Shown: positions 1 through 64,000 of the stretch, piece by piece
Numbering within the stretch: position 1 is the stretch's first letter
How the letters are laid out: the number at the start of each line of letters is the position of its first letter
Assembly (NCBI GenBank): GCA_017450485.1
Contig: JAFSTN010000044.1
Span: 1-64,000, forward strand
Reading direction: 5' to 3'
DNA from: Lachnospiraceae bacterium
GTDB lineage: Bacteria > Bacillota > Clostridia > Lachnospirales > Lachnospiraceae
Length of the DNA stretch: 64,000 nt
Program-made: the position numbers and the translations under genes
The notes under the pieces: model-generated
What the model was told of the DNA's origin: nothing
What the model saw: only the letters and a program-made list of their open reading frames with translations
Databases searched by the model: none

Positions 1-140
1 ATAGTACAGGTACGTGTCAACGTGCCTACGATGTAACGCCACTTTTAGCAGCAATGCTAAACGACTAAATGTGGAAGGAGTAATCCGCTATACCACAGGG
101 CAGTTACAAGCCCATTACCTTTAGGTGATGGGTAGTTGAC
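1..140 (+). mobile_element. Right end of a probable IS200/IS605 (TnpB-type) element
   Basis: An open frame without a start in the window runs from base 3 to a TAA at 66-68 and ends in ...QRAYDVTPLLAAMLND; it could be the C-terminus of TnpB (OrfB). After it comes about 70 bp of non-coding sequence and a hairpin with arms CCCATTACC (111-119) and GGTGATGGG (124-132), followed by TAGTTGAC. Such a tail plus 3' hairpin resembles the right end and guide-RNA scaffold of IS200/IS605-family elements. The peptide itself is too short to identify. A plain intergenic hairpin is the alternative. Confidence 0.4.
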
Positions 141-169
141 TTGACCTGAAAAAGCTAACACGATACATT
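141..169 (+). promoter_or_regulatory. Candidate sigma-A promoter for mtnA
   Basis: TTGACC at 141-146 and TACATT at 164-169 are separated by 17 bp and lie about 85 bp before the mtnA start. The -35 box directly abuts the element-like hairpin end. No SAM riboswitch pattern was seen in this leader. Confidence 0.45.
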
Positions 170-254
170 TATCCTATGTAGTAATGCAGAAACATATAGT
201 GACGCAGATACACGCAGAATCAAATTCAAATTATTAATCAGGAGTCATACGAAC

Positions 255-1361
255 ATGAGCATACTCGATTACGAAACTGTGGCGATGAACGAAAGCAGGG
301 ATGCGATGCGCATCATAGACCAGACTCTGCTGCCTGGCCGCACCGAGATCATAGAATTAAAAACCGCTCAGGAGATATGGGATGCTATATATCTGCTGAA
401 AGTCAGGGGTGCACCCGCCATCGGAGTAGCCGCAGGTTACGGGATATATCTGCTGGCAAGGCAGATAGCGAAGGAACATGCCGATCCGGACGATTTCTAT
501 GCAGAGTACAGCAAACAGAGCGACTACCTGAACTCCGCCCGTCCTACGGCAGTCAATCTGTCGTGGGCTCTTAAGCGCATGGACAGCGTATGCAGAGAAG
601 CAATAGAACATGTCAAAGCATCCCGTGTCAATGACGCTCTGCTCTATATAATTGACCGTCTGTATGATGAAGCCGTCTCCATACAACAGGAAGACATCGA
701 CACCTGTAAACAGATCGGTGAATACGGACTCAGTCTCATCAAACCCGGAGATGGCCTGCTCACACATTGCAACGCCGGACAGCTCGCCACCAGCAAGTAC
801 GGAACCGCCACGGCTCCGATGTATCTGGGTCACGAACGCGGATACGGTCTGCATATATACTGCGATGAGACCAGACCTCTCCTCCAGGGAGCAAGGCTTA
901 CCGCATATGAACTTCAGTCGGCAGGTATGGATGTGACTCTCCTGTGCGATAACATGAGTGCATCCCTTATGAAACAGGGCAAGATAAACGCCGTATTCGT
1001 CGGTTGTGACAGGATGGCTGCCAACGGAGACTTCGCAAACAAGATCGGTACTCTGGTGGTGGCGACCGTGGCGAAAAGATACGGTGTACCGTTCTATGTC
1101 TGCGTTCCGAGTTCATCCATAGACATGAACACCCCCGACGGAGACCATATAATCATAGAACAAAGACCGGATAAGGAAGTCACCGAAATGTGGTACAATG
1201 AACGTATGGCACCCGAAGGTGTAAAAGTCTATAATCCCGCATTCGATGTAACCGACCATGAGCTGGTAACGGCCGTGATCACAGAGCGCGGAATCGCACG
1301 GGCACCGTTTGACGAATCGATAAGTGAGTTACTTAGTAAGCCGGGTGATAAAGGAGAATAA
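255..1361 (+). CDS. mtnA: S-methyl-5-thioribose-1-phosphate isomerase
   Basis: MtnA converts methylthioribose-1-phosphate to methylthioribulose-1-phosphate in the methionine salvage pathway, in the cytoplasm. The 368-residue length is normal. Family motifs are clear: VRGAPAIGVAAGYG near residue 50, THCNAGQLAT around Cys172, ETRPLLQGARLT near 205 and GCDRMAANGDFANKIGT around Asp252; this Cys and Asp match the known catalytic pair of the family. The start has an AGGAG site 11 bp upstream. No other salvage gene is next to it. The following gene begins 4 bp after its stop, with the ribosome site inside the mtnA end, so the two are probably co-translated. Confidence 0.95.
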   Translation: MSILDYETVAMNESRDAMRIIDQTLLPGRTEIIELKTAQEIWDAIYLLKVRGAPAIGVAAGYGIYLLARQIAKEHADPDDFYAEYSKQSDYLNSARPTAVNLSWALKRMDSVCREAIEHVKASRVNDALLYIIDRLYDEAVSIQQEDIDTCKQIGEYGLSLIKPGDGLLTHCNAGQLATSKYGTATAPMYLGHERGYGLHIYCDETRPLLQGARLTAYELQSAGMDVTLLCDNMSASLMKQGKINAVFVGCDRMAANGDFANKIGTLVVATVAKRYGVPFYVCVPSSSIDMNTPDGDHIIIEQRPDKEVTEMWYNERMAPEGVKVYNPAFDVTDHELVTAVITERGIARAPFDESISELLSKPGDKGE

Positions 1362-1365
1362 GAAA

Positions 1366-3306
1366 ATGCGTAATCCCAAGATGATAAAGAGAATATCCGT
1401 AAAATGCATGGCAGCTATCATGGGAGCCGCTGCGGTGATGTCGCCCGCAACTGCGGCAATGGGGATAGTGATCGAGGCTGACGCAACAGATTATGCGACC
1501 ATTGATGCTATTACTCCTGACGACCAAAACCATATAAACCTCGAATCCGGTGATACACTTGCAAGTAATACCGGTACCATTCACAAAAACGAGGGAACAA
1601 TAAACATTAATACTGGAACCGTAGATCAGAATTACGGAACTGTTAGTGTAAATGATGGTGGTACAGTCACCAACTACAATGGCGGAACTGTCACCAATAA
1701 CGATGGAGGATCAGTCGCAAATAACAGCGGTGGAACCGTCACAAATAACAACTCCGGTGGATCTGTTACAAATAACAGCGGTGGTGTAGTTGTAAATAAT
1801 TACAGTCAGGTAAATAACAACGACGGCGGCCGGGTCACCGACAACAATGGCACTGTAGCTAACCAAAACAGTGAAACATCAATAGTTGAACGCAACAACC
1901 CCAGTGGCACTGTCAGTAGAGGCACAGTTACCGATAATTACGGAACTGCTGATCATGCCCGAATATCGGGGAATTATGGGGTTGCCAGCGATTCGAACGT
2001 CACAAATAACTATGCCAGCGGCCGTGTTACCGGAGACAGTACGGTGGCAGACAACCATGGCGGTTACATCCAGAATCCCAGTGACACTACACGACAGCAT
2101 CCTGCTTATTCCGGACCCAACCCGTTAACCCCTCCGGCACCGCAGCCCTCTGGCGATTCCGGTGATGACGATGATCCGGCGCCGGCTCCTGCTCCGCAGC
2201 CTGTTGACAATACAGGAGGCGATTCATCTTCCATGGGATCTCTCACTGTACTGCCAAGCGAGACTCCTACCATACAGCAGGAAGAAAAATCTTTCGTGAA
2301 CACTCTGAACTCAGAGATGGCCAAACTCGCTGACGCGTCCACATCAGCCGCTTCAGGTCTCGCCGGGCAGCAGACTATCAACGTCAATATGGGTGCAAAC
2401 AATTCATATACTTCCGGGATGATAGCCGCTCTTGAAACAGCCGCTGATAAGAATGTCGCAGTAGCGATGACTCTTCAGGAGAACGGACAGCACATGACAT
2501 TTACAGTACCGGCAGGCAGCGATTACAGTGCCGTGGACTCCTATTTTGAACAGACAGCATCCACATCCGAAGGATACAGGATGATTCAGAGCCTGGTATC
2601 CGGATCTGTTATTGAAGACTCATCCGGAAACAAGAACGTAAACACCACCGATATGGGCACATTGATGATCAAAGCTGACGCGGACGCTATACTGCATGGG
2701 ATTGACTATAGTGCTACGATCGTAGCGGGTGGTGGATCTCATGGTCCGAAGGACTATTCGTCGAGCAGTAATAATTCTGTGGCCGTCCGGACTGCGATCG
2801 GTCAGAATCCGGAAATCGTGGCTTATGGTGGCGCTATCGCAACCCAGACAGGCAGCGAACCCGCAGTTGCAATTACCAGCGGTGGAACCGCAATAGATAC
2901 AACTGTCAATGGAGGCGGCTCACAGACTGTACATATCGCGAATACAGCCATGGCAGCAGCAGTCACAAGTGGCGGTACAGTCACTATATCAGCAGGCACA
3001 ATGGGCGATAAAGCCATGACAGCAGCAGGCACAAGCGGTGGAACCACAAAAGATACATCTGTCAATGGAGGCGGCTCACAGACTGCAAGCGGTGACATAG
3101 CAACCAGCACAATTGCTATCAACGGTGGCTCACAGACTGAAATCGGTCGCATACATGCCAGTGGCGCTGTAGTAGCAACCGGAACCCTGCCGGATAAAGC
3201 TAGCCAGTCCGGCACTTATGCTGTAACCGACGACAGAAGTGTCCTCATAGCTAACGATCAGGGGGTATTTCTTGCCAGCAAGGGAAGCATACAAAAGTTA
3301 GAATAA
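1366..3306 (+). CDS. Secreted Asn/Gly-rich repeat protein
   Basis: A 646-residue protein of unknown function. The ATG at 1366 is chosen because AAGGAGAAT lies just before it; an in-frame GTG at 1324 lacks such a site. It opens with a basic stretch and a hydrophobic signal-peptide-like segment ending near ATAAMG. Residues about 65-240 hold short repeats of the type GGTVTNN/GGSVANN, expected to form a beta-solenoid. A Pro/Asp-rich linker follows (PAPQPSGDSGDDDD, PAPAPAPQP), then a mixed domain of about 170 residues, then AIDA/Ag43-like repeats around motifs such as VNGGGSQT. No LPXTG motif, membrane anchor or autotransporter barrel is visible, so surface attachment is unexplained. It is likely secreted and adhesin-like. 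Confidence 0.85.
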   Translation: MRNPKMIKRISVKCMAAIMGAAAVMSPATAAMGIVIEADATDYATIDAITPDDQNHINLESGDTLASNTGTIHKNEGTININTGTVDQNYGTVSVNDGGTVTNYNGGTVTNNDGGSVANNSGGTVTNNNSGGSVTNNSGGVVVNNYSQVNNNDGGRVTDNNGTVANQNSETSIVERNNPSGTVSRGTVTDNYGTADHARISGNYGVASDSNVTNNYASGRVTGDSTVADNHGGYIQNPSDTTRQHPAYSGPNPLTPPAPQPSGDSGDDDDPAPAPAPQPVDNTGGDSSSMGSLTVLPSETPTIQQEEKSFVNTLNSEMAKLADASTSAASGLAGQQTINVNMGANNSYTSGMIAALETAADKNVAVAMTLQENGQHMTFTVPAGSDYSAVDSYFEQTASTSEGYRMIQSLVSGSVIEDSSGNKNVNTTDMGTLMIKADADAILHGIDYSATIVAGGGSHGPKDYSSSSNNSVAVRTAIGQNPEIVAYGGAIATQTGSEPAVAITSGGTAIDTTVNGGGSQTVHIANTAMAAAVTSGGTVTISAGTMGDKAMTAAGTSGGTTKDTSVNGGGSQTASGDIATSTIAINGGSQTEIGRIHASGAVVATGTLPDKASQSGTYAVTDDRSVLIANDQGVFLASKGSIQKLE

Positions 3307-3335
3307 AGATAAAACAGTTACTCTGTATTTTCCCA

Positions 3336-4658
3336 TCAGAACAACCCTGTCAGAGAACCGTATCTGCCGATCACATGACCGGCCACATCATATGCCCACA
3401 AGTCGAAGTCATCGGCAGAAGTACGGTCGGGCAGAGGCGCTACATTAACCTCAGTATCGTTTGTACATATCCGTACTTCACCGCCTGACCTTAGTATCTC
3501 CTCGCCTGCATATACAAAAGAAAGGCCGCTGTATTTAATGTCCAGATCGCGGGCCTCCCTGTCATATTCCGGAGTCACCTCCATCACGGCCTGTGCATCA
3601 CCTGATTCCATGCTTATATTGTAATCCCGTCCGTCACGGCTTATATGGGTCCTGAGTTCATTTACCGTCATATCAATAGTATCGATCGGCAGTTCCTCAC
3701 CTCTTAATTCCATACCCGCATCGAAACGTTTTCCGTTCACAAAAAACGGCTCCGTCGTCTCAATGCGTCTGATATCCCTGTATTCATCGATATATACCGT
3801 GAGCTTCACGTCCGCATTCAGGTACCATCTCTCAGATGTCCCGGTCATATAGTCGATACATCCCTGGATATCCTCTTTCGGTATGATCACATCATATATA
3901 CGGCATGTGATCTCCCGCCCATCACCGGTCTCTATGACTTCATCTTCGTCCCGGCGCCGTACATCCGCATTCTTCCACATTTCACGGATCCGTTCATTCT
4001 GCTCCGCTTCATCACGTATCGCTCCGAATGTGCTCCATATATCATCCTCCGGTGCCTCTCCGAAGAGCTCCACACTTTGTATGCGTGGAAGTCCCGCACT
4101 GTCCCATGCATATGACAGCATCGGTGACCTCCTGATCGTACCGTTTATATCCGAGAGATCTGTCTTGTACACTTCATCCGCAAGCCCCGGCAGTTCCAGA
4201 TATGCCATGTCACCCCGTGCATATATATTTATATCCGCAAGCTTATAATTGATGACACTCATGCTGCCCAGCACAGAGAGTTCCTCATCATCACACCGTC
4301 TGTCTATCACCGCATCCACACCTACAGTGATATCTCTCAGATTACCGAGCACACCCGACAGAACGCTGCTCACCGTATCATCCGGGATCATCCCGCTCAC
4401 ATCGATGCCGCCCACATTTACCGATGCATCGATATGAGCATCTCCGTACATAACCGCTTCATACAGATCCGATATTTCCTTTGCCGATATCAGTTCTTCG
4501 GCACGTGCATCCATATCTTCACTCAGCAGGGTGAAAGCTTTCTGTACCGCGCGCTTGTCTGCCCCGCGATAAAGCTTCACTCCGGCCACGGCACCGCCGG
4601 CCACTGACAGAACGGAAGCCACACATATGGATATTATGATGATCAGCTTTCTGTTCAT
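3336..4658 (-). CDS. Membrane-anchored extracellular protein of unknown function
   Basis: A 440-residue protein with a single N-terminal transmembrane segment (IIIISICVASVLSVAGGAVAG) and a long acidic exterior part. I recognise no enzyme motif. It contains beta-rich stretches such as VKLTVYIDEYRDIRRIET and paired DV/DI patterns, reminiscent of lipid-binding or cell-envelope proteins, but there is no lipobox Cys. The ATG has an AGGGG site 8 bp upstream. It is the last gene of the long minus-strand run and converges on the secreted protein gene with 29 bp between stops. Confidence 0.8.
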   Translation of the reverse strand: MNRKLIIIISICVASVLSVAGGAVAGVKLYRGADKRAVQKAFTLLSEDMDARAEELISAKEISDLYEAVMYGDAHIDASVNVGGIDVSGMIPDDTVSSVLSGVLGNLRDITVGVDAVIDRRCDDEELSVLGSMSVINYKLADINIYARGDMAYLELPGLADEVYKTDLSDINGTIRRSPMLSYAWDSAGLPRIQSVELFGEAPEDDIWSTFGAIRDEAEQNERIREMWKNADVRRRDEDEVIETGDGREITCRIYDVIIPKEDIQGCIDYMTGTSERWYLNADVKLTVYIDEYRDIRRIETTEPFFVNGKRFDAGMELRGEELPIDTIDMTVNELRTHISRDGRDYNISMESGDAQAVMEVTPEYDREARDLDIKYSGLSFVYAGEEILRSGGEVRICTNDTEVNVAPLPDRTSADDFDLWAYDVAGHVIGRYGSLTGLF

Positions 4659-4677
4659 GGTCGAACCCCTGATCTGC

Positions 4678-5550
4678 TCACTTATCTTCTTCCTGCTCGT
4701 GCCTGCCGACCTTGAGATCGGGTTTATGCTCTTTCATGAAATCAAGTATTCTCATACGATTGAACTTCATGCCGCCACCCGGATGGGAGTACGTAACCAC
4801 ACGCCTGATAGCCTGCCTGGCCACAGGCGTCATGGCACTTATCCTGCCGGATATGTATTCCCGAGAGAATCTTTCTTTTTCTTCTGCCAGACGCAGCCTG
4901 ATCTGTGCACTGCGCTCACCCATGCCACCGACCAGCTGCTGCTTCACCTGTGCTCCGCGCTCCTCCATAGAGTCTACCACCTGCTCCATATGAGCATTCC
5001 ATGCCTCCTGGGCATCGCTGATGTATACGTCGAAATGAGCCAAAGCGGAAGCGGTCAATGCGATATCCATGCCTATGAAACACATGGAGATCAGTCCCAT
5101 CAGTTCATATCCGAGAGGGCTGATCCATTCCGTGATGCTGTATACAAAAGGATTTATCACATATACGATCAGCAACCCGGCCAGTCCGAACCCTATGGAG
5201 AAAGGCAGACAGACCCTGCCCTGGATGTTCAGCGGCATATACGAGTAATCCCACCATTTTGCATGGAAAAGCTTCTCCAGAACCCAGTGGGTCGTGAACT
5301 CCAGCACGATACTCGCCAGCATGCTGAATATGAAAACCTGCCACCATGAATAGCTGATCCCCCTTTGATCCACGATATCGATAACGATCATGCTTCCCAC
5401 AGCTCCGGTCCCGTATATCGGACATATCGGACCATACAGGAATCCCCTGTTCTCCCATTTTTTCCACCTGATGGTACAAACGATGGTTTCATATACCCAT
5501 CCCATGAAGCTGTATATAACGAAATAGACCAACCACCTACATAAAAGCAT
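4678..5550 (-). CDS. CmpB-like integral membrane protein (ABC_trans_CmpB family)
   Basis: A 290-residue membrane protein. The start MLLCRWLVYFVIYSFMGWVYE with GFLYGPICPIYG is typical of the Pfam family named ABC_trans_CmpB, common in Firmicutes and annotated as a putative ABC transporter permease although transport has not been shown for most members. About five hydrophobic segments cover residues 1-185. The remainder is a charged helical tail (VVDSMEERGAQ..., LRLAEEKERFSREY) ending in EQEEDK. A GGAGG site lies 8 bp before the ATG. It is 40 bp downstream of the helicase gene and 19 bp upstream of the next gene, within one run. Confidence 0.88.
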   Translation of the reverse strand: MLLCRWLVYFVIYSFMGWVYETIVCTIRWKKWENRGFLYGPICPIYGTGAVGSMIVIDIVDQRGISYSWWQVFIFSMLASIVLEFTTHWVLEKLFHAKWWDYSYMPLNIQGRVCLPFSIGFGLAGLLIVYVINPFVYSITEWISPLGYELMGLISMCFIGMDIALTASALAHFDVYISDAQEAWNAHMEQVVDSMEERGAQVKQQLVGGMGERSAQIRLRLAEEKERFSREYISGRISAMTPVARQAIRRVVTYSHPGGGMKFNRMRILDFMKEHKPDLKVGRHEQEEDK

Positions 5551-5590
5551 ATCTTTCCTCCGTCATCTGTCCGGTATCATATAAATAATC

Positions 5591-7984
5591 TCAAACTTCA
5601 TCGTCTCCGGAATCCCAGAATCCGCGGACGGCATCCCGTACGGTATCGATGTTCACGGGAACTATATCGCTCCACTCCCGCGGGAACATACGCCTGTTGG
5701 ATGCATAGGAGAATCTCTCATCAAGCAAGGCTATCACGCCGCGATCCGTCTCGGTCCTGATGAGCCTGCCCGCTGCCTGCTGCACACGGTTCATGCCGGG
5801 ATAGGAGTATGCATAATCGAATCCCTTCAGGCCGGCTTCATCGAAGAAACCCCTGAGCAGATCCCTTTCTCCTCCGATCTGGGGAAGCCCCGTCCCCATG
5901 ATAATCACGCCGATAAGCGCGTCATCGCGCAGATCTATGCCCTCTGCGAATATCCCGCCAAGTACACAGAAGCCAATCAAAGTCCCTAAAGTAGTGTTAT
6001 AGTTTCTGCGAAACCTCGCAACGAACTCCTCCCTGTCGGCCTCACGCATCCTGCCTGACTGTATGACGACCTCCTCGCAGCCGGGATCATGGTATTCCTC
6101 CATATATATGTCATATACCTGCTGCATATACGCATAAGAAGGCGCGAAGATCATATAATTGCCGACATGTCCGCGCACGATCTCATATATATACTCCGCC
6201 ATGCGCTTATACTGTGTCCGCGATCTGTCCGAGTACTTGCTCGACACATCCGTAGCCTGGATGAGCAGGCGGTTCGACGTATCAAACACCGACTGCGCGT
6301 ATACTTCATAGTCCTCCGACGTGCCACCGAGCAGCTTCTTATAGTACTGTATGGGCAGCAATGTTGCGGAAAAAAGTATGCTCGCCACAGCTTTATCCGC
6401 ACAGGCACGCAGATTCCGGGCCGGGTCGACGCAGTACAGTTTCACATAGAAATCCTTCTCATCAGTGAACGCGCTGTAGATGCAATAGTCCTCTCCCAGT
6501 AAGTCATATATGCTCAGGAAATCCCTGATCTTGAAAAACAGATCCAGGATCTCTTCATGCCCTATACCGTCATTATGATCCGCCAGATACTCTGACATGA
6601 TCTGTCCCAACCTGTCGGCGTGTCCCACGAGGTCGCTGATCCGGGACGCTTCCATCACCATCAGACGGTCATCGGGCAGCTCCGCACGTGCACGCTTAAG
6701 CACCAGCATGTCCTTATTGCACCGCTCTATGGCTCGAGCTATCGCTGGCTGATGCTTCGAGCACGCTCTTTTGCATGCCAGCAGATCCTCCTTGACGAGA
6801 GTCGCAGAGTACATCTCCCGCCCACGGTCCACCAGATTATGGGCTTCGTCGATCAGGAATATATAGTTACCCTCTCTGCCTTCGGCAAAAAACCTTCGCA
6901 GATAAGCATTCGGATCGAAAACATAGTTATAGTCGCCGATGATGCAATCACAGAACAGACTTATATCCAGAGCGAACTCAAACGGGCATACCTCATACTC
7001 GCGGGCATATCTCTCTATCGTCTCTCTGGTAAAAGTCTCCTCACCCGTTACGACCGCATAGAGGGCCTCATTCACTCTGTCAAAATGTCCTTTTGCATAA
7101 GGACAAGCTTCAGGGTTGCACACACACTCATCCGCAAAGCATATCTTCTCCTTCGCAGTCAGAGTGATATTCTTAAGTCGCAGTCCTCTGTCCTTCAGAA
7201 TCCCGATAGCCTCCTCGGCTACCGTACGTGCTATCGTACGTGCAGTCAGATAGAATATCCTGTCGCCTCTGCCTTCGCCCATGCTCATGATGGACGGATA
7301 GAGTACAGACAGAGTCTTGCCGGTACCGGTGGGTGCTTCTATATACAGCTGTCTGCCGTGATATATGGTCCGGTACACATACTCGACCAGTTTCTTCTGG
7401 CCGGGTCTGTAATCATATGGAAAAGCAAGACCGCCTATCGATGCCTGTCTCGTATCGGTCCACGCCGCCTGCATGTCCACCCATTTGGCCAGCGCCTCAC
7501 AGGTCTCATCGAACCATCCGAGGATCTCATCCGCGGTATATCTCGAGTAAAAGTAGCGTATCTCCTCGGTATCCTGTGTCACGTATGTCATACGTACACC
7601 TATCTCCGGCAGGCCTTCCTGCATCAGATAGATGGCGGCATATACGCAGGCCTGGGCGAGATGCACGGGCTCGGGATCCGTCATGCGGGCCACGTTACGG
7701 ACCGTGGACTTGATCTCATCTATCAGAACAGAGGGTTGCGACTCATCCTCCTGCATGATGCCGTCCGCACGGCCCTCGATAGTCACCGTGCACCGCTCGG
7801 TTTCATAGGTATACGAAAGCGGATACTCCGCACGATACGTTGGCCCCATCATGGACTGTATCTTGCGGTGTATGCGGCTCCCCACCTGCATCGCATCCGG
7901 AGAGTCAGCACCTTTTCGATTGTCTATATCGCCGTGCCTGTATATAAACTCCACAAGGGCACGGACGGAGATGTGAATATTCAT
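5591..7984 (-). CDS. RecB/Cas4-like nuclease fused to DinG/XPD-family helicase
   Basis: A 797-residue DNA repair-type protein. Residues 1-180 show a PD-(D/E)XK pattern: GRADG with Asp74, LIDEIK with Glu90 and Lys92, and Gln111 in HLAQACVYA. The rest is a superfamily 2 XPD/DinG helicase: Walker A APTGTGKT at 217-224, a cysteine set (CFADECVCNPEAC) consistent with an iron-sulfur cluster, DEAH in FLIDEAHNL, and the C-terminal motif QAAGRLIRTETDRG. The predicted action is 5'-3' unwinding coupled to a nuclease or end-binding domain. Such fused helicases are known in Firmicutes. The gene follows the MATE gene by 15 bp; the start has only a weak ribosome site. Confidence 0.9.
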   Translation of the reverse strand: MNIHISVRALVEFIYRHGDIDNRKGADSPDAMQVGSRIHRKIQSMMGPTYRAEYPLSYTYETERCTVTIEGRADGIMQEDESQPSVLIDEIKSTVRNVARMTDPEPVHLAQACVYAAIYLMQEGLPEIGVRMTYVTQDTEEIRYFYSRYTADEILGWFDETCEALAKWVDMQAAWTDTRQASIGGLAFPYDYRPGQKKLVEYVYRTIYHGRQLYIEAPTGTGKTLSVLYPSIMSMGEGRGDRIFYLTARTIARTVAEEAIGILKDRGLRLKNITLTAKEKICFADECVCNPEACPYAKGHFDRVNEALYAVVTGEETFTRETIERYAREYEVCPFEFALDISLFCDCIIGDYNYVFDPNAYLRRFFAEGREGNYIFLIDEAHNLVDRGREMYSATLVKEDLLACKRACSKHQPAIARAIERCNKDMLVLKRARAELPDDRLMVMEASRISDLVGHADRLGQIMSEYLADHNDGIGHEEILDLFFKIRDFLSIYDLLGEDYCIYSAFTDEKDFYVKLYCVDPARNLRACADKAVASILFSATLLPIQYYKKLLGGTSEDYEVYAQSVFDTSNRLLIQATDVSSKYSDRSRTQYKRMAEYIYEIVRGHVGNYMIFAPSYAYMQQVYDIYMEEYHDPGCEEVVIQSGRMREADREEFVARFRRNYNTTLGTLIGFCVLGGIFAEGIDLRDDALIGVIIMGTGLPQIGGERDLLRGFFDEAGLKGFDYAYSYPGMNRVQQAAGRLIRTETDRGVIALLDERFSYASNRRMFPREWSDIVPVNIDTVRDAVRGFWDSGDDEV

Positions 7985-7999
7985 TCTTTTGAGGTTGCA

Positions 8000-9370
8000 T
8001 CATCCGGGCGAAGATGTAGGGCGCTGTTTGCGCATCTTCCTCCACACGATACAGAAGCACAGCACATGCATCAGGAATGTGATGCCCCAGCTCACCGGAT
8101 ACGTCACGTACAGAAACATCGGTTTATGGAAAGTCTCGGTCCGGAAGAGTGTGAATATCCATATGATACGCAGTCCGCACGCACCCATGAGCGACACTAT
8201 CATCGGCAGCACCGAATACCCTATGCCCCTGAGTATGCCGACCATGACGTCCATCATACCGCACAGGGCATATAGTCCGCATACCCATCGGATACGCTCC
8301 AGTCCGAGCGCCGCCACTTCGGTACTGGTCGTGTACAGACCCATCAGTTCCATTCCGAAGAAATATGCAGTCCTTCCCAATATCACACCGGTCAGGATCA
8401 CGCATATAAGTGCGTCACGCATGACCTTCGGTATACGCTTCATTTCGCCGGCTCCGTAATTCTGACCTGTAAAAGTGATCGCAGCCTGATGAAATGCATT
8501 CATTGATACCCAGACGAAACCTTCGATATTCGCAGCTGCGGAATTCGCCGCCACTATAGTTGCACCGAAGCTGTTGACCGACGACTGTATGATCACGTTC
8601 GACATCGAGAAAAGCATCCCCTGGAACCCGCTTGGCAGTCCTATCCTCAGGATTCCCTTTACGATCTGCCGGTCTATACCGAGCTTGCGTATATCGAGAC
8701 GTATGTTGCTTTTCTCACGGGTCAGACATCTGACTACCAGCACGGCGGATATGGTCTGTGACAGGATCGTCGCAAGTGCCACACCGGCGACATCCATATG
8801 GAAGCTGATGACGAATATCAGATTGAGGATCACATTGATAACTCCGGCACCGAACAGATAATACAGAGGTCTGCGCGTATCACCGACCGATCTGAGTATG
8901 GCGGCTCCGAAGTTATAGATCATATTGGGGATCATTCCCAGGAAATAGATGCGCAGATAGAGCACGGACAGGTCTATGACCTCGGTGGGAGATCCCATCC
9001 AGGTCAGGATCTGCCTGGCTCCCAGACATCCCACGATCGTGAGCAAGGCTCCGCTGAGCAGTGCCAGTGTGATCGCGGTATGCACAGTACGTGAAGTCTC
9101 ATCATCGCGGCCGGCGCCTTTATACCGTGCAACCATGACGTTCGCTCCCACGGACAGTCCGAGGAAAACATTGGTCAGAAGATTGACAAGCGAGCTGGTG
9201 CTGCCGACGGCCGCCAGCGAATTGTCACCGGCATATCTGCCCACGACTATCACGTCCGCAGCATTGAACAATAATTGCAAAATGCTCGAGATCATCAGGG
9301 GAAGAGCAAAGATGAGCATCTTCCCAATGATGTTTCCCGAGCACATATCGATTTCGTATTTTTTATTCAT
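8000..9370 (-). CDS. MATE-family efflux transporter
   Basis: A 456-residue inner-membrane protein of the multidrug and toxic compound extrusion family, which exports cationic compounds using Na+ or H+ gradients. The N-terminus (GKMLIFALPLMISSILQLLF, then VGRYAGDNSLAAVG) and second-half repeat are typical; about twelve hydrophobic segments are present and the length is normal. Its start overlaps the 3' end of the zinc-ribbon/TPR gene by 8 bp, which suggests translational coupling. Substrate cannot be inferred from sequence. Confidence 0.93.
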   Translation of the reverse strand: MNKKYEIDMCSGNIIGKMLIFALPLMISSILQLLFNAADVIVVGRYAGDNSLAAVGSTSSLVNLLTNVFLGLSVGANVMVARYKGAGRDDETSRTVHTAITLALLSGALLTIVGCLGARQILTWMGSPTEVIDLSVLYLRIYFLGMIPNMIYNFGAAILRSVGDTRRPLYYLFGAGVINVILNLIFVISFHMDVAGVALATILSQTISAVLVVRCLTREKSNIRLDIRKLGIDRQIVKGILRIGLPSGFQGMLFSMSNVIIQSSVNSFGATIVAANSAAANIEGFVWVSMNAFHQAAITFTGQNYGAGEMKRIPKVMRDALICVILTGVILGRTAYFFGMELMGLYTTSTEVAALGLERIRWVCGLYALCGMMDVMVGILRGIGYSVLPMIVSLMGACGLRIIWIFTLFRTETFHKPMFLYVTYPVSWGITFLMHVLCFCIVWRKMRKQRPTSSPG

Positions 9371-10784
9371 TGCTACCTGTCAGCTGTTCCAGATACCCTT
9401 TTGATTTATCGGACTTCTCCGTGTCGGGGAATTCCTCGATGACCTTGCGATACATCTGTACGGCATGTGCCTCATCACCCGAGTGATTGTATGCCTGCGC
9501 CAGATAGTACAGTGCATCTCCGTTAGTCGGATCATACTGATAAGCCTTAGTCAGATCCGCTATAGCCACTTCATACTCTCCAGCCGAATATGCTTCATAT
9601 CCGGTGTCATAGAATTTCTGGGCAAGTTCCGATCCGGCGAGAGTCAGCAACGTATTGTACAGACTCACGGGAGCCTCCTGTGAATCCTCTCCCAGCTCCG
9701 AGACATCCACCGCATCCAGATATTCAGATACCGGCTCTATATCTTCGGGATCAGACAGATACGCATCGGCGGCCTGTATCACCGCATAGAGGGAATTGAG
9801 CGAGCCGTCGTATCCCTCATATGATGCGACCGTCTCCTGCATATCAGCGAGTTGTCCCTTCGCGATATCCAGCTGGCTCTTCAGATCCTCGATCTCAGCT
9901 GTCTTCGCATCCAGCTGCTCGTTCACCGTTTTGATCTTCGCTTCATAATCTCCGGCTGCTATATTGACCCTGGCAGGCATGATGATGAACCATGCACACG
10001 CTATACCTATACATACTCCGAGCATGAGATTCAGAATGATGCCGAGGCCGTTGCCGTTTCGGACAGGAGCCGGCTGAATGATATCCTCATTCCCGGACTT
10101 GAACCGGATGATGTCGATATCATCTTTTTTGCGGATACGCTTGCTCTTATTCCCGTCCACAGGGGTGAGCATCTCATCCACTTCCATACGATAACGCATG
10201 GTTGTCGTGTTACCAGTATCGATACTCGCACACTTGATCAGCTGCGCTTTTGCTTCGTCCCACTGCTCGTTATTGATATACAGCAGTGCCAGCAGTTGTC
10301 TGGCTCTGATGAATTTCTCATTTAAGCTCAGTACTTTCTTGAGCTGGATGATGGCTAAGTCGAACGAATCCATATCGCAGTACTTCAGCGCCTGATTATA
10401 CTTCTTGATCGTCTGATTGATAGTATCCAGGCGTGCGGGGTTCGACTGTATCATCTCTATATAATCGTTGGCAATATTCTTCTTGGGACGGATGTTCTGA
10501 GATATGACCCACTCACTCAGGGCCGCAACCACTTCACCCGTCTCGAAATATACCAGTCCCAGCAGGTTACGCGCTTCTATATTGTTTTTGTTGAACTTCA
10601 GGCACTGACGCAGTGAAGTCACTGCACCCGACAGATCTCTTACCTTGGCACTCTCCAAGCCGTCGTTGTAGAACCTGTTGGAGATGTACATTACCTTTTT
10701 GTATTGAGAAACATCAGCTCCGCAGCTGGTGCAGAAATCGTGCTCTGAAAGATTGCATCCGCAGTTATAGCATACCATCTGCAT
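9363..10784 (-). CDS. Zinc-ribbon, membrane-spanning TPR protein
   Basis: A 473-residue protein of unknown role. It begins with a zinc ribbon (CYNCGCNLSEHDFCTSCG), followed by TPR-like helical repeats over residues about 30-170. A basic region leads into one transmembrane segment near residue 255 (GIILNLMLGVCIGIACAWFI). A coiled coil follows (KIKTVNEQLDAKTAEIEDLKS), then C-terminal TPRs (YEAYSAGEYEVAIADLTKAY). The topology suggests a cytoplasmic ribbon and repeats with an external coiled coil and TPR part, possibly a scaffold. It overlaps the MATE gene and follows the small 71-residue gene. Confidence 0.85.
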   Translation of the reverse strand: MQMVCYNCGCNLSEHDFCTSCGADVSQYKKVMYISNRFYNDGLESAKVRDLSGAVTSLRQCLKFNKNNIEARNLLGLVYFETGEVVAALSEWVISQNIRPKKNIANDYIEMIQSNPARLDTINQTIKKYNQALKYCDMDSFDLAIIQLKKVLSLNEKFIRARQLLALLYINNEQWDEAKAQLIKCASIDTGNTTTMRYRMEVDEMLTPVDGNKSKRIRKKDDIDIIRFKSGNEDIIQPAPVRNGNGLGIILNLMLGVCIGIACAWFIIMPARVNIAAGDYEAKIKTVNEQLDAKTAEIEDLKSQLDIAKGQLADMQETVASYEGYDGSLNSLYAVIQAADAYLSDPEDIEPVSEYLDAVDVSELGEDSQEAPVSLYNTLLTLAGSELAQKFYDTGYEAYSAGEYEVAIADLTKAYQYDPTNGDALYYLAQAYNHSGDEAHAVQMYRKVIEEFPDTEKSDKSKGYLEQLTGSNE

Positions 10785-10796
10785 GCACCCTTCTAT

Positions 10797-11012
10797 TTAT
10801 CCCTGAACATTCTGACCGTGGTCCGCACTCTTCCTCGTGCCGCCGGCAGTTGCGCCTGCTGAAGCCGGTACCGTGCCGTTCTTAGTCTCCTTGAGCATAG
10901 ACACGATCAGATCGGCCATATCAGTCAGGTCCTGATTATATATGGCCTCGCTCACATCCTCCACTTCCAGTGACGGATGGAACTTCTTAAGTTCCTCGTC
11001 AAAATCTATCAT
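10797..11012 (-). CDS. Small acidic protein of unknown function
   Basis: A 71-residue reading frame (start MIDFDEELKKFHPSLEVEDV, tail of Gly/Ala/Thr residues). It overlaps the end of folC by 14 bp and is followed 12 bp later by the zinc-ribbon/TPR gene, so it sits tightly in the run. The acidic, helical N-terminal half looks protein-like. I recognise no domain. Its position between two clear genes and its in-run spacing support it being real. Confidence 0.65.
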   Translation of the reverse strand: MIDFDEELKKFHPSLEVEDVSEAIYNQDLTDMADLIVSMLKETKNGTVPASAGATAGGTRKSADHGQNVQG

Positions 11013-12282
11013 TGCTAAGTCCTCTCATCTCACCGACCAGATAAAGCGATCCGGTGATGTAGGCATATAAACCGTCTGTTGAAACATAATCCCGGGCTAT
11101 CCCAAGTGCTTCGCGGGAGTCTCCCGCCACCTGTGCATCCAGTCCGGCTCTGCGGAACTCGGCGGCTATCACTTCCGCACTCTCCGCTCTGTGGGAATCT
11201 ACCGTCACACACACAACTCTGTCGAAAAGAGAGCTGCCGGCGATGATCTCTATCTCCCCGAGATAAGCTTTATCGTGCATGCAGCCGAATACGAGCAATC
11301 GCGATACGGCACCGTCATCACGCACGCTGTCGATGAAGGCCTCTATCCCGGGCACATTATGTGCGCCGTCCAGGATAAGCCTGTCCTCAACCTCTTCCAT
11401 ACGTCCCGGCCAGTACATTTCGTTCAGACCGGATATGTGGTCATTCTCACTCAAACAAGAGGCAAACTTCTCTGCCTCCCTGAGAGCACACACCGCTATT
11501 GCAGCGTTTTCCACCTGATACAGGGCCTGTGTCCTGATATGCGGGCAGATATAACTATCATACTTATATCGCAGGCAAAAATCAATACCGCTATTCTCCC
11601 TATGAATATCGGCGATGATCCCCCGCGATAGTGCAACTTCCACAGATTTATGCAGGTTCGCCACACGGGAGATCTCAGCTGCTCCGGGACAGTCCTCCCA
11701 ATATACGACCGGCACACCTTCAGCGCATATCCCGGCCTTTTCCGCGGCAATCTGCTCGAGCGTATCTCCCAGATACTCCATATGGTCGTATCCGATCGAT
11801 GTGATCACGCACACTTCCTTGCTTCGGACGAGATTGGTGGCATCCAGTCTGCCGCCCAGCCCTGTCTCCAGGATCACCGCATCGGGCTTTTCATCCGCAA
11901 ATATCAGCATGGCTATGAAAAAGAGATACTCAAAGAAAGTCGGCACGTACAACTCTGCACTCAGCTCATACACTTTCTCAAAAGCCATCATAAAGGCTTT
12001 CCGCTCACACATCTGTCCGTTCAGCCGGATCCTCTCGCGGCAGTCGGTCAGATGCGGGGATACGAAGCAGCCTGTCTTAAGTCCGGCATGCATAAGTATA
12101 GACTCCATATATGCGCATACGGAGCCTTTACCATTAGTGCCTGCCACATGTATCACATTCATCCCCGAGTCAGGAGCTCCCAGTCTGTCCAGGAACTCCC
12201 TGCCCTCTTCGAAGGAATGCTTGGTCGTGTGCTTGGGCAATTCATATATGTAGCCTATCGCCTCATCATATGTGAGAGTCAT
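10999..12282 (-). CDS. folC: Folylpolyglutamate synthase / dihydrofolate synthase
   Basis: FolC adds glutamate to dihydropteroate and folates using ATP, in the cytoplasm. The 427-residue protein has the Mur-ligase P-loop HVAGTNGKGSVCAYMES near residue 45, ETGLGGRLDATN near 140 and ITSIGYDHMEYLGDT near 160, all typical of FolC. The C-terminal domain has LILDGAHN. The ATG is preceded by GGAG at 8 bp. It follows valS by 15 bp, an arrangement common in Clostridia and Bacilli. Confidence 0.94.
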   Translation of the reverse strand: MTLTYDEAIGYIYELPKHTTKHSFEEGREFLDRLGAPDSGMNVIHVAGTNGKGSVCAYMESILMHAGLKTGCFVSPHLTDCRERIRLNGQMCERKAFMMAFEKVYELSAELYVPTFFEYLFFIAMLIFADEKPDAVILETGLGGRLDATNLVRSKEVCVITSIGYDHMEYLGDTLEQIAAEKAGICAEGVPVVYWEDCPGAAEISRVANLHKSVEVALSRGIIADIHRENSGIDFCLRYKYDSYICPHIRTQALYQVENAAIAVCALREAEKFASCLSENDHISGLNEMYWPGRMEEVEDRLILDGAHNVPGIEAFIDSVRDDGAVSRLLVFGCMHDKAYLGEIEIIAGSSLFDRVVCVTVDSHRAESAEVIAAEFRRAGLDAQVAGDSREALGIARDYVSTDGLYAYITGSLYLVGEMRGLSNDRF

Positions 12283-12297
12283 TTCATCTCCGTGCCG

Positions 12298-14976
12298 TTA
12301 TCCCAGCTGACCGAGACGTTCACGTACCTGTTCGAGCATCTGAGTGTATTTCTGAAGCTTTTCTTTCTCCTCATTGACCTTGGACTCGGGAGCCTTGGAG
12401 ATGAATTTCTCATTGCCGAGCATGCCGTTCGAGCGCTCGATCTCCTTGATGAGCTTAGCTTCCTCACCCTTCAGACGCTCTATCTCTGCGGATATATCAA
12501 CAAGCTCCGCAAAAGGAATATATACAGTCGCATCAGGTATCACTACGCTCACGGCATCATCCGCTATACCTGACTTGTCGGTCTGAACATGTACATCGGA
12601 TGCATATGCCAGGGAAGCAAAGAATACCTGGCCTTCCGTGAATATTTTTCTGACCTCGTCCTTATCGCTGACAACATATACGGCAGCCTTACGTGACGGG
12701 GCCACGTTCATCTGTGTACGTACGTTTCTGATGCCTCTGACTGCTGCCTGTATGGTCTCGATCGCCTGCTCCTCGGCGGTAAAAGCGAGTTCCTCGCGGT
12801 ATACCGGCCAGTCGGATATCATGATCGACTCTTCGTCAGACTGCAGGTTCATGAATATCTCTTCCGTAACGAAAGGCATATACGGATGCAGGAGCTTCAG
12901 TCCGCCTATAAGCACGTTCTTCAGAGTCCACAGTGCAGCTATATGACTGTCATGTGAATCGGTAGCATAGAGTCTGGGCTTGACCATCTCGATGTACCAG
13001 TCGCAGAAGCTCTCCCAGATGAAATCATAGACCTTCTGAACCGCGATACCGAGTTCGAAAGAGTCCATGTTATCGGTCACTTCTTTAACCAGTGTATTGA
13101 ACTTGGAGAGGATCCATTTATCCACAGGCTCCAGCTTGTCTGCCACTTCATCGAAGGTCAGACGCAGATCTTCCTCGGACACTTTCTCCATATTCATCAT
13201 GATGAAACGGCTTGCGTTCCATACTTTATTTGCGAAGTTACGGCTGTTTTCGACTCTGGCATTTACGAATCTCATGTCGTTGCCGGGTGCGTTGCCGGTG
13301 ATCAGAGTGAGTCTCAGTGCATCGGCTCCGTACTTATCGATGATCTCGAGAGGATCGATACCGTTACCGAGTGATTTACTCATCTTACGGCCCTGCTCAT
13401 CACGTACGAGTCCATGGAAAAGCACGGTCTTAAACGGCCGCTCTCCCATCTGCTCGAATCCGGAGAATATCATCCTGATAACCCAGAAGAATATGATATC
13501 GTATCCGGTCACAAGCACATCGGTGGGATAGAAATACTTAAGCTCCTCCGTCTGCTCGGGCCATCCGAGTGTGGAGAAAGGCCACAGAGCCGATGAGAAC
13601 CATGTATCAAGTGTATCGGGATCCTGAGTGAAATGAGTGCCGCCGCACTTGGGGCACTTCTCGGGCATGCCTGCTGCCACTACAGTCTCTCCGCACGCAT
13701 CACAGTAATACGCAGGTATCCTGTGTCCCCACCACAGCTGTCTGGAGATACACCAGTCACGGATATTGTCCGTCCAGTTGAAGTAGGTCTTCTCCATACG
13801 CTTGGGTATGAGCTGTATGTCGCCTTCCTTGACTGCTTTTACCGCAGGTTTAATAAGCTCGTCCATCTTGACGAACCACTGCTTCTTGATCATGGGCTCG
13901 ATCGTGGTCCCGCATCTGTCATGCGTGCCTACGTTATGAGTATGATCCTCTATCTTCACCAGCAGTCCCATCTCATCAAGTTCTTTCACAATGGCTGCTC
14001 TTGCTTCATATCTGTCCATGCCGGCGAACTTACCACCGTTCTCATTGATCGTTGCATCATCGTTCATGATGTTGATCTCGGGCAGGTTGTGACGTTTGCC
14101 TACCTCGAAGTCATTCGGGTCATGGGCTGGAGTGATCTTAACCACGCCTGTACCGAACTCCATATCAACATAGCTGTCCGCAACTATGGGCAGCTCGCGG
14201 TTCATGAGCGGGAGCATGAGCTTTTTGCCTATCAGATCCTTATATCTGTCATCCTCGGGATTGACAGCTACCGCGGTATCTCCCAGCATCGTCTCGGGAC
14301 GTGTGGTCGCGAACTCTATGAATCTCGTAGTGCTGACAGTACCGTCATCCTCTATGAAGGGATATTTGATATGCCAGAAATGTCCGGCCTGCTCTTCATA
14401 CTCAACCTCGGCATCGGAGATGGAGGTATTACATACAGGGCACCAGTTGATGATACGGCTGCCCTTGTATATCCAGCCTTTCTCATGCATCTTGCAGAAC
14501 ACTTCGGTGACAGCCTTGTTACAGCCCTCATCCATGGTGAAGCGCTCTCTGTCCCAGTCACATGAGCTTCCGAGCTTCTTGAGCTGGTTAACGATGGTTC
14601 CGCCGTATTCTTCTTTCCACTCCCACGCGCGCTTGAGGAAACCTTCGCGGCCGAGTTCGTTTTTGTCTATACCCTCTTCCTTGAGTTTCGCAATGATCCT
14701 GACTTCGGTAGCTATGGATGCATGATCCGTGCCGGGCTGCCAGAGTGCATTATATCCCTGCATCCTCTTATAACGGATGAGGATATCCTGCATGGTCTCA
14801 TCGAGTGCGTGACCCATATGCAGCTGACCCGTGATGTTCGGGGGCGGGATCACTATGGTAAAGGGAGTTTTGGAATGATCCACTTCCGCATGGAAATATT
14901 TCTTCTCCATCCAGTTGTTGTAGATCCTGTCCTCTATCTGTTTGGGATCGTAGTTCTTGGCTAATTCTTTTGACAT
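12298..14976 (-). CDS. valS: Valyl-tRNA synthetase
   Basis: A class Ia aminoacyl-tRNA synthetase of 892 residues that charges tRNA-Val. The HIGH-type motif is in [14 protein letters not shown] near residue 48 and KMSKS appears in [14 protein letters not shown]. The editing domain lies between them ([13 protein letters not shown]), and the C-terminus has the usual coiled-coil tRNA-binding arm ([20 protein letters not shown]). A GGAGAAA site precedes the ATG. Only 36 bp separate it from the upstream NUDIX gene, so there is no room for a T-box leader here; expression probably depends on an upstream promoter. Confidence 0.97.
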
Positions 14977-15012
14977 ATCATTTCTCCATTATATATAGAA
15001 TCAACTCTGATC

Positions 15013-15537
15013 TTATATCGAATCAACACCGAGCACATCACACATGTTGCTGCGGTAGCAGCAGAATGTCTTGTAAACGGAAGGGACCATCCTGCCCTCC
15101 GAGTGGATACGCTCTATATCCTCGGATGTGGCCAGTCTCGCGTCGACCACTTCCTCCTCCTGCAGTTTAAGCGAATCGGGATCTATGTCGGTCACATACA
15201 TATAGGTATCCACTATGCTGCCGGGATGCCAGAGATCGCCCAGATAAATGAGTTCTCTGCGCCCCGGATGCAGACCTATCTCCTCGCTCAGCTCACGGTA
15301 AGCCGCCTGCAGGCTCGACTCACCGGCAATGACTGCTCCGCCGGTGTTCTCCCACATGCCGCCGAAGCTCTTGTCGTCATGGCGGCGTGTGATGAGGATC
15401 CTGCCGTCAGGAGTCATCGTCCATATGCTCACGATCAGATGATATCTGCCGTGAGGTATGGCTTCGTGAGCATCCCTGGCCCAGGTCTCACCGGTTATAT
15501 CCTTATATCTGTCATACAGATCCCATAGTTCACTCAT
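15013..15537 (-). CDS. NUDIX hydrolase
   Basis: A 174-residue protein with a complete NUDIX box, GAVIAGESSLQAAYRELSEE (Gly-x5-Glu-x7-Arg-Glu-x2-Glu-Glu), preceded by GRILITRRHDDKSFGGMWEN. The family hydrolyses nucleoside diphosphates linked to other groups; the early W(T)MTPDGRILITRR pattern is seen in the isopentenyl-diphosphate isomerase-like NUDIX group, but specificity cannot be read. It starts 4 bp after the prfA stop without a clear ribosome site, so it may depend on translation of prfA. Confidence 0.9.
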   Translation of the reverse strand: MSELWDLYDRYKDITGETWARDAHEAIPHGRYHLIVSIWTMTPDGRILITRRHDDKSFGGMWENTGGAVIAGESSLQAAYRELSEEIGLHPGRRELIYLGDLWHPGSIVDTYMYVTDIDPDSLKLQEEEVVDARLATSEDIERIHSEGRMVPSVYKTFCCYRSNMCDVLGVDSI

Positions 15538-15541
15538 AATC

Positions 15542-16615
15542 TTACGATGCGTTCATCTTCAGCAGCTTGGCTGCCTGATCGGCTGCGATGCAGGCATCTA
15601 TGATCTCCTGTATGTCTCCGCTCATCACCTTGTCCAGCTTATACAGCGTCAGATTGATCCTGTGATCGGTGACACGTCCCTGCGGGAAATTATAAGTCCT
15701 GATCTTCTCGGAGCGGTCGCCGGTACCTATCTGGCTTCGTCTGGCCTCAGCCTCCGCATCATGCGCTTTCTGGCATTCCAGATCATACAGCTTCGCACGC
15801 AGCAGGGCAAAAGCTTTCGCCTTATTCTGGATCTGGCTCTTCTCGGTCTGTGAATAGATCACGATACCGGTAGGATAATGAGTCAGTCTGACAGCAGAGT
15901 CGGTTGTATTGACGCACTGTCCGCCGTTACCCGACGCGCGCATGACATCGATGCGGATGTCTTTCTCATCGATCTCTACGTCGACCTCCTCGGCCTCAGG
16001 CATCACTGCGACGGTGATGGTCGATGTGTGTATACGCCCGCCGGACTCGGTCTCGGGCACACGCTGTACGCGATGCACACCCGACTCGTACTTCATCACG
16101 GAATATGCCCCGGCTCCGGTGATCATGAAGGTCACGTTCTTCATGCCGCCGATACCGATCTCCTCGACCTCCATCGTCTCCACCTTCCAGTGGCGGCTCT
16201 CGGCATAGTGCACATACATCCTGTATATCTCGGCTGCGAAAAGCGCGGCCTCATCACCGCCCGCACCGGCACGTATCTCGACGATGACGTTCTTGTCATC
16301 ATTGGGGTCCTTCGGAAGGAGCAGGATCTTGAGCTTATCCTCGAGCTTCGCCTCTCTGTCCTTGGCGTCGTTCAACTCTTCCTTCAGCATCTCCTTCATA
16401 TCGTCATCAGACTCGGTCTCGAGCATCTCCAGCGAGTCCGCTATGTCCTGCTTAGCTTTCTTGTACTGAGTATAAGCCTCCACCACCGGTGCAAGCGCGC
16501 TTGACTCTTTCATAAGTGCCATGTACTTCTTCTGATCGTCCGTGACTCCGGGCGAACTGAGCGTACTCATGACCTCCTCATATCTTCTGTTTACATCCTC
16601 TAATCCGTCGAACAT
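15542..16615 (-). CDS. prfA: Peptide chain release factor 1
   Basis: RF1 reads UAA and UAG stop codons and triggers peptide release. The GGQ loop is present as [17 protein letters not shown], followed by [20 protein letters not shown], and the C-terminus has the usual helical end. The start is placed at the ATG at 16615 ([16 protein letters not shown]), matching the family N-terminus; a GTG four codons upstream is possible. Neither has a strong ribosome site. No prmC methyltransferase is adjacent. This is the first gene of the minus-strand housekeeping run that ends at 3336. Confidence 0.95.
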
Positions 16616-16970
16616 GATCTGTATCACTTATATAAATGCGAACCCACATCACAAACATGCGCCGGGTGATTCCCGTCCGCAATCCTGCGTGTTTCGCAAA
16701 CAGCATAACCGAACTTATATTTTAGCATTTTCGGGTGGGGAAGACAAGGGAGGGGGAGGAAACAAATGCTTGTATTAAATGATCGCATATGTTACATTCA
16801 TAGAGCATCTACTTCCACGGATGCATCGAGGAAGCTTCACTTCCTCCGGAGGTATTAACCTCTGTAATCCAATAACACCGATAATCGTAACCACGGCATC
16901 GCACCATGGATCTGTAATTGTATGTCCTTGAGTGTATGTCGGAACATTGCACACCTGTAGGAGGTATTGT
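16616..16970. other. Divergent intergenic region with structured leader
   Basis: The region separates prfA (minus) from the Rpn-type gene (plus). On the plus strand it holds two adjacent short hairpins just before the nuclease gene leader: GAGGAAG/CTTCCTC near 16830-16850 and GAGG/CCTC just after it. No tRNA, riboswitch or confident promoter pair could be fixed. A purine-rich stretch (GGGAGGGGGAGG) lies near 16750. Confidence 0.5.
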
Positions 16971-18008
16971 ATGAAAAAGAAATCCATATCTGTCAGTAAC
17001 ATTTTCGGTGATCCCAGATCATCGGAAGATGTCTTATATGACATCCACTCGGACCCAAAAACCTTGGATCTGTTCAATTCATTTTCCGAAGCCGACCGCG
17101 AACGCATCATGCTATTCCTTGAGGGAAAACACAGTCTGCAGATTCTGAATGATGTGTTCTTCCAAAAGGTGATGCGTCCGTATCCGCCATACGACCGTAT
17201 CGAATCGCTATTATCCGCCATACTCGGCGAACCGGTCAAGGTGGAAGCCAACCTGCCCCGCGAAGGCTCCAGGATATCCGAAACGGGCAGTCAGGTTGTC
17301 ATGGATATCATCGTCAAGCTGAGGGATCAGTCGATCACCACCATAGAAATGCAGCGAATAGGATATCTCTTTCCGGGAGAACGTACCAACTGTTATCTGG
17401 CTGACATGATCATGCGTCAATATAACGAACTTCGTCCGAGACGTGGCGGAGACTTCAGCTATAAGGATATGCGGCCTGTACGTCTGATCATCTTCATGGA
17501 GCGGAGTTCCGCCGAGTTTAAAGCAGTTGCACCTGAATACATCCACACAAGGGAAATCTCATACAGCACCGGAGCCGGGATAAATGACCTTGAGAACGTG
17601 GTGTATTTCTCGCTTGACACATATCGTGACTTGCCACACAATGAAATCAATACAAAGCTTGATGCATGGCTGTCATTCTTCAGTTATGAAGACCCTGAGC
17701 ATGTAATCGCTCTGATAGACCGGTATCCTGAGTTTCTGCCTTTGTATCAAGATATAGCTGCATTAAGATCAACCCCGGAGGAGGTGATGGGAATGTTCTC
17801 TGAAGCACTCAGAATAATGGATCGTAACACCACCAAATACATGATTGATGAGCTAAATCAAGAACTCGCTGACAAAGATAAGGCTCTCGCTGAAAAAGAT
17901 CAAGCACTCGCTGACAAAGATCAGGCTCTCTCTGAATTATCGTCGGAGAACACCCTTTTCAGGGAGTTACTGGAAGCAAATGGGATAACAGTACCCGCAA
18001 AACAATAA
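16971..18008 (+). CDS. Rpn-family PD-(D/E)XK nuclease / putative transposase
   Basis: A 345-residue protein of the PD-(D/E)XK 'Rpn/transposase' superfamily, whose studied members are DNA nucleases that promote RecA-independent recombination. The core pattern is seen in VVMDIIVKLR (Asp) and TTIEMQR (Glu-x-Gln). The middle has FVKAxE-like helices (AWLSFFSYEDPEHV). The C-terminus has three seven-residue coiled-coil repeats based on ALA(D/E)KDQ. The ATG is chosen for its AGGAGGTATTGT leader; a frame extends upstream to 16932 without such a site. A partial decayed copy of its 3' end lies at 18622. Confidence 0.85.
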   Translation: MKKKSISVSNIFGDPRSSEDVLYDIHSDPKTLDLFNSFSEADRERIMLFLEGKHSLQILNDVFFQKVMRPYPPYDRIESLLSAILGEPVKVEANLPREGSRISETGSQVVMDIIVKLRDQSITTIEMQRIGYLFPGERTNCYLADMIMRQYNELRPRRGGDFSYKDMRPVRLIIFMERSSAEFKAVAPEYIHTREISYSTGAGINDLENVVYFSLDTYRDLPHNEINTKLDAWLSFFSYEDPEHVIALIDRYPEFLPLYQDIAALRSTPEEVMGMFSEALRIMDRNTTKYMIDELNQELADKDKALAEKDQALADKDQALSELSSENTLFRELLEANGITVPAKQ

Positions 18009-18025
18009 TCTATAATAGCCAATAA

Positions 18026-18055
18026 ATCCCCCTGTCTCAACAAAGACAGGGGGAT
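18026..18055 (+). terminator. Hairpin after the Rpn-type gene
   Basis: Perfect 12-bp arms ATCCCCCTGTCT and AGACAGGGGGAT around a 6-base loop. It lacks a T-run on the plus strand. The same arms recur at 18178-18208 as the shared terminator of the toxin-antitoxin locus. Confidence 0.55.
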
Positions 18056-18084
18056 ATAGGCCGCGTAAACTTATCTTCTTACTC

Positions 18085-18113
18085 TTTACATCAGGAGTCC
18101 TCAATGCTACTAT
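18085..18113 (+). promoter_or_regulatory. Sigma-A promoter of putative antitoxin RNA
   Basis: TTTACA (18085-18090) and TACTAT (18108-18113) with an exact 17-bp spacer. Transcription would start near 18120 and run to the hairpin at 18178-18208. No reading frame follows, which fits a small RNA gene. Confidence 0.6.
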
Positions 18114-18119
18114 ACTGGT

Positions 18120-18215
18120 AAGGAAAGCATCTGCTCCAAGCGGATGCTCCCGGTGGGTTTAATGCCTAAAAGGCACTATCCCCCTGTCTAGGACACAGAC
18201 AGGGGGATGTTTTTA
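18120..18215 (+). ncRNA. Putative antitoxin RNA of a type I toxin-antitoxin locus
   Basis: A predicted transcript of about 95 nt from the promoter at 18085 to the hairpin plus GTTTTTA at 18178-18215. It contains a small hairpin (GCATC...GGATGC near 18127-18147) and no open frame of note. It converges on the 39-residue toxin gene, and the two transcripts overlap in the shared terminator, the arrangement of the Fst/RNA II and TxpA/RatA systems. Pairing with the toxin mRNA would be antisense across its 3' end. The RNA itself is inferred, not observed. Confidence 0.55.
18178..18215. terminator. Shared terminator between antitoxin RNA and toxin gene
   Basis: Arms ATCCCCCTGTCT (18178-18189) and AGACAGGGGGAT (18197-18208) form a strong stem, followed on the plus strand by GTTTTTA. 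On the minus strand it immediately follows the toxin stop codon but has no good T-run. It would end the plus-strand RNA and stabilise or end the toxin message. Confidence 0.7.
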
Positions 18216-18332
18216 TTTTCTCTTAGTATCTCTCTTATCGAGAAAGTTCAGAAATGTAATAATCAATGTGCCTATCGCTACAATCAAGCCTGCAGCCTCG
18301 AGCAGAATCATAAAGACTTCATAACACGTCAT
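18213..18332 (-). CDS. Small holin-like type I toxin
   Basis: A 39-residue peptide: MTCYEVFMILLEAAG..., a hydrophobic helix (LIVAIGTLIITFLNFL) and a charged tail DKRDTKRK. This matches the 'putative holin-like toxin' class of Firmicutes type I toxins, which start MTxYE and damage the membrane when overproduced. A very strong ribosome site, GGGAGGTGG, lies about 8 bp before the ATG. The predicted leader is about 100 nt, long as is usual where an RNA must sequester or mask the site. The gene is too short for ordinary gene calling. It lies between the Rpn gene and its decayed copy. Confidence 0.8.
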   Translation of the reverse strand: MTCYEVFMILLEAAGLIVAIGTLIITFLNFLDKRDTKRK

Positions 18333-18440
18333 ACTACACCACCTCCCTTCCTATCCAGTAATAGACCGGGAGGCTACCACCTGTCGCAGATGCAATCCTT
18401 GCAACGATTCTATCAAGGATCAGGTGCACTGTGAACAGAT

Positions 18441-18471
18441 ATTATAATCATATAAATATAGGCTTCGTCAA
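18441..18471 (-). promoter_or_regulatory. Candidate toxin promoter
   Basis: On the minus strand TTGACG (18466-18471) and a perfect TATAAT (18441-18446) are 19 bp apart. This spacing is longer than ideal, so the promoter may be weak or the -35 may be elsewhere. Transcription from it gives a leader of about 100 nt before the toxin ATG. Confidence 0.5.
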
Positions 18472-18621
18472 AATGCCAAGTCCTGTATTCACAATAAACT
18501 CAACGATTCTTCATCGCAAAAATGAATTATCAGAAAACTTCGTTTATTATTTTCTACATGCATATATATAACAGCGCTTATATCCGGTTGTAGAATTAAA
18601 TCGCATTGATATGGCAATTGC

Positions 18622-18738
18622 ATGGATCGTAATACCACCAAATACATGATTGATGAACTAAATCAAGAACTCGCCAGCAAGGATCAAACTATCGCTGAAA
18701 AAGAAGCAGGCTCTCGCTGACTTATCGTCGGAGATTAC
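18622..18738 (+). pseudogene. Decayed 3' fragment of the Rpn-type gene
   Basis: The bases closely match the 3' part of the gene at 16971-18008: MDRNTTKYMIDELNQELA..., then KD repeats. A small length change near 18710 (AAAAAGAAGCAGG in place of AAAAAGATCAGG) shifts the frame so that the fragment stops at TGA 18718-18720. There is no ribosome site. It is therefore a relic of a tandem duplicate. The toxin-antitoxin locus lies between the intact gene and this relic. Confidence 0.8.
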
Positions 18739-18741
18739 CAT

Positions 18742-18892
18742 CAACTCTTCTTAATCTCGCTATTTTGACGGCTTTAAGCAGAATCAAACGTGATAATCAT
18801 CTATAACCATGACCGAAATCCCCTTGATTCCGAAGCAATAATGTGTTAGTTTTTACTTAAAGTCATTATTTTTTTATGATTAAGAAGAGTTG
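18742..18892. promoter_or_regulatory. Self-specific inverted repeat and promoter of the first ATPase
   Basis: A perfect 15-bp inverted repeat has arms CAACTCTTCTTAATC (18742-18756) and GATTAAGAAGAGTTG (18878-18892), about 120 bp apart. The core promoter TTTACT (18852-18857), 17-bp spacer, TATGAT (18875-18880) ends inside the right arm. The right arm thus covers the transcription start and runs up to the ribosome site. This suggests an operator or looping site for self-control. Confidence 0.6.
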
Positions 18893-18904
18893 AGGATCAT
18901 TTTC

Positions 18905-20323
18905 ATGACAGGTCGAGATAAAGAATTAGCAATTCTGCGCAATGCCATAACAGACGACTATTCTCATTTTATCGCGGTTTACGGCCGCCGAAGAGTGGGC
19001 AAGACATTCCTGATAAGAGAAGCATTTAATTACAGATTCACTTTTCAACACGCCGGTTTATCCAAAGGTGGGCTTGATGGACAGATTTTCGAATTTGAAT
19101 CCTCAATTAAAGATGCCGGAGGCACTCCTAACGGCAAACGAAAAAACTGGCTTGAAGCATTCGAAGATTTAAAAGATATAGTCAGAGCATCAACAGAAAA
19201 GAAAAAGATAATCTTTATTGATGAACTGTCTTGGATGGATACTCAGAACGGAGATCTCCTAGTTGCATTGGAGAACTTCTGGAATGGATGGGCGAGCGCC
19301 AGAAGGGATATAGTATTGATCGTATGTGCATCCGCAACATCCTGGATGATGTCTAAGGTGATCCATAACAAGGGTGGTCTATACAACCGTCTCACCGAGC
19401 AGATTCACTTAAAACCCTTCACGCTGGCAGAGTGTGAGGATTATGTCAAAGCACGCGGGCTGGCGCTTACCAGAAACCAGATCCTGCAGTACTATATGAT
19501 CTTCGGTGGAGTTCCCTACTATTGGGATTTCCTCGAAAAAGGGTTCAGTATACCTCAAAACGTTGACAGAATCCTTTTTGCTGCAGATGCCCCTCTCAAG
19601 GACGAATATAAATACCTGTATGCATCCGTATATAAGAATCCAACGGTGCATATAACCATAGTAGAAACTCTGGGCAAAAAGAAGGCGGGGATGACAAGGG
19701 AAGAGATCATCAGCAATTCCGGACTGATCAACTCCGGAGATCTGACCGTCAAACTTGATGAACTAGAAAGCTGTGGATTCATCAGGAAATACTATTCCTA
19801 TGGAATGAAAAAGAAAAATGCCGTTTATCAACTGATCGATAACTTCACTCTGTTCTATTACCAGTTTATGAATAACAATCCCATGGATGAGCATTTCTGG
19901 TTTAACCAGATCAATACTCCAGCCGTAAACACATGGCAGGGGTTGGCTTTCGAACGGGTATGTATGGAACACATCCTGCAGATAAAACAGAAACTGGGCA
20001 TATCCGGCATATACACAGATATCAACTCCTGGTATGGCAAAGAGAATAAGGAAAAAGGAATACTCGGATCGCAGATAGACCTGCTCATCGTAAGAAAAGA
20101 TCAGGTGATAAACCTGTGTGAGATGAAATACTCCAATGCGGAATACATCATAACAGCAAATGATGACGAAAGCATTCGAAGAAAAACTGAGGATCTGATC
20201 CACGCAACCGGGACAAAATATGCTATCTATCCCACTATGATCACCACATACGGAATCGCCGATAATGCATACGCCGGAAGTATTCAGTCTGTCGTCACAT
20301 TAGATGATCTGTTTGGACGGTAG
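18905..20323 (+). CDS. AAA+ ATPase with PD-(D/E)XK-like C-terminus (ATPase_2/DUF234 type)
   Basis: A 472-residue STAND/AAA+ type ATPase. Walker A is in YGRRRVGKTFLIRE near residue 25, Walker B in KIIFIDELSWMD near 105, and a sensor-like VLIVCASATSWM follows. The middle is winged-helix-like (GMTREEIISNSGLINSGDL). The C-terminus has GSQIDLLIVRKDQVINLCEMK, an Asp...Glu-x-Lys pattern of the DUF234 nuclease-like fold. The cellular role of the family is not established. The ATG at 18905 has GAGG 9 bp upstream; the frame could open at a TTG at 18890. It is a paralogue of the gene at 22109. Confidence 0.85.
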   Translation: MTGRDKELAILRNAITDDYSHFIAVYGRRRVGKTFLIREAFNYRFTFQHAGLSKGGLDGQIFEFESSIKDAGGTPNGKRKNWLEAFEDLKDIVRASTEKKKIIFIDELSWMDTQNGDLLVALENFWNGWASARRDIVLIVCASATSWMMSKVIHNKGGLYNRLTEQIHLKPFTLAECEDYVKARGLALTRNQILQYYMIFGGVPYYWDFLEKGFSIPQNVDRILFAADAPLKDEYKYLYASVYKNPTVHITIVETLGKKKAGMTREEIISNSGLINSGDLTVKLDELESCGFIRKYYSYGMKKKNAVYQLIDNFTLFYYQFMNNNPMDEHFWFNQINTPAVNTWQGLAFERVCMEHILQIKQKLGISGIYTDINSWYGKENKEKGILGSQIDLLIVRKDQVINLCEMKYSNAEYIITANDDESIRRKTEDLIHATGTKYAIYPTMITTYGIADNAYAGSIQSVVTLDDLFGR

Positions 20324-20428
20324 TCATCTCTTATAGAAATACACATCATACGTATATGCCGCGTTCCAGTAGTTAGGAAGCGCGCAGTGTGCAAATTTCA
20401 CATCGCAGTCATGTCGCTCTGCGAAAGC
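20324..20428 (-). pseudogene. Duplicated 3' end of the neighbouring methyltransferase gene
   Basis: About 95 bases here match almost exactly those at 23528-23625, the 3' end of the methyltransferase gene (codons for the terminal ...AYTYDVYFYKR). Identity stops near 20420, and no complete gene lies upstream. In both copies the segment directly follows an ATPase gene stop, so the junction ATPase end/methyltransferase end is present twice. This marks a duplication or recombination event. Confidence 0.85.
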
Positions 20429-20438
20429 TCACATAGTA

Positions 20439-21746
20439 TCACAGAAACATCGCCATATATAGCGGAAGCGTGATAATCCGCCCTTCCTCTCCGACATTTC
20501 CGTCAACAAGTTTATAAAATGTCTTTATATCTGTTTTAGCTTGTACTATTTGATTCAGCGAAGCAGCCCTCGCATTACCGCTTTTGACCTCTACCGGGAT
20601 CACATTTCCATCCTTTTGTATTATGAAGTCTAATTCCCTCTTGGTCGTCTCATTCTTATAGAAATACAATGAATAGCCTTTTTTGATCAGAATATCCGCA
20701 ACGGCGCATTCATAGATTCCACCCTTGGTATTTCCTGCCAGCGTATTCTCTATAATGTGCTGCTTCAGGCCGAAATCCTTCATTGCGACAAGCAACGACA
20801 GATCACATGTATATGCCCGGAAAAAATCATCCCTGGCATAATCATCCAGATCATAGCGTATATTTGTCACCAACCGACTAAGCTTAATAATGTCGGCCCT
20901 GATCAGCCATTCGATACTGGAATAATACTTTTGAGCCCTGCCCCCATGCTCAACTTCCTTATACTGAAACTTATGGTTCTCTTTATCCAGAAGCTGTGCT
21001 GCAATGGACAGGTAACACTTCTCAGCCTTAACCTTCTCATTCGCATCCGCATAGTGAGCTATATCATATTGATATCCCTGCAGGATCTCCCTCTGAATCC
21101 TGTCGGCAATCCTGTAATCTCCCGATTCCATATATCCGGCGACTACTTCCGGCATACCGCCTACAGCTATATACTCGCGCAAAAGATGCATCATTCTCTC
21201 ATGAATCGCCGGAGGAACGCTCTGTTTCTTCAGGAAAAATTGCCGCAGAGAGTCGATCATCTCCCCATCCATGCCTGATGCCCACAGGAACTCTTCGAAA
21301 TCCAGTCCGTACATCTTCAGATACTCTACGTATCCGACAGGATAAGATGATGCACGATGATAGTCTATCCCCAGCAGAGAACCCGATGCTATCACATCAT
21401 ATCTGCCATCCTCAGTCCAAAACTTCAATGAAGTAATCGCCTCCGGGCACTCCTGTATCTCATCCAGAAAAACAAGTGTCTCTCCCGGCACAAAATCCAC
21501 TTGCGGATACCGGAATCGGAGCCCCATGATCATAGTCTCCACATCCAGATCCGATGCAAACACCTCTATAGCCGATGGTGTCTCCTTGAAATTGATTTCC
21601 AGAACAGAGCTGTAGTTTTGACGGCCAAACTCCCGGATCGCATAGGTCTTGCCAACCTGTCTTGCCCCCTGTACCACCAGGCTTTTTCTGCCGGGAGAAG
21701 ATTTCCATTTATTCAGTTCTTCCAGAATTTTACGTTTTAGGATCAT
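20439..21746 (-). CDS. AAA_14/DUF4143 ATPase
   Basis: A 435-residue ATPase of the AAA_14 plus DUF4143 type. Walker A is GARQVGKTYAIRE near residue 27, Walker B ETLVFLDEIQECPEA near 95, and VIASGSLLG follows. The C-terminal DUF4143 part ends in a nuclease-like ELDFIIQKDGNVIPVEVKSG (Asp...Glu-x-Lys). Function of the family is not established; expansion in anaerobes is common. The start is the ATG at 21746 rather than the TTG at 21776 because the latter lies inside the operator repeat. It is convergent with the first ATPase and divergent from the third. Confidence 0.87.
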   Translation of the reverse strand: MILKRKILEELNKWKSSPGRKSLVVQGARQVGKTYAIREFGRQNYSSVLEINFKETPSAIEVFASDLDVETMIMGLRFRYPQVDFVPGETLVFLDEIQECPEAITSLKFWTEDGRYDVIASGSLLGIDYHRASSYPVGYVEYLKMYGLDFEEFLWASGMDGEMIDSLRQFFLKKQSVPPAIHERMMHLLREYIAVGGMPEVVAGYMESGDYRIADRIQREILQGYQYDIAHYADANEKVKAEKCYLSIAAQLLDKENHKFQYKEVEHGGRAQKYYSSIEWLIRADIIKLSRLVTNIRYDLDDYARDDFFRAYTCDLSLLVAMKDFGLKQHIIENTLAGNTKGGIYECAVADILIKKGYSLYFYKNETTKRELDFIIQKDGNVIPVEVKSGNARAASLNQIVQAKTDIKTFYKLVDGNVGEEGRIITLPLYMAMFL

Positions 21747-21751
21747 GTTGT

Positions 21752-21817
21752 TTCCAAAATGTTGATTCGTGTGCAAAAAATAATTCCAAAATGTTGATGT
21801 GTCAACATTTTGGAATT
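21752..21817 (-). promoter_or_regulatory. Three-part operator over the promoter of the DUF4143 ATPase
   Basis: A perfect 16-bp inverted repeat has arms AATTCCAAAATGTTGA (21782-21797) and TCAACATTTTGGAATT (21802-21817), with a third half-site TCCAAAATGTTGA at 21752-21764. On the minus strand TTGACA (21800-21805), a 17-bp spacer and TATTTT (21777-21782) form a promoter whose spacer is the left arm. The third half-site lies in the leader just before the start codon. This is the pattern of an autorepressor site. Confidence 0.65.
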
Positions 21818-21863
21818 ATTATATAGCATTGTTCGCTGTTTTTCAACGGAAACTCTATATGTT

Positions 21864-21908
21864 AGCTTCCTGAAGCTTAGCTTCCTGAAGCTTCCTGAAG
21901 CTTCCTGA
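21864..21908 (+). repeat. Short tandem repeat AGCTTCCTGA
   Basis: Four copies of the 10-mer AGCTTCCTGA, the first separated from the second by AGCTT and the other three in direct tandem. It lies in the intergenic region between the divergent second and third ATPase genes. No function can be inferred. Confidence 0.8.
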
Positions 21909-21991
21909 AAAATTAACTCTCGTCACCAGTATTCGACTCCAAATTCCGATGACAGCACTCTTACAAATATGCCGATTGCATAGCAGAGTGC

Positions 21992-22076
21992 GATAACTCC
22001 CCAAAACTGCCCGCCGTGGTCATGTTTTGGGGAGTTATATCATGCTATTGACATGATAACTCCCCAGTTTTATGAT
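21992..22076 (+). promoter_or_regulatory. Three-part operator over the promoter of the third ATPase
   Basis: A perfect 15-bp inverted repeat has arms ATAACTCCCCAAAAC (21993-22007) and GTTTTGGGGAGTTAT (22024-22038). A third half-site GATAACTCCCCAGTTTT lies at 22055-22071. The promoter TTGACA (22048-22053), 17-bp spacer, TATGAT (22071-22076) has that third half-site as its spacer. A protein bound there would block RNA polymerase, so self-repression is a likely reading. Confidence 0.65.
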
Positions 22077-22108
22077 TGTCATAGATATAAAGAAAGGATT
22101 TGCCAAAC

Positions 22109-23527
22109 ATGATAGGAAGAAAAGAAGAAATCCATATGCTTGATAACGCTCTCTCCAGCGGAAGGCCGGAGTTTGTTGCGATATACGGCCGTAGAAGGGT
22201 CGGAAAAACATATTTGATCAAGGAATACTTCAATAATACCTTTTCCTTCTATGCAACCGGTGTACAGAATACTAACACAAAGCAACAGCTCAGATTATTT
22301 TATGAGGCACTGAAAAAAAACGGCGACCAATCCTCTTCTATTCCCAAAGACTGGTTTGAAGCCTTTTCAAGACTGGAAAAACTGCTGTCTGCCGAAAGCG
22401 TAACAAGAGAGTATAAGTCAAATCGAAGAGTAATTTTTCTCGATGAAATACCATGGATGGATACTGCAAAGTCCGGATTCAAAAGCGCTCTCGAATATTT
22501 CTGGAACAGCTGGGGGTCATCTCAAAAAGATCTGATGCTGATAGTATGCGGATCCGCAACATCTTGGATCATTAATAACATTGCAAAAGATACAGGTGGT
22601 TTCTATAACAGATTGACTCGTCAAATCCATTTGTTGCCCTTTACATTGGAGGAAAGTGAAGAACTGCTGATTTCCAACGGAATACAGATGACTCGAAAAC
22701 AAATCATAGAATGTTATATGGTATTTGGCGGAATTCCGTATTATCTGAATTACATCAGTCCCGGCAACAGTCCCGCTCAAATAGTGGAAATGCTGTTTTT
22801 TAAAGAGAACAGTCCCTTAAAAAATGAGTTCCGTCAACTTTTCTCTTCACTTTATAAAAACTCAGACAAGTACATCTCTATCATCAAGGAGCTGGCAAAA
22901 ACTAAAAGCGGAATAACCAGAGCCGACATTACTGCAAGCAAGAAGACCGTCACAGGAAAAGATCTCACTCAATGCCTGGAGAGCCTTGAACAATGCGGTT
23001 TTATCCGTAAATACCACGATTTCACAAGAGCAGTCAATGGTTGCTTCTACCAATTGATCGACCCACTATGCCTTTTTCACTTAACATTTATAGAGTCGGG
23101 TAAAACAGGATCTTGGTTGGACATGATAGGTACTCCCGGATATAACACATGGTGCGGTCTTGCGTTCGAGAAAGTATGCCTACAACACATACCTCAGATT
23201 AAAAGAGCTTTGGGAATATCCGGTGTATATACTCAGGCGTTTTCCTGGAAAAGCAAAAAGACAACACCCGGGGCACAAATAGACCTGCTGATCGACAGAA
23301 AAGATGACGTGATAAACATATGCGAGATAAAGTACTCAAAGGAAGAATACGCCATAGATGCAAATTACGAAAAAAAGCTGATTCACAAGATCGAAACACT
23401 GAGAGCAGAATCCCACACGTCAAAATCTCTGTGGCTTACCATGATAACTCTTTCGGGATTAAAGAAAAACGAATACTCCGGATCCGTGCAAGCAGAACTC
23501 ACAGCAGATGATCTGTTTGGATGGTAG
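22109..23527 (+). CDS. AAA+ ATPase with PD-(D/E)XK-like C-terminus, paralogue of the first
   Basis: A 472-residue protein that aligns over its whole length with the gene at 18905: Walker A YGRRRVGKTYLIKE near residue 25, Walker B RVIFLDEIPWMD near 115, LMLIVCGSATSWI, and C-terminal GAQIDLLIDRKDDVINICEIK. Both end in ADDLFGW/LDDLFGR. The ATG at 22109 has AAAGGA 11 bp upstream; a TTG at 22100 is less likely. Its stop abuts the stop of the methyltransferase gene with no space. The two paralogues have diverged in protein but their 3' ends and the DNA beyond are nearly identical. Confidence 0.86.
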   Translation: MIGRKEEIHMLDNALSSGRPEFVAIYGRRRVGKTYLIKEYFNNTFSFYATGVQNTNTKQQLRLFYEALKKNGDQSSSIPKDWFEAFSRLEKLLSAESVTREYKSNRRVIFLDEIPWMDTAKSGFKSALEYFWNSWGSSQKDLMLIVCGSATSWIINNIAKDTGGFYNRLTRQIHLLPFTLEESEELLISNGIQMTRKQIIECYMVFGGIPYYLNYISPGNSPAQIVEMLFFKENSPLKNEFRQLFSSLYKNSDKYISIIKELAKTKSGITRADITASKKTVTGKDLTQCLESLEQCGFIRKYHDFTRAVNGCFYQLIDPLCLFHLTFIESGKTGSWLDMIGTPGYNTWCGLAFEKVCLQHIPQIKRALGISGVYTQAFSWKSKKTTPGAQIDLLIDRKDDVINICEIKYSKEEYAIDANYEKKLIHKIETLRAESHTSKSLWLTMITLSGLKKNEYSGSVQAELTADDLFGW

Positions 23528-24292
23528 TCATCTCTTATAGAAATACACATCATACGTATATGCCGCATTCCAGTAGTTAGGAAGCGCGCAGTGTGCAAAT
23601 TTCACATCGCAGTCATAGCGTTCCGCGATATCTATGAACATACTCTTCGGATAGAAAAGATGCTGCGTATCCTTATACTTCTCATCATAGTTCTCTACCA
23701 CCGACCGACGATAGTTCAGAAAGGCCTCTTTCTTCGCCAGATCATGCACATCAAATATTCCAACTGAATGATCAGCCTTCTCTATCATCCGGGTGATGAC
23801 TTCTTCGCCATATGCCAGATCATCGAAGTACTGGAATATGCTTCTGGAAAAAACACAGTCATACTTGATATCCGTCTTAAGGTCTCTGGCTTCAGCGCTG
23901 TATAACTCCACAGCATTCTGCACATAGCGTCTGGCTACCTCTACATACGCCTCACTGTAGTCCATACCTCCCAATCGGAACTCAGGATTCAGAGTAGACA
24001 GGTAGTACAGATACGGTCCGGTGGAACAGCCAACATCGAAAAAGGACTTGGGTTGGTATTCCGGATCTGTGGAAAAAGATAATTCGCGGAGGAAGATGTT
24101 GAATTGATCAACAAACGCATTAAATCGTGAAAGAGAGGGATAACCGCCATGATAATTTGGATCCGTAAATGCCTTAAGCTCCATAAATACCTCAGCAAAA
24201 TCTTCCTCTCCGGACAGCTTAATATCATCCAGAACAGTGCTCTTACTCCATATGCTTTTCCAGCCGTTTATATGGCCAGCGGTCTCACTCAT
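23528..24292 (-). CDS. SAM-dependent class I methyltransferase
   Basis: A 254-residue Rossmann-fold methyltransferase. Motif I is SFFDVGCSTGPYLYYL near residue 87, followed by GGMDYSEAYVEVARR and CVFSRSIFQYFDDL. It most resembles free-standing methyltransferases of polysaccharide clusters; the substrate is unknown. The start has AGGAGTGAATT before the ATG. It is the last gene of the 13-gene glycan operon, 27 bp after the epimerase gene. Its final ~95 bases are duplicated at 20324. Confidence 0.88.
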   Translation of the reverse strand: MSETAGHINGWKSIWSKSTVLDDIKLSGEEDFAEVFMELKAFTDPNYHGGYPSLSRFNAFVDQFNIFLRELSFSTDPEYQPKSFFDVGCSTGPYLYYLSTLNPEFRLGGMDYSEAYVEVARRYVQNAVELYSAEARDLKTDIKYDCVFSRSIFQYFDDLAYGEEVITRMIEKADHSVGIFDVHDLAKKEAFLNYRRSVVENYDEKYKDTQHLFYPKSMFIDIAERYDCDVKFAHCALPNYWNAAYTYDVYFYKR

Positions 24293-24319
24293 AATTCACT
24301 CCTGATACATATTAATTAT

Positions 24320-25255
24320 TTATAAATCATAATACTTCTTCAGAAAATCTGCCGTGAGTCTTATCCCTTCATCCAGGGGTGTTTGACAAAGTTTCCCAAA
24401 CTGATCGGTATATTTTTTCGGATCTAAAACATTTTCTTTTAAATCAACTTGACGTTTTTCCTGATATTTTACACTTAATGGCTTATCCAAGGCGCTGCCA
24501 ATCCAGCTGATCAACTCATTTATGCTTGTTCCTTTACCGCTTCCGATATTATAAATCCTGTCTGTATTCTCTCGTTTAGCTATGTTAATTATTGCCTCTA
24601 TGGCATCATCAATATATATATAATCTCTGATAACGCTACCATCACCATATACTATTATTTCTTCGTCTTTTAAAGCTCTGTATGTAAATGTTGATAATGC
24701 CCCCAATCTCCCATTCGGACGTTGATACGGACCATAAGGATTAGATAATCTGACAATCACATAATTCAGATCATGAATATATCCATACAGATAAAAGAGT
24801 TTTTCTATAGTTAATTTCTGTATTCCATAGGTAGTTATCGGAAAAGTCTCATCTTCTTCCTTTATAGGATATCTGTCTCTATCTCCATAAACGGTTCCAC
24901 CAGAAGACAAGAATAATACCCGTTTAGCTTTTTGGCGTACGCAAGCTTCAAGGACGGAAATGGAGATTGATACGTTCTCGGTAATATCTTCACTAATATG
25001 TATATTCGAAGATGATGGATTATTAGTACTTATAAGGTGAAATACTATATCTGCATCTATTAATGCGGATTCGTATGACTCTATATTTTTATAGTCAACG
25101 GCAATTCTTTCAATATTATCTGTGTATAAACATTTGTCAAAATACTCCGCCTTTTCATCGATGGCCACTACTTTGTCATCAGCATTCGTCGAAAGAGCTT
25201 TAGATAGATTAGTGCCAATAAACCCGGCAGCCCCCAAAACCACATACTTCATCAT
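24320..25255 (-). CDS. NAD-dependent sugar epimerase/dehydratase
   Basis: A 311-residue extended short-chain dehydrogenase of the UDP-glucose 4-epimerase group. The NAD-binding motif is GAAGFIGTNLS near residue 9, the catalytic pair appears as LSSGGTVYG and YGIQK, and PYGPYQRPNGR binds the nucleotide sugar. Such enzymes make nucleotide-sugar precursors; exact reaction unknown. GGAGACGG precedes the ATG. It lies inside the glycan operon between the GT92 and methyltransferase genes. Confidence 0.92.
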   Translation of the reverse strand: MMKYVVLGAAGFIGTNLSKALSTNADDKVVAIDEKAEYFDKCLYTDNIERIAVDYKNIESYESALIDADIVFHLISTNNPSSSNIHISEDITENVSISISVLEACVRQKAKRVLFLSSGGTVYGDRDRYPIKEEDETFPITTYGIQKLTIEKLFYLYGYIHDLNYVIVRLSNPYGPYQRPNGRLGALSTFTYRALKDEEIIVYGDGSVIRDYIYIDDAIEAIINIAKRENTDRIYNIGSGKGTSINELISWIGSALDKPLSVKYQEKRQVDLKENVLDPKKYTDQFGKLCQTPLDEGIRLTADFLKKYYDL

Positions 25256-25278
25256 CCGTCTCCAATGTTATCCATATC

Positions 25279-26520
25279 CTATGTATTTCTTATCAGCGTT
25301 GCATAACGCAACATGGAAGAATCTTCTATAATGCTTTTCTCATCATGAAAAATGAATGCTTTAAGAGTGTGTGAATTCTCCTGAAAGTATACATCCGTTC
25401 CTTTCATCTTATTCATATACTCTTGCCTGGATTTTAATGTGTAATGCTTTATTTCAATTGGGAATTCCACATGTCCGGTTCTTAAAAAATTCGGTAGAAC
25501 AAATCTCTTAAATGCATTCGTCGGAGGATATATACTCCCTTCCAGCTGAGTCCATAAGAAATGATGAAGGCCGTCTATATGATCTTTTGATATTTCATAA
25601 TCAGTATTCAGAAAGCATTTTCCCACATCCGAGTGTTTTTTCCACCTTTTGGTAAAAGACTCTATCACAAGGTCATCCATGCATCTGTCTTCCTTCCCAG
25701 AGCTCCCAAAAATCATCCACGGGATTAAAACGCTCCCATAATTTTCATATTCTTTTAAAAATGCTCCAACACTGTCATGCGATATTGGCGTAATAAACTC
25801 ATCAATATCAATGAAACCGATCCAGTTAGACTTAGAGGAAAATCTTTCCGCACAATCAACATATGCTTCCATTTGTTTTTGGTTGTACGGCCAGTCAATC
25901 AGTGTAACAATCCCATTATCAATATATTTCCCAAGTATATCTAAATAATTATCAGTGGAATTGTTGTTATAAAGGAAAAAATGCTCGATTCCAACTAATA
26001 TATGATAATCCAGCCATTCCTTAAGGTATTGACCTTCATTCTTAAATATGGCACCAATTGAAACATAGTATTCCTTTAATTTCATATTTCTTTGGTATGC
26101 ATGATAAGCCTTACATTTTTTTAGATTTCTGAAATAGGTCTTTCTATATTCTTTCTTTTCTACAGGATTATGATAAATGTATGCGGAATCTTCACATCTG
26201 TAATACCGTGGCATCAGATGCTTTATATTTATAATATCATATGTATCTAAAACTACTATCCGCTCTGAATTCACACCTAATTCCAGCAGCTGGTGCTTTA
26301 TCATATCACCGTACTTTGCAATGCTGATAACAAAGCTGGCATCGATATACTTCATTACAGCTTCAGAAACAGATAAAACACCTTTCCCGTTGATCCGAAT
26401 CCCCTGCTTTTTTTCGGAATTATCCGCAAATCCTTTAACCGTATATCCATTTGCCGTATAGTATTTTGCTATATATTTTGCATTATTTGAAACGCAAACT
26501 ATCACGATTTCTTTTTTCAT
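25279..26520 (-). CDS. GT92-type glycosyltransferase with N-terminal Rossmann-like module
   Basis: A 413-residue protein. Residues 1-110 form a nucleotide-binding-like module (KEIVIVCVSNNAKYIAKYY, FADNSEKKQG). The remainder is a glycosyltransferase family 92 (DUF23) domain: IGAIFKNEGQYLKEWLDYHI, FFLYNNNSTDNY, and the DxD-type IDIDEFI. Product and acceptor are unknown. The start is set at ATG 26520; an ATG at 26538 (MQVGRF) is possible, and neither has a strong ribosome site. It follows the radical SAM gene closely. Confidence 0.85.
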   Translation of the reverse strand: MKKEIVIVCVSNNAKYIAKYYTANGYTVKGFADNSEKKQGIRINGKGVLSVSEAVMKYIDASFVISIAKYGDMIKHQLLELGVNSERIVVLDTYDIINIKHLMPRYYRCEDSAYIYHNPVEKKEYRKTYFRNLKKCKAYHAYQRNMKLKEYYVSIGAIFKNEGQYLKEWLDYHILVGIEHFFLYNNNSTDNYLDILGKYIDNGIVTLIDWPYNQKQMEAYVDCAERFSSKSNWIGFIDIDEFITPISHDSVGAFLKEYENYGSVLIPWMIFGSSGKEDRCMDDLVIESFTKRWKKHSDVGKCFLNTDYEISKDHIDGLHHFLWTQLEGSIYPPTNAFKRFVLPNFLRTGHVEFPIEIKHYTLKSRQEYMNKMKGTDVYFQENSHTLKAFIFHDEKSIIEDSSMLRYATLIRNT

Positions 26521-26550
26521 AAATCGACCCACTTGCATACTATCAATCTG

Positions 26551-27696
26551 CTAGATCACCATAAAAGTATCACACCTGCTGCAATGCTCTACTTCGCCAC
26601 GGCCTTTTAGTAATTTCTGTCTGAGTTCAGTATACTTCTGTCCATACCATACCTCTGTCAAAGACTCTTTATTTAAGTCGCCCAGAGTCATCTTTCCATA
26701 TGGATCATTGCAGCAAAGGGAAACTTCTCCAGTTGGTCTCACAATCATCTGGCACCACGGAAGTGCACATTTTCTCTGCGACACATCTATAACTTCTGAC
26801 CGATTGGGCGCATCTCCTCCCCTTGAAGACAAGTATTCATCACTCTTACGAAGCAGAATCTTGACTTTATTTCTGATACTACCGTCTCCCAAATACTCAA
26901 CGTGTTCTTTGATCTTTTTCACGCTTTCATTCAATTCAAGATTCTGATTATAGTTGTCAATTATCAACTCATCTAGATATTCTATTATACTGTCAAATTT
27001 ATCAATGGATAATAATGTACCGTTTGTAAACAAATGTATTTGTGCTAAAGGAACTTCCTCCCTAAGATACTTTGAAAAATCAATGATTCTTTTATCCAAA
27101 AACGGTTCATTATTAGAAAACAGTGCTACCCTTCCTGTATAATTCAAATTATGAAGATCCTCAACAATTTTATAAAACAACGCCTCTTCCATAAATGCAG
27201 GTTTTCGTATATCACGCTTCACATTCACCGGACAAAAAGAACAGGTTCCATTACATCTATTAATTGTTTCAATCTCGATTTCATGAAATAACTGCGGTTT
27301 ATCCCTGTGAACCTCAACATAAGCCTCAACACGCTCAATATTCCCATCGTTCTCAATCTTTGCATTCCATGCTTCCTCAGATACTCCATCAAATTGTTCA
27401 TACTGATTGAAAACCAGATCAACATCATCAAATAGTTGAGGGGAAAAAATCTCATAATCATAAATACCATATTCTTTTAACTGACGGATTATGCTTAATC
27501 GATTATAAAATGACGCACAGATAACTACATGTTTATCCTCACAGGAGGATTGCAAATACTCATCAAACGATATGATAGTCTTTTCGAAAAACTGCTGACC
27601 TTTTTTATCCGGTGAATTGTCTATAACGGAGGTCACCATATCACCGTATTTTATTATTGCTTTTTCTCCATATTCACCTGCGCCCCAAACAAACAT
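26551..27696 (-). CDS. Radical SAM/SPASM protein with N-terminal Rossmann-like module
   Basis: A 381-residue protein. The first 110 residues are a Rossmann-like module (FVWGAGEYGEKAIIKYGD, VIDNSPDKKG). Then comes a radical SAM core with CNGTCSFC (CxxxCxxC) binding a 4Fe-4S cluster, and a C-terminal SPASM-type region (CALPWC, SLCCNDPYG, CSRC). It would generate a 5'-deoxyadenosyl radical to modify a sugar, lipid or peptide; the substrate is unknown. The start at 27696 is chosen for its AAGGGGATAACG leader; an ATG at 27729 lies inside the previous gene. Confidence 0.88.
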   Translation of the reverse strand: MFVWGAGEYGEKAIIKYGDMVTSVIDNSPDKKGQQFFEKTIISFDEYLQSSCEDKHVVICASFYNRLSIIRQLKEYGIYDYEIFSPQLFDDVDLVFNQYEQFDGVSEEAWNAKIENDGNIERVEAYVEVHRDKPQLFHEIEIETINRCNGTCSFCPVNVKRDIRKPAFMEEALFYKIVEDLHNLNYTGRVALFSNNEPFLDKRIIDFSKYLREEVPLAQIHLFTNGTLLSIDKFDSIIEYLDELIIDNYNQNLELNESVKKIKEHVEYLGDGSIRNKVKILLRKSDEYLSSRGGDAPNRSEVIDVSQRKCALPWCQMIVRPTGEVSLCCNDPYGKMTLGDLNKESLTEVWYGQKYTELRQKLLKGRGEVEHCSRCDTFMVI

Positions 27697-27713
27697 CGTT
27701 ATCCCCTTTCGTA

Positions 27714-28760
27714 TTATGACTGCTTCCACGCATACAACAGGCCCAATTCCGGTTCCAGCTGTTTTTTTGCTGACATATATGAAAAACCGTTATCATCTAA
27801 TAATTCTATCAATCTGTCACTTGATTTATAATGCCATTCCATCATTATCAGAGAAAATGCCCTGATCATACCTGTTGAAGATAAATCCTCCATAATATTG
27901 AATTCCTCACCTTCACAATCAAGCTTCAGAATATAATCAACATCGGAGTGTCTGTTTATTATCTCCTCAAAAACCTCAGAGCTCTTTTTTATCTCAACGG
28001 TTTCACAGGCGATTGTCTCACTGCTTAACATCCCCATTTTTTTATAGTTTCCCATCGCAGTATTGTTGGCTGATCTTACTGTGCTTAATCCACAGGAAAT
28101 CTTCGTATCATATTGAGTATCAATCATCTCGTTGTGCCCACTAAGGCCAAACATAAATGTTTTCACTTTTTTACCGCATTTATTGATATTTATATTCCTG
28201 ACAGCCGAATTATATGTAGGGCAAAATGGTTCAAAGCCATATACAAACTCAACATTGGGGTTACTGGCAAAGTATACGGTCGCATCTCCCACATTCATTC
28301 CAACATCAAAAACTATCTCTTTTCTCCCGGAAGCCAATTTGTGCTTATAACATTCATATACCAGCGTATCAACGCTGTTAACAAATTCATCTTTTGAGGA
28401 CACTACAATATTGATTCCGCTATGGCACAAATGGATTCCGGCTTCTTCATCAACCGTAATCCTCTCGACTTTTGAATAATCTCCCCAGTAAGAAATGCCT
28501 AACAGAATATCTTCTTTCTTAATCCCAGCATCATAAAGATCGTGCAGTATGCTCCTGCATATATCAATATCCGAAACCATGATCAGCACCTTATTTCCAG
28601 TCTTCAGATCATGGATATCAGAACATACCTCTACTCCGTCTATATCTTCTCCCTTGCCCCGGCCTTTATCAAAATACTGGACTACATCAAATTTATCCTT
28701 CACCTCTTCCTTGTGTTTCTCAAAAAAACTTCCCAATCCATACACAATCACTTTTTCCAT
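27714..28760 (-). CDS. FkbM-family methyltransferase with N-terminal Rossmann-like module
   Basis: A 348-residue protein. Residues 1-115 contain a Rossmann-like module starting VIVYGLGSFFEKHKEE. The rest is an FkbM methyltransferase: EIVFDVGMNVGDATVYFASN (SAM loop), VYGFEPFCPTY and LKLDCEGEEFNIMEDL. FkbM enzymes O-methylate sugars or polyketides. GGGAGACCAGCT precedes the ATG. It lies within the glycan operon; its end is 18 bp from the radical SAM start. Confidence 0.9.
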   Translation of the reverse strand: MEKVIVYGLGSFFEKHKEEVKDKFDVVQYFDKGRGKGEDIDGVEVCSDIHDLKTGNKVLIMVSDIDICRSILHDLYDAGIKKEDILLGISYWGDYSKVERITVDEEAGIHLCHSGINIVVSSKDEFVNSVDTLVYECYKHKLASGRKEIVFDVGMNVGDATVYFASNPNVEFVYGFEPFCPTYNSAVRNININKCGKKVKTFMFGLSGHNEMIDTQYDTKISCGLSTVRSANNTAMGNYKKMGMLSSETIACETVEIKKSSEVFEEIINRHSDVDYILKLDCEGEEFNIMEDLSSTGMIRAFSLIMMEWHYKSSDRLIELLDDNGFSYMSAKKQLEPELGLLYAWKQS

Positions 28761-28787
28761 AGCTGGTCTCCCTTTATCTTATCCGTT

Positions 28788-29675
28788 TCATTCATATATA
28801 TGTACCACCTCTCCGGACAACAGGAGTTCAAACACATCATAGTACTGGTACCTTCTGGACGCGATTCGGTTTACGTGTTGCCAGAGTTTCGTATCTGTTT
28901 CATCCGTGGCGATATCCACATATTCCAATCCATTTCCCTTTATATTCATAGAAATAAAGCATATTTTTTTTTCATAAGGTAATTCGGAAAAACACTTGGC
29001 AAACTCTGCATCTTCAGTATATGCCATTATAAAAAGATTATCCCAATTAACACGTTTCCTTCTTTTATCCCAATCCGCCTTGGCCTCTTCAAATGAATTA
29101 CTATGATTAAAGTGCAGTTTCACACCCCCACAATCGCCAACCGGATAAACCTTTTGTGAATTCGGATCTTCAGTAAACCCGGATTCCTTTATATCCATTG
29201 CCAGATATGTTTTCAAATCCCTCAAAAGGGTCAGAAAATCATCCGGTTCCAAAAACATATTAATAAAAGGCGACGCAAAAGGCAGCGCCAGGCTGTGATA
29301 AGTAATCCCGCCCCAGCAATTTAACGAAATAATAGATGGTATATCCCGCTTAATACTCATATATTTATCAACCTCAAATCCGGTCAAACCTATAACACTG
29401 TATGGTATAACCTGATGATCAGCATATCCCATTTCACATATTTCGTTTTGTATCTCTAAAAGGACTGCGCCGTCGGCAAAAACAATAAAAAAATCTGCCT
29501 GTATATCCCCAAGCTGTTCCTTTTTTATAAACCTGTACCCTCCAGTTTTTGAATAAAAGCTATCTCCGGAAGTAATACCTATTACTTCAAAACGTCCTCT
29601 TTGTTCAAAATATCTTATTTGAATCAGCGTTTTTTCAAACTGAATACCCGTTCCCCACAAAATGCACTTAAGCAT
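28788..29675 (-). CDS. DUF1919-type exopolysaccharide protein with Rossmann-like module
   Basis: A 295-residue protein. It begins with the same sort of module (CILWGTGIQFEKTLIQIRYF). Residues about 115-290 match the DUF1919 pattern (NCWGGITYHSLALPFASPFI, DFLTLLRDLKTYL, YPVGDCGGVKLHF, RRKRVNWDN), a family found in capsule and exopolysaccharide clusters and suspected to be a glycosyl- or phosphotransferase. GAGGTTAGAT precedes the ATG. Confidence 0.85.
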   Translation of the reverse strand: MLKCILWGTGIQFEKTLIQIRYFEQRGRFEVIGITSGDSFYSKTGGYRFIKKEQLGDIQADFFIVFADGAVLLEIQNEICEMGYADHQVIPYSVIGLTGFEVDKYMSIKRDIPSIISLNCWGGITYHSLALPFASPFINMFLEPDDFLTLLRDLKTYLAMDIKESGFTEDPNSQKVYPVGDCGGVKLHFNHSNSFEEAKADWDKRRKRVNWDNLFIMAYTEDAEFAKCFSELPYEKKICFISMNIKGNGLEYVDIATDETDTKLWQHVNRIASRRYQYYDVFELLLSGEVVHIYE

Positions 29676-29684
29676 ATCTAACCT

Positions 29685-31070
29685 CTATATTCTCGCAAGT
29701 ATTTTTTCATCAACTATACTTTTTATTGCCTTTTCTGAAAAATACATATCAAATATATCTCTGGCCTCGTCAGCTTTACTAAGCATAGCTTCATCTTCTG
29801 TTACAATGTTTTGCATATATGAAGCCAACATCTCGGAGTTCTCATTAGCGAATACATATCCCCCTTTATTATTCTCCATAAAACGCGACTGCCCAACTCC
29901 GTCTGAAATAATACATGGAATTCTGTGTTGAAATGCCTGTGTCACAACAATAGGATCCGAATCCTCTCGCGACGGGCACAAAAGAACATCAACCTCATTA
30001 TAGAGCTGTTCCAATTCAATTTGTGATAATTCTTCTATATATACTAAGTCATTGCCGTCTTCTCGAACTGCATTCCAATCTATTTCTAATTCACCCATAT
30101 CTAATCCCACGACAATAAACTTCATATACTGTTTCACTTGTTGTGGAATAAATTTCAGGGCATTCACAAAAACATCCTGGCCTTTTCTGCGCGATACGCT
30201 CCCCGCCAAAAGAAAAACTGTTTTTTCATGACCGATTTTCGTTGTCTGCACACAGAGATCTTTATCCGGCAAATAATAGAGCATTCTCTCGGTATGTCTT
30301 TGCGGATAATACTTTTTAAACATTGCATCCGATTTATCTCCCTCCAGTAAATAGAAATAATTGGATTTATCTTCGGGTAGTATATGTTTTTTGAAATATT
30401 TATCGTATGACTCATGTATCCAAAAGAATACCGGTTTCATATAATCAATCGTAACATTTGCAAAGCGTCCCACTGCAATCGTGCCAAACACAACCGCATC
30501 AAATGCTTCTAAGAAATTCCTAAACCTTCTCGAAGTCTCATATATCCCCAGATTATCGATATAAACTATACCTTCAATATCCAAGTCCTCTTCAAGCGTG
30601 CCATTTCTTAGTGCCCCAAAAACAACATCGTACCCTTCCTTTATTAACAGCTTTGACAGATGCATTGAAGCAACAGGTACTCCGGTTCTAGAAAAGTCAT
30701 GGGAACAAAGAAAGATTCTTTTTTTCGGGCTTGAATTAATCCATGATTCGCTATCTATAATCTCCCCTCTGTTGTGCAAATTGAGCGGCAGGTTTAATAT
30801 ATCCGCCAATTCATAGTACTGTATCACTCGTTCTTTGGGCATTCCCAGTCCAATTATCTGTTCCGCAATATACTCGCCCCGAAAAACCATTATTACAACA
30901 TAATCCATTTCCGCATAATCAATATCATCCGGAGACTTCACAGGTCTTTCATTAAATAAATGTCCCCATTTAAGGCTGTTATTGTCTAAATAGTATGCGA
31001 TCATTTCTTTAGGAATACATGAACTGTATATGCTACTGTATTCTCCTGTCCCAAATATGGCAATCCGCAT
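29685..31070 (-). CDS. Family 4 glycosyltransferase with Rossmann-like module
   Basis: A 461-residue protein. Residues 1-100 are a module of the same kind (RIAIFGTGEYSSIYSSC, YLDNNSLKWG). The remainder is a GT-B glycosyltransferase: FLCSHDFSRTGVPVASMHLS, then VFLLAGSVSRRKGQDVFVNA and the nucleotide-sugar binding CPSREDSDPIVVTQAFQ. The ATG at 31070 is selected because AAAGGA lies 7 bp upstream; upstream alternative starts exist to 31088. It follows the WbsX gene by 25 bp in the glycan operon. Confidence 0.88.
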   Translation of the reverse strand: MRIAIFGTGEYSSIYSSCIPKEMIAYYLDNNSLKWGHLFNERPVKSPDDIDYAEMDYVVIMVFRGEYIAEQIIGLGMPKERVIQYYELADILNLPLNLHNRGEIIDSESWINSSPKKRIFLCSHDFSRTGVPVASMHLSKLLIKEGYDVVFGALRNGTLEEDLDIEGIVYIDNLGIYETSRRFRNFLEAFDAVVFGTIAVGRFANVTIDYMKPVFFWIHESYDKYFKKHILPEDKSNYFYLLEGDKSDAMFKKYYPQRHTERMLYYLPDKDLCVQTTKIGHEKTVFLLAGSVSRRKGQDVFVNALKFIPQQVKQYMKFIVVGLDMGELEIDWNAVREDGNDLVYIEELSQIELEQLYNEVDVLLCPSREDSDPIVVTQAFQHRIPCIISDGVGQSRFMENNKGGYVFANENSEMLASYMQNIVTEDEAMLSKADEARDIFDMYFSEKAIKSIVDEKILARI

Positions 31071-31095
31071 ATTCATTCCTTTCATCAAAAAACAA

Positions 31096-32637
31096 TCACT
31101 TGATCAGTTTCGAATTATAAACATGATCAATCACATATCCTAAAGATACAACTTTGCAATCATTATTTTGCTTAAGCAGTCTCACGATCGAATCGTAATC
31201 GTATGTAGGAGTAACAACTATAATATCTGCTTTGGGAAAAGCGTCTACAGGACTGTATATGGGAAAATCCATCCTTATAGTGTCCGCTTTCCCATCTATT
31301 CCAAACGCTACTCTTTCTATAGAGATATCGGCAAGCAAATGTCGACCCAGCATTCCCAATCCATATACAGCAATCGAAGAATAATTGTTTTCCTCAAAAA
31401 AAACATCTAATGAAAGATCGTTTTCTTTCAAAACCATCCACTTATCAAACAGTCTCCAATATGCGTCATATTGCTCAAGCTTTTTAATATAAATCTCCAG
31501 TTGATCATTTGAAGCGTTGTCAACAGGCTCACAATCGCCTTTTGCATCATCTATGGTTTCAATAGCTTTTTTCACTGCTTCTAAAAATGCATAGCCATAT
31601 TTTTTATCCGGTTCGAGATACATCCCCTCTCCCCACTCATTCCATGCATTTATAAACAAATAATCACTGTTTGCATTTTTACTTGCCGCAAGAGATTCTC
31701 TTAAATAATCTTCGAACATCTCAGGTGTACATCCGTCTAAAACCATCCCCCCTTTTCCTCGACGGGGTGTATCATCATATCCGGATATTATGCCTCTAAA
31801 TACATTTTCACCAAGTGTAACTCCTGAAGATAAACACCTTTTATAGACAGTCTCATAATCAGCTTTCATACTGATCCCGTATGAAGCACCTGAGTAGTCA
31901 CTTTTCAACATTCTACGTATAGAGAATCCGGGCTCCGAAATCAATTCCCCATCACAATTCTGGTTTTTTCTATTTGTAGAGATAAAGTATACGCCCTTTA
32001 GACCCTCACTTATGGCCAGTTTTTGCCAACACTCCACCATTTCATTCAAACAATAAATACTATTCGCCATATAAATAATAAAGACCGGCTTATCGTCTAT
32101 CCGAATGTATCGCTTATCTTTAAAAAACGGTAACAAATAATAAAAATGATCTTCCCATTCCTTTCGTCCGCCGTAATCCTGTAACAGCAGCACTCCATCT
32201 TCATCATCGTTCTGCTTTTGCGGTTCTATGAGATCATTCCATGAATTCCTGTCGTCTGATAACTTACTCCAGGTTCTTGTCCAACTCTCGTTTGCCCACG
32301 AAAAACAGAATGGCATATCTATTTTTTCCCACTTCAGAAGATTCTCGGCGGGCTTCTCAAGAATCTTTTTCCCGTTTTTAAAGTAATAATGATAAAAGCA
32401 TTGCCCAAATATGCCATACTTATGCATTAAGTCAGCCTGCCATTGCATCGTCTCCTTTTCAAGTAAATCATAATAATTATCATTCAGCGGCTCTTTGGGT
32501 TGTACATGGCCGGAATACAGAGGCTCAGCGCTCTTCACGGCAGTCCATTCCGTATATCCCTCTCCCCACCACAGATCGTTTTCTTTTACTCTATGAAATT
32601 GTGGCAAATACATTGTGATAATCTTAGGTATACTCAT
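31096..32637 (-). CDS. WbsX-type (GH99-like) protein with C-terminal Rossmann-like module
   Basis: A 513-residue protein. Residues 1-365 match the Glyco_tran_WbsX family, related to glycoside hydrolase family 99: YLPQFHRVKENDLWWGEGYT, CFSWANESWTRTW and FINAWNEWGEGMYLEPD. WbsX proteins occur in O-antigen and rhamnan-type clusters; whether they cleave or make linkages is not settled. The last 120 residues have AVYGLGMLGRHLLADI, the module found N-terminally in the next five genes. The start has little ribosome-site support. Confidence 0.9.
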   Translation of the reverse strand: MSIPKIITMYLPQFHRVKENDLWWGEGYTEWTAVKSAEPLYSGHVQPKEPLNDNYYDLLEKETMQWQADLMHKYGIFGQCFYHYYFKNGKKILEKPAENLLKWEKIDMPFCFSWANESWTRTWSKLSDDRNSWNDLIEPQKQNDDEDGVLLLQDYGGRKEWEDHFYYLLPFFKDKRYIRIDDKPVFIIYMANSIYCLNEMVECWQKLAISEGLKGVYFISTNRKNQNCDGELISEPGFSIRRMLKSDYSGASYGISMKADYETVYKRCLSSGVTLGENVFRGIISGYDDTPRRGKGGMVLDGCTPEMFEDYLRESLAASKNANSDYLFINAWNEWGEGMYLEPDKKYGYAFLEAVKKAIETIDDAKGDCEPVDNASNDQLEIYIKKLEQYDAYWRLFDKWMVLKENDLSLDVFFEENNYSSIAVYGLGMLGRHLLADISIERVAFGIDGKADTIRMDFPIYSPVDAFPKADIIVVTPTYDYDSIVRLLKQNNDCKVVSLGYVIDHVYNSKLIK

Positions 32638-32687
32638 ATTTATTCATTTAAACAGAACCGGCATAACATTTGCCATTCTGCTCTCCT

Positions 32688-34229
32688 TCACTTTATTCCC
32701 ACTGCTTCCAGTACTCGCTCGCAGTTTTTATCATCCTGGAATTCGTTCATCAGCCGGCTCATCCTGCGACGTCTGTCTGCACATCCATCATTACCTTCAT
32801 ACACTTCCTTTATAAAACTCTCAAACTCATCATATGAGTATACACACACACCAGGAAGATACTCTTCAATCGGATTCAAAACAAATCCTATAGACTTTTC
32901 ATATGCCTCTTTATCCTCGAGCATGAACGCTATCGGCTTATCAGTCAGAGCATAGTCCATCGCTACAGACGAATAATCACTGACCAGAGCATCCGAATAT
33001 GCAAAGAGTTGATTGATATGAATCCTTCTGTCTGCCAGAAGTTGATTTTTCAGGATATGAATATTCCGATATTTACCATTGAAGTTTATATTCTCTTCCT
33101 GTTCAGGATGAAGCTTAACGACTAAAACCATTCTGAATCTTTCCAAAAGAGCATTGAGCTTATCCAGATCTGAATAACTATTCACAACGGATAATCCTGT
33201 TTCGGTATGTAATGTATCATTATCGGTTATAGATCCCCTCCCTGTTTTTCTGACTGTCGGAAGCCAGAATATGTATTTCTCTGCTCGAGGTATTCCCAAA
33301 GATTCCCATTCTCGAGGTGATACAGGATGATACACCCAGTCCTGTTTTGGCAATCCTGTAATAAGGAGCTGTTCTTCTTTTAGCCGGAATATCTCTTTAT
33401 GAATCTGCTTGTACAGATTGCCGGCCACCGTCATATAGTCATATTGAAAAGAACAGTCTTCGTAGATATTCCTCCCCTTAAACCCATGACCATGCCATAA
33501 CTGAATCCTGACCTGACCTTCGCGCGGCAAACGGACAAAACTACAGTGCTCTGTGAAGAAAAAGTATTTACTCAAGCATATTGCTTCATAGTATGCATCA
33601 CGCTCGTTCTTTTTTTTCGAATGGCACCACTCATCATCCAAGAATCTGACGTTGGGAATGCTGTTATAATCATTACATTTAGTGGGATCGGCGACTATCC
33701 ATATCAGTTCATAGCGCTCGTTGTATCCTTTTTCCAACATATAGTCAAATAGAGCTTTCGCATTATCCGTAAAATCAGAATAAGGATAGTCTGCTGCAAC
33801 TCTCATCCCGCTTCGAAAAACAATAGCATCTCTAAGAGGTGTAGCTTTATATTCATCCAAGTACTCATGATAATATGCGGTATCTATATCCTCGAAATAG
33901 TAGACATCTTTAGTTATCGGATACGGAAGATTATCCAGGTTTTCCTTCTTCTTCCAGTAATACTCACTGGTGATAAGGATCACATATTCATTTGGATCAA
34001 GATTCTGCAGATAATCTACAGGAACCACCTTGTATTGATGAGTATCGTCCACTTCACATGTGCCAAAATTTCTCTCAACATCATCAATAATCAATTCAAT
34101 ACGGGCCAGAACAACGTCTCCAAACTGTTCTGCCATCTGCTTCAAATAGCTTTTGACCATCGTATAGATCACTATTCTGCGTCCGCCTATAGAATCTATA
34201 ATAGATTGTGTAAGTTTCTGTAATCCCAT
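32688..34229 (-). CDS. CDP-glycerol/ribitol phosphotransferase (TagF/TagB-like)
   Basis: A 513-residue protein of the CDP-glycerol glycerophosphotransferase family, which adds polyol-phosphate from a CDP donor to teichoic-acid or capsule chains on the inner membrane face. Key pieces are IQLWHGHGFKGRN, ITGLPKQDW, LPTVRKTGRG, VKLHPEQEE and DALVSDYSSVAMDYAL. It starts directly after the SDR gene stop (TAGATG), with AGGAAAG upstream. Together with the two genes before it this suggests a polyol-phosphate polymer. Confidence 0.92.
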   Translation of the reverse strand: MGLQKLTQSIIDSIGGRRIVIYTMVKSYLKQMAEQFGDVVLARIELIIDDVERNFGTCEVDDTHQYKVVPVDYLQNLDPNEYVILITSEYYWKKKENLDNLPYPITKDVYYFEDIDTAYYHEYLDEYKATPLRDAIVFRSGMRVAADYPYSDFTDNAKALFDYMLEKGYNERYELIWIVADPTKCNDYNSIPNVRFLDDEWCHSKKKNERDAYYEAICLSKYFFFTEHCSFVRLPREGQVRIQLWHGHGFKGRNIYEDCSFQYDYMTVAGNLYKQIHKEIFRLKEEQLLITGLPKQDWVYHPVSPREWESLGIPRAEKYIFWLPTVRKTGRGSITDNDTLHTETGLSVVNSYSDLDKLNALLERFRMVLVVKLHPEQEENINFNGKYRNIHILKNQLLADRRIHINQLFAYSDALVSDYSSVAMDYALTDKPIAFMLEDKEAYEKSIGFVLNPIEEYLPGVCVYSYDEFESFIKEVYEGNDGCADRRRRMSRLMNEFQDDKNCERVLEAVGIK

Positions 34230-35264
34230 CTACTTTCCTGCCATTCTTACAAACATCTCCGATAGACCATATCTGGGTTCCCATCCCATCTGCCGGATCT
34301 TGGTAGTATCCATGTTAATGTGTAATGTAGGTGCGTATCCTAGGGAAGATGCGTTAGCATCTATCTCAAATCGGACCCGGTTTGATCCATTTCCAAGTGA
34401 ATCTATGGCTATCTGTCCCATATCTGCGATCGAACAGTATGTCGATTCATTAGCTACATTATAGATATTACCTTTACACATATCAGGATTAAGCATAGCC
34501 ATCAATATTGCACGTGCAGCATCGGCCGTATATAGATAGTTCCTTCTGGTCTCACCTTTAGTCTTGAGGATTATATCATCACCCGCGCAGGCATTGCGCA
34601 TCATCTCTGCAAATACTCTTTTATCATTCTCTTCCACACCCGGGCCAAATGTCTGAGTAAGCCTGAGAATACATGTAGGCACTCCATATTCCTCTGCATA
34701 ATCTATGCATAGATTCTCTGCCGCTATCTTTCCGATAGAATACGAGTTCCTTACGATATCACTTCGTGTTTCCAGAATTTGATCCTCAGGTATCTTGATA
34801 TCGGTCTGTGGAACACCATAAACTTCCATTGTAGAGAGAAATATCAGACCTTTGGCTTTCTTAACCAATGCCAGTTTCAGCATATTGGAAGTGCCTGATA
34901 TAATTGATTCCTGCACTTCAACAGGATGTTTTATGAAGCTTTGACTATCGGTTATGCTGGCAGCATGGATGATATAATCAATCTCGCCTGTAACAGAGTA
35001 TAGCCTGGTTATATCCGATTCAATAACCGTTATCTTTTCAATCGGAAGCTTAGCCCGTGCTTTTTCTTGATTTCTGACCTGTGCAATTACACTTATGTTT
35101 AATCCCAATACGGTATTGGCTTGAACCAGAGTATGCACAATAAGCGTTCCCAATAGTCCCGTAGCACCGGTCACGAGTACACACCGTCCATCCAGCTCAT
35201 TCCACGGGATGAAAGATGAATTCAGGATTTCTTTTATATCCTCTTCGAAATACTTATTGTTCAT
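34230..35264 (-). CDS. NAD-dependent epimerase/reductase of the extended SDR family
   Basis: A 344-residue protein. The cofactor site is VLVTGATGLLGTLIV near residue 29; FLSTMEVYG and the YSIGK pair follow, with RLTQTFGPGV later. It lies between an IspD/TarI-like cytidylyltransferase and a CDP-polyol transferase, so a role in making the activated polyol or sugar is plausible but unproven. The ATG is 2 bp after the stop of the cytidylyltransferase gene; a GTG at 35270 is the alternative. Confidence 0.9.
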   Translation of the reverse strand: MNNKYFEEDIKEILNSSFIPWNELDGRCVLVTGATGLLGTLIVHTLVQANTVLGLNISVIAQVRNQEKARAKLPIEKITVIESDITRLYSVTGEIDYIIHAASITDSQSFIKHPVEVQESIISGTSNMLKLALVKKAKGLIFLSTMEVYGVPQTDIKIPEDQILETRSDIVRNSYSIGKIAAENLCIDYAEEYGVPTCILRLTQTFGPGVEENDKRVFAEMMRNACAGDDIILKTKGETRRNYLYTADAARAILMAMLNPDMCKGNIYNVANESTYCSIADMGQIAIDSLGNGSNRVRFEIDANASSLGYAPTLHINMDTTKIRQMGWEPRYGLSEMFVRMAGK

Positions 35265-35266
35265 AA

Positions 35267-36031
35267 TCACGTCTTGATTTCTGATGATCTGAGGAATTGT
35301 TCGTCCTCTTCCGCTTCATAGAATGCTCTGCACAGATAGTAATCCATTTGAGTAGTGATTTTGATATTTTCTGCGGGACCATCTACCAGATTCAATGAAT
35401 ATCCATAGTGTTGCATCAGTGTACAACTATCGATATAGTCATGTTTGCCTTCTTCAATAGCCTTTTCATGAGCGTTTAAGATATCACGCAGATAAAAACT
35501 CTGCGGTGCCTTAGCTACTCTGGAATCCTTTCTTTCAGGCACTTTCACTATTTTGTTTCCATCAGTTTCCAGGATAGTTTCTGTTACTCCTCCAGTGGTA
35601 ATTGCACTGCCAAACTGTCTCACGCTCTCAATGTTATCCGAGATAAGCTGAGCATTGATCATAGGACGTACACCATCATGGATTAAGACTATAGTGTCTT
35701 CTGATTTATTCCCATCTTTTTCGTCGAAGTGTTCGGATGAAATCTCTTTAGCAGCTACCAGACCTTTATATATGGAATCCTGTCCTGTCTCTCCTCCGGG
35801 TACGATCTTTATTACTTTTTGGATACGATACTCATCAAGTAATTCTTTCAGATAGCTTATGCCTTCCTCTATACATACAACAACTATGGCATCGATTTCA
35901 TCATGCCTTTCAAAATGTTCAAGCGTACGTATTATGATCGGTTTCTGATAGAGTTCCAGAAACTGTTTCGGCTTATCAACGCTATTCATACGCTTACCGG
36001 CACCACCGGCAAAGATTACAGCTATTGTCAT
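35267..36031 (-). CDS. IspD/TarI-like cytidylyltransferase
   Basis: A 254-residue protein of the IspD/TarI family, which joins CTP to a sugar-alcohol phosphate. The N-terminal loop is IFAGGAGKRMNSVDKPKQFL, with GGETGQDSIYKGL, LIHDGVRPMI and APQSF downstream. IspD works in isoprenoid synthesis and TarI makes CDP-ribitol for teichoic acid; the position before an SDR and a CDP-polyol transferase favours a TarI-like role. The ATG at 36031 overlaps the end of the preceding gene; a TTG at 36049 is possible. Confidence 0.88.
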   Translation of the reverse strand: MTIAVIFAGGAGKRMNSVDKPKQFLELYQKPIIIRTLEHFERHDEIDAIVVVCIEEGISYLKELLDEYRIQKVIKIVPGGETGQDSIYKGLVAAKEISSEHFDEKDGNKSEDTIVLIHDGVRPMINAQLISDNIESVRQFGSAITTGGVTETILETDGNKIVKVPERKDSRVAKAPQSFYLRDILNAHEKAIEEGKHDYIDSCTLMQHYGYSLNLVDGPAENIKITTQMDYYLCRAFYEAEEDEQFLRSSEIKT

Positions 36032-36035
36032 GTTT

Positions 36036-37856
36036 TCATGAATCCTCAAGCGCTCTCTTCAACTGATATACTACACGTTCCATCAAGTCCTTCGGTCCTA
36101 TGGTTATACGAAGCCTCAAGGCATCCTTGTCGGTGAAGAGTCGGATCAGGATACCATTTTCCTCCATATATGCTCTCACACGATCAGCATCTGCGTGATC
36201 AAGCTTGATGAACACGAAGTTGGATCCGGTCTTATATGCTTTAACACCATCCAGCTTGTTCAGTTCATCTATAAACCAGCTTCGAACCTCCCTGGTCTCC
36301 TCTCGCATACGATCATAGTATTCTCTATCCTCTATTGCAGCCTTAGCTATACGTCTGCATATGCCACTGGCTCTGAACAGAGGCAGATCGAGACCAATGG
36401 TCCGGCGTAGCGGATAGCTGCACAGTCCGTATCCGATTCTTATATCAGCCAAACCATAGAATTTGGAGAATGTCCTGGTTATTACCACGTTGGCGTATGT
36501 TGTGATCAGGTGCTTTTCAAACGAACTGGTGACATCGCCGTATCCCCAATATGCTTCATCCAGAAGGATGACCGAATCGGGATTCTCGGAGACTATTTTT
36601 TCGATAGATTCTGTAGATATCTCGCATCCGGTGGGCATCTGGGGCGATGTTACAACTATCAGTCTGGGTTTGTTCTCGCGTGCCTTGGTTAAAATATCGT
36701 CTACATTGTATTCATATGAATCAGCACCCTCTCTGACCTCATAATTTACACACTTTGCAAACTTCGCATCAGCCACACTCTTGTAATAACTCCAGCCGGG
36801 AGCCGGTACGAGTACTATGTCGCCTTCGCTGAGCAATATACTTCCTATGGATTTGATACACTCGGATGATCCGTTATGGATGAAGATATTGTTTGCTGAT
36901 ATGCCTGTATCCTTCGAAAGTGCCTGCAGGAGTTCATCATCGTGTCCCAAATCATACAGATACAGATCTTCCATGCGAGCATTCTTTACCACATCAAGGC
37001 ACTTGGGTGAAGGCTTGAACAGGTTTTCATTCAAATGAAGACGTCCGGTTAACTGCTCCGTAGGTACGGAATGATATGATTTAACCTCGGAATATTTGCG
37101 GAATACATTATTTACAGCATTCGAATCCTTGAGGTTTTCTTCCTCGAACTCGCGGAATGAGGGATCGAATTCTCTGAGTTCTTCAAGTGTATCGAATTCA
37201 AGTACCTCATCGGATGCTCTCTCAACTTTCTTAAGTTTCAGATCAGCTATATGCTTGATATGGAAGTCGTCCATGAGCATATTACGGGTGGCGAGATCAT
37301 CCCATTCATCGGTCATGAACTGTACAAATTTACGTGAGAAAGCTTCGTTCCAGAAGCAATCACCGATGGTATACCATGCCCTGTCACCCCCACGATGGAT
37401 ACCGGTGATATATCCGTCACCATCCACTCCGGTGACACAGTATTCGTCACAGTATTTCTCGGAATATACACATGAATAATAAGAATCCTCAACTACAGAT
37501 GCAAACACATTATCTTTGTAGTAATTGTCTGCGCATAGAATATATGAGTTTTTGATATGTTCTTTGACTGCATACAGAGAAGCGATGTTATTATACTTAT
37601 CAAAATCGGCGTTATGTATGAGCTTTACACCGTATTTATCCCGCAGATATTCAAACTTCTCTGCCATGAAGCCTGTCACGACTATGATCTCCGGCACTCC
37701 GGCTTCGATGAGCTGTCTGATCTCACGCTCCAGGAGGATCTCTCCCTTAACCTTAAATAACCCTTTCGGCATGATATTGGACAGTGGCATACACCGCGCA
37801 CTGTATCCTGCCGCCATGATGATCGCATTGTCTACTCTGTAACCTTCTCTGTTCAT
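36036..37856 (-). CDS. LicC-like nucleotidyltransferase fused to PLP aminotransferase
   Basis: A 606-residue fusion. Residues about 8-245 are a sugar-nucleotidyltransferase-like domain (AIIMAAGYSARCMPLSNIMP, LCADNYY), closest in layout to CTP:phosphocholine cytidylyltransferase LicC. Residues about 265-606 are a class I/HisC-like aminotransferase: LLDEAYWGYG, and PLP Lys465 in RTFSKFYGLADIRIGYG. Known related fusions make and activate amino-alcohol or aminophosphonate head groups. The product may be a CDP-activated amino compound for LicD proteins. The ATG is chosen for AGGAGTTCAGGG; a longer frame reaches 37919. Confidence 0.9.
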   Translation of the reverse strand: MNREGYRVDNAIIMAAGYSARCMPLSNIMPKGLFKVKGEILLEREIRQLIEAGVPEIIVVTGFMAEKFEYLRDKYGVKLIHNADFDKYNNIASLYAVKEHIKNSYILCADNYYKDNVFASVVEDSYYSCVYSEKYCDEYCVTGVDGDGYITGIHRGGDRAWYTIGDCFWNEAFSRKFVQFMTDEWDDLATRNMLMDDFHIKHIADLKLKKVERASDEVLEFDTLEELREFDPSFREFEEENLKDSNAVNNVFRKYSEVKSYHSVPTEQLTGRLHLNENLFKPSPKCLDVVKNARMEDLYLYDLGHDDELLQALSKDTGISANNIFIHNGSSECIKSIGSILLSEGDIVLVPAPGWSYYKSVADAKFAKCVNYEVREGADSYEYNVDDILTKARENKPRLIVVTSPQMPTGCEISTESIEKIVSENPDSVILLDEAYWGYGDVTSSFEKHLITTYANVVITRTFSKFYGLADIRIGYGLCSYPLRRTIGLDLPLFRASGICRRIAKAAIEDREYYDRMREETREVRSWFIDELNKLDGVKAYKTGSNFVFIKLDHADADRVRAYMEENGILIRLFTDKDALRLRITIGPKDLMERVVYQLKRALEDS

Positions 37857-37906
37857 CCCTGAACTCCTTCTCCTGCTTTGCAGGTTCTTTTGATTGACCG
37901 GGCTAT

Positions 37907-38743
37907 CTACAGCCCGCATTCTCCCAGATCCAGATATGTAGCCATTATCTCCGGCTTCTGCTTCTCAACCGGTGGTGGTGTCATATAGTCGTCACCATAC
38001 AGGTGCTTTAGGTATCCATCATAATCCTTCGGTGCGAGGAACATATGCCCTTCAAACTCCATCTCACAGGTCTCATCCATCCATCTGCGTAGATATCCCT
38101 CATCCTCCTGCTTGTAGTGCCAGCCGGGAGTTCTGACCAGCGTAGACGGCTTATTCTCGTACGCTCTGTTTAACATCTCGTATCCCGCATGGACCACCGA
38201 TACGGGTATCCGAGATAACACCTTATATATTATTCTGATAAAGGGATTCTTTTCCCTGATAGCTCCTATCGGAGAGTAACTTATCTTCCGAACTATAAAG
38301 CAACCGGTGTTGAATATGGTTTTAGCCGGTTCGCGATCAGGCATATTGACCACATTGAAAATATCCAGGAAAACCCCTCGTCTCATCGTGAGCATATCAT
38401 GTCCGACACGCTTAAAGTCCGTGCCTTTACGGATCAACTTGTGATATCCCCAACGATAATTCTTTTCTATACAGTAGTCCTGCAGAAAGAATCGGCTCTT
38501 ATCCAGATCTTTTCTGCATGCCTCACGGAATTTCTCGTATTCCGACTGCATCATGCGGATATCCACGTCATCATCCCACGGGATGAATCCTTTATGTCTG
38601 GCTGCACCAAGCAGAGTACCGCCATCCAGCTCATAGATAATCCCATGCTTCCTGCAGATACGGTCAACTTCGATCAGCATCTCCAGACCGATATTCTGCA
38701 TTCTCTTCAATTCTTCGTTGGTGTAGACATGCCCTTCGCTCAT
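37907..38743 (-). CDS. LicD-family phosphotransferase, first gene of the glycan operon
   Basis: A 278-residue LicD protein; the family transfers phosphocholine or similar phospho-alcohols from CDP donors to glycans. The signature GTLLGAARHKGFIPWDDD lies near residue 42. It differs from the other LicD proteins here: it lacks the RDG(F/Y)...KR(V/A)WA leader and starts MSEGHVYTNEELKRMQNIGL. GGGGAAG precedes the ATG at 38743. It follows the fourth ATPase by 51 bp and is followed by the LicC-like fusion, a likely supplier of its CDP-linked donor. Confidence 0.92.
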   Translation of the reverse strand: MSEGHVYTNEELKRMQNIGLEMLIEVDRICRKHGIIYELDGGTLLGAARHKGFIPWDDDVDIRMMQSEYEKFREACRKDLDKSRFFLQDYCIEKNYRWGYHKLIRKGTDFKRVGHDMLTMRRGVFLDIFNVVNMPDREPAKTIFNTGCFIVRKISYSPIGAIREKNPFIRIIYKVLSRIPVSVVHAGYEMLNRAYENKPSTLVRTPGWHYKQEDEGYLRRWMDETCEMEFEGHMFLAPKDYDGYLKHLYGDDYMTPPPVEKQKPEIMATYLDLGECGL

Positions 38744-38794
38744 TTTTACTTCCCCAATACTGTATATCGGCAATTAGAGACTAAGAGTTAAGAG

Positions 38795-39892
38795 TTATCG
38801 GAGCCTCACATAGTTCTCCAGTCTAGGCAGGCTAAACCTCAGGCATCCGTAGATTTTTCCATCCAGAATACCGTCGTTTATCAGCCTTTCCCTATATGTG
38901 GCGAATGTCGCAGATGACATATTCACCTTGTTTCTCACATCCGCAACTTTAACTATATCAGACTCATCATCACTTTCTCTGATCAGTGAAGCAATTGCTC
39001 TTAAGACCTCAATGTCTTTTGCGGATAGTTCTTCAAATATCTTATCATATGCAAACTCCGCCAAAATACTATCCAGCTCATTATAAATATCCTTGATCTG
39101 AGACTGAGTCAATTCAGCACTCCTGCTATACGCATTCCAATAGACATAGCCTATAGCCTGATATGCGAGGGAATAGCCCTTGCTCTCAAAAGCAAGCCTG
39201 TCCGCTTCGCCTGTGTCTAACTTCAGTGTCTTCTGATAATCCGCACTGATAGCGGTGATGTTCAGCATCTCTATCTCATTTACTTTGGCCCGGTATAGAA
39301 ATGTCAACGACGGTTTATTCTTTATTCTGTCAATGTTTTCCTTTAATCCTGTCATCAGAACATATATATCATAATCTGCATTGGCATACGAAGACAGCGC
39401 ATGCGAAAACCGCGCCACATTATCGCTGTACGTTATTTCATCTATCGTCACCAATACCTTCCGGTTTTTCTTTTTCAGAACTTCCAGCATCATCTCAAGC
39501 GCATCATCGTCACTGTATGCGACCAGTTCCGCATTCTCGACTTTTACACCCAATCCCATTATTGACAGATCAATCTTCGCCTTTATGAACAGCGACTTAA
39601 TCTCAGGAATACGATACAGTTTATTTGCCACTGAATGGATCAGATCATCTTCCGGATTAATATCTACAGCTATCCAATCCTCCATAGCATTGATCTTGTT
39701 GCGGATATCTCCCAGCATGACCGTTTTACCGGAGCCTCTTACCCCTGTTATAAACATTCCCCTGTATGTCGGAACCTTTCTGACATAGTTGTTGATTATA
39801 AATGACGTGATAGCCTGCCGTTCTATAAATCTGGGCGGTATATAGCTGAACTGCAACGTATATGGATTATCTTCTTCTCTGAAATAGCTCAT
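38795..39892 (-). CDS. AAA+ ATPase with C-terminal winged helix (ORC/STAND-like)
   Basis: A 365-residue ATPase distinct from the other three. Walker A is MFITGVRGSGKTVMLGD near residue 46, Walker B KVLVTIDEITYSD near 148, and VLMTGLKENIDRI follows. The C-terminal 80 residues look like a winged helix (VADVRNKVNMSSATFATYRE), so it may bind DNA. There is no nuclease-like domain. Its upstream DNA holds seven phased copies of an 8-bp motif next to its TATAAT box. It lies immediately before the glycan operon on the same strand and could share transcripts with it. Confidence 0.85.
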   Translation of the reverse strand: MSYFREEDNPYTLQFSYIPPRFIERQAITSFIINNYVRKVPTYRGMFITGVRGSGKTVMLGDIRNKINAMEDWIAVDINPEDDLIHSVANKLYRIPEIKSLFIKAKIDLSIMGLGVKVENAELVAYSDDDALEMMLEVLKKKNRKVLVTIDEITYSDNVARFSHALSSYANADYDIYVLMTGLKENIDRIKNKPSLTFLYRAKVNEIEMLNITAISADYQKTLKLDTGEADRLAFESKGYSLAYQAIGYVYWNAYSRSAELTQSQIKDIYNELDSILAEFAYDKIFEELSAKDIEVLRAIASLIRESDDESDIVKVADVRNKVNMSSATFATYRERLINDGILDGKIYGCLRFSLPRLENYVRLR

Positions 39893-39930
39893 ATCACAAT
39901 ATCTCCCGAGCTTTACCTGACTCTGATAAT

Positions 39931-40033
39931 TATTATATCACTTCCTTCCATAACTCTCCATAACTTCCAAATTATTCCATAACTTTCCATAACCTCAAAA
40001 ATCTTCCATAAGTTTCCATAACTCTCCATAACT
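39931..40033 (-). repeat. Phased direct repeats CCATAACT over the fourth ATPase promoter
   Basis: Seven copies of CCATAA(C/G)(T/C) start at 39948, 39958, 39977, 39987, 40006, 40016 and 40026, so the steps are 10, 19, 10, 19, 10 and 10 bp, close to whole turns of the helix. On the minus strand a TATAAT box lies next to the last copy and the -35 region falls in the repeats without a consensus hexamer. This looks like a cooperative binding array (activator, repressor or iteron-like). Confidence 0.75.
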
Positions 40034-40126
40034 CTTTGCTTCAGACCATTCTAATACTCATACACCTTCATTTATGCTAAAATAAGATGTATTCAGCAAA
40101 TTAGCATGGATCATAGGAGATAGTAT

Positions 40127-41506
40127 ATGACTCGAGTGATCACATATGGCACATATGATGTACTGCATGTAGGGCATCTGAATCTGCTCAAACGAGCTAA
40201 AGAACTCGGCGACTACCTCATCGTGGGAGTCACCAGTGACGACTATGATCTGTCCCGAGGCAAGATCAATAACACCCAGTCCCTGATGGAACGAATCAAG
40301 GGGGTAAGAGAAACAGGTCTGGCTGATGAGATCATAGTCGAAGAGTATGAAGGCCAGAAGATCGACGATATCAAGCGTCGTGGGATTGATATATTTACTG
40401 TAGGATCGGATTGGACCGGTAAGTTCGATTATCTGAGTGAATATTGCAAGGTAGTCTATCTGCCACGCACTGAGGGGGTATCCAGTTCACAGATCAGATC
40501 AGATAACAAACATGTCCGTATAGGTGTTGTTGGACATTCCGCATACGGGTCCAAGTTTGTTAACGAAGCCAAACTGGTTAATGGTGTGGAAATAGTCGGT
40601 TTCTGGTCCAATACTCAGGTAATTCTGGGCCAACATCGCAGAGCTACAGACGCAGATCATGAACAGGAAGATCCTGTCATATACGACACGTATGTTGAGC
40701 TTCTTGCTGCATCAGATGCCATATATATAACCTCCATGCCTGAGAATCACTATAAGAATTCTTTGGATGCACTTAAAGCCGGTAAGCATGTTCTATGTGA
40801 GTCTCCCGGTGCATATACTCGCAGTGAATACCAGGAGCTCCACAGAATTGCCACTGATAACAATCTGATACTGATGGACGGGATCAAGACCGCATATTCC
40901 ACCGCTTACGAACGTCTGGTACTGTTAGCGCAGAGCGGTAAGATAGGTGATATCGTATCTGTTGATTCTGTATGTACCAGCTTGAGTTCCGGTATATATT
41001 CTAAAGACATCGATTTAAGCGCAACATGGAACAGTATGTGTGCATGGGGTGTTACAGCCCTGCTTCCGGTGTTCCAGTTAATGGGAACCAATTATATCGA
41101 TAAGAGGATCTACTCCAGTTTCCTGAACAAGGAATTCAATATGGACATCTTCACCAAGGTCGACTTCATTTTCGACAAAGGTATAGCCAGTATCCGCGTC
41201 GGCAAAGGTGCCAAGTCCGAAGGAAATCTCGTTGTCACGGGTACCAAAGGATATATCTATGTTGCCGCCCCCTGGTGGAAGACGGACTATTTCGAGGTCA
41301 GATATGAGGACCAGGAAAAGAACGAGAGATTCTTCTATCAATTGAGCGGTGAGGGTATAAGATATATGATCGCATCTTTTGTGAAGTCAATCGACTTAGG
41401 CAGAAACTTAAGCTATATCACAGCTGATGAGTCGGAAGCGATCGTGGGCGTTATAGAAGATTTCAATGCCCGCCGGAATATGATCGAATTCGGTCGTTCC
41501 GTTTAG
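40127..41506 (+). CDS. Glycerol-3-phosphate cytidylyltransferase-like / Gfo-Idh-MocA oxidoreductase fusion
   Basis: A 459-residue fusion. Residues 1-128 are a TagD-type cytidylyltransferase (YGTYDVLHVGHLNLLKRAKE with the HxGH motif, and TEGVSSSQIRSD). Residues about 130-459 are a Gfo/Idh/MocA oxidoreductase (RIGVVGHSAYGSKFVNEAK, then CESPGAYTRSEY). It could both form and activate a polyol phosphate, but which reaction comes first is not readable. AGGAGATAGTAT precedes the ATG. It is the only plus-strand gene among the glycan genes here and ends at a strong bidirectional terminator. Confidence 0.9.
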   Translation: MTRVITYGTYDVLHVGHLNLLKRAKELGDYLIVGVTSDDYDLSRGKINNTQSLMERIKGVRETGLADEIIVEEYEGQKIDDIKRRGIDIFTVGSDWTGKFDYLSEYCKVVYLPRTEGVSSSQIRSDNKHVRIGVVGHSAYGSKFVNEAKLVNGVEIVGFWSNTQVILGQHRRATDADHEQEDPVIYDTYVELLAASDAIYITSMPENHYKNSLDALKAGKHVLCESPGAYTRSEYQELHRIATDNNLILMDGIKTAYSTAYERLVLLAQSGKIGDIVSVDSVCTSLSSGIYSKDIDLSATWNSMCAWGVTALLPVFQLMGTNYIDKRIYSSFLNKEFNMDIFTKVDFIFDKGIASIRVGKGAKSEGNLVVTGTKGYIYVAAPWWKTDYFEVRYEDQEKNERFFYQLSGEGIRYMIASFVKSIDLGRNLSYITADESEAIVGVIEDFNARRNMIEFGRSV

Positions 41507-41520
41507 TCCATACTAAAACA

Positions 41521-41547
41521 AAACCGGGCGTTGTCAACGCCCGGTTT
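41521..41547. terminator. Bidirectional terminator between convergent genes
   Basis: Arms AAACCGGGCGTTG and CAACGCCCGGTTT form a near-perfect 13-bp stem with T-runs or A-runs on both sides. It lies between the stop of the fusion gene (plus) and the stop of the LicD gene (minus). Confidence 0.85.
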
Positions 41548-41548
41548 A

Positions 41549-42484
41549 TCATTCGAATTCTTTCGGAAACTCCATTCCTTTCAGCTCATAATACTCTCTC
41601 AACCGTCTCTCTGATTCGTCTAGTGCCGGATGAGGATTGCTCTGAACAGGAGTCATATAATTCTCACCGTACCAGGTTTGCAGGATCGTGTCATAACCGG
41701 TCGGAACCGGTACTATCATCGATTCAAAGCTCATCTCCACGGTTTCATCATAGCAGCTAGCCGGAATCCTGACTTCCGGTCTGTTCACGTAGAACGGTTC
41801 TATAGTCACATTCTCTGCGCCGGTGTCATTATAGATTGCGGCTATCTGATCCGCCAAAACCAGAATCTGCCTCTTGATGGGCAGCGAGCTGTCTATATCA
41901 ACATCGAGAGCAGCACGCAGTTGGTCGACCTCTTCTTTTACATCAGGTGCACAATCCCTCAGCATCATACCGTTATCGGTTTTGCCGAAAACATCATATG
42001 CCATAGTGAGCAATGCTCGGAATATCTCATCCTCCTCCGGATCATCCGGCACTGCATCCAGTACAAATATATCCACGCCCATTATATACGGACAACCATG
42101 ATTGCGGCTTAAAAACTCCGGATCAATGCGAACTGTCTCCGTGTTGATAACCCTGGTGATGATACCTGTAGGACTCTGATCCTGGCTGCCGTTGAAGAGT
42201 CTCCACCCATCCGGCAGTTCGGCAGGTGCCACCTGCAGAAATCTGTTGAAATCCGCCCTCATCATAGATATATCGACATCATCATCCCACGGGATGAATC
42301 CCTGATGGCGTATGGTACCCAACAGAGACCCACTGTCGATGAACCATCTGATCCCGTATTTGTCGCAGATCTCAGCTATCACGGACAGCACTTCCATCTC
42401 CACTGACCACATGCGCTTCATGATAGGTCTGATATAGAATCCGAGTTTCTCCTCTCCGGCAAAAAAGGCTTCATCAAAATGCAT
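41549..42484 (-). CDS. LicD-family phosphotransferase (MHFD group)
   Basis: A 311-residue LicD protein with GSLLGTIRHQGFIPWDDD near residue 50. It opens MHFDEAFFAGEEKLGFYIRP and ends GMEFPKEFE, almost like the LicD at 48104 and similar to that at 50138, so these three form a close paralogue group. The ATG shares one base with the upstream stop (TGATG), which points to translational coupling with the LicD gene at 42484-43437. The target is probably a flagellar or surface glycan, inferred from position. Confidence 0.92.
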   Translation of the reverse strand: MHFDEAFFAGEEKLGFYIRPIMKRMWSVEMEVLSVIAEICDKYGIRWFIDSGSLLGTIRHQGFIPWDDDVDISMMRADFNRFLQVAPAELPDGWRLFNGSQDQSPTGIITRVINTETVRIDPEFLSRNHGCPYIMGVDIFVLDAVPDDPEEDEIFRALLTMAYDVFGKTDNGMMLRDCAPDVKEEVDQLRAALDVDIDSSLPIKRQILVLADQIAAIYNDTGAENVTIEPFYVNRPEVRIPASCYDETVEMSFESMIVPVPTGYDTILQTWYGENYMTPVQSNPHPALDESERRLREYYELKGMEFPKEFE

Positions 42485-43437
42485 CAATCATCTGCTCCCA
42501 ATTTGATCATATCGGTATACTTGATGGGGTTCTTGAAATAATCTATATACGATACATCCGGATTAAATATGGCGGAATGCTCTCCGCTCCTGACCGGGGT
42601 CATGTAATCACCGAATACATGTGTGAGTACCTCATGGTAATGAACCGGAACCGGAACCATAAAGCCTTCAAAAGGCACTTCTGTCACTTCCTCATAGAGT
42701 TCCTTATCTATAACCTGATGCAAGCCTCCCAGTATCTCGCAGTATTTGATTGAATACTTGGTAGATGTCCCGATAAACGATATCAGCGTTTTCTCATATA
42801 TCTCATAGCGGCTGGCATGCGGCAGTTGCATGATCCCTCTCAGATCAGCTTTTGGAAACACAGTATTGCATGCATCCGACAGCATATACTCCTGTATCTC
42901 GGGTGCTCCCAGTATAGTCACATAGAGCTCCTTCTCCATCTCAAGCATTTCTTTGGTGAACTTTTTATCATCCAGGGCATCATCGAGCGGGAATATATCC
43001 ATCCATATCCCCTGATTGATACAGGACGGCATCGGAGGGGGTTCGATGGCTGTAGTGTTTCTGTTTCTTACTTTTGCAAAAGGAAGACGGTGATAGACTG
43101 TAATACTGTCGAAAGAGCACTTAGCCAGATTTGTAGACAGGTCCTGCCACTCAAATTCTTCCCCAAGTTCCTCGGGCATGACACGCCGGGCTATCTCATA
43201 ATCCTCCCTGGTCATATCCACATCCAGATCGTCATCCCAGGGTATGAAGCCGCCATGTCTGATCGCTCCTATGAGACTGCCTCCATTTAAGCGATATTTC
43301 AAACCGTACTTCTTGCAAACCCTGTCGAAATCAAACAGGATCTCAAGTTCCTTAGCCCATACACGTTTGCGCTTGGATGTGACCAGGAATCCGTCACGCT
43401 CCTCCGGTTCATAGAAAGATTCATCTATATGGTACAT
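42484..43437 (-). CDS. LicD-family phosphotransferase (KRKRVWA group)
   Basis: A 317-residue LicD protein with GGSLIGAIRHGGFIPWDDD near residue 52. Its leader RDGFLVTSKRKRVWAKELEI closely matches that of the LicD at 58578, and both have an IFPLDDA segment and long FKNP/SYIDYF-type tails. GAGGATAATAA precedes the ATG. It lies 77 bp downstream of the flagellin stop beyond a terminator, and may be transcribed by read-through or its own promoter. Confidence 0.92.
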   Translation of the reverse strand: MYHIDESFYEPEERDGFLVTSKRKRVWAKELEILFDFDRVCKKYGLKYRLNGGSLIGAIRHGGFIPWDDDLDVDMTREDYEIARRVMPEELGEEFEWQDLSTNLAKCSFDSITVYHRLPFAKVRNRNTTAIEPPPMPSCINQGIWMDIFPLDDALDDKKFTKEMLEMEKELYVTILGAPEIQEYMLSDACNTVFPKADLRGIMQLPHASRYEIYEKTLISFIGTSTKYSIKYCEILGGLHQVIDKELYEEVTEVPFEGFMVPVPVHYHEVLTHVFGDYMTPVRSGEHSAIFNPDVSYIDYFKNPIKYTDMIKLGADD

Positions 43438-43459
43438 TTATTATCCTCATACAGTAAAA

Positions 43460-43481
43460 GGGAGCCACCTAAGCGGCTCCC
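43460..43481 (-). terminator. Flagellin gene terminator
   Basis: Arms GGGAGCC and GGCTCCC around an 8-base loop, followed on the minus strand by CTTTTACTG. It begins 34 bp after the flagellin stop codon. Confidence 0.75.
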
Positions 43482-43514
43482 TCTTTTGGTAGATTAGTTC
43501 TGAACTTAATCAGA

Positions 43515-44330
43515 TTAGCCAAGTAATGACAGAACACCCTGATTACTCTGGTTAGACTGTGCCAGCATTGACTGACCTGCCTGAGACAGAATGTTGTTGT
43601 TCGAATACTTAACCATCTCTGTAGCCATATCAGTATCACGGATCTGGCTCTCAGCGGCCTGAGTATTCTCTGCAATGTTATCAAGGTTCTTGATGGTGTG
43701 CTCAAGTCTGTTCTGGATAGCACCGAGCTTAGCTCTCTGCTTATTCAGACTGGAGATAGCTGCCTTGATCGTGCTGATGGCTGCAGCTGCCTTGGTCTGA
43801 GTAGATACGCTAAAGGTTGATCCTATACCAAGTCCGGAAGCCTTCATCGAAGAAATGCTGATGTCGATGTACTGTCCGCTCTCAGCACCTACCTGCAGAT
43901 GCTTACCTGTGAAGGTACCATCGAGGAGGTTCTGCTGGTTGAATGTAGTGGTGGATGCTACACGATCGATCTCACTCTTCAGAGCCTGAACTTCCATGTT
44001 GATGTAGTCCTGATCCTCAGTAGTGTTGGTATCGTTAGCAGCCTTAGTTGCCAGCTCATTCATTCTCTGCAGCATGTCGTGTACTTCATTCAGTGCACCT
44101 TCTGCTGTCTGTACGCAAGAGATACCATCCTGTGCATTAGCTGAAGCCTGTGTAAGACCTCTGATCTGACGTCTCATCTTCTCGGATATTGCAAGACCTG
44201 CTGCATCATCTGCTGCACGGTTTACTTTGTAACCGGAAGAGAGTTTCTCAGTACTCTTTGCAAGAGTGGACTGAGTCAAACCAAGCATTCTGTTAGAGTT
44301 CATTGCTGTTAAATTGTGCTGTACTACCAT
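43515..44330 (-). CDS. fliC: Flagellin
   Basis: The filament subunit (also called hag), exported and polymerised outside the cell. The 271-residue length is short: conserved D0/D1 ends (VVQHNLTAMNSNRMLGLTQS; AAESQIRDTDMATEMVKYS; ILSQAGQSMLAQ) are joined by a very small central part, with no surface D2/D3 domain. AAGGAGGAAATATT precedes the ATG. A sigma-D-like promoter lies about 130 bp upstream, giving a long leader. Many Ser/Thr residues in the centre could be glycosylated; nearby LicD and glycosyltransferase genes support this idea without proving it. Confidence 0.97.
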   Translation of the reverse strand: MVVQHNLTAMNSNRMLGLTQSTLAKSTEKLSSGYKVNRAADDAAGLAISEKMRRQIRGLTQASANAQDGISCVQTAEGALNEVHDMLQRMNELATKAANDTNTTEDQDYINMEVQALKSEIDRVASTTTFNQQNLLDGTFTGKHLQVGAESGQYIDISISSMKASGLGIGSTFSVSTQTKAAAAISTIKAAISSLNKQRAKLGAIQNRLEHTIKNLDNIAENTQAAESQIRDTDMATEMVKYSNNNILSQAGQSMLAQSNQSNQGVLSLLG

Positions 44331-44457
44331 AATATTTCCTCCTTGAAATGTTGCAAACGCTTTGCGTTCGCCTGAATCTCCGCATCCTTGCGGCCCTTTG
44401 GTTTTGTTTGGTGATCTCCTCTTAAGCTTTGTCGGCCGTACGCTCCGATCAGTATCT

Positions 44458-44482
44458 TAATCGGTTTTCACCGTTGTGTTTA
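44458..44482 (-). promoter_or_regulatory. Sigma-D (sigma-28)-like promoter of the flagellin gene
   Basis: On the minus strand TAAA (44479-44482), 14 bp, then CCGATTA (44458-44464), close to the Firmicutes sigma-D consensus TAAA-N14-16-CCGATAT. The leader to the flagellin start is about 120 nt and contains the strong AAGGAGG site. Upstream (44510-44566) the region has a weak hairpin CCCTTAGGGG and A/T-runs that may end the preceding transcript. Confidence 0.65.
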
Positions 44483-44566
44483 TTGCTTACACAACATATA
44501 TCGTATCCCTTAGGGGATATCTTAACCACATTTTAAAAAATTTTTTTATTTTTTTCAAGTGGCTAT

Positions 44567-45040
44567 TTAATTGGTTACATCCAGCATGGAATCATCAAGG
44601 GATGAAGCTACTGCTGCGGTATTGTACTTATCGGTGATGACCTTTGCCGCCTTACGCGATTTTGCCAGATCACGTCGCCTGTTTCCGAAATACTCTTCTG
44701 CTATCTTACGATTCTTACTCTCTATAGCGTTCACAGCCTGGATCTTACCATCCTGCTCCCGTATCAGACCTCCGATACGTTGCTTACGGACTGCCGGCAG
44801 TTTCATCAGTTCTTCCGGATGTGAGTCGATATACCTGCTTATCTCATCATATTCGCTGTCCAGCTTATCCAGATCATCCTGGTAAGTGTCCTGCTCTTCC
44901 ATATAATCATCATACTGAGACAGATCGGATGACGTACTGTCAAAAGTTTCGAGAAACTTCTTATCCGATTCATATATATGTTCGAGCACTTCTATCTGTG
45001 ATCTTAAATTTCTCTCCAGCCTATCAGCATATGATGCCAT
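44567..45040 (-). CDS. FliT/FlgN-like flagellar chaperone candidate
   Basis: A 157-residue, highly charged, helical coiled-coil protein (MASYADRLERNLRSQIEVL..., DKLDSEYDEISRYIDSHPEE). I do not recognise a firm family. Its ATG shares a base with the fliS stop (TGATG), so it is coupled to fliS, the place where fliT or a similar chaperone is found in other flagellar operons. A chaperone or filament-cap helper is therefore a reasonable guess. Confidence 0.7.
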   Translation of the reverse strand: MASYADRLERNLRSQIEVLEHIYESDKKFLETFDSTSSDLSQYDDYMEEQDTYQDDLDKLDSEYDEISRYIDSHPEELMKLPAVRKQRIGGLIREQDGKIQAVNAIESKNRKIAEEYFGNRRRDLAKSRKAAKVITDKYNTAAVASSLDDSMLDVTN

Positions 45041-45423
45041 CAGCCTTCTCCTCTGGCCACTTTCTCCATTACCAGCTTCCAGTTATCACGGACTGAATGC
45101 AGGTGAGTGTTAACTTCGCCGAGTATCTCAGCATCCTTCTTCATATTAGCTTCTATCAAGCGTTGGGACAGATAGCTGTATATGTTCTCGAAGTCCTGTG
45201 CTACGGGATAGCTCATATCCAATGTCTGCCGCAGATAATCTATGATCTTCTGCACCTTGATGATATTGAGATGAGCCTTCTGAATATCATTTGTCTCAAG
45301 TCCGGTCAGAGCGATATTGCAGAACTTGATAGCTCCCTCATACAGCATAAGAGTAAGTTCCGCCGGTTTAGCTGTAAGTATCTTGCTGTTATTGTATTGT
45401 GCATATGCCTGTGGCAGAGCCAT
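45040..45423 (-). CDS. fliS: Flagellin chaperone FliS
   Basis: FliS binds the C-terminal part of flagellin in the cytoplasm and stops it from polymerising early. The 127-residue protein has the usual features: AYAQYNNSKILTAKPAELTL at the start, MLYEGAIKFCNIAL and a four-helix-type pattern. AGGAGGTTGACC precedes the ATG. It lies 17 bp after fliD and is coupled to the next gene. Confidence 0.95.
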   Translation of the reverse strand: MALPQAYAQYNNSKILTAKPAELTLMLYEGAIKFCNIALTGLETNDIQKAHLNIIKVQKIIDYLRQTLDMSYPVAQDFENIYSYLSQRLIEANMKKDAEILGEVNTHLHSVRDNWKLVMEKVARGEG

Positions 45424-45440
45424 TGGTCAACCTCCTGTTA

Positions 45441-47468
45441 TCAGCCTGTTCCGAGATATCCGGCCATCGCATTGCTCTTGCTCTGCAGTTTGGCCATGGT
45501 AGCCTCCATCTTGGCAAACTTCGCATACAGATTATCCTCGTAATTGTTGGCTTTTTCCTCCAGCTCGGAGATCTTGCTGTCGTATGCTTTATAGTCGTTC
45601 TCCATCGTCTTATCTTCATAGAAGGTACCGAACGAACGCTTATTTGCAATTCTGGATGACAGCTTATCGAGATTTCCGTACAGAGTCTGGCTCAGCTTGG
45701 TGAAGAAGCTCGTGACTGTCTCGGGATCGGATGCGATCATGGCCTTAAGCTTATCTTCATTTCCGGATGAGATCTCATCATCGGAATCTCCGTCTATATG
45801 AAGTGCATGTATGGTATTGTATTCCGCTGCCAGATATGCCTGTGTATTGATGCCGAAGCTGGAGAGATACATCTTCTTGCCGCCTATATCGAATCCGGAT
45901 CTCATGGCATCTGCCATTCCGCTGATTATCCTATTCAGATTCTCATCACCCTTCAGCAGACTATCCTTGATCTTTTTCTCATACTTCTCGACTTCGGTAT
46001 CGGTAAGGGCTTCCTTCTCCTCATCTGTCAGAGGCTTGTAACCCTTCGCACTTGCGGCATTATAATACGTATCCAACTTGACGATCACGTCATTATAACT
46101 CTTGAGCAGATTCTTGATCTGGTCATAGATTCCGCTGGTATCCGTATCTGTAGTCAGTGTTAATTCTTCATCATCCGCAGTCTCACCCAGTGCGGTTATG
46201 GTCAGACCGTTGATCTCGAATACATTATTGGAGTTGGTAAACTCCGCACCGTTAAGCTCAATCTTTGCATCCTGCCCGGTGACCTTGCTGGCTGCCTTAC
46301 CTGCAAGCGTACCATCTGTGATAGCCTGAAGCTGCTGTTCTGCATATGCCTTCTTTGCTGCTACTTCATTAGTGATCTGCTCCTCAAGCTCGGCCTGCTT
46401 TCCGGGATCAACTGATATCTCTCCCATGGAGGTGATCATGCCGGTCTCATCATCATATGTAATACCATCGGATGACCAAATGGCATTGGCCCTTGCCTCT
46501 CCTTCCTGAGTTGTGAGATCGTTAAACTTCGTCTCAGCTTCAGCAATCTGTGCATCCAGTGCAGCGATCTTCTCGGTATTATCCACCTGTTCGTCAGCAC
46601 CTTCAGGCGTTGTGCCGTCTTCCGCCACCAGCTTTTCTCTCTGCTCACGCAGATCGGCAAGTGACTTCTCGGCGGTCTTCATGCTGTTATACAGATTCTT
46701 ATATGATTCGGCTGCAGCCTGGGCTCTCTTAAGTGCTTCTCCGGCTACATCGAAGCTCTCATATGATTGAATCTCTTTCTGCAGAGCAGTCTTTGTCTTG
46801 GCATCATATGTGCTTATTCCAAGAGCATCGAGCATCTTGGTGCCATTGGCATCTGCACCCGTGATCGAGAAATCGGATTCAGCACCGGTGGTCTTGGAAC
46901 TGATGAAGAATCTCTGATTTTTTTCATCAAAAGAAGCATTGAGCCCCTGTCCTTTGATCGCACTCAGCACATCGGATATGGTGCTGTTTTCATCGAAGGT
47001 GAATGATGCGGACTTATCTCCGGTAGCGATATTTATAGTCGTACTTCCGCCGGTATATCCGAGAGCACTCATCTTGGAAAGTGCGGTCACCTTTTCTCCG
47101 GTCTTGGTACCCTCTGCATCTACAGTTTCTACCTTGCCGCCGGTCAGATATCCTGCTTTAGCCAGATCTACGATTTTCAGAGACTGTACGGAATTGACCG
47201 CTTTATCGGTAGTGATGACACTGGCCTTAGCGGGATTGGAGACATTGGTTGTCTTCTTGGTCCAGTCAGATGTGAAACGCAGGTTCATGGCCTTGGTTCT
47301 TAAGCTGGTCAGATCCTTATTCAGATCTTTCCATATATCCTGTGTCCAACCTGCCTTGGTCTTGTCACCCTGCATATTGGTGACTTTCTGTCTGCGGGCA
47401 GATACCAGAGAGGCGATCAGGGAATCTGTATCCAGGCCTGATATCAGGCCGCTCATTCTCATAGCCAT
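45441..47468 (-). CDS. fliD: Flagellar filament cap protein FliD
   Basis: FliD caps the growing filament and guides flagellin assembly. The N-terminus MRMSGLISGLDTDSLIASLV is diagnostic, and the C-terminal coiled coil (KISELEEKANNYEDNLYAKF) with ANKRSFGTFYE is typical. At 675 residues it is on the long side; the middle has extra coiled-coil stretches (LADLREQREKLVAEDG, and KIAALDAQIAEAETKFNDLT). AGGAGGGAATACT precedes the ATG. It follows flaG by 17 bp. Confidence 0.96.
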   Translation of the reverse strand: MAMRMSGLISGLDTDSLIASLVSARRQKVTNMQGDKTKAGWTQDIWKDLNKDLTSLRTKAMNLRFTSDWTKKTTNVSNPAKASVITTDKAVNSVQSLKIVDLAKAGYLTGGKVETVDAEGTKTGEKVTALSKMSALGYTGGSTTINIATGDKSASFTFDENSTISDVLSAIKGQGLNASFDEKNQRFFISSKTTGAESDFSITGADANGTKMLDALGISTYDAKTKTALQKEIQSYESFDVAGEALKRAQAAAESYKNLYNSMKTAEKSLADLREQREKLVAEDGTTPEGADEQVDNTEKIAALDAQIAEAETKFNDLTTQEGEARANAIWSSDGITYDDETGMITSMGEISVDPGKQAELEEQITNEVAAKKAYAEQQLQAITDGTLAGKAASKVTGQDAKIELNGAEFTNSNNVFEINGLTITALGETADDEELTLTTDTDTSGIYDQIKNLLKSYNDVIVKLDTYYNAASAKGYKPLTDEEKEALTDTEVEKYEKKIKDSLLKGDENLNRIISGMADAMRSGFDIGGKKMYLSSFGINTQAYLAAEYNTIHALHIDGDSDDEISSGNEDKLKAMIASDPETVTSFFTKLSQTLYGNLDKLSSRIANKRSFGTFYEDKTMENDYKAYDSKISELEEKANNYEDNLYAKFAKMEATMAKLQSKSNAMAGYLGTG

Positions 47469-47485
47469 AGTATTCCCTCCTCTCC

Positions 47486-47938
47486 TTATCTCTTCTCGTC
47501 AACCATGATACCGGCCATCTCCCATACCTTGGCGATCATATCCAGGGTTTTCTCGGGAGGCAGCTCCTTGATGGTTTCCTTGGTCTTCTTGTCTACGATC
47601 TTGATGGTTACACGATTCGTACCTTCGTGTATGCCAAATACAGCTTCGGAGTTAGCTCCGGAGCTCTTGTTGAATCTGGCAACAGCTTCCTTGAGGCGCT
47701 CGTTGGTAGCGGTAGCCTCTTCCTGATAGTTATTGCCCTGACCCTTTTCACCCTGACCTTCGCCGGCTGATTCCTGGCTCTTGGTCACGATCTGAGCAGA
47801 AGACAGATCCGGCGTGGTTTCCTTAGCCGCACTGTCCTGTGAATCGTACTCGGGTGACTTCTGTGCAGGATCCACCTGTTTGATCGGGATCTGCTGAGTC
47901 TGCAGCGTCATTATGCTGCCCATAGGTTCTATGTTCAT
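47486..47938 (-). CDS. flaG: FlaG protein
   Basis: A 150-residue FlaG-type protein, thought to influence filament length. The conserved C-terminal part is NRVTIKIVDKKTKETIKELP followed by PEKTLDMIAKVWEMAG. The N-terminal half is low-complexity and rich in Gln, Ser and Glu. CGGAGGTGAGGAT precedes the ATG. It is the first gene of the flaG-fliD-fliS-chaperone operon, downstream of a sigma-D-like promoter. Confidence 0.9.
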   Translation of the reverse strand: MNIEPMGSIMTLQTQQIPIKQVDPAQKSPEYDSQDSAAKETTPDLSSAQIVTKSQESAGEGQGEKGQGNNYQEEATATNERLKEAVARFNKSSGANSEAVFGIHEGTNRVTIKIVDKKTKETIKELPPEKTLDMIAKVWEMAGIMVDEKR

Positions 47939-48022
47939 ATCCTCACCTCCGTGTGAATAACGCGGGCCTCTTGCCCATATTTACATATCTCATCCTGAGA
48001 CACCCAGTTACATCTGTCACTA

Positions 48023-48049
48023 TTATCGGATAATTCCGGATAAAAGTTA
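48023..48049 (-). promoter_or_regulatory. Sigma-D (sigma-28)-like promoter of the flaG operon
   Basis: On the minus strand TAAC (48046-48049), 16 bp, then CCGATAA (48023-48029), near the sigma-D consensus. It lies about 90 bp before the flaG start in the 165-bp gap between the LicD stop and flaG. This would put the cap genes in the same late class as flagellin. Confidence 0.6.
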
Positions 48050-48103
48050 AGAGCGTTTTCAAAACTTTTTTCAGCTCTTTTTTCCGCTCCATATATCGGG
48101 ATA

Positions 48104-49042
48104 TCACTCGAATTCTTTGGGGAACTCCAGTCCCTGACCGGCATACCACTCTCGCAGTTGCTCTTCGGCATGTATGAAGAAAGGATAATCGTGGAAATCG
48201 TAGCTCCTCATCGGTGTCATGTAATCTCCCATCCTGAGAGTGAGTACGGTATCATATCCCTTCGGTGCGGGTAGCATCACATGTTCGAACGGCAGATATA
48301 TCGTCTCGGCGTAAGCTGAAGCAGGCGTTCTGATCGAATGATTATAATGAAAGGCCGCAATTCCCACATCTGCCCCATCAGTATCGTAGTACATGGCCGC
48401 CAGCTGGTCTGCCAGTCTGTTCAGCTGCGGTTTGACGGGTTGTGTACGATCCAGTTCTATCCCGCAGGTTCCCTCCAGCTCTGTTATCCTGGTCTTTAGT
48501 TCCTCCGGGCATTCGTCAAGCAATGCTCCCTTGGGAGCATTTTCCTCCGTATCATAAGCGTTGCCGGTGAGTATCCTGTAGAACTCATATTCTTCGGGAT
48601 CATCAGGCAGGGTATCCAGAATGCACACATCCACACCCACGTTATAAGGGCATCCATGGAACCTCTCGAGAAACTCGGCATCGGTGCGTACTACACGCGA
48701 ATTGACCACACACGTGATCGCACCGTTTATATCATCCGAATCTCTGTCATTGCGCAGAAACCAACCTTCCGGAAGTTCGGTCCGGGCATAGACTCTGAAT
48801 CTCTCGAAATCGGCACGAAGCATCACGATATCCACATCATCATCCCAGGGAATGAATCCATGATGACGTACCGCACCCAGCAATGTACCGGAATCGGCAA
48901 ACCATCTGATACTGTGTGCATCACATATGTCCGATATCACGTCCAGAACTTCGAGTTGCGCAGCCCAGGCCCGCTTGACCATCGGTCGGATGTAGAATCC
49001 GTCTCTTTCTTCACCTTCAAAAAAACTGTCGTCAAAGTGCAT
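48104..49042 (-). CDS. LicD-family phosphotransferase (MHFD group)
   Basis: A 312-residue LicD protein with GTLLGAVRHHGFIPWDDD near residue 52. The leader MHFDDSFFEGEERDGFYIRP and the tail GLEFPKEFE pair it with the LicDs at 41549 and 50138. It lies on the opposite side of the flagellar genes from the 41549 copy, as if a block had been duplicated around them. CCGGAGG lies upstream of the ATG. It is separated from flaG by 165 bp containing the sigma-D-like promoter. Confidence 0.92.
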   Translation of the reverse strand: MHFDDSFFEGEERDGFYIRPMVKRAWAAQLEVLDVISDICDAHSIRWFADSGTLLGAVRHHGFIPWDDDVDIVMLRADFERFRVYARTELPEGWFLRNDRDSDDINGAITCVVNSRVVRTDAEFLERFHGCPYNVGVDVCILDTLPDDPEEYEFYRILTGNAYDTEENAPKGALLDECPEELKTRITELEGTCGIELDRTQPVKPQLNRLADQLAAMYYDTDGADVGIAAFHYNHSIRTPASAYAETIYLPFEHVMLPAPKGYDTVLTLRMGDYMTPMRSYDFHDYPFFIHAEEQLREWYAGQGLEFPKEFE

Positions 49043-49093
49043 GTTCTTATGCTATCCTCCGGTCACCCCGGGTACACCGTTCTATGACTCTTC

Positions 49094-50101
49094 TCACATT
49101 CCGCCGTTCATCTTATGCCAGTTCCTGCAGAATTCGTCTACGGGAGCCTCTACACCGGACTCCCGGAGCAGCTTGACAAAGGCTTCCTCCTGAACTCTGT
49201 AAAACGGATATGAATGGCCTGCGGCAAACCTCACAGGTGTCATATAATCGGGGCCAAACTCAGCTGTGAGTACTTCATCATAATTATCGGGGACCCTCAT
49301 GGTGATATGCTCATATGGGAGGTCTATGCCTGCCCCCAGGCCATCAGGATTCACACATTCGTACCCCTCAAAACCATCAGTCTCTCCACGTGGTCGAAGA
49401 TACAATATATCATAAACTTTGGATGTTCCTGAAACACTCGAAGCCAGTCTGTCCGAAGCAAGCCACAACGCATGACTCAGACTCACATCATCCCGCTCGT
49501 CGTACTGTATCCCTTCCATCCACTCGGCGAACGCTTTCAATCTGTTATGCAATGTTCCTCTGCGCCTGTATTCATCGGGGAAACGCGCAGTGGTCTGCAT
49601 ATCATTACACAGGTTTACCATCTTCACCTGCTCAGTCGGATCCTCGGGCAGATAATCCAACGGGAATATATCTATACCAACTCTCATATAAGGGAATCCA
49701 TGGAAATAGTCCATGTATTTAGGCAGAGTGAAGTACGTCTCATCAGCGATCACGCGTCCCTGCGGTTCCTGATTGGCCGATATCAGCCTCGCCTCTCTCG
49801 CAAAGAGTCCTGAAACCACGAATCCCTCCGGAAGTACATCATCCGCTATCCGGAAAAATCTATCATAATCGGACCTCAGCATACACAGATCGATATCATC
49901 ATCCCAGGGAATGAATCCTTTGTGTCTGACAGCTCCAAGCAGGGTTCCGCCATAAGCATAGTACCTGATGTCGTTTTCCGCGCAGACGCGCTTAATAACC
50001 TCCAGAACTTCCAGCTCCGCAGCCCAGGCTCTCTTCATCATCTCCGAAATGACGAATCCGTCTCTTTCTTCTTCTCTGAAAAACTCAACCGGGAAAACCA
50101 T
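49094..50101 (-). CDS. LicD-family phosphotransferase
   Basis: A 335-residue LicD protein with GTLLGAVRHKGFIPWDDD near residue 53. Its leader is EERDGFVISEMMKRAWAAEL and its tail (EAFVKLLRESGVEAPVDEFC) is unlike those of the other LicDs, so it is a third sub-type here. It has an extra central part (RFPDEYRRRGTLHNRLKAFA). GGAG lies 8 bp before the ATG. It is in a run of three LicD genes downstream of the giant fusion gene. Confidence 0.92.
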   Translation of the reverse strand: MVFPVEFFREEERDGFVISEMMKRAWAAELEVLEVIKRVCAENDIRYYAYGGTLLGAVRHKGFIPWDDDIDLCMLRSDYDRFFRIADDVLPEGFVVSGLFAREARLISANQEPQGRVIADETYFTLPKYMDYFHGFPYMRVGIDIFPLDYLPEDPTEQVKMVNLCNDMQTTARFPDEYRRRGTLHNRLKAFAEWMEGIQYDERDDVSLSHALWLASDRLASSVSGTSKVYDILYLRPRGETDGFEGYECVNPDGLGAGIDLPYEHITMRVPDNYDEVLTAEFGPDYMTPVRFAAGHSYPFYRVQEEAFVKLLRESGVEAPVDEFCRNWHKMNGGM

Positions 50102-50137
50102 ATCTTATAAACTCCGATCCGATACTCTGCCCCTTGA

Positions 50138-51085
50138 TCAAACTTTGAATTCGTCAGGGAAGGGCACACCGTGCTTCTCGTATTCCTCTCGCAGATCTTC
50201 TTCCCAATGAATGAAATAAGGATAATCATGCGAAGAACCGGCATTTATCGGAGTCATGTAATCATCTCCGAACCATACCCGCAGCACTTCGTCATACCCT
50301 ACGGGGACCGGGATATTGGTCATGTCGAAATCAAATCTTTCGGCTTTGGCATAAGCCGCCGCTGAGAACTGCCTCTGCTGATTAACACAATAGTAAGGAA
50401 TGTTTGCCATCCTCTCTGTGTCAGCATCGTAATAGATGGATGATATCCTGTCCGCGAGTTTAAGCAGCTGGGGTTTGATCGGTGCATCATAATCGAAATC
50501 GTAACCGCACACCTCCGCCAGCTCCCTGGTCTCCTTTTGTACCAGCTCATCACACTCATCGATGAGCATTTCTCTGCCCGCTTCCTTGAACGCATGGAAT
50601 GCCATCGTGGTCAGCTCTATGAATGATGCTTCCTCCTCCGGGTCATCCGGGATCCTGTCAATGACAAAGATATCCACACCGGCTATATACGGGAAGCCGT
50701 GGTTCTTTTTAAGATGATTCGGATCTGTGCTCAGTTTCGTGGAATTGTTGACTTGAAGGATCGCATCCGACGGGTTCTTATCCTGTCTGCCGTTGGCCAG
50801 CCTCCAGCCCTTGGGGAGCTCCCTCGGTGCATAGCGCAGGAATTTCTCATAATCAGGTCTGAGCATCGCTATGTCGATATCATCATCCCACGGAATGAAT
50901 CCCTGATGTCTGACCGCACCAAGCAGCGTTCCGGAGTCAGCGAACCATTTGATCTGATACTTTCTGCATATCCTCGATATCACTTCGAGTATATCCAGCT
51001 CGCAGGCCCACGCACGCTTGACCATGGGGCTGATATAGAATCCGTCTCTCTCCTCGCCTTCAAAAAAACTGTCTTCAAAATGCAT
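50138..51085 (-). CDS. LicD-family phosphotransferase (MHFD group)
   Basis: A 315-residue LicD protein with GTLLGAVRHQGFIPWDDD near residue 52. The leader MHFEDSFFEGEERDGFYISP places it with the LicDs at 41549 and 48104; the tail is GVPFPDEFKV. GGAGGTCAG precedes the ATG. It follows the giant fusion gene by 54 bp on the same strand. Confidence 0.92.
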   Translation of the reverse strand: MHFEDSFFEGEERDGFYISPMVKRAWACELDILEVISRICRKYQIKWFADSGTLLGAVRHQGFIPWDDDIDIAMLRPDYEKFLRYAPRELPKGWRLANGRQDKNPSDAILQVNNSTKLSTDPNHLKKNHGFPYIAGVDIFVIDRIPDDPEEEASFIELTTMAFHAFKEAGREMLIDECDELVQKETRELAEVCGYDFDYDAPIKPQLLKLADRISSIYYDADTERMANIPYYCVNQQRQFSAAAYAKAERFDFDMTNIPVPVGYDEVLRVWFGDDYMTPINAGSSHDYPYFIHWEEDLREEYEKHGVPFPDEFKV

Positions 51086-51139
51086 ATGCTGTCCTGACCT
51101 CCATACCGGCCTGCCTTCGGTTGCGGCAGGCGGCGATGT

Positions 51140-54100
51140 TTACTCCCCTACTATCGTATTGATGATGTCCTGTGACATCGCATGATACACTTCCCTCGAG
51201 AAATGATTGATACAATCCTCAAAGCTGTCCTGCCCGGTGATATAGTCCGTGACATTAAGCAGCCAGACATTATCGGAGTCGGCGAACTCCTCATACAGCC
51301 GGCGATTGAGTTCCCTGTATATCGGTGCGTGATATGCAAACTCATGGCTGTTATCATCCGACTCGATCTCGCTGCCCAGCAGCAGCAGTAATATGGTCTC
51401 GGGATTCAGCTGTTCTCTCATCCATTTGATATTTCTGATCACCTGGTCCGGATGGAGATTTCCTTCAAATGCAAATTCACGTGCAAACCTGTCAAGCCAT
51501 GCTTTATCAAAAGCCACATTGTGGTTGGCGTATTCGCCGGAGATGAACTTATCCCAGTTCACGGGGTCAGTCATATCCTCTCTGCAGCTGCCGAACGCGA
51601 TCCGCATATCGGTCTCTCTGTGTCTGTATATACCGGAGTGTCCCTCCGACAGCGTACTGAAGATCACCATGTCATACGGATCGTCGAACATGAATGTCAG
51701 GAAATCCGCTTCACACAGGAATCCCGAATCAGAGATCACCTTACGAATGGTGTCGACAGGGGTGTGATATGCTTCGTACAGGTGGATCGAATTGTTGGAT
51801 CCCGCTACCACGATATCCCTGGAATCCACGAAGTTGGTCTCAAGCTCCACATCGAAGACGCCTGACAGATACGGTGTGATGCCGTCTATGTCGCAAGGAC
51901 CTTTGAGGAGGACCTTCGGCTTATCTCCTGTGTACTCGGCGTCAACACTGATGGCGGTCGGCGCAATGTTCGCCGCTGCGCCTGCTCCGATACTGTCCAC
52001 GATGTCTGTACCGTCGCTCGCCGCTATGGGCTCGCTGCCGGTCAGTCCGATGCTCGCTGTTGCTTCCGTTCCGGGTTTGCTGCCGGTCCGCACCGATGTC
52101 TCTGTGATCCACGTTACCGGCTCGTTCTCGCCCAGCACCGATGCCGTCCTGCCTGCGATCTCTATCTGCGGGCGCCCCAGCTTGTCATAGATATACTGCT
52201 CTATACCCATTCCCAGTACTCTGCATGAGAAAAGGAAGTGGAGCAGGCGGCCGATTCCCGAACCTGTTTCCAAGTCATCCGGAGAGCCATCACGGAGAAG
52301 AACCGATCCTTCTGTCATCGTGCCCATCGTCCTGTCTAACGCATAGAAGCCTATGATCCCGTAATCCCCGTATTTATCACGTGCCGAGATCAGTCTGCAT
52401 TCCACTCCGGGATCATTCAAAAGTGAGAACACATCTTCGCGCGATGATCTGACCTTGGTGAAGTTCAGCTGATTAGTCCTGCTTATAAGCTCGCATACCC
52501 TGTCTATGTGATCCGCGATATTATCGATGAAACTGATCGTGATCTCAGAGTCACGCAGGAACTGTTCGTTGGATGAAGATACTTTCTGATCGGATCTCTT
52601 GCGCTCGAGCACGCGATAATGTTCAAGACGTGCATGCGCCGTGTCATTTTTCTCTGAAAGTTCCGCCAGCTCAGCCAGACTATCAAGTATCTCCGGTCCG
52701 CTCGTCATAAGCTCCGGCAGCAGATATGATGCTTCTGCGAGATTCGATGCCTCATCATCTATGTAGAGTACATTCTCCGGTCTGAGCGCCATATCGCTGA
52801 TCATGCTTTGGATACGTGCGCCCTTCGGAGTCCAGTCTATGCTCGGGAATACAAAGAGCTCCCAGATATTACCGAACTCGTCAGAGGACAGTTTCTCACG
52901 CGCGGCATCGAAATCATTATTTGAGCAGATGGCACTGATCACACCTGCATCGGCCAGTTCACGGACTATGCGGATATTTCTTTCTAGCGGAGCAACCTCA
53001 CCTTCGCTCAGGATGCCGTTCCAGAAAGTGTTGTCCAGATCCCATATCACAGCCTTGATCTGAATATCATCGGATGAAGCTTCGGATACTGCATCACCGG
53101 ACATCCCGGCCACAACTGCAGACTCCGATGCTCCGGGGCGAATGGCAGTCGGCGATGCGCTCACCGGCTCCGTATAGCTGTCGAAGCCCCACTTGTCTAT
53201 GAATCTCTGTCTGTTCCTCTCAAATATGGCTTCCGCTTCGGGATTCTCCGCGAAGCTCTGACTGCCCGCATGGTAGATGAAGCTGTTCCTGCACAGCACG
53301 AGCTTATATCCCTGCTGTCCTATCCTCGTGCACAGGTCATCATCTTCGAAATAACCCGGTGCGAATATCTCATCAAATCCGCACACGCTATCGATCACAG
53401 TTCTGCGGATCAGCAGCGCGAACCCGCTCAGCTTACGCACGTATTCGTACGGATCATCCATCCTGATATTTCGCCCGGCACCGAACTCCATATACTGATA
53501 CGGCAGATCAAATGTCACATCCAGCAGCTGATAGCTCGAGTAATTCTGCAGTGCACCTGCTGCCCCGATATCATCCGATGCATAGAGTCCCATCCTGAGC
53601 CAGAACAGGGCATTCGCCGGCATTCTGGTATCGTTGTTTAAGAAAAATACATCCGCTTCGGGATCGGCATATTTAAACGCCTCATTACATCCCGGTCCGA
53701 AGCCCATATTCTCATCGCTAAGCAAAAGAATAAGATTATCATCCGCCCTGCTCTTAAGCCACTTAACCGTCTCGGCATCGGATGCATTGTCCAATATCAC
53801 TACCGAGAAAGCGCCGGGAGCACAGTTCGAATAGATGCTGCGCAGACACTCCTCCGTCAGATACACATTATTATATGAGAGAATGATGAAACAGACCGGT
53901 CGTACACTCACGGCACCGCTGGCCATGAGTTCTTCCTTCATTTCACGAAGCTGTGCCCGTGTCTCCTCATCGTCACAGAGGAATTCCGCATTCTCCAGAC
54001 ACAGATAGGCCTGATTCCAGTTGGGTCGGCCGGCGGTCGGATCTGCCGATGTACCTGTTTCTCCGGTCCCGGTCGGATCTGCTCCCTCACCGCTCAGAAG

Positions 54101-56128
54101 TTCATCTGCCATGTCGGCATATATCTTCCAGGTATCCGTCGTCAGATACTCGAGCCTGTTCTCACCGGGTTCAAATCTCGACAGTTCGAGCTCCTCTCCG
54201 CCGGCTGCATCAGCTCCGTATTCTCCGTCCACAACATTGGCACCCTGTGCCTGATCTCCGCCCCAGCTCTCTTTATACCCATCATCAAAAGCGTCCTGTG
54301 CCGCCTCGAGCATCTGTCTGGCACTGAGTTTTGCCTGGTACGCAGGATTATCGAAAAGGTTCATATGATCCTCGCGCACTGTCTGTCCTTTTTCAAAGGA
54401 TATCGCATCAAAGTCGGCACCGAGCCAGTTATAATCCCGCTCCGTGATAGTCTGCGGATCATAGAACTCACCGCCCAGTCTGAACGAATGCCACTCTCTG
54501 AGCTTATATGCAGTTGGCGTGGTCAGAGCCACATATGTACCATAGGTCTCATACTCACTGAACGATGATTCCTGCATGCGGTCACAGCCCACGGCGTTCA
54601 GCACTTTTTCCCAGAATACCGTACCGGCGATCGATTCATTGGACTCGATGCGCTTCAGCAGATCCAGCACTATCGCTTTCTTAAATAGCATATGCTCCGA
54701 TACAAATGAGGGGCCGATGACCTTCTCCATTCCCGGGATGAGTTTCGCCATCGTCTCGAAGTACTGAGGATGCTCCTCACGCTTCAGATCAAAATACGGC
54801 ACGGGATCAAGTCCATCCATCGGAGCGGAGAACATGCTTATATCATGGCACGGGAAGGTATCACCATCCCAGATCAGATAGTATTCGTCCTCACATTTGT
54901 ATGCATAAGAGAGCTTAAGAAACTGCTGATAATACCAGCCCGTGATGCCGCGCGGGAGCTCCCTCCCCTGCAGGAGCGGTGCCATTATGTGTGCCACAGT
55001 CTCGTGCACTTTTGCAAAAGAAAGTATGTCATCCTCATTGATAAAGTGCAGACGAGAGGCATCACCGTCGCCGGCACAGATTTCTTTTTTCTCGGAGAAA
55101 AGCTCGCCGACCTTCGCGCTGCCCAATATATAAACATTGCGTACGGGAAGGTGCTTGAGATAATAAGGATACTGACCGCACAGCCTCTCGAAACTGTCTG
55201 GAGTCACGAGAACAACTGCGTCGAATGTGGCGCGGGATGCCTCGTCAGGCGACAGATAATCGGTGTACGGTCTGTCCGGATCGACGAATCCGACAGTATG
55301 TGCTGCTCCGCCTTGTACGGGTTTCATATAATCTCCATAGTCGGCGGTGAGTATCTTATCGTAATCTATCGGAGCCGGAACAGTGAGAAATTCAAACTGC
55401 AGATCAACCGTATCCCTGAACCACTCCTTTTTCACGGGAGTACTCCAGTACTGTCTGGTGAAAAGATTGACGTATTCGCTGTCATCATACATATCGGCCA
55501 GGAAGTTCTCATACAGATCGAACCGTTCCTTATACGGAAGCCCCAGGATGTCTATGATGGTCTCACGCCCAATCAGAGGCTCCCACCCGGAGATCAATTG
55601 TTCAATGACAGCGGCCGGATTGGAGGCGGACAGCCACAGATCCATGCCTATCTCGAATCTGCCGCCCGGCCTGTCGGTAACCACAGAATCCGGAACGGCA
55701 TCATATGGAAAAATATCTATGAATATGCCCGGATGATCATCGCAGGTCTCCTCACCGCTGTCATCCAAACATGTCGTACGTTCGTCACGCAGGCGGGAGA
55801 AATTATAGATCGCACCGCCATCTTTCTCGGTGTGATAGTTTTGAAAGTAAAATGGGAATTCAAAATGACCCGGAGCGAGCTCCAGCATACGTTGGTAGTC
55901 CGGGCGCAGCATGAAGATATCGATATCGTCATCCCAGGGTATGAAGCCCTTATGACGTACGGCACCAAGCAAAGTACCGTATCCGGCGTAGTATTTCAGA
56001 TCATACTTTTTACAGAAGTCACCAAACTCCTTAAGCAGTATCAGTTCCGTATACCATATCTTCTTGGTTTTGACGTCTACCGGATATCCGTCTCTGACCT
56101 CTTCCACACAGAATTCTTCTCTGGTCAC
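51140..56128 (-). CDS. Giant fusion: LicD + glycosyltransferase-like + GT2 + FkbH-like HAD + SGNH-like
   Basis: A 1662-residue multidomain protein; positions count from the GTG at 56128, chosen because GGGAGG lies 6 bp upstream. Residues 1-300 are LicD (GTLLGAVRHKGFIPWDDD near 51). About 300-600 is a DUF6492/glycosyltransferase-like part with WDGDTFP near 420. An acidic Gly/Asp/Thr linker follows (610-700). GT2 covers about 742-985 (CFIILSYNNVYLTEECLRS; FLNNDTR). An FkbH-like HAD part covers 1022-1370 (AVIWDLDNTFWNGILSEGE; ICSNNDFD; VLYIDDEASN). After an Ala/Thr/Gly linker, the end (from about 1450) is SGNH/GDSL-like with CINHFSREVYHAM near the C-terminus. FkbH proteins normally load glyceryl from bisphosphoglycerate onto a carrier; no carrier gene is seen here. 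It may build and decorate a glycan in one polypeptide. No signal peptide is seen. Confidence 0.88.
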   Translation of the reverse strand: MTREEFCVEEVRDGYPVDVKTKKIWYTELILLKEFGDFCKKYDLKYYAGYGTLLGAVRHKGFIPWDDDIDIFMLRPDYQRMLELAPGHFEFPFYFQNYHTEKDGGAIYNFSRLRDERTTCLDDSGEETCDDHPGIFIDIFPYDAVPDSVVTDRPGGRFEIGMDLWLSASNPAAVIEQLISGWEPLIGRETIIDILGLPYKERFDLYENFLADMYDDSEYVNLFTRQYWSTPVKKEWFRDTVDLQFEFLTVPAPIDYDKILTADYGDYMKPVQGGAAHTVGFVDPDRPYTDYLSPDEASRATFDAVVLVTPDSFERLCGQYPYYLKHLPVRNVYILGSAKVGELFSEKKEICAGDGDASRLHFINEDDILSFAKVHETVAHIMAPLLQGRELPRGITGWYYQQFLKLSYAYKCEDEYYLIWDGDTFPCHDISMFSAPMDGLDPVPYFDLKREEHPQYFETMAKLIPGMEKVIGPSFVSEHMLFKKAIVLDLLKRIESNESIAGTVFWEKVLNAVGCDRMQESSFSEYETYGTYVALTTPTAYKLREWHSFRLGGEFYDPQTITERDYNWLGADFDAISFEKGQTVREDHMNLFDNPAYQAKLSARQMLEAAQDAFDDGYKESWGGDQAQGANVVDGEYGADAAGGEELELSRFEPGENRLEYLTTDTWKIYADMADELLSGEGADPTGTGETGTSADPTAGRPNWNQAYLCLENAEFLCDDEETRAQLREMKEELMASGAVSVRPVCFIILSYNNVYLTEECLRSIYSNCAPGAFSVVILDNASDAETVKWLKSRADDNLILLLSDENMGFGPGCNEAFKYADPEADVFFLNNDTRMPANALFWLRMGLYASDDIGAAGALQNYSSYQLLDVTFDLPYQYMEFGAGRNIRMDDPYEYVRKLSGFALLIRRTVIDSVCGFDEIFAPGYFEDDDLCTRIGQQGYKLVLCRNSFIYHAGSQSFAENPEAEAIFERNRQRFIDKWGFDSYTEPVSASPTAIRPGASESAVVAGMSGDAVSEASSDDIQIKAVIWDLDNTFWNGILSEGEVAPLERNIRIVRELADAGVISAICSNNDFDAAREKLSSDEFGNIWELFVFPSIDWTPKGARIQSMISDMALRPENVLYIDDEASNLAEASYLLPELMTSGPEILDSLAELAELSEKNDTAHARLEHYRVLERKRSDQKVSSSNEQFLRDSEITISFIDNIADHIDRVCELISRTNQLNFTKVRSSREDVFSLLNDPGVECRLISARDKYGDYGIIGFYALDRTMGTMTEGSVLLRDGSPDDLETGSGIGRLLHFLFSCRVLGMGIEQYIYDKLGRPQIEIAGRTASVLGENEPVTWITETSVRTGSKPGTEATASIGLTGSEPIAASDGTDIVDSIGAGAAANIAPTAISVDAEYTGDKPKVLLKGPCDIDGITPYLSGVFDVELETNFVDSRDIVVAGSNNSIHLYEAYHTPVDTIRKVISDSGFLCEADFLTFMFDDPYDMVIFSTLSEGHSGIYRHRETDMRIAFGSCREDMTDPVNWDKFISGEYANHNVAFDKAWLDRFAREFAFEGNLHPDQVIRNIKWMREQLNPETILLLLLGSEIESDDNSHEFAYHAPIYRELNRRLYEEFADSDNVWLLNVTDYITGQDSFEDCINHFSREVYHAMSQDIINTIVGE

Positions 56129-56254
56129 TCTTTTCCTCCCATGACTGATGGTGTTTGATGCAACCGACCCCGCCACCGAAATCCTCCAGTGCAGTCTATG
56201 TTGATGGCTTCAGGCCTTGTCCCAAAAACACATAAAACTTTCTTCATATTACAC

Positions 56255-57235
56255 TCATTTATTAGTAACAACCCGGATTGATTCAGATATAGCCAAAATA
56301 TGGTCTATCGGGAGTCCGCTAAGAGATGCAATTGTTTCCGGAGTTTGACCGTTTCGCAGCATGCCCGCTATGACACCCTCAGCTTCATCGGCACGCGTTT
56401 CAGCATCACTGGCACGCGTTTCAGCTTCGTCGGCACGTTTGCGTTCGAATTCAGTTTTCTCACGCTCCTGCTCCGCACCAATAGCTATACCCTGTTCAAC
56501 ACCATATTCAACGAGCGATTGATTATGAAGCTCCTCATTGAAATCCAATACATGCATCCTAATCACCCCTGCCTTTTCACGGATAAGGAACTCCTCCATC
56601 ACGTGATCCTGAATACAACTGTCCACCGCATCTTCTACGGCCGGTTCCAGTTTCATACCACTATTCACATTATCCCGGACACGCTGAACAAATGTAGAAT
56701 AATCTCTAAGTGCCACACATTTATCCATTAATTCCTTATTATGTCCGTAATTGATGTTAAGAACTGTTACTGTCAGTTCAAGTTCCGGTGTATCCGTAAA
56801 CTGCATATATGCATCTGACAGCTTCACGACCTCTTCTTCCGGAGCATCTGCTGTGCCGTTATAGAACACCACGAATCTCGGTGTCGGAAGTTTGATCTGC
56901 TTATATCCGTACAGATCGTACCCGGAGGCCTCTGCCTTATATATATCATTGATATAGAACAGATCCCTGAGCGGCATATTCTGATTCACGGTGGACTGAT
57001 GCTCATACAGATTCACCGTGTTCCGCAGTACAAACGATACATCGTTGTATATCTTCAGAAATATCGCATTATCGAGTGTATTGATCGTCACTTCATCATC
57101 CACGGTATATTTCGTGTCATTGAGTGCATTATACAGTTCGATCAGTTCTTTCTTCTGACTGAAATACGCCTTAAAAACGTCAGATTTGTACTCTCTGTTA
57201 ACAGCTACATCACTATTCTCGTATTGCTCGTTCAT
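56255..57235 (-). CDS. Rpn-family PD-(D/E)XK nuclease / putative transposase
   Basis: A 326-residue protein of the Rpn/PDDEXK-transposase superfamily. The pattern DVSFVL...LYEHQS gives the Asp and Glu-x-Gln residues, followed by RFVVFYNG. The C-terminus has seven-residue repeats around ADEAETRASDAETR and ends in LRNGQTPETIASLSGLPIDH, as in many such proteins. It is unlike the gene at 16971 in sequence, so the two are separate arrivals. AAAGGAGGAG precedes the ATG. It sits between the giant fusion gene and the capsule-type glycosyltransferase gene, as an insertion within a LicD region. Confidence 0.88.
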   Translation of the reverse strand: MNEQYENSDVAVNREYKSDVFKAYFSQKKELIELYNALNDTKYTVDDEVTINTLDNAIFLKIYNDVSFVLRNTVNLYEHQSTVNQNMPLRDLFYINDIYKAEASGYDLYGYKQIKLPTPRFVVFYNGTADAPEEEVVKLSDAYMQFTDTPELELTVTVLNINYGHNKELMDKCVALRDYSTFVQRVRDNVNSGMKLEPAVEDAVDSCIQDHVMEEFLIREKAGVIRMHVLDFNEELHNQSLVEYGVEQGIAIGAEQEREKTEFERKRADEAETRASDAETRADEAEGVIAGMLRNGQTPETIASLSGLPIDHILAISESIRVVTNK

Positions 57236-57382
57236 ATTCTCCTCCTTTGCAAAAACAAACTCACGCAGGAGGCTCTGTCATCTGCTTGCTCCTGCTTATT
57301 TTTTTACGGCGTTTGGATTAGCAGGAAATATCAGATAATAGAAAAATAGAATATAGAATCTTGAGATTTACTGCTTGCGCAT

Positions 57383-57411
57383 ATGATAGCACAGGCACGT
57401 AATGTATGCAA
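57383..57411 (-). promoter_or_regulatory. Sigma-A promoter of the second Rpn-type gene
   Basis: On the minus strand TTGCAT (57406-57411), an exact 17-bp spacer and TATCAT (57383-57388). The leader is about 140 nt and includes a stem GCAGGAG/CTCCTGC near 57272-57302. The remainder of the 57236-57458 gap is A/T-rich with nothing else recognised. Confidence 0.6.
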
Positions 57412-57458
57412 TGACGGTTATTGCAGAACCATAGTGATTCTCTTATAATACCCCAACT

Positions 57459-58574
57459 TTAAAGTCCTAGCAGGTGTTCGAGCATCGTTCCGCGTATGTT
57501 GGCGTTTGTATCATACTTATATGTGAGCTTATGGACACCGCTGCACTGCATAATGTGACGCCATCTGAGTTCATCGTACGGAGCCAGCATCTCATGCTGT
57601 AGCAGATGACACGGTTCCAGACTGAATATCGGGATCGCGTCATTCCACTCAGGATGTCTGCGGCATGCGATTGAGAACGTCAGATGGAAAAGAAAATAAT
57701 GCATCAGGCTGTCTTCTTTTTCCCAATATTCATATAGCATATCCCGGACATCTAATATGATCGGGTTCGCAGATACGCTATGCAGGAACCAGCTATCGAA
57801 CAGCATGCAGTCACTGATGCTGTCTCTCATCACGAAACTGTATGCAAACAACGGATAGTTCTCCATCACTTCGCCAATCAATGTCTGATCGGATATGAAG
57901 ACCGTTGCATCGATCCATGTACCTCCGCGCTCAGACAGAAGTGCCACTCTTAGTATATCGGAGAAATGCGTGTTATTAATTATACCCTGTGCACGTTTTT
58001 GCAGGATATAGTCGGGAATAGCGACATATTCAGGGATGTTTTCCTCGGTCAGCACGACCACGTTGCGTCCGAGTTTGCGCAGAGATCCTATACATGTTTT
58101 CACCACATCTGGAGCCTGCTCTTCGCCCTGCAGCCAGCACGTCCAGATCGTGTCCGAGTCAGAAAGGAGTTGTACCGCAGAGCCGTTTGCTGTCCTCTGT
58201 CCTGCGCCGGATCCGTTCGTCGCAATGGCTCCGTTCGCTGTTCTCTGTCCTGCGCCGTATCCAATCGACGTGTCAGTTGATGTTACGGATGAATGCGACG
58301 CCGGTGGCAGGTCATCTCTCGCTGGAAGCTTGCCCGCATATTGCATGGAAAGGTATTTATATACAAGCTTCATCGTACGAAAATAAGCCCAATCGGACAG
58401 ATTGGACTTATAATCCATCATCTTTTCGATCATGGACAACTCTGACTTAAAGCGCTCATCAAATGCCTCGGGATGTCGGCTTAAGTATTCCTGAATGACA
58501 GTCGGTACCTTCCCCAGGTCATCTGCGTCTATCATGTTTTGTATCTTATTAAGAAACTCTGCTATCGATTCCAT
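57459..58574 (-). CDS. Capsule-type glycosyltransferase (Caps_synth family)
   Basis: A 371-residue protein. Its centre matches capsular polysaccharide synthesis/GT32-like enzymes: IWTCWLQGEEQAPDVVKTCI, FSDILRVALLSERGGTWIDA with the acidic motif at the end, and FMHYFLFH-like helices. A low-complexity linker near residues 105-135 holds two copies of GAGQRTANG, a direct repeat also visible in the DNA. The gene starts 3 bp after the stop of the LicD gene at 58578, so the two are probably one transcript. Confidence 0.85.
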   Translation of the reverse strand: MESIAEFLNKIQNMIDADDLGKVPTVIQEYLSRHPEAFDERFKSELSMIEKMMDYKSNLSDWAYFRTMKLVYKYLSMQYAGKLPARDDLPPASHSSVTSTDTSIGYGAGQRTANGAIATNGSGAGQRTANGSAVQLLSDSDTIWTCWLQGEEQAPDVVKTCIGSLRKLGRNVVVLTEENIPEYVAIPDYILQKRAQGIINNTHFSDILRVALLSERGGTWIDATVFISDQTLIGEVMENYPLFAYSFVMRDSISDCMLFDSWFLHSVSANPIILDVRDMLYEYWEKEDSLMHYFLFHLTFSIACRRHPEWNDAIPIFSLEPCHLLQHEMLAPYDELRWRHIMQCSGVHKLTYKYDTNANIRGTMLEHLLGL

Positions 58575-58577
58575 CTC

Positions 58578-59555
58578 TTATGAAACTCCGCTGTCGATCC
58601 CGTCTCTTGTTTTTTCTTTAGGACCTATATACACTCCCGCCTCCGAATAATAGTCACGATACGATCTGTCCGGATCAAATACTGTCATCGAATGAGAAGG
58701 GAACTGAACCGGCGTCATATAATCTCCGAACCAGGCGGTAAGGATCTCATCATATCCTCCGGGTGCCGGCAGTTTAAATCCTTCGAAATCCAGATAAACT
58801 GTGTCCGAATAGAACTCCTTGCTCAGACTCTTAAGTCCGCCCATCATCTCGGTGAATTTATGATTGACCATCGTCGATTTGCCGATGTACGCGATGAACA
58901 TATTCTCAAGCATCTTGAACCGCTCGATCAACGGCAGCTTCATGATGGCCTGCAGATCGCTTATCTGGACCACGGTATGCCCTTCGCCGGTAGCTATTAC
59001 CTTTTTCAGCTCATTTTCCGCAAAAGTCGCGTAGTATATTTCTTTCTGAAGTTCAAACATCTCACGAGTGAATCCCCGATCGTCAAAAGCATCATCCAGA
59101 GGAAAAATATCGATATATATTCCCTGATTCATGGAGATCGGTGCACGCGGTTCCTCGATGGCAGCAGTATCGGCATTTCTTATCTTACCGAAAGGAAGCA
59201 AACGGAATACGGTATCATCGAACTGAGTCTGCTCGTCAAGAATAGTATACATGTCCTGCCAGTACAGTGGCGGTTCAAGTTCCTCCTTGCATATATCCTT
59301 GATCCGCTCGTAGTCTGCACGGAACATCTGTATATCTATATCGTCATCCCATGGAATGAAACCGTGATGTCTGACTGCGCCGATCAGCGTCCCACTCTCC
59401 AGGAAGTATGGAATATCGTGTCTGCGGCATATCTCATCAAATGCGAGCAGGATATCCAGCTCACAGGCCCAGACACGCTTGCGCTTAGCGGTTACGAGAT
59501 AGCCGTCACGCATCTCTTCTTCATAAAATGACTCGGGGATTCTGCTCGATTTCAT
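58578..59555 (-). CDS. LicD-family phosphotransferase (KRKRVWA group)
   Basis: A 325-residue LicD protein with GTLIGAVRHHGFIPWDDD near residue 53. The leader RDGYLVTAKRKRVWACELDI pairs it with the LicD at 42484. It has the IFPLDDAFDDRGFTREM segment as that copy does. No good ribosome site is seen before the ATG; a TATGAT box lies very close, so the message may have a short leader. It is the first gene of the minus-strand LicD/glycosyltransferase block. Confidence 0.92.
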   Translation of the reverse strand: MKSSRIPESFYEEEMRDGYLVTAKRKRVWACELDILLAFDEICRRHDIPYFLESGTLIGAVRHHGFIPWDDDIDIQMFRADYERIKDICKEELEPPLYWQDMYTILDEQTQFDDTVFRLLPFGKIRNADTAAIEEPRAPISMNQGIYIDIFPLDDAFDDRGFTREMFELQKEIYYATFAENELKKVIATGEGHTVVQISDLQAIMKLPLIERFKMLENMFIAYIGKSTMVNHKFTEMMGGLKSLSKEFYSDTVYLDFEGFKLPAPGGYDEILTAWFGDYMTPVQFPSHSMTVFDPDRSYRDYYSEAGVYIGPKEKTRDGIDSGVS

Positions 59556-59629
59556 GACATTATCATATCATAATCACTGTTGCTCTTTCTACTTATAGGA
59601 TTTTTGATGTCGCAAATTGCGATATCAAA

Positions 59630-59974
59630 GTGAATAATACAAAAAGTACTGATAGTGGGGCAATCTATATCTTGAAAGGATATGCGGCAGCGAATATCGA
59701 TCAGATTCCCAATCTGGAGAAACTAATCGCCACACTCCGAAGTCGTGAGATCTCAGCCTGTCTCGTACTTCAGGCTAAATCACAGCTCAAAGCAATCTAC
59801 AAGGATAACGCGGACACAATAATAGGCAACTGCGATTCACAGATATTCCTTGGTGGATCGGAACAGTCAACTCTTAAGGATCTTAACTCAATCCTGGGAA
59901 AAGAGTGCAAATGTCAACCAGAATTTTACATGCTTCCATATTCTGATCCGGCATATCGTGCTGTTTCTGAATAA
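59630..59974 (+). pseudogene. Fragment of a VirD4/TraG conjugation coupling protein gene
   Basis: The 114-residue frame contains IDQIPNLEKLIATLRSREIS, ACLVLQAKSQLKAIYKDNAD and IIGNCDSQIFLGGSEQSTLK, a strong match to the C-terminal ATPase part of type IV secretion coupling proteins of conjugative elements. Both ends of the protein are missing, and the Walker B region reads YILKGYAAANI where functional proteins have acidic residues, so it is dead. It lies between a LicD gene and a glycosyltransferase gene and is the only trace of the element seen here. Confidence 0.8.
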
Positions 59975-59990
59975 GCTCCGGCATACGCTA

Positions 59991-60019
59991 TTGCTTCTGC
60001 AGGTGCAGGCATATACGAT
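59991..60019 (+). promoter_or_regulatory. Candidate promoter of the CgeB-like gene
   Basis: TTGCTT (59991-59996), 17-bp spacer, TACGAT (60014-60019). Transcription would start near 60026, only a few bases before the first ATG, so the message would be nearly leaderless. It starts just past the VirD4 fragment. Confidence 0.4.
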
Positions 60020-60029
60020 ATCTGCTAAA

Positions 60030-61343
60030 ATGAAAAACATGAAAGTGATCATGATAGATTGGAATGCATATGGGAATGCGGAGATGGAAGAGACCTTCCG
60101 CGCGCGCGGATATGAAGTGAGCAAGTGCGCCTTTGATTCGGGGGCACCTGCCGAGAAACGTGGACGGATGCTTGATGATTTGCGCTCGGCTATGGATGGT
60201 TTCAGGCCGGATTACGTATTCTCCTATCACTACTTCCCGGAGATATCCGATGTGTGCGAGGCCGTGAACGTGCCGTATCTTGCATGGATATATGACTCGC
60301 CGGTATTCGATCTGTACTCGCCGAGTGTACTCAATCATGTGAACCGTATATTCGTGTTTGACCGCGGAGTGGCTGATGAATTCGCAGCGGGCGGAATCCC
60401 GACCGTGCACTATATGCCGCTCGGCGCCTGCGTACGCGATGCGAATGGCAAGGCAGATATAGGTGCTGTTTCTGCCGGAACATATACCTCCGATGTCACC
60501 TTCATCGGTTCTATGTACTCGGAACCAAAGCACCGGTTATATGATAAATTCTCGTCAGTTTCTCCCTATGTTCACGGCTATCTCGATGCGATCATTGAGA
60601 CACAGAAGCATCTCTACGGTGTGAACATCCTCGAGAAGTTCATCACGCCCGAGATAGAGGCCGAGATGCAGAAAGCATACCCTACGGATCCTAATTCACG
60701 GAATATCATGTCTCCCGCGAAATTGTACTCACAGTTCGTACTATCCAGGCAAGTAACTTCACTGGAACGACGTGAGATCATGGAAATTCTGGGGAAATAT
60801 GCATTGAATGGCATCTCCGGAGCTCCCGATGTCCTTGACCCGACGACATCAATCGGATTGCACGGACATGATGACGATGTGCAGACCGCCCACTATGAAA
60901 TGAACAAATCCGGGCATATTGATTCGGCCTCCCGGGATATCCGCATCTCCCTCTACACCCACGATCCGGCTCTCAGGATTCCGGGAATCCGAAATATGGG
61001 GCCGGTGAACTACGGACCGGAGATGTATAGCATCTTCGCATCATCTAAGATCAATCTCAACATCACACTCAGGAGTATCCTGACAGGTATACCCTTACGT
61101 GCCCTGGACATCATGAGCTGCGGAGGATTCCTCCTGAGTAATTACCAGGAGGAACTGTGTGAGTATTTCATACCCGGGGAAGACTTTGACTATTACGAAG
61201 ACTACGAGGACCTGTTGAATAAGGTCGACTATTATCTGACGCACGACGCTAAGCGAGAAGCCATGGCCCGTTCCGCCCAGGAGAAGATCCGCACCGAGCA
61301 CACCCTTTCCTCCCGCCTCGACGCCATCGAAACATATTTATAA
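60030..61343 (+). CDS. CgeB/DUF3880-like glycosyltransferase
   Basis: A 437-residue GT-B-type protein similar to CgeB spore-maturation and DUF3880 proteins, often found beside flagellin-modification genes. Recognisable parts are DYVFSYHYFPEISDVCEAVN, LAWIYDSPVF, DVTFIGSMYSEPKHRLYDK and the C-terminal IPLRALDIMSCGGFLLSNYQ with EDFDYYEDYEDLL. The frame is open from 59850, but that part overlaps the VirD4 relic; the first family-like start is the ATG at 60030 or 60039. Neither has a ribosome site. Its sugar and target are unknown. Confidence 0.88.
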   Translation: MKNMKVIMIDWNAYGNAEMEETFRARGYEVSKCAFDSGAPAEKRGRMLDDLRSAMDGFRPDYVFSYHYFPEISDVCEAVNVPYLAWIYDSPVFDLYSPSVLNHVNRIFVFDRGVADEFAAGGIPTVHYMPLGACVRDANGKADIGAVSAGTYTSDVTFIGSMYSEPKHRLYDKFSSVSPYVHGYLDAIIETQKHLYGVNILEKFITPEIEAEMQKAYPTDPNSRNIMSPAKLYSQFVLSRQVTSLERREIMEILGKYALNGISGAPDVLDPTTSIGLHGHDDDVQTAHYEMNKSGHIDSASRDIRISLYTHDPALRIPGIRNMGPVNYGPEMYSIFASSKINLNITLRSILTGIPLRALDIMSCGGFLLSNYQEELCEYFIPGEDFDYYEDYEDLLNKVDYYLTHDAKREAMARSAQEKIRTEHTLSSRLDAIETYL

Positions 61344-61426
61344 AGCAACTCACGTTTGAAAAACACATTTATTATTGACATTGCTGTCAATTGACTATAA
61401 TATAATGAATCAAAGAAATGGGTTTT

Positions 61427-62146
61427 TTACTGAGTAACGTCTTCGGACCGGAAAAGGATGCTCGTTTCTTTTTTTACGTTTATAACGTCGTAAAGATACT
61501 TCTTTCCATTCTTAGCGTGACGGAATATCATAGCCGCGTGAAATACATTATATCTCTCGACTTCGCCATCACTCCCAAACACTGGCAACGCAAATCTGGA
61601 CTCATATTTGTACCACCCGTACTTTGCGTCCTTTCTATGCTTTATTTCGTCATTCTCTGTATAACTCATATTAGAGGCTATGCTTATCAATTCAGGCAGA
61701 CCAGATGCTGCATTTGCCTTTGCTTTGGCTTTAGTCCCTTTTAGTTTTGAAGTGTAATCCGAATGGGCATATTCATCCGGAAGATCAGAACCAATATATA
61801 CTATTTCATCTGATTCGGCGATTGAATAAAAATCTCCCACATAATTTCTCAAATACTCCTCAACATCGTCCCAGTTTATTCCACGTTTTCCTTTAAAAAC
61901 GACGTCATTTATCATGACAATGTTATTGCCATACATATCTTTTATCACCGACACATTTCTTTTTTCTTTCTTTGTCGTCATCCTTATATAGTACTCAAGC
62001 AAACGTACTACATAATCCGGTGCATGACGCATATCACGTTCCCATTCCGTAACAGTCCGATAAGGAATATCAAAATAATCGCAGAATTCTCTACGATTCA
62101 TCCCTATACTCTCTCTTAATTCTTTTATTATGTCCGCCTTATCCAT
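61427..62146 (-). CDS. HTH regulator-like protein with C-terminal LPD-like domain
   Basis: A 239-residue protein. Residues 5-50 look like an XRE-type helix-turn-helix (SIGMNRREFCDYFDIPYRTV, then TEWERDMRHAPDYVVRLLEY). A second part (FSIAESDEIVYIGSDLPDEY and later HAAMIFRHAKNGKKYLYDVI) resembles domains found in mobile-element proteins of Lachnospiraceae. GAAGGAGGTAGGAT precedes the ATG. Two copies of a symmetric site lie upstream, so it probably controls itself. It converges on the CgeB-like gene with 83 bp between. Confidence 0.75.
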   Translation of the reverse strand: MDKADIIKELRESIGMNRREFCDYFDIPYRTVTEWERDMRHAPDYVVRLLEYYIRMTTKKEKRNVSVIKDMYGNNIVMINDVVFKGKRGINWDDVEEYLRNYVGDFYSIAESDEIVYIGSDLPDEYAHSDYTSKLKGTKAKAKANAASGLPELISIASNMSYTENDEIKHRKDAKYGWYKYESRFALPVFGSDGEVERYNVFHAAMIFRHAKNGKKYLYDVINVKKETSILFRSEDVTQ

Positions 62147-62167
62147 ATCCTACCTCCTTCAAAATTA

Positions 62168-62217
62168 TACACGTTGTGTATCATCCTATCATATGTCATC
62201 ATTTTACACAACGTGTA
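62168..62217. promoter_or_regulatory. Twin operator TACAC-N3-GTGTA upstream of the HTH gene
   Basis: TACACGTTGTGTA at 62168-62180 and TACACAACGTGTA at 62205-62217, each symmetric and mutually reverse complementary, 37 bp apart. On the minus strand the first overlaps a TATAAT box at about 62162-62168. This is the usual layout of an autorepressed HTH gene. Confidence 0.7.
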
Positions 62218-62231
62218 TTTTAAATAAAAAG

Positions 62232-62249
62232 CAGAGGCGTCAGCCTCTG
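62232..62249 (-). terminator. Terminator after the HicA-like small gene
   Basis: CAGAGGC, loop GTCA reading in the minus direction as its complement, GCCTCTG, followed on the minus strand by TTTTTATTTA. It lies 7 bp past the small gene stop. Confidence 0.8.
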
Positions 62250-62256
62250 GTTTCCT

Positions 62257-62370
62257 TTATAGAACATCACCATTCTCCAATTTCTTTCGGTAATAATAAT
62301 GATCCGTCTCTTTATATAGCTCCCAACCGTCCCTATCGCAGAATCTCTTCAATTCTTTCCATCTAGGCAT
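62257..62370 (-). CDS. Truncated HicA-like small protein
   Basis: A 37-residue frame, MPRWKELKRFCDRDGWELYK, then ETDHYYYRKKLENGDVL and a stop. It matches the N-terminal half of HicA-like 'cytotoxic translational repressor' proteins (about 75 residues, with a conserved His in a DHY motif), which continue with a VSH-type segment lacking here. GGAGG lies 7 bp before the ATG. A terminator follows at once. It may be an inactive relic or a shortened protein; the HTH gene downstream is not a HicB. Confidence 0.65.
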   Translation of the reverse strand: MPRWKELKRFCDRDGWELYKETDHYYYRKKLENGDVL

Positions 62371-62512
62371 ATAATATCCTCCAGAATAGAACTGTCATCA
62401 CTTATCAGCAGTTTAAAGATATAAGGAAGATGCGAAGCCCGATTGGGCGATATGGCCGCGATTCGCGACAGGGGACCCGGTGTGGTACCGCGAATGTGTT
62501 GGATCTCCCAGG
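62371..62512. other. Gap with a degenerate copy of the 109-bp repeat
   Basis: The stretch 62430-62512 resembles the repeat unit only loosely (for example TACCGCGAATGTGTTGGATC and TCTCCCAGG). Nothing else is recognised in 62371-62430. Confidence 0.4.
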
Positions 62513-63130
62513 TTGATTCACGTACCGACGGCTACCCGGGTACGTGAATGGCGAGCGGATTCGTCAGCGGTTCACGTACCGTGGTGCCGAGGCTGTACGT
62601 GAACGGATGGGCTCTCCTAGGTTGATTCACGTACCGACGGCTACTCGGGTACGTGAATGGCGGACGGATTCGTCAGCGGTTCACGTATTGTGGAGCCGAG
62701 GCTGTACGTGAACGGATGGGCTCTCCTAGGTTGATTCACGTACCGACGGCTACCCGGATACGTGAATGGCGGGCGGATTTGTCAGCGGTTCACGTATCGT
62801 GGGGCCGAGGCTGTACGTGAACGGATGGGCTCTCCTAGGTTGATTCACGTACCGACGGCTACCCGGGTACGCGAATGGCGGGCGGATTCGTCAGCGGTTC
62901 ACGTATCGTGGAGCCAAGGCTGTACGTGAACGGATGGGCTCTCCTAGGTTGATTCGCGTACCGACGGTTACCCGGATACGTGAATGGCGGGCGGATTCGT
63001 CAGCGGTTCACGTATCGTGGAGCCAAGGCTGTACGTGAACGGATGGGTTCTCCTAGGTTGATTCACGTACCGACGGCTACTCGGGTACGTGAATGGCGAG
63101 CGGATTCGTCAGCGGTTCACGTACCGACGG
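62513..63130. repeat. 109-bp tandem repeat, about 5.7 copies
   Basis: The word TTGATTC(A/G)CGTACCGACGG recurs at 62513, 62622, 62731, 62840, 62949 and 63058, exactly 109 bp apart. Units differ by few substitutions and no length change. Each unit contains two potential hairpins with the same arms: TTCACGTA...TACGTGAA around GACGGCTACCCGG, and GTTCACGTA...TACGTGAAC around a GTGG(A/T)GCCGAGGCTG type loop. The unit length is not a multiple of three, so it is not a protein repeat. It is clearly richer in G+C than the genes beside it. No spacers are present, so it is not a CRISPR array. Confidence 0.95.
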
Positions 63131-63223
63131 CAAAAACCAGCGTACCACCAGAGTTCAGCGCACCGTCAAAGCTCAGAATACCACCAGAAAGTAGCACAGA
63201 TTAAAATGCCAGCGACAGAAAAA

Positions 63224-63249
63224 ACCGGCAGGGCGTCCGCCCTGCCGGT
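63224..63249 (-). terminator. ppdK: Terminator of ppdK
   Basis: Arms ACCGGCAGGGCG and CGCCCTGCCGGT with a 2-base loop, followed on the minus strand by a run of six T at 63218-63223. It lies about 100 bp after the ppdK stop. Confidence 0.85.
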
Positions 63250-63278
63250 CACGACATAAACCATTTAAAAACGCGAAT

Positions 63279-63335
63279 CGTTTTGGGACACTTCAGCAAG
63301 CTGATGTGCAGCGAAGCGTTTTGGGACACTTCAGC
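63279..63335 (+). repeat. 19-bp direct repeat in the ppdK 3' region
   Basis: CGTTTTGGGACACTTCAGC occurs at 63279-63297 and again at 63317-63335, 38 bp apart. It lies between the ppdK stop and its terminator. No function is evident. Confidence 0.8.
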
Positions 63336-63351
63336 CCCACTAAAGCGTAAT

Positions 63352-64000
63352 TTACTGCCTCTGCGCGATAGCTGCCTGTGCGGCTGCGAGTCTTGCGATC
63401 GGCACGCGGAAAGGTGAGCATGATACGTAGTCCAGTCCGATCTCGTTGCAGAACTCTACGGATGACGGATCGCCGCCGTGCTCGCCGCAGATACCTACAT
63501 GGAGGTTCGGGTTAACAGGCTTGCCGAGTTCCATGGACATCTTCATCAGCTTGCCGACACCGTTTCTGTCGAGCTTCGCGAAAGGATCGTTCTCGAAGAT
63601 CTTCGCATCATAGTATGCATCGAGGAACTTGCCTGCGTCGTCTCTGGAGAATCCGTATGTCATCTGAGTCAGGTCGTTGGTTCCGAAGCAGAAGAAGTCT
63701 GCGTTGGCTGCGATCTCGTCAGCGGTAAGTGCTGCTCTCGGAATCTCGATCATGGTACCTACCTGGTACTCGAGCTTGTAGCCTGCTGCCTTGATCTCTT
63801 CCTCAGCGGTCTCTACCACGAGCTTCTTAACGAATACGAACTCCTTCACATCGCCGATCAGAGGGATCATGATCTCGGGAGTAACCTTCCAGTTGGTGTG
63901 CTTCTTCGATACGTTGATGGCGGCCCTGATCACGGCTCTGGTCTGCATCTTGGCGATCTCGGGATATGTAACTGCCAGACGGCATCCGCGATGTCCCATC
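63352..64000 (-). CDS. ppdK: Pyruvate, phosphate dikinase, C-terminal part
   Basis: The enzyme interconverts pyruvate plus ATP plus phosphate with PEP plus AMP plus pyrophosphate, a main glycolytic/gluconeogenic step in many Clostridia. Only the last 215 codons are in the window; the gene continues past base 64000. The visible part is the PEP/pyruvate-binding barrel: MGHRGCRLAVTYPEIAKMQT, FGTNDLTQMTYGFSRDD and GICGEHGGDPSSVEFC, with the catalytic Cys in CGEHGG. Confidence 0.96.
   Translation of the reverse strand, partial: MGHRGCRLAVTYPEIAKMQTRAVIRAAINVSKKHTNWKVTPEIMIPLIGDVKEFVFVKKLVVETAEEEIKAAGYKLEYQVGTMIEIPRAALTADEIAANADFFCFGTNDLTQMTYGFSRDDAGKFLDAYYDAKIFENDPFAKLDRNGVGKLMKMSMELGKPVNPNLHVGICGEHGGDPSSVEFCNEIGLDYVSCSPFRVPIARLAAAQAAIAQRQ

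Follow-up and report, generated by a model that had tools for sequence, protein, structure and literature searches.

Three AAA+ ATPase genes in a 64,000-nt window (the whole stretch analyzed, from contig JAFSTN010000044.1 of a Lachnospiraceae bacterium, assembly GCA_017450485.1) each carry their own short DNA repeat upstream, and in PDC-S27, the family of two of them, such private upstream arrays are a family property. The best overall explanation, to which we give a probability of roughly 0.78, is that each ATPase binds its private array through its own winged helix (wHTH) and autoregulates its own nuclease gene.

The coordinates of the genes and repeats are listed in Table 1. Genes 1 and 3 are full-length matches to the PADLOC model PDLC04984 (PDC-S27; 9e-194 and 2.5e-194, respectively), and gene 2 is a full-length match to PDLC04786 (PDC-S01; 3.4e-146). 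Pfam places PF01637 (3.8e-13) and PF03008 (9.1e-6) in gene 1, and AAA_14 (1e-23) and DUF4143 (3.9e-26) in gene 2. AlphaFold2 models of the gene 2 and gene 3 proteins have a pLDDT of 89.8 and 94.3. In an alignment of 76 PDC-S27 proteins, K33, T34, D112, E113, D392, E406, and K408 are invariant; we take these to be the AAA+ and PD-(D/E)XK catalytic residues. Segments of 166 bp adjoining genes 1 and 3 on the 3′ side are duplicated. The first-pass annotation had taken position 20439 as the start of gene 2, which is instead its 3′ end, the gene running on the minus strand from 21746 to 20439. It had also seen a PD-(D/E)XK-like end in two of the proteins; all three appear to have this nuclease at the C-terminus, gene 2 judging from weak YraN/Cas4-like matches and from excerpts of PMC12988326.

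Table 1. Genes, repeats, and DNA-reading features of the three ATPase loci, in window coordinates
Feature	Position	Strand	Description
Gene 1	18905..20323	+	PDC-S27 ATPase, 472 aa; ATPase_2, winged helix, DUF234/PD-(D/E)XK
Gene 1 half-site	18742..18756	+	CAACTCTTCTTAATC
Gene 1 possible decayed half-site	18772..18786	-	30 bp from first; 6/15 mismatches, weak
Gene 1 half-site	18878..18892	-	Perfect inverted copy of CAACTCTTCTTAATC, shortly 5′ of start codon
Gene 2	20439..21746	-	PDC-S01 ATPase, 435 aa; AAA_14, winged helix, DUF4143/PD-(D/E)XK
Gene 2 third copy	21750..21765		Direct repeat just 5′ of start codon, 32 bp from arm 1
Gene 2 repeat arm 1	21779..21797		AATAATTCCAAAATGTTGA; 19-bp perfect inverted repeat
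Gene 2 repeat arm 2	21802..21820		4 bp from arm 1
Gene 3	22109..23527	+	PDC-S27 ATPase, 472 aa; Pfam and PADLOC
Gene 3 half-site 1	21993..22007	+	ATAACTCCCCAAAAC
Gene 3 half-site 2	22024..22038	-	Perfect inverted copy; 31-bp step, 16 bp between arms
Gene 3 promoter	22048..22076	+	Sigma-70-like, TTGACA-17-TATGAT, read from sequence
Gene 3 half-site 3	22056..22070	+	Inside promoter spacer; 4 mismatches
Gene 3 winged helix	22862..23056	+	Residues 252-316, from secondary structure of AlphaFold2 model
Gene 3 codon 282 (Thr)	22952..22954	+	Immediately before recognition helix; co-varies with half-site base 10
Gene 3 codon 310 (Asn)	23036..23038	+	Wing; co-varies with half-site base 12

Sequence inspection and shuffle tests bore out the first-pass claim of a perfect repeat upstream of each of the three genes. 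The lengths it gave, 15, 16, and 15 bp, were right for genes 1 and 3, while the gene 2 repeat is 19 bp rather than 16. The perfect arms at gene 1 have 121 bp between them, against 16 bp at gene 3, and are 16 bp long if one more flanking pair is counted; the third copy at gene 2 has 2 mismatches of 16. At gene 3, the third half-site does fill the exact 17-bp spacer of the promoter, as had been noted, between TTGACA (22048-22053) and TATGAT (22071-22076). The repeats had been described as unrelated, but genes 1 and 3 carry variants of a single 15-bp frame. At genes 2 and 3, 0 of 100 dinucleotide shuffles equaled the observed repeat (220 bp upstream, spacer of at most 60 bp). The same spacer-limited test returned p 0.70 at gene 1 for another, weaker repeat, the wide pair having escaped it because its spacing lies beyond the 60-bp limit; with any spacing allowed within 300 bp, 0 of 2000 shuffles reached the observed repeat. 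In the 91% complete assembly of this genome, neither the gene 1 nor the gene 3 half-site has a perfect copy anywhere but at its own gene. A distant relative on contig 43 of this genome (L006) has no such repeat (score 6, p 0.90).

Across PDC-S27, we scored 138 genes, with identical duplicates (L085, L086, L165) and two loci where no start was found (L172, L206) removed; L004, a DUF4143 gene of the same genome, was outside the analysis. Inverted repeats with a score of at least 10 lie within 220 bp upstream of 113 of the 138 genes, compared to 19 of 205 neighboring genes. This split holds 50/61 genes and 3/33 neighbors from the same-family set, and 63/77 genes and 16/172 neighbors from a collection of other genomes; 25 of the 138 have no inverted repeat at this score. 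The sites alternate in orientation, the step between opposite half-sites being mostly 30 bp (51 cases) or 31 bp (64 cases), and the arrays are found near their own start codon. The half-sites share a common 15-bp frame, ATAATTnGCnAAAAC, around a variable core, and they are conserved while the flanking DNA is not. Repeats that were missing or unconserved upstream of homologues had been named as grounds for giving up the pairing of ATPase and site; the repeats recur, and the idea survives.

The motif was fitted on the 113 genes with p ≤0.05 and a score of at least 9 that remained once L149, L160, and L084 had been taken out, a criterion different from that behind the 113/138 count. Co-variation between protein residues and half-site bases was scored in 95 of these motif-fit genes, those longer than 400 aa with a motif score of 9 or higher. 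Two pairs have the top corrected scores, residue 282 with base 10 (17.0) and residue 310 with base 12 (12.7), followed by residue 121 with base 1 (7.1). Asn at 282 goes with T in 18 of 19 genes and Ser with C in 17 of 17; Lys at 310 goes with A in 39 of 40 and Arg with T in 23 of 27. The code at 282 is degenerate, Asp occurring with G or T. In the gene 3 model, residue 282 lies just before the recognition helix and residue 310 in the wing. Gene 1, which is outside the 95, has Asn 282 and Lys 310 together with T and A, in agreement with the code.

In a phylogeny inferred with residues 250-330 excluded, there are 40 switches at residue 282 and 32 at base 10. Base 10 differs in 22 of 29 path-disjoint pairs that differ at residue 282 versus 2 of 32 pairs that are equal there, and base 12 differs in 14 of 26 pairs that differ at 310 versus 5 of 31 that are equal. 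When 39 genes were used for training and 56 for testing, residue 310 gave the right base 12 in 53/56 (majority guess, 39) and residue 282 the right base 10 in 33/56 (majority guess, 19), each being the best predictor among all columns in this direction. In the reverse direction, the corresponding values were 34/39 (majority, 27) and 22/39 (majority, 16). The exact transfer of the 282 code is modest (33/56 and 22/39). Since the site bases co-vary with residues 282 and 310 over many switches on the tree, it is very probably through its own winged helix that a PDC-S27 ATPase recognizes its array.

Co-variation is weaker in held-out loci than in the 95 genes. Among 59 loci outside the 95, 38 have no confident pair; in the remainder, base 10 fits the code in 18/20 (Asp being counted as a fit with either G or T), and base 12 fits in 14/18, which is not clearly better than guessing the commonest base. 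We note that L247, L248, and L362 share one upstream site and are not independent. Eight of the held-out loci come from Wolbachia phage WO, two fecal phage clones, and five plasmids (Butyrivibrio, Segatella, Phocaeicola, Emticicia, and Malaciobacter). Four of the eight have a confident pair, and three of these fit the code at both positions, with L364 misfitting at base 10.

We saw no insulation between paralogues: in 11 within-genome pairs, half-site identity differed by -0.02 from that of all pairs of similar protein identity, and the two pairs above 75% protein identity share their sites (93% and 100%). Nor did the reading residues show arms-race hypervariability: when columns are ranked by number of changes, residue 282 is at the 73rd percentile and residue 310 at the 66th. 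The mean number of changes is 30.0 in the winged helix, compared to 24.2 for the AAA+ part and 28.5 for the nuclease.

The PDC-S01 arrays consist mainly of direct repeats. Repeats at a lag of 30-35 were found upstream of 89 of 130 genes (90 matches before L313, a run of N, was taken out), versus 4 of 131 at lags of 41-46, and the spacing is mostly 32-33 bp. All 16 viral PDC-S01 copies (14 distinct) have direct repeats, compared to 1/16 in the control. With two anchorings of the alignment, no residue-site pair was as prominent as in PDC-S27. By eye, like recognition helices often accompany like sites, which may reflect common descent. The first-pass proposal of a pairing between each ATPase and a site of its own is therefore strongly supported for genes 1 and 3, through recurring arrays, conserved half-sites, and co-variation with the winged helix; for gene 2, the private array stands, and pairing at the level of residues was not detected.

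We propose that each protein joins an AAA+ ATPase to a winged helix and, at the C-terminus, a PD-(D/E)XK nuclease, and that its private site, usually in two to four copies directly upstream and about three DNA turns apart, would serve as its binding array, with an alternating pitch of 30-31 bp in PDC-S27 and a direct pitch of 32-33 bp in PDC-S01. The co-variation makes the PDC-S27 wHTH the very probable reader of its array, with residue 282 matched to base 10 and wing residue 310 to base 12. Several ATPases would assemble on the array and set the expression of their own gene, most likely by repression, and the nuclease would be kept scarce until something releases this repression. Phage might bring about the release, after which the nuclease would cut DNA. 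Reader and site would drift together, so that each gene would obtain a private array. Autoregulation is the likeliest purpose of the array, and self-repression is plausible. The idea that the repeats lie systematically on promoters was rejected, since PDC-S27 half-sites overlap promoters no more than under random placement (48/74 observed, 51.9 expected).

That level of overlap would also suit a loading or parking platform on which the ATPase assembles as ORC/Cdc6-like initiators do, the assembly holding or licensing the nuclease and any effects on transcription being secondary; we regard this as a serious but clearly less likely account. It is favored by the preference of both families for steps of about three turns and by the invariance of ATPase and nuclease positions in the 76 aligned proteins, which goes beyond the needs of a plain repressor. 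Fold matches point the same way, leading to SSO1545 (2FNA) and PABY2304 (2QEN), then to CED-4/NLR and ORC/Cdc6, although the location of the arrays near their own start codon is operator-like. SSO1545 and PABY2304 are archaeal ATPases with chains of 350-352 residues, and the alignment to them ends before the C-terminal nuclease part of the window proteins; we know of no cognate DNA site for either. A sequence search of the PDB with genes 1 and 2 as queries returned nothing at E 0.01. ORC/Cdc6 initiators share the AAA+ and winged helix fold but have no nuclease, and whereas ORC sites mark origins and are common to a lineage, each window gene has its own version of the site.

It is unlikely that the sites are nuclease targets or mobile-element ends that mark insertion or cutting. 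The PD-(D/E)XK domains, the duplicated segments beside genes 1 and 3, and the occurrence of family members in plasmids, phage records, and viral contigs would fit such a role, but half-site copies are concentrated upstream of their own gene (29.4 kb of such DNA contains 232 copies, and the other 440.5 kb of the loci examined contains 41), and the window's own 91% complete assembly offers no other perfect copy as a target. Still less probable is a function as RNA leader hairpins, of the attenuator or type III antitoxin kind. Many of the inverted repeats could fold, and among 34 genes with a strong promoter, 7 have the array wholly downstream of it; however, the array is wholly upstream in 5, PDC-S01 arrays are mainly direct repeats, and the site bases co-vary with a DNA-binding domain. 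Short repeats are common in AT-rich intergenic DNA, where 19/205 neighboring genes reach a score of 10, but a chance origin is refuted by the dinucleotide shuffle, coding-sequence, and neighbor-gene controls and has a negligible probability.

The preferred reading, autoregulation through a private array, has parallels in iteron-autoregulated Rep proteins and restriction-modification controller (C) proteins, whose own protein reads a private operator or iteron array by its own gene. These are not AAA+/PD-(D/E)XK proteins, and their step lengths and half-site frame differ from those of the window arrays. In the open-license literature, searched by title and start of abstract, we found no description of these arrays with such ATPases, and no single paper contained any two of the five Pfam domain names; DUF4143 on its own turned up in one paper. 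According to excerpts of PMC12988326, PDC-S27 and PDC-S01 are PADLOC phage defense candidates (Payne et al. 2024 preprint, cited therein), PDC-S01 being the fourth most common prokaryotic defense system and PDC-S27 abundant in archaea, with validation pending for most such candidates. The full-length PADLOC matches and the fusion of ATPase to PD-(D/E)XK described there link the window proteins to these families, and nothing is said in those excerpts of an upstream array, a domain that reads DNA, or a code of specificity. Based on sequence, we consider the three window genes putative anti-phage ATPase-nucleases and single-gene defense candidates.

A broader and rather doubtful generalization is that PDC-S27 and PDC-S01 form a class of self-addressed nucleases, with private arrays on which an ORC/NLR-like ATPase assembles, a constant pitch of about three turns, a two-residue code by which reader and address drift together, and array occupancy as the off switch of the nuclease. 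If so, the nuclease would be armed when the array is lost or titrated away, as might happen during phage takeover of host DNA. The array that each gene has to itself, together with the preferred pitch and the code of two residues, offers a cheap handle on the DNA bound, the residues that read it, and the differences between paralogues, and these families, as a naturally diverged set of DNA readers, lend themselves to studying how specificity evolves.

The PADLOC models PDLC04984 and PDLC04786, which define the phage defence candidate families PDC-S27 and PDC-S01 (hereafter S27 and S01), match the three neighbouring ATPase genes over nearly their full length. In its predicted structure (pLDDT 94.3, 76 sequences), the gene 3 protein comprises an AAA+ part and a winged helix, whose recognition helix spans 284-295 and whose wing strands lie at 299-303 and 312-316, and it ends in an alpha/beta part. 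The latter holds the invariant residues D392, E406 and K408, which we take from their spacing to be a PD-(D/E)XK motif. The closest solved structures are 2QEN and 2FNA, followed by CED-4/NLR proteins and ORC/Cdc6. The domains of the gene 2 model (pLDDT 89.8, 15 sequences) follow the same order; a helix spans 271-283, and strands lie at 287-293 and 304-313.

Features of the window discussed here
Feature	Position	Strand	Matches or content
PDDEXK_2 gene	16932-18008
Apparent decayed copy of the PDDEXK_2 gene 3′ end, ahead of gene 1	~18633-18735		28-bp match, 93%
Gene 1	18905-20323	+	ATPase_2, DUF234; PDC-S27
Gene 2	21746-20439	-	AAA_14, DUF4143; PDC-S01
Gene 3	22109-23527	+	ATPase_2, DUF234; PDC-S27
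Methyltransferase gene	23528-24292
166-bp duplicate	20264-20429 and 23468-23633		86%
Short tandem repeat between genes 2 and 3	21862-21901		TTAGCTTCCTGAAGC
Fourth ATPase gene	38795-39892	-	AAA_14 (3.8e-7); weak PDC-S01 (1.2e-5)
Direct repeat upstream of the fourth ATPase gene	39946-40033		seven copies or near copies of TTCCATAACT

Genes 1 and 3 each end within a copy of the 166-bp duplicate, which also covers the 3′ end of the methyltransferase gene; the remnant downstream of gene 1 suggests duplication or recombination.

The first-pass annotation reported a repeat upstream of each of genes 1 to 3. All three are present (that of gene 1 was reached by none of 2000 shuffles with free spacing), but gene 2 in fact lies on the minus strand, and its repeat is 19 bp long rather than 16. 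It also proposed seeking such repeats upstream of homologues, where they do recur. We searched 200, later 397, genomes of the host's family with PDLC04984. Among the matches listed in the first round, an inverted repeat scoring at least 10 preceded 27 of 33 strong S27 genes and occurred in none of their 33 coding sequences. Across the family, 50/61 S27 genes carried one, compared to 3/33 neighbouring genes. A search of 84,980 species genomes with a 31-protein alignment gave at least 580 relatives; from the best 80, 63/77 S27 genes in other genomes (including Lachnospiraceae, Bacteroidales, Kiritimatiellae, Lentisphaerae and Synergistaceae) carried the repeat, compared to 16/172 neighbours. Below this threshold are the single Treponema gene (L233), at 9, and L006, a distant relative in the host's own genome, at 6. 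On viral contigs, where about half of the S27 copies are distant, the counts were 7/17 and 6/78 for neighbours.

The repeats of genes 1 and 3 had been called unrelated, and CAACTCTTCTTAATC and ATAACTCCCCAAAAC are identical at only 5 of 15 bases. A motif fit to 113 genes nevertheless places both in one frame, ATAATT-n-GC-n-AAAAC(T), of which they are therefore versions. Base 9 is C in 94%, and the arms converge in 90/113 genes. By eye, the spacer between arms often contains an A or T run. Among 95 genes, 40 have two sites, 22 three and 28 four; the step between opposite neighbouring sites is most commonly 30 bp (51 cases) or 31 bp (64 cases). S27 pairs whose proteins are 60-80% identical share 69-71% of their half-site bases, compared to 33-39% in the flanking DNA.

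S01 genes carry direct repeats. The gene 2 core CCAAAATGTTGA is repeated, exactly or nearly so, in 33-bp steps upstream of L096, L101 and L102, the nearest gene 2 relatives (66-67% identity) among the matches listed from a PDLC04786 search of 200 genomes of the host's family. In these matches, a direct repeat at lag 31-34 preceded 41/51 S01 genes, compared to 1/51 coding sequences and 12/283 neighbours. A larger set (locus L313 excluded) gave 89/130 at lags 30-35, with lag 32 or 33 in 79 of the 89, against 4/131 at lags 41-46. Viral contigs gave 16/16 (14 distinct) against 1/16 in the control. The repeat sequence varies between genes, many showing an A-tract followed by TG; no residue-level co-variation with the site was found for S01.

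The seven-copy repeat at the fourth ATPase gene is another private array. The more distant S27 relatives (L006, L034, L035, L037-L042, L087-L092, L113-L132) apparently have a third layout, with 15-bp direct steps in 11/35; several show short-spaced palindromes.

PMC13356809 reports S27 and S01 as abundant in rumen genomes; the passages covered do not refer to an upstream array. A 2007 study (PMC1913061) describes a related AAA+ plus PD-(D/E)XK order in DUF1703. Within the portions of open-licence literature covered, we found no published description of the arrays or of the code pairing S27 residues 282/310 with bases 10/12.

That S27 proteins recognize their own arrays through the winged helix is, we judge, about as well supported as is possible short of experiment. 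As to the inferred effect of occupancy, autoregulation is favored because S27 arrays lie near their own gene's start codon, the gene 1 and gene 3 half-sites have no other perfect copy in their own genome (assembly 91% complete), and the gene 3 promoter spacer is itself a half-site. A role as a platform is also possible, since half-site overlap with promoters is not enriched across S27 and array position relative to promoters is mixed. Autoregulation may not be the whole function: because its ATPase and nuclease residues are conserved, the S27 protein probably does more than repress. S27 genes with code-fitting arrays also occur on a phage record (L362, Wolbachia phage WO) and on plasmids (L357, Butyrivibrio fibrisolvens pNP243; L360, Emticicia), and these could serve as test material.
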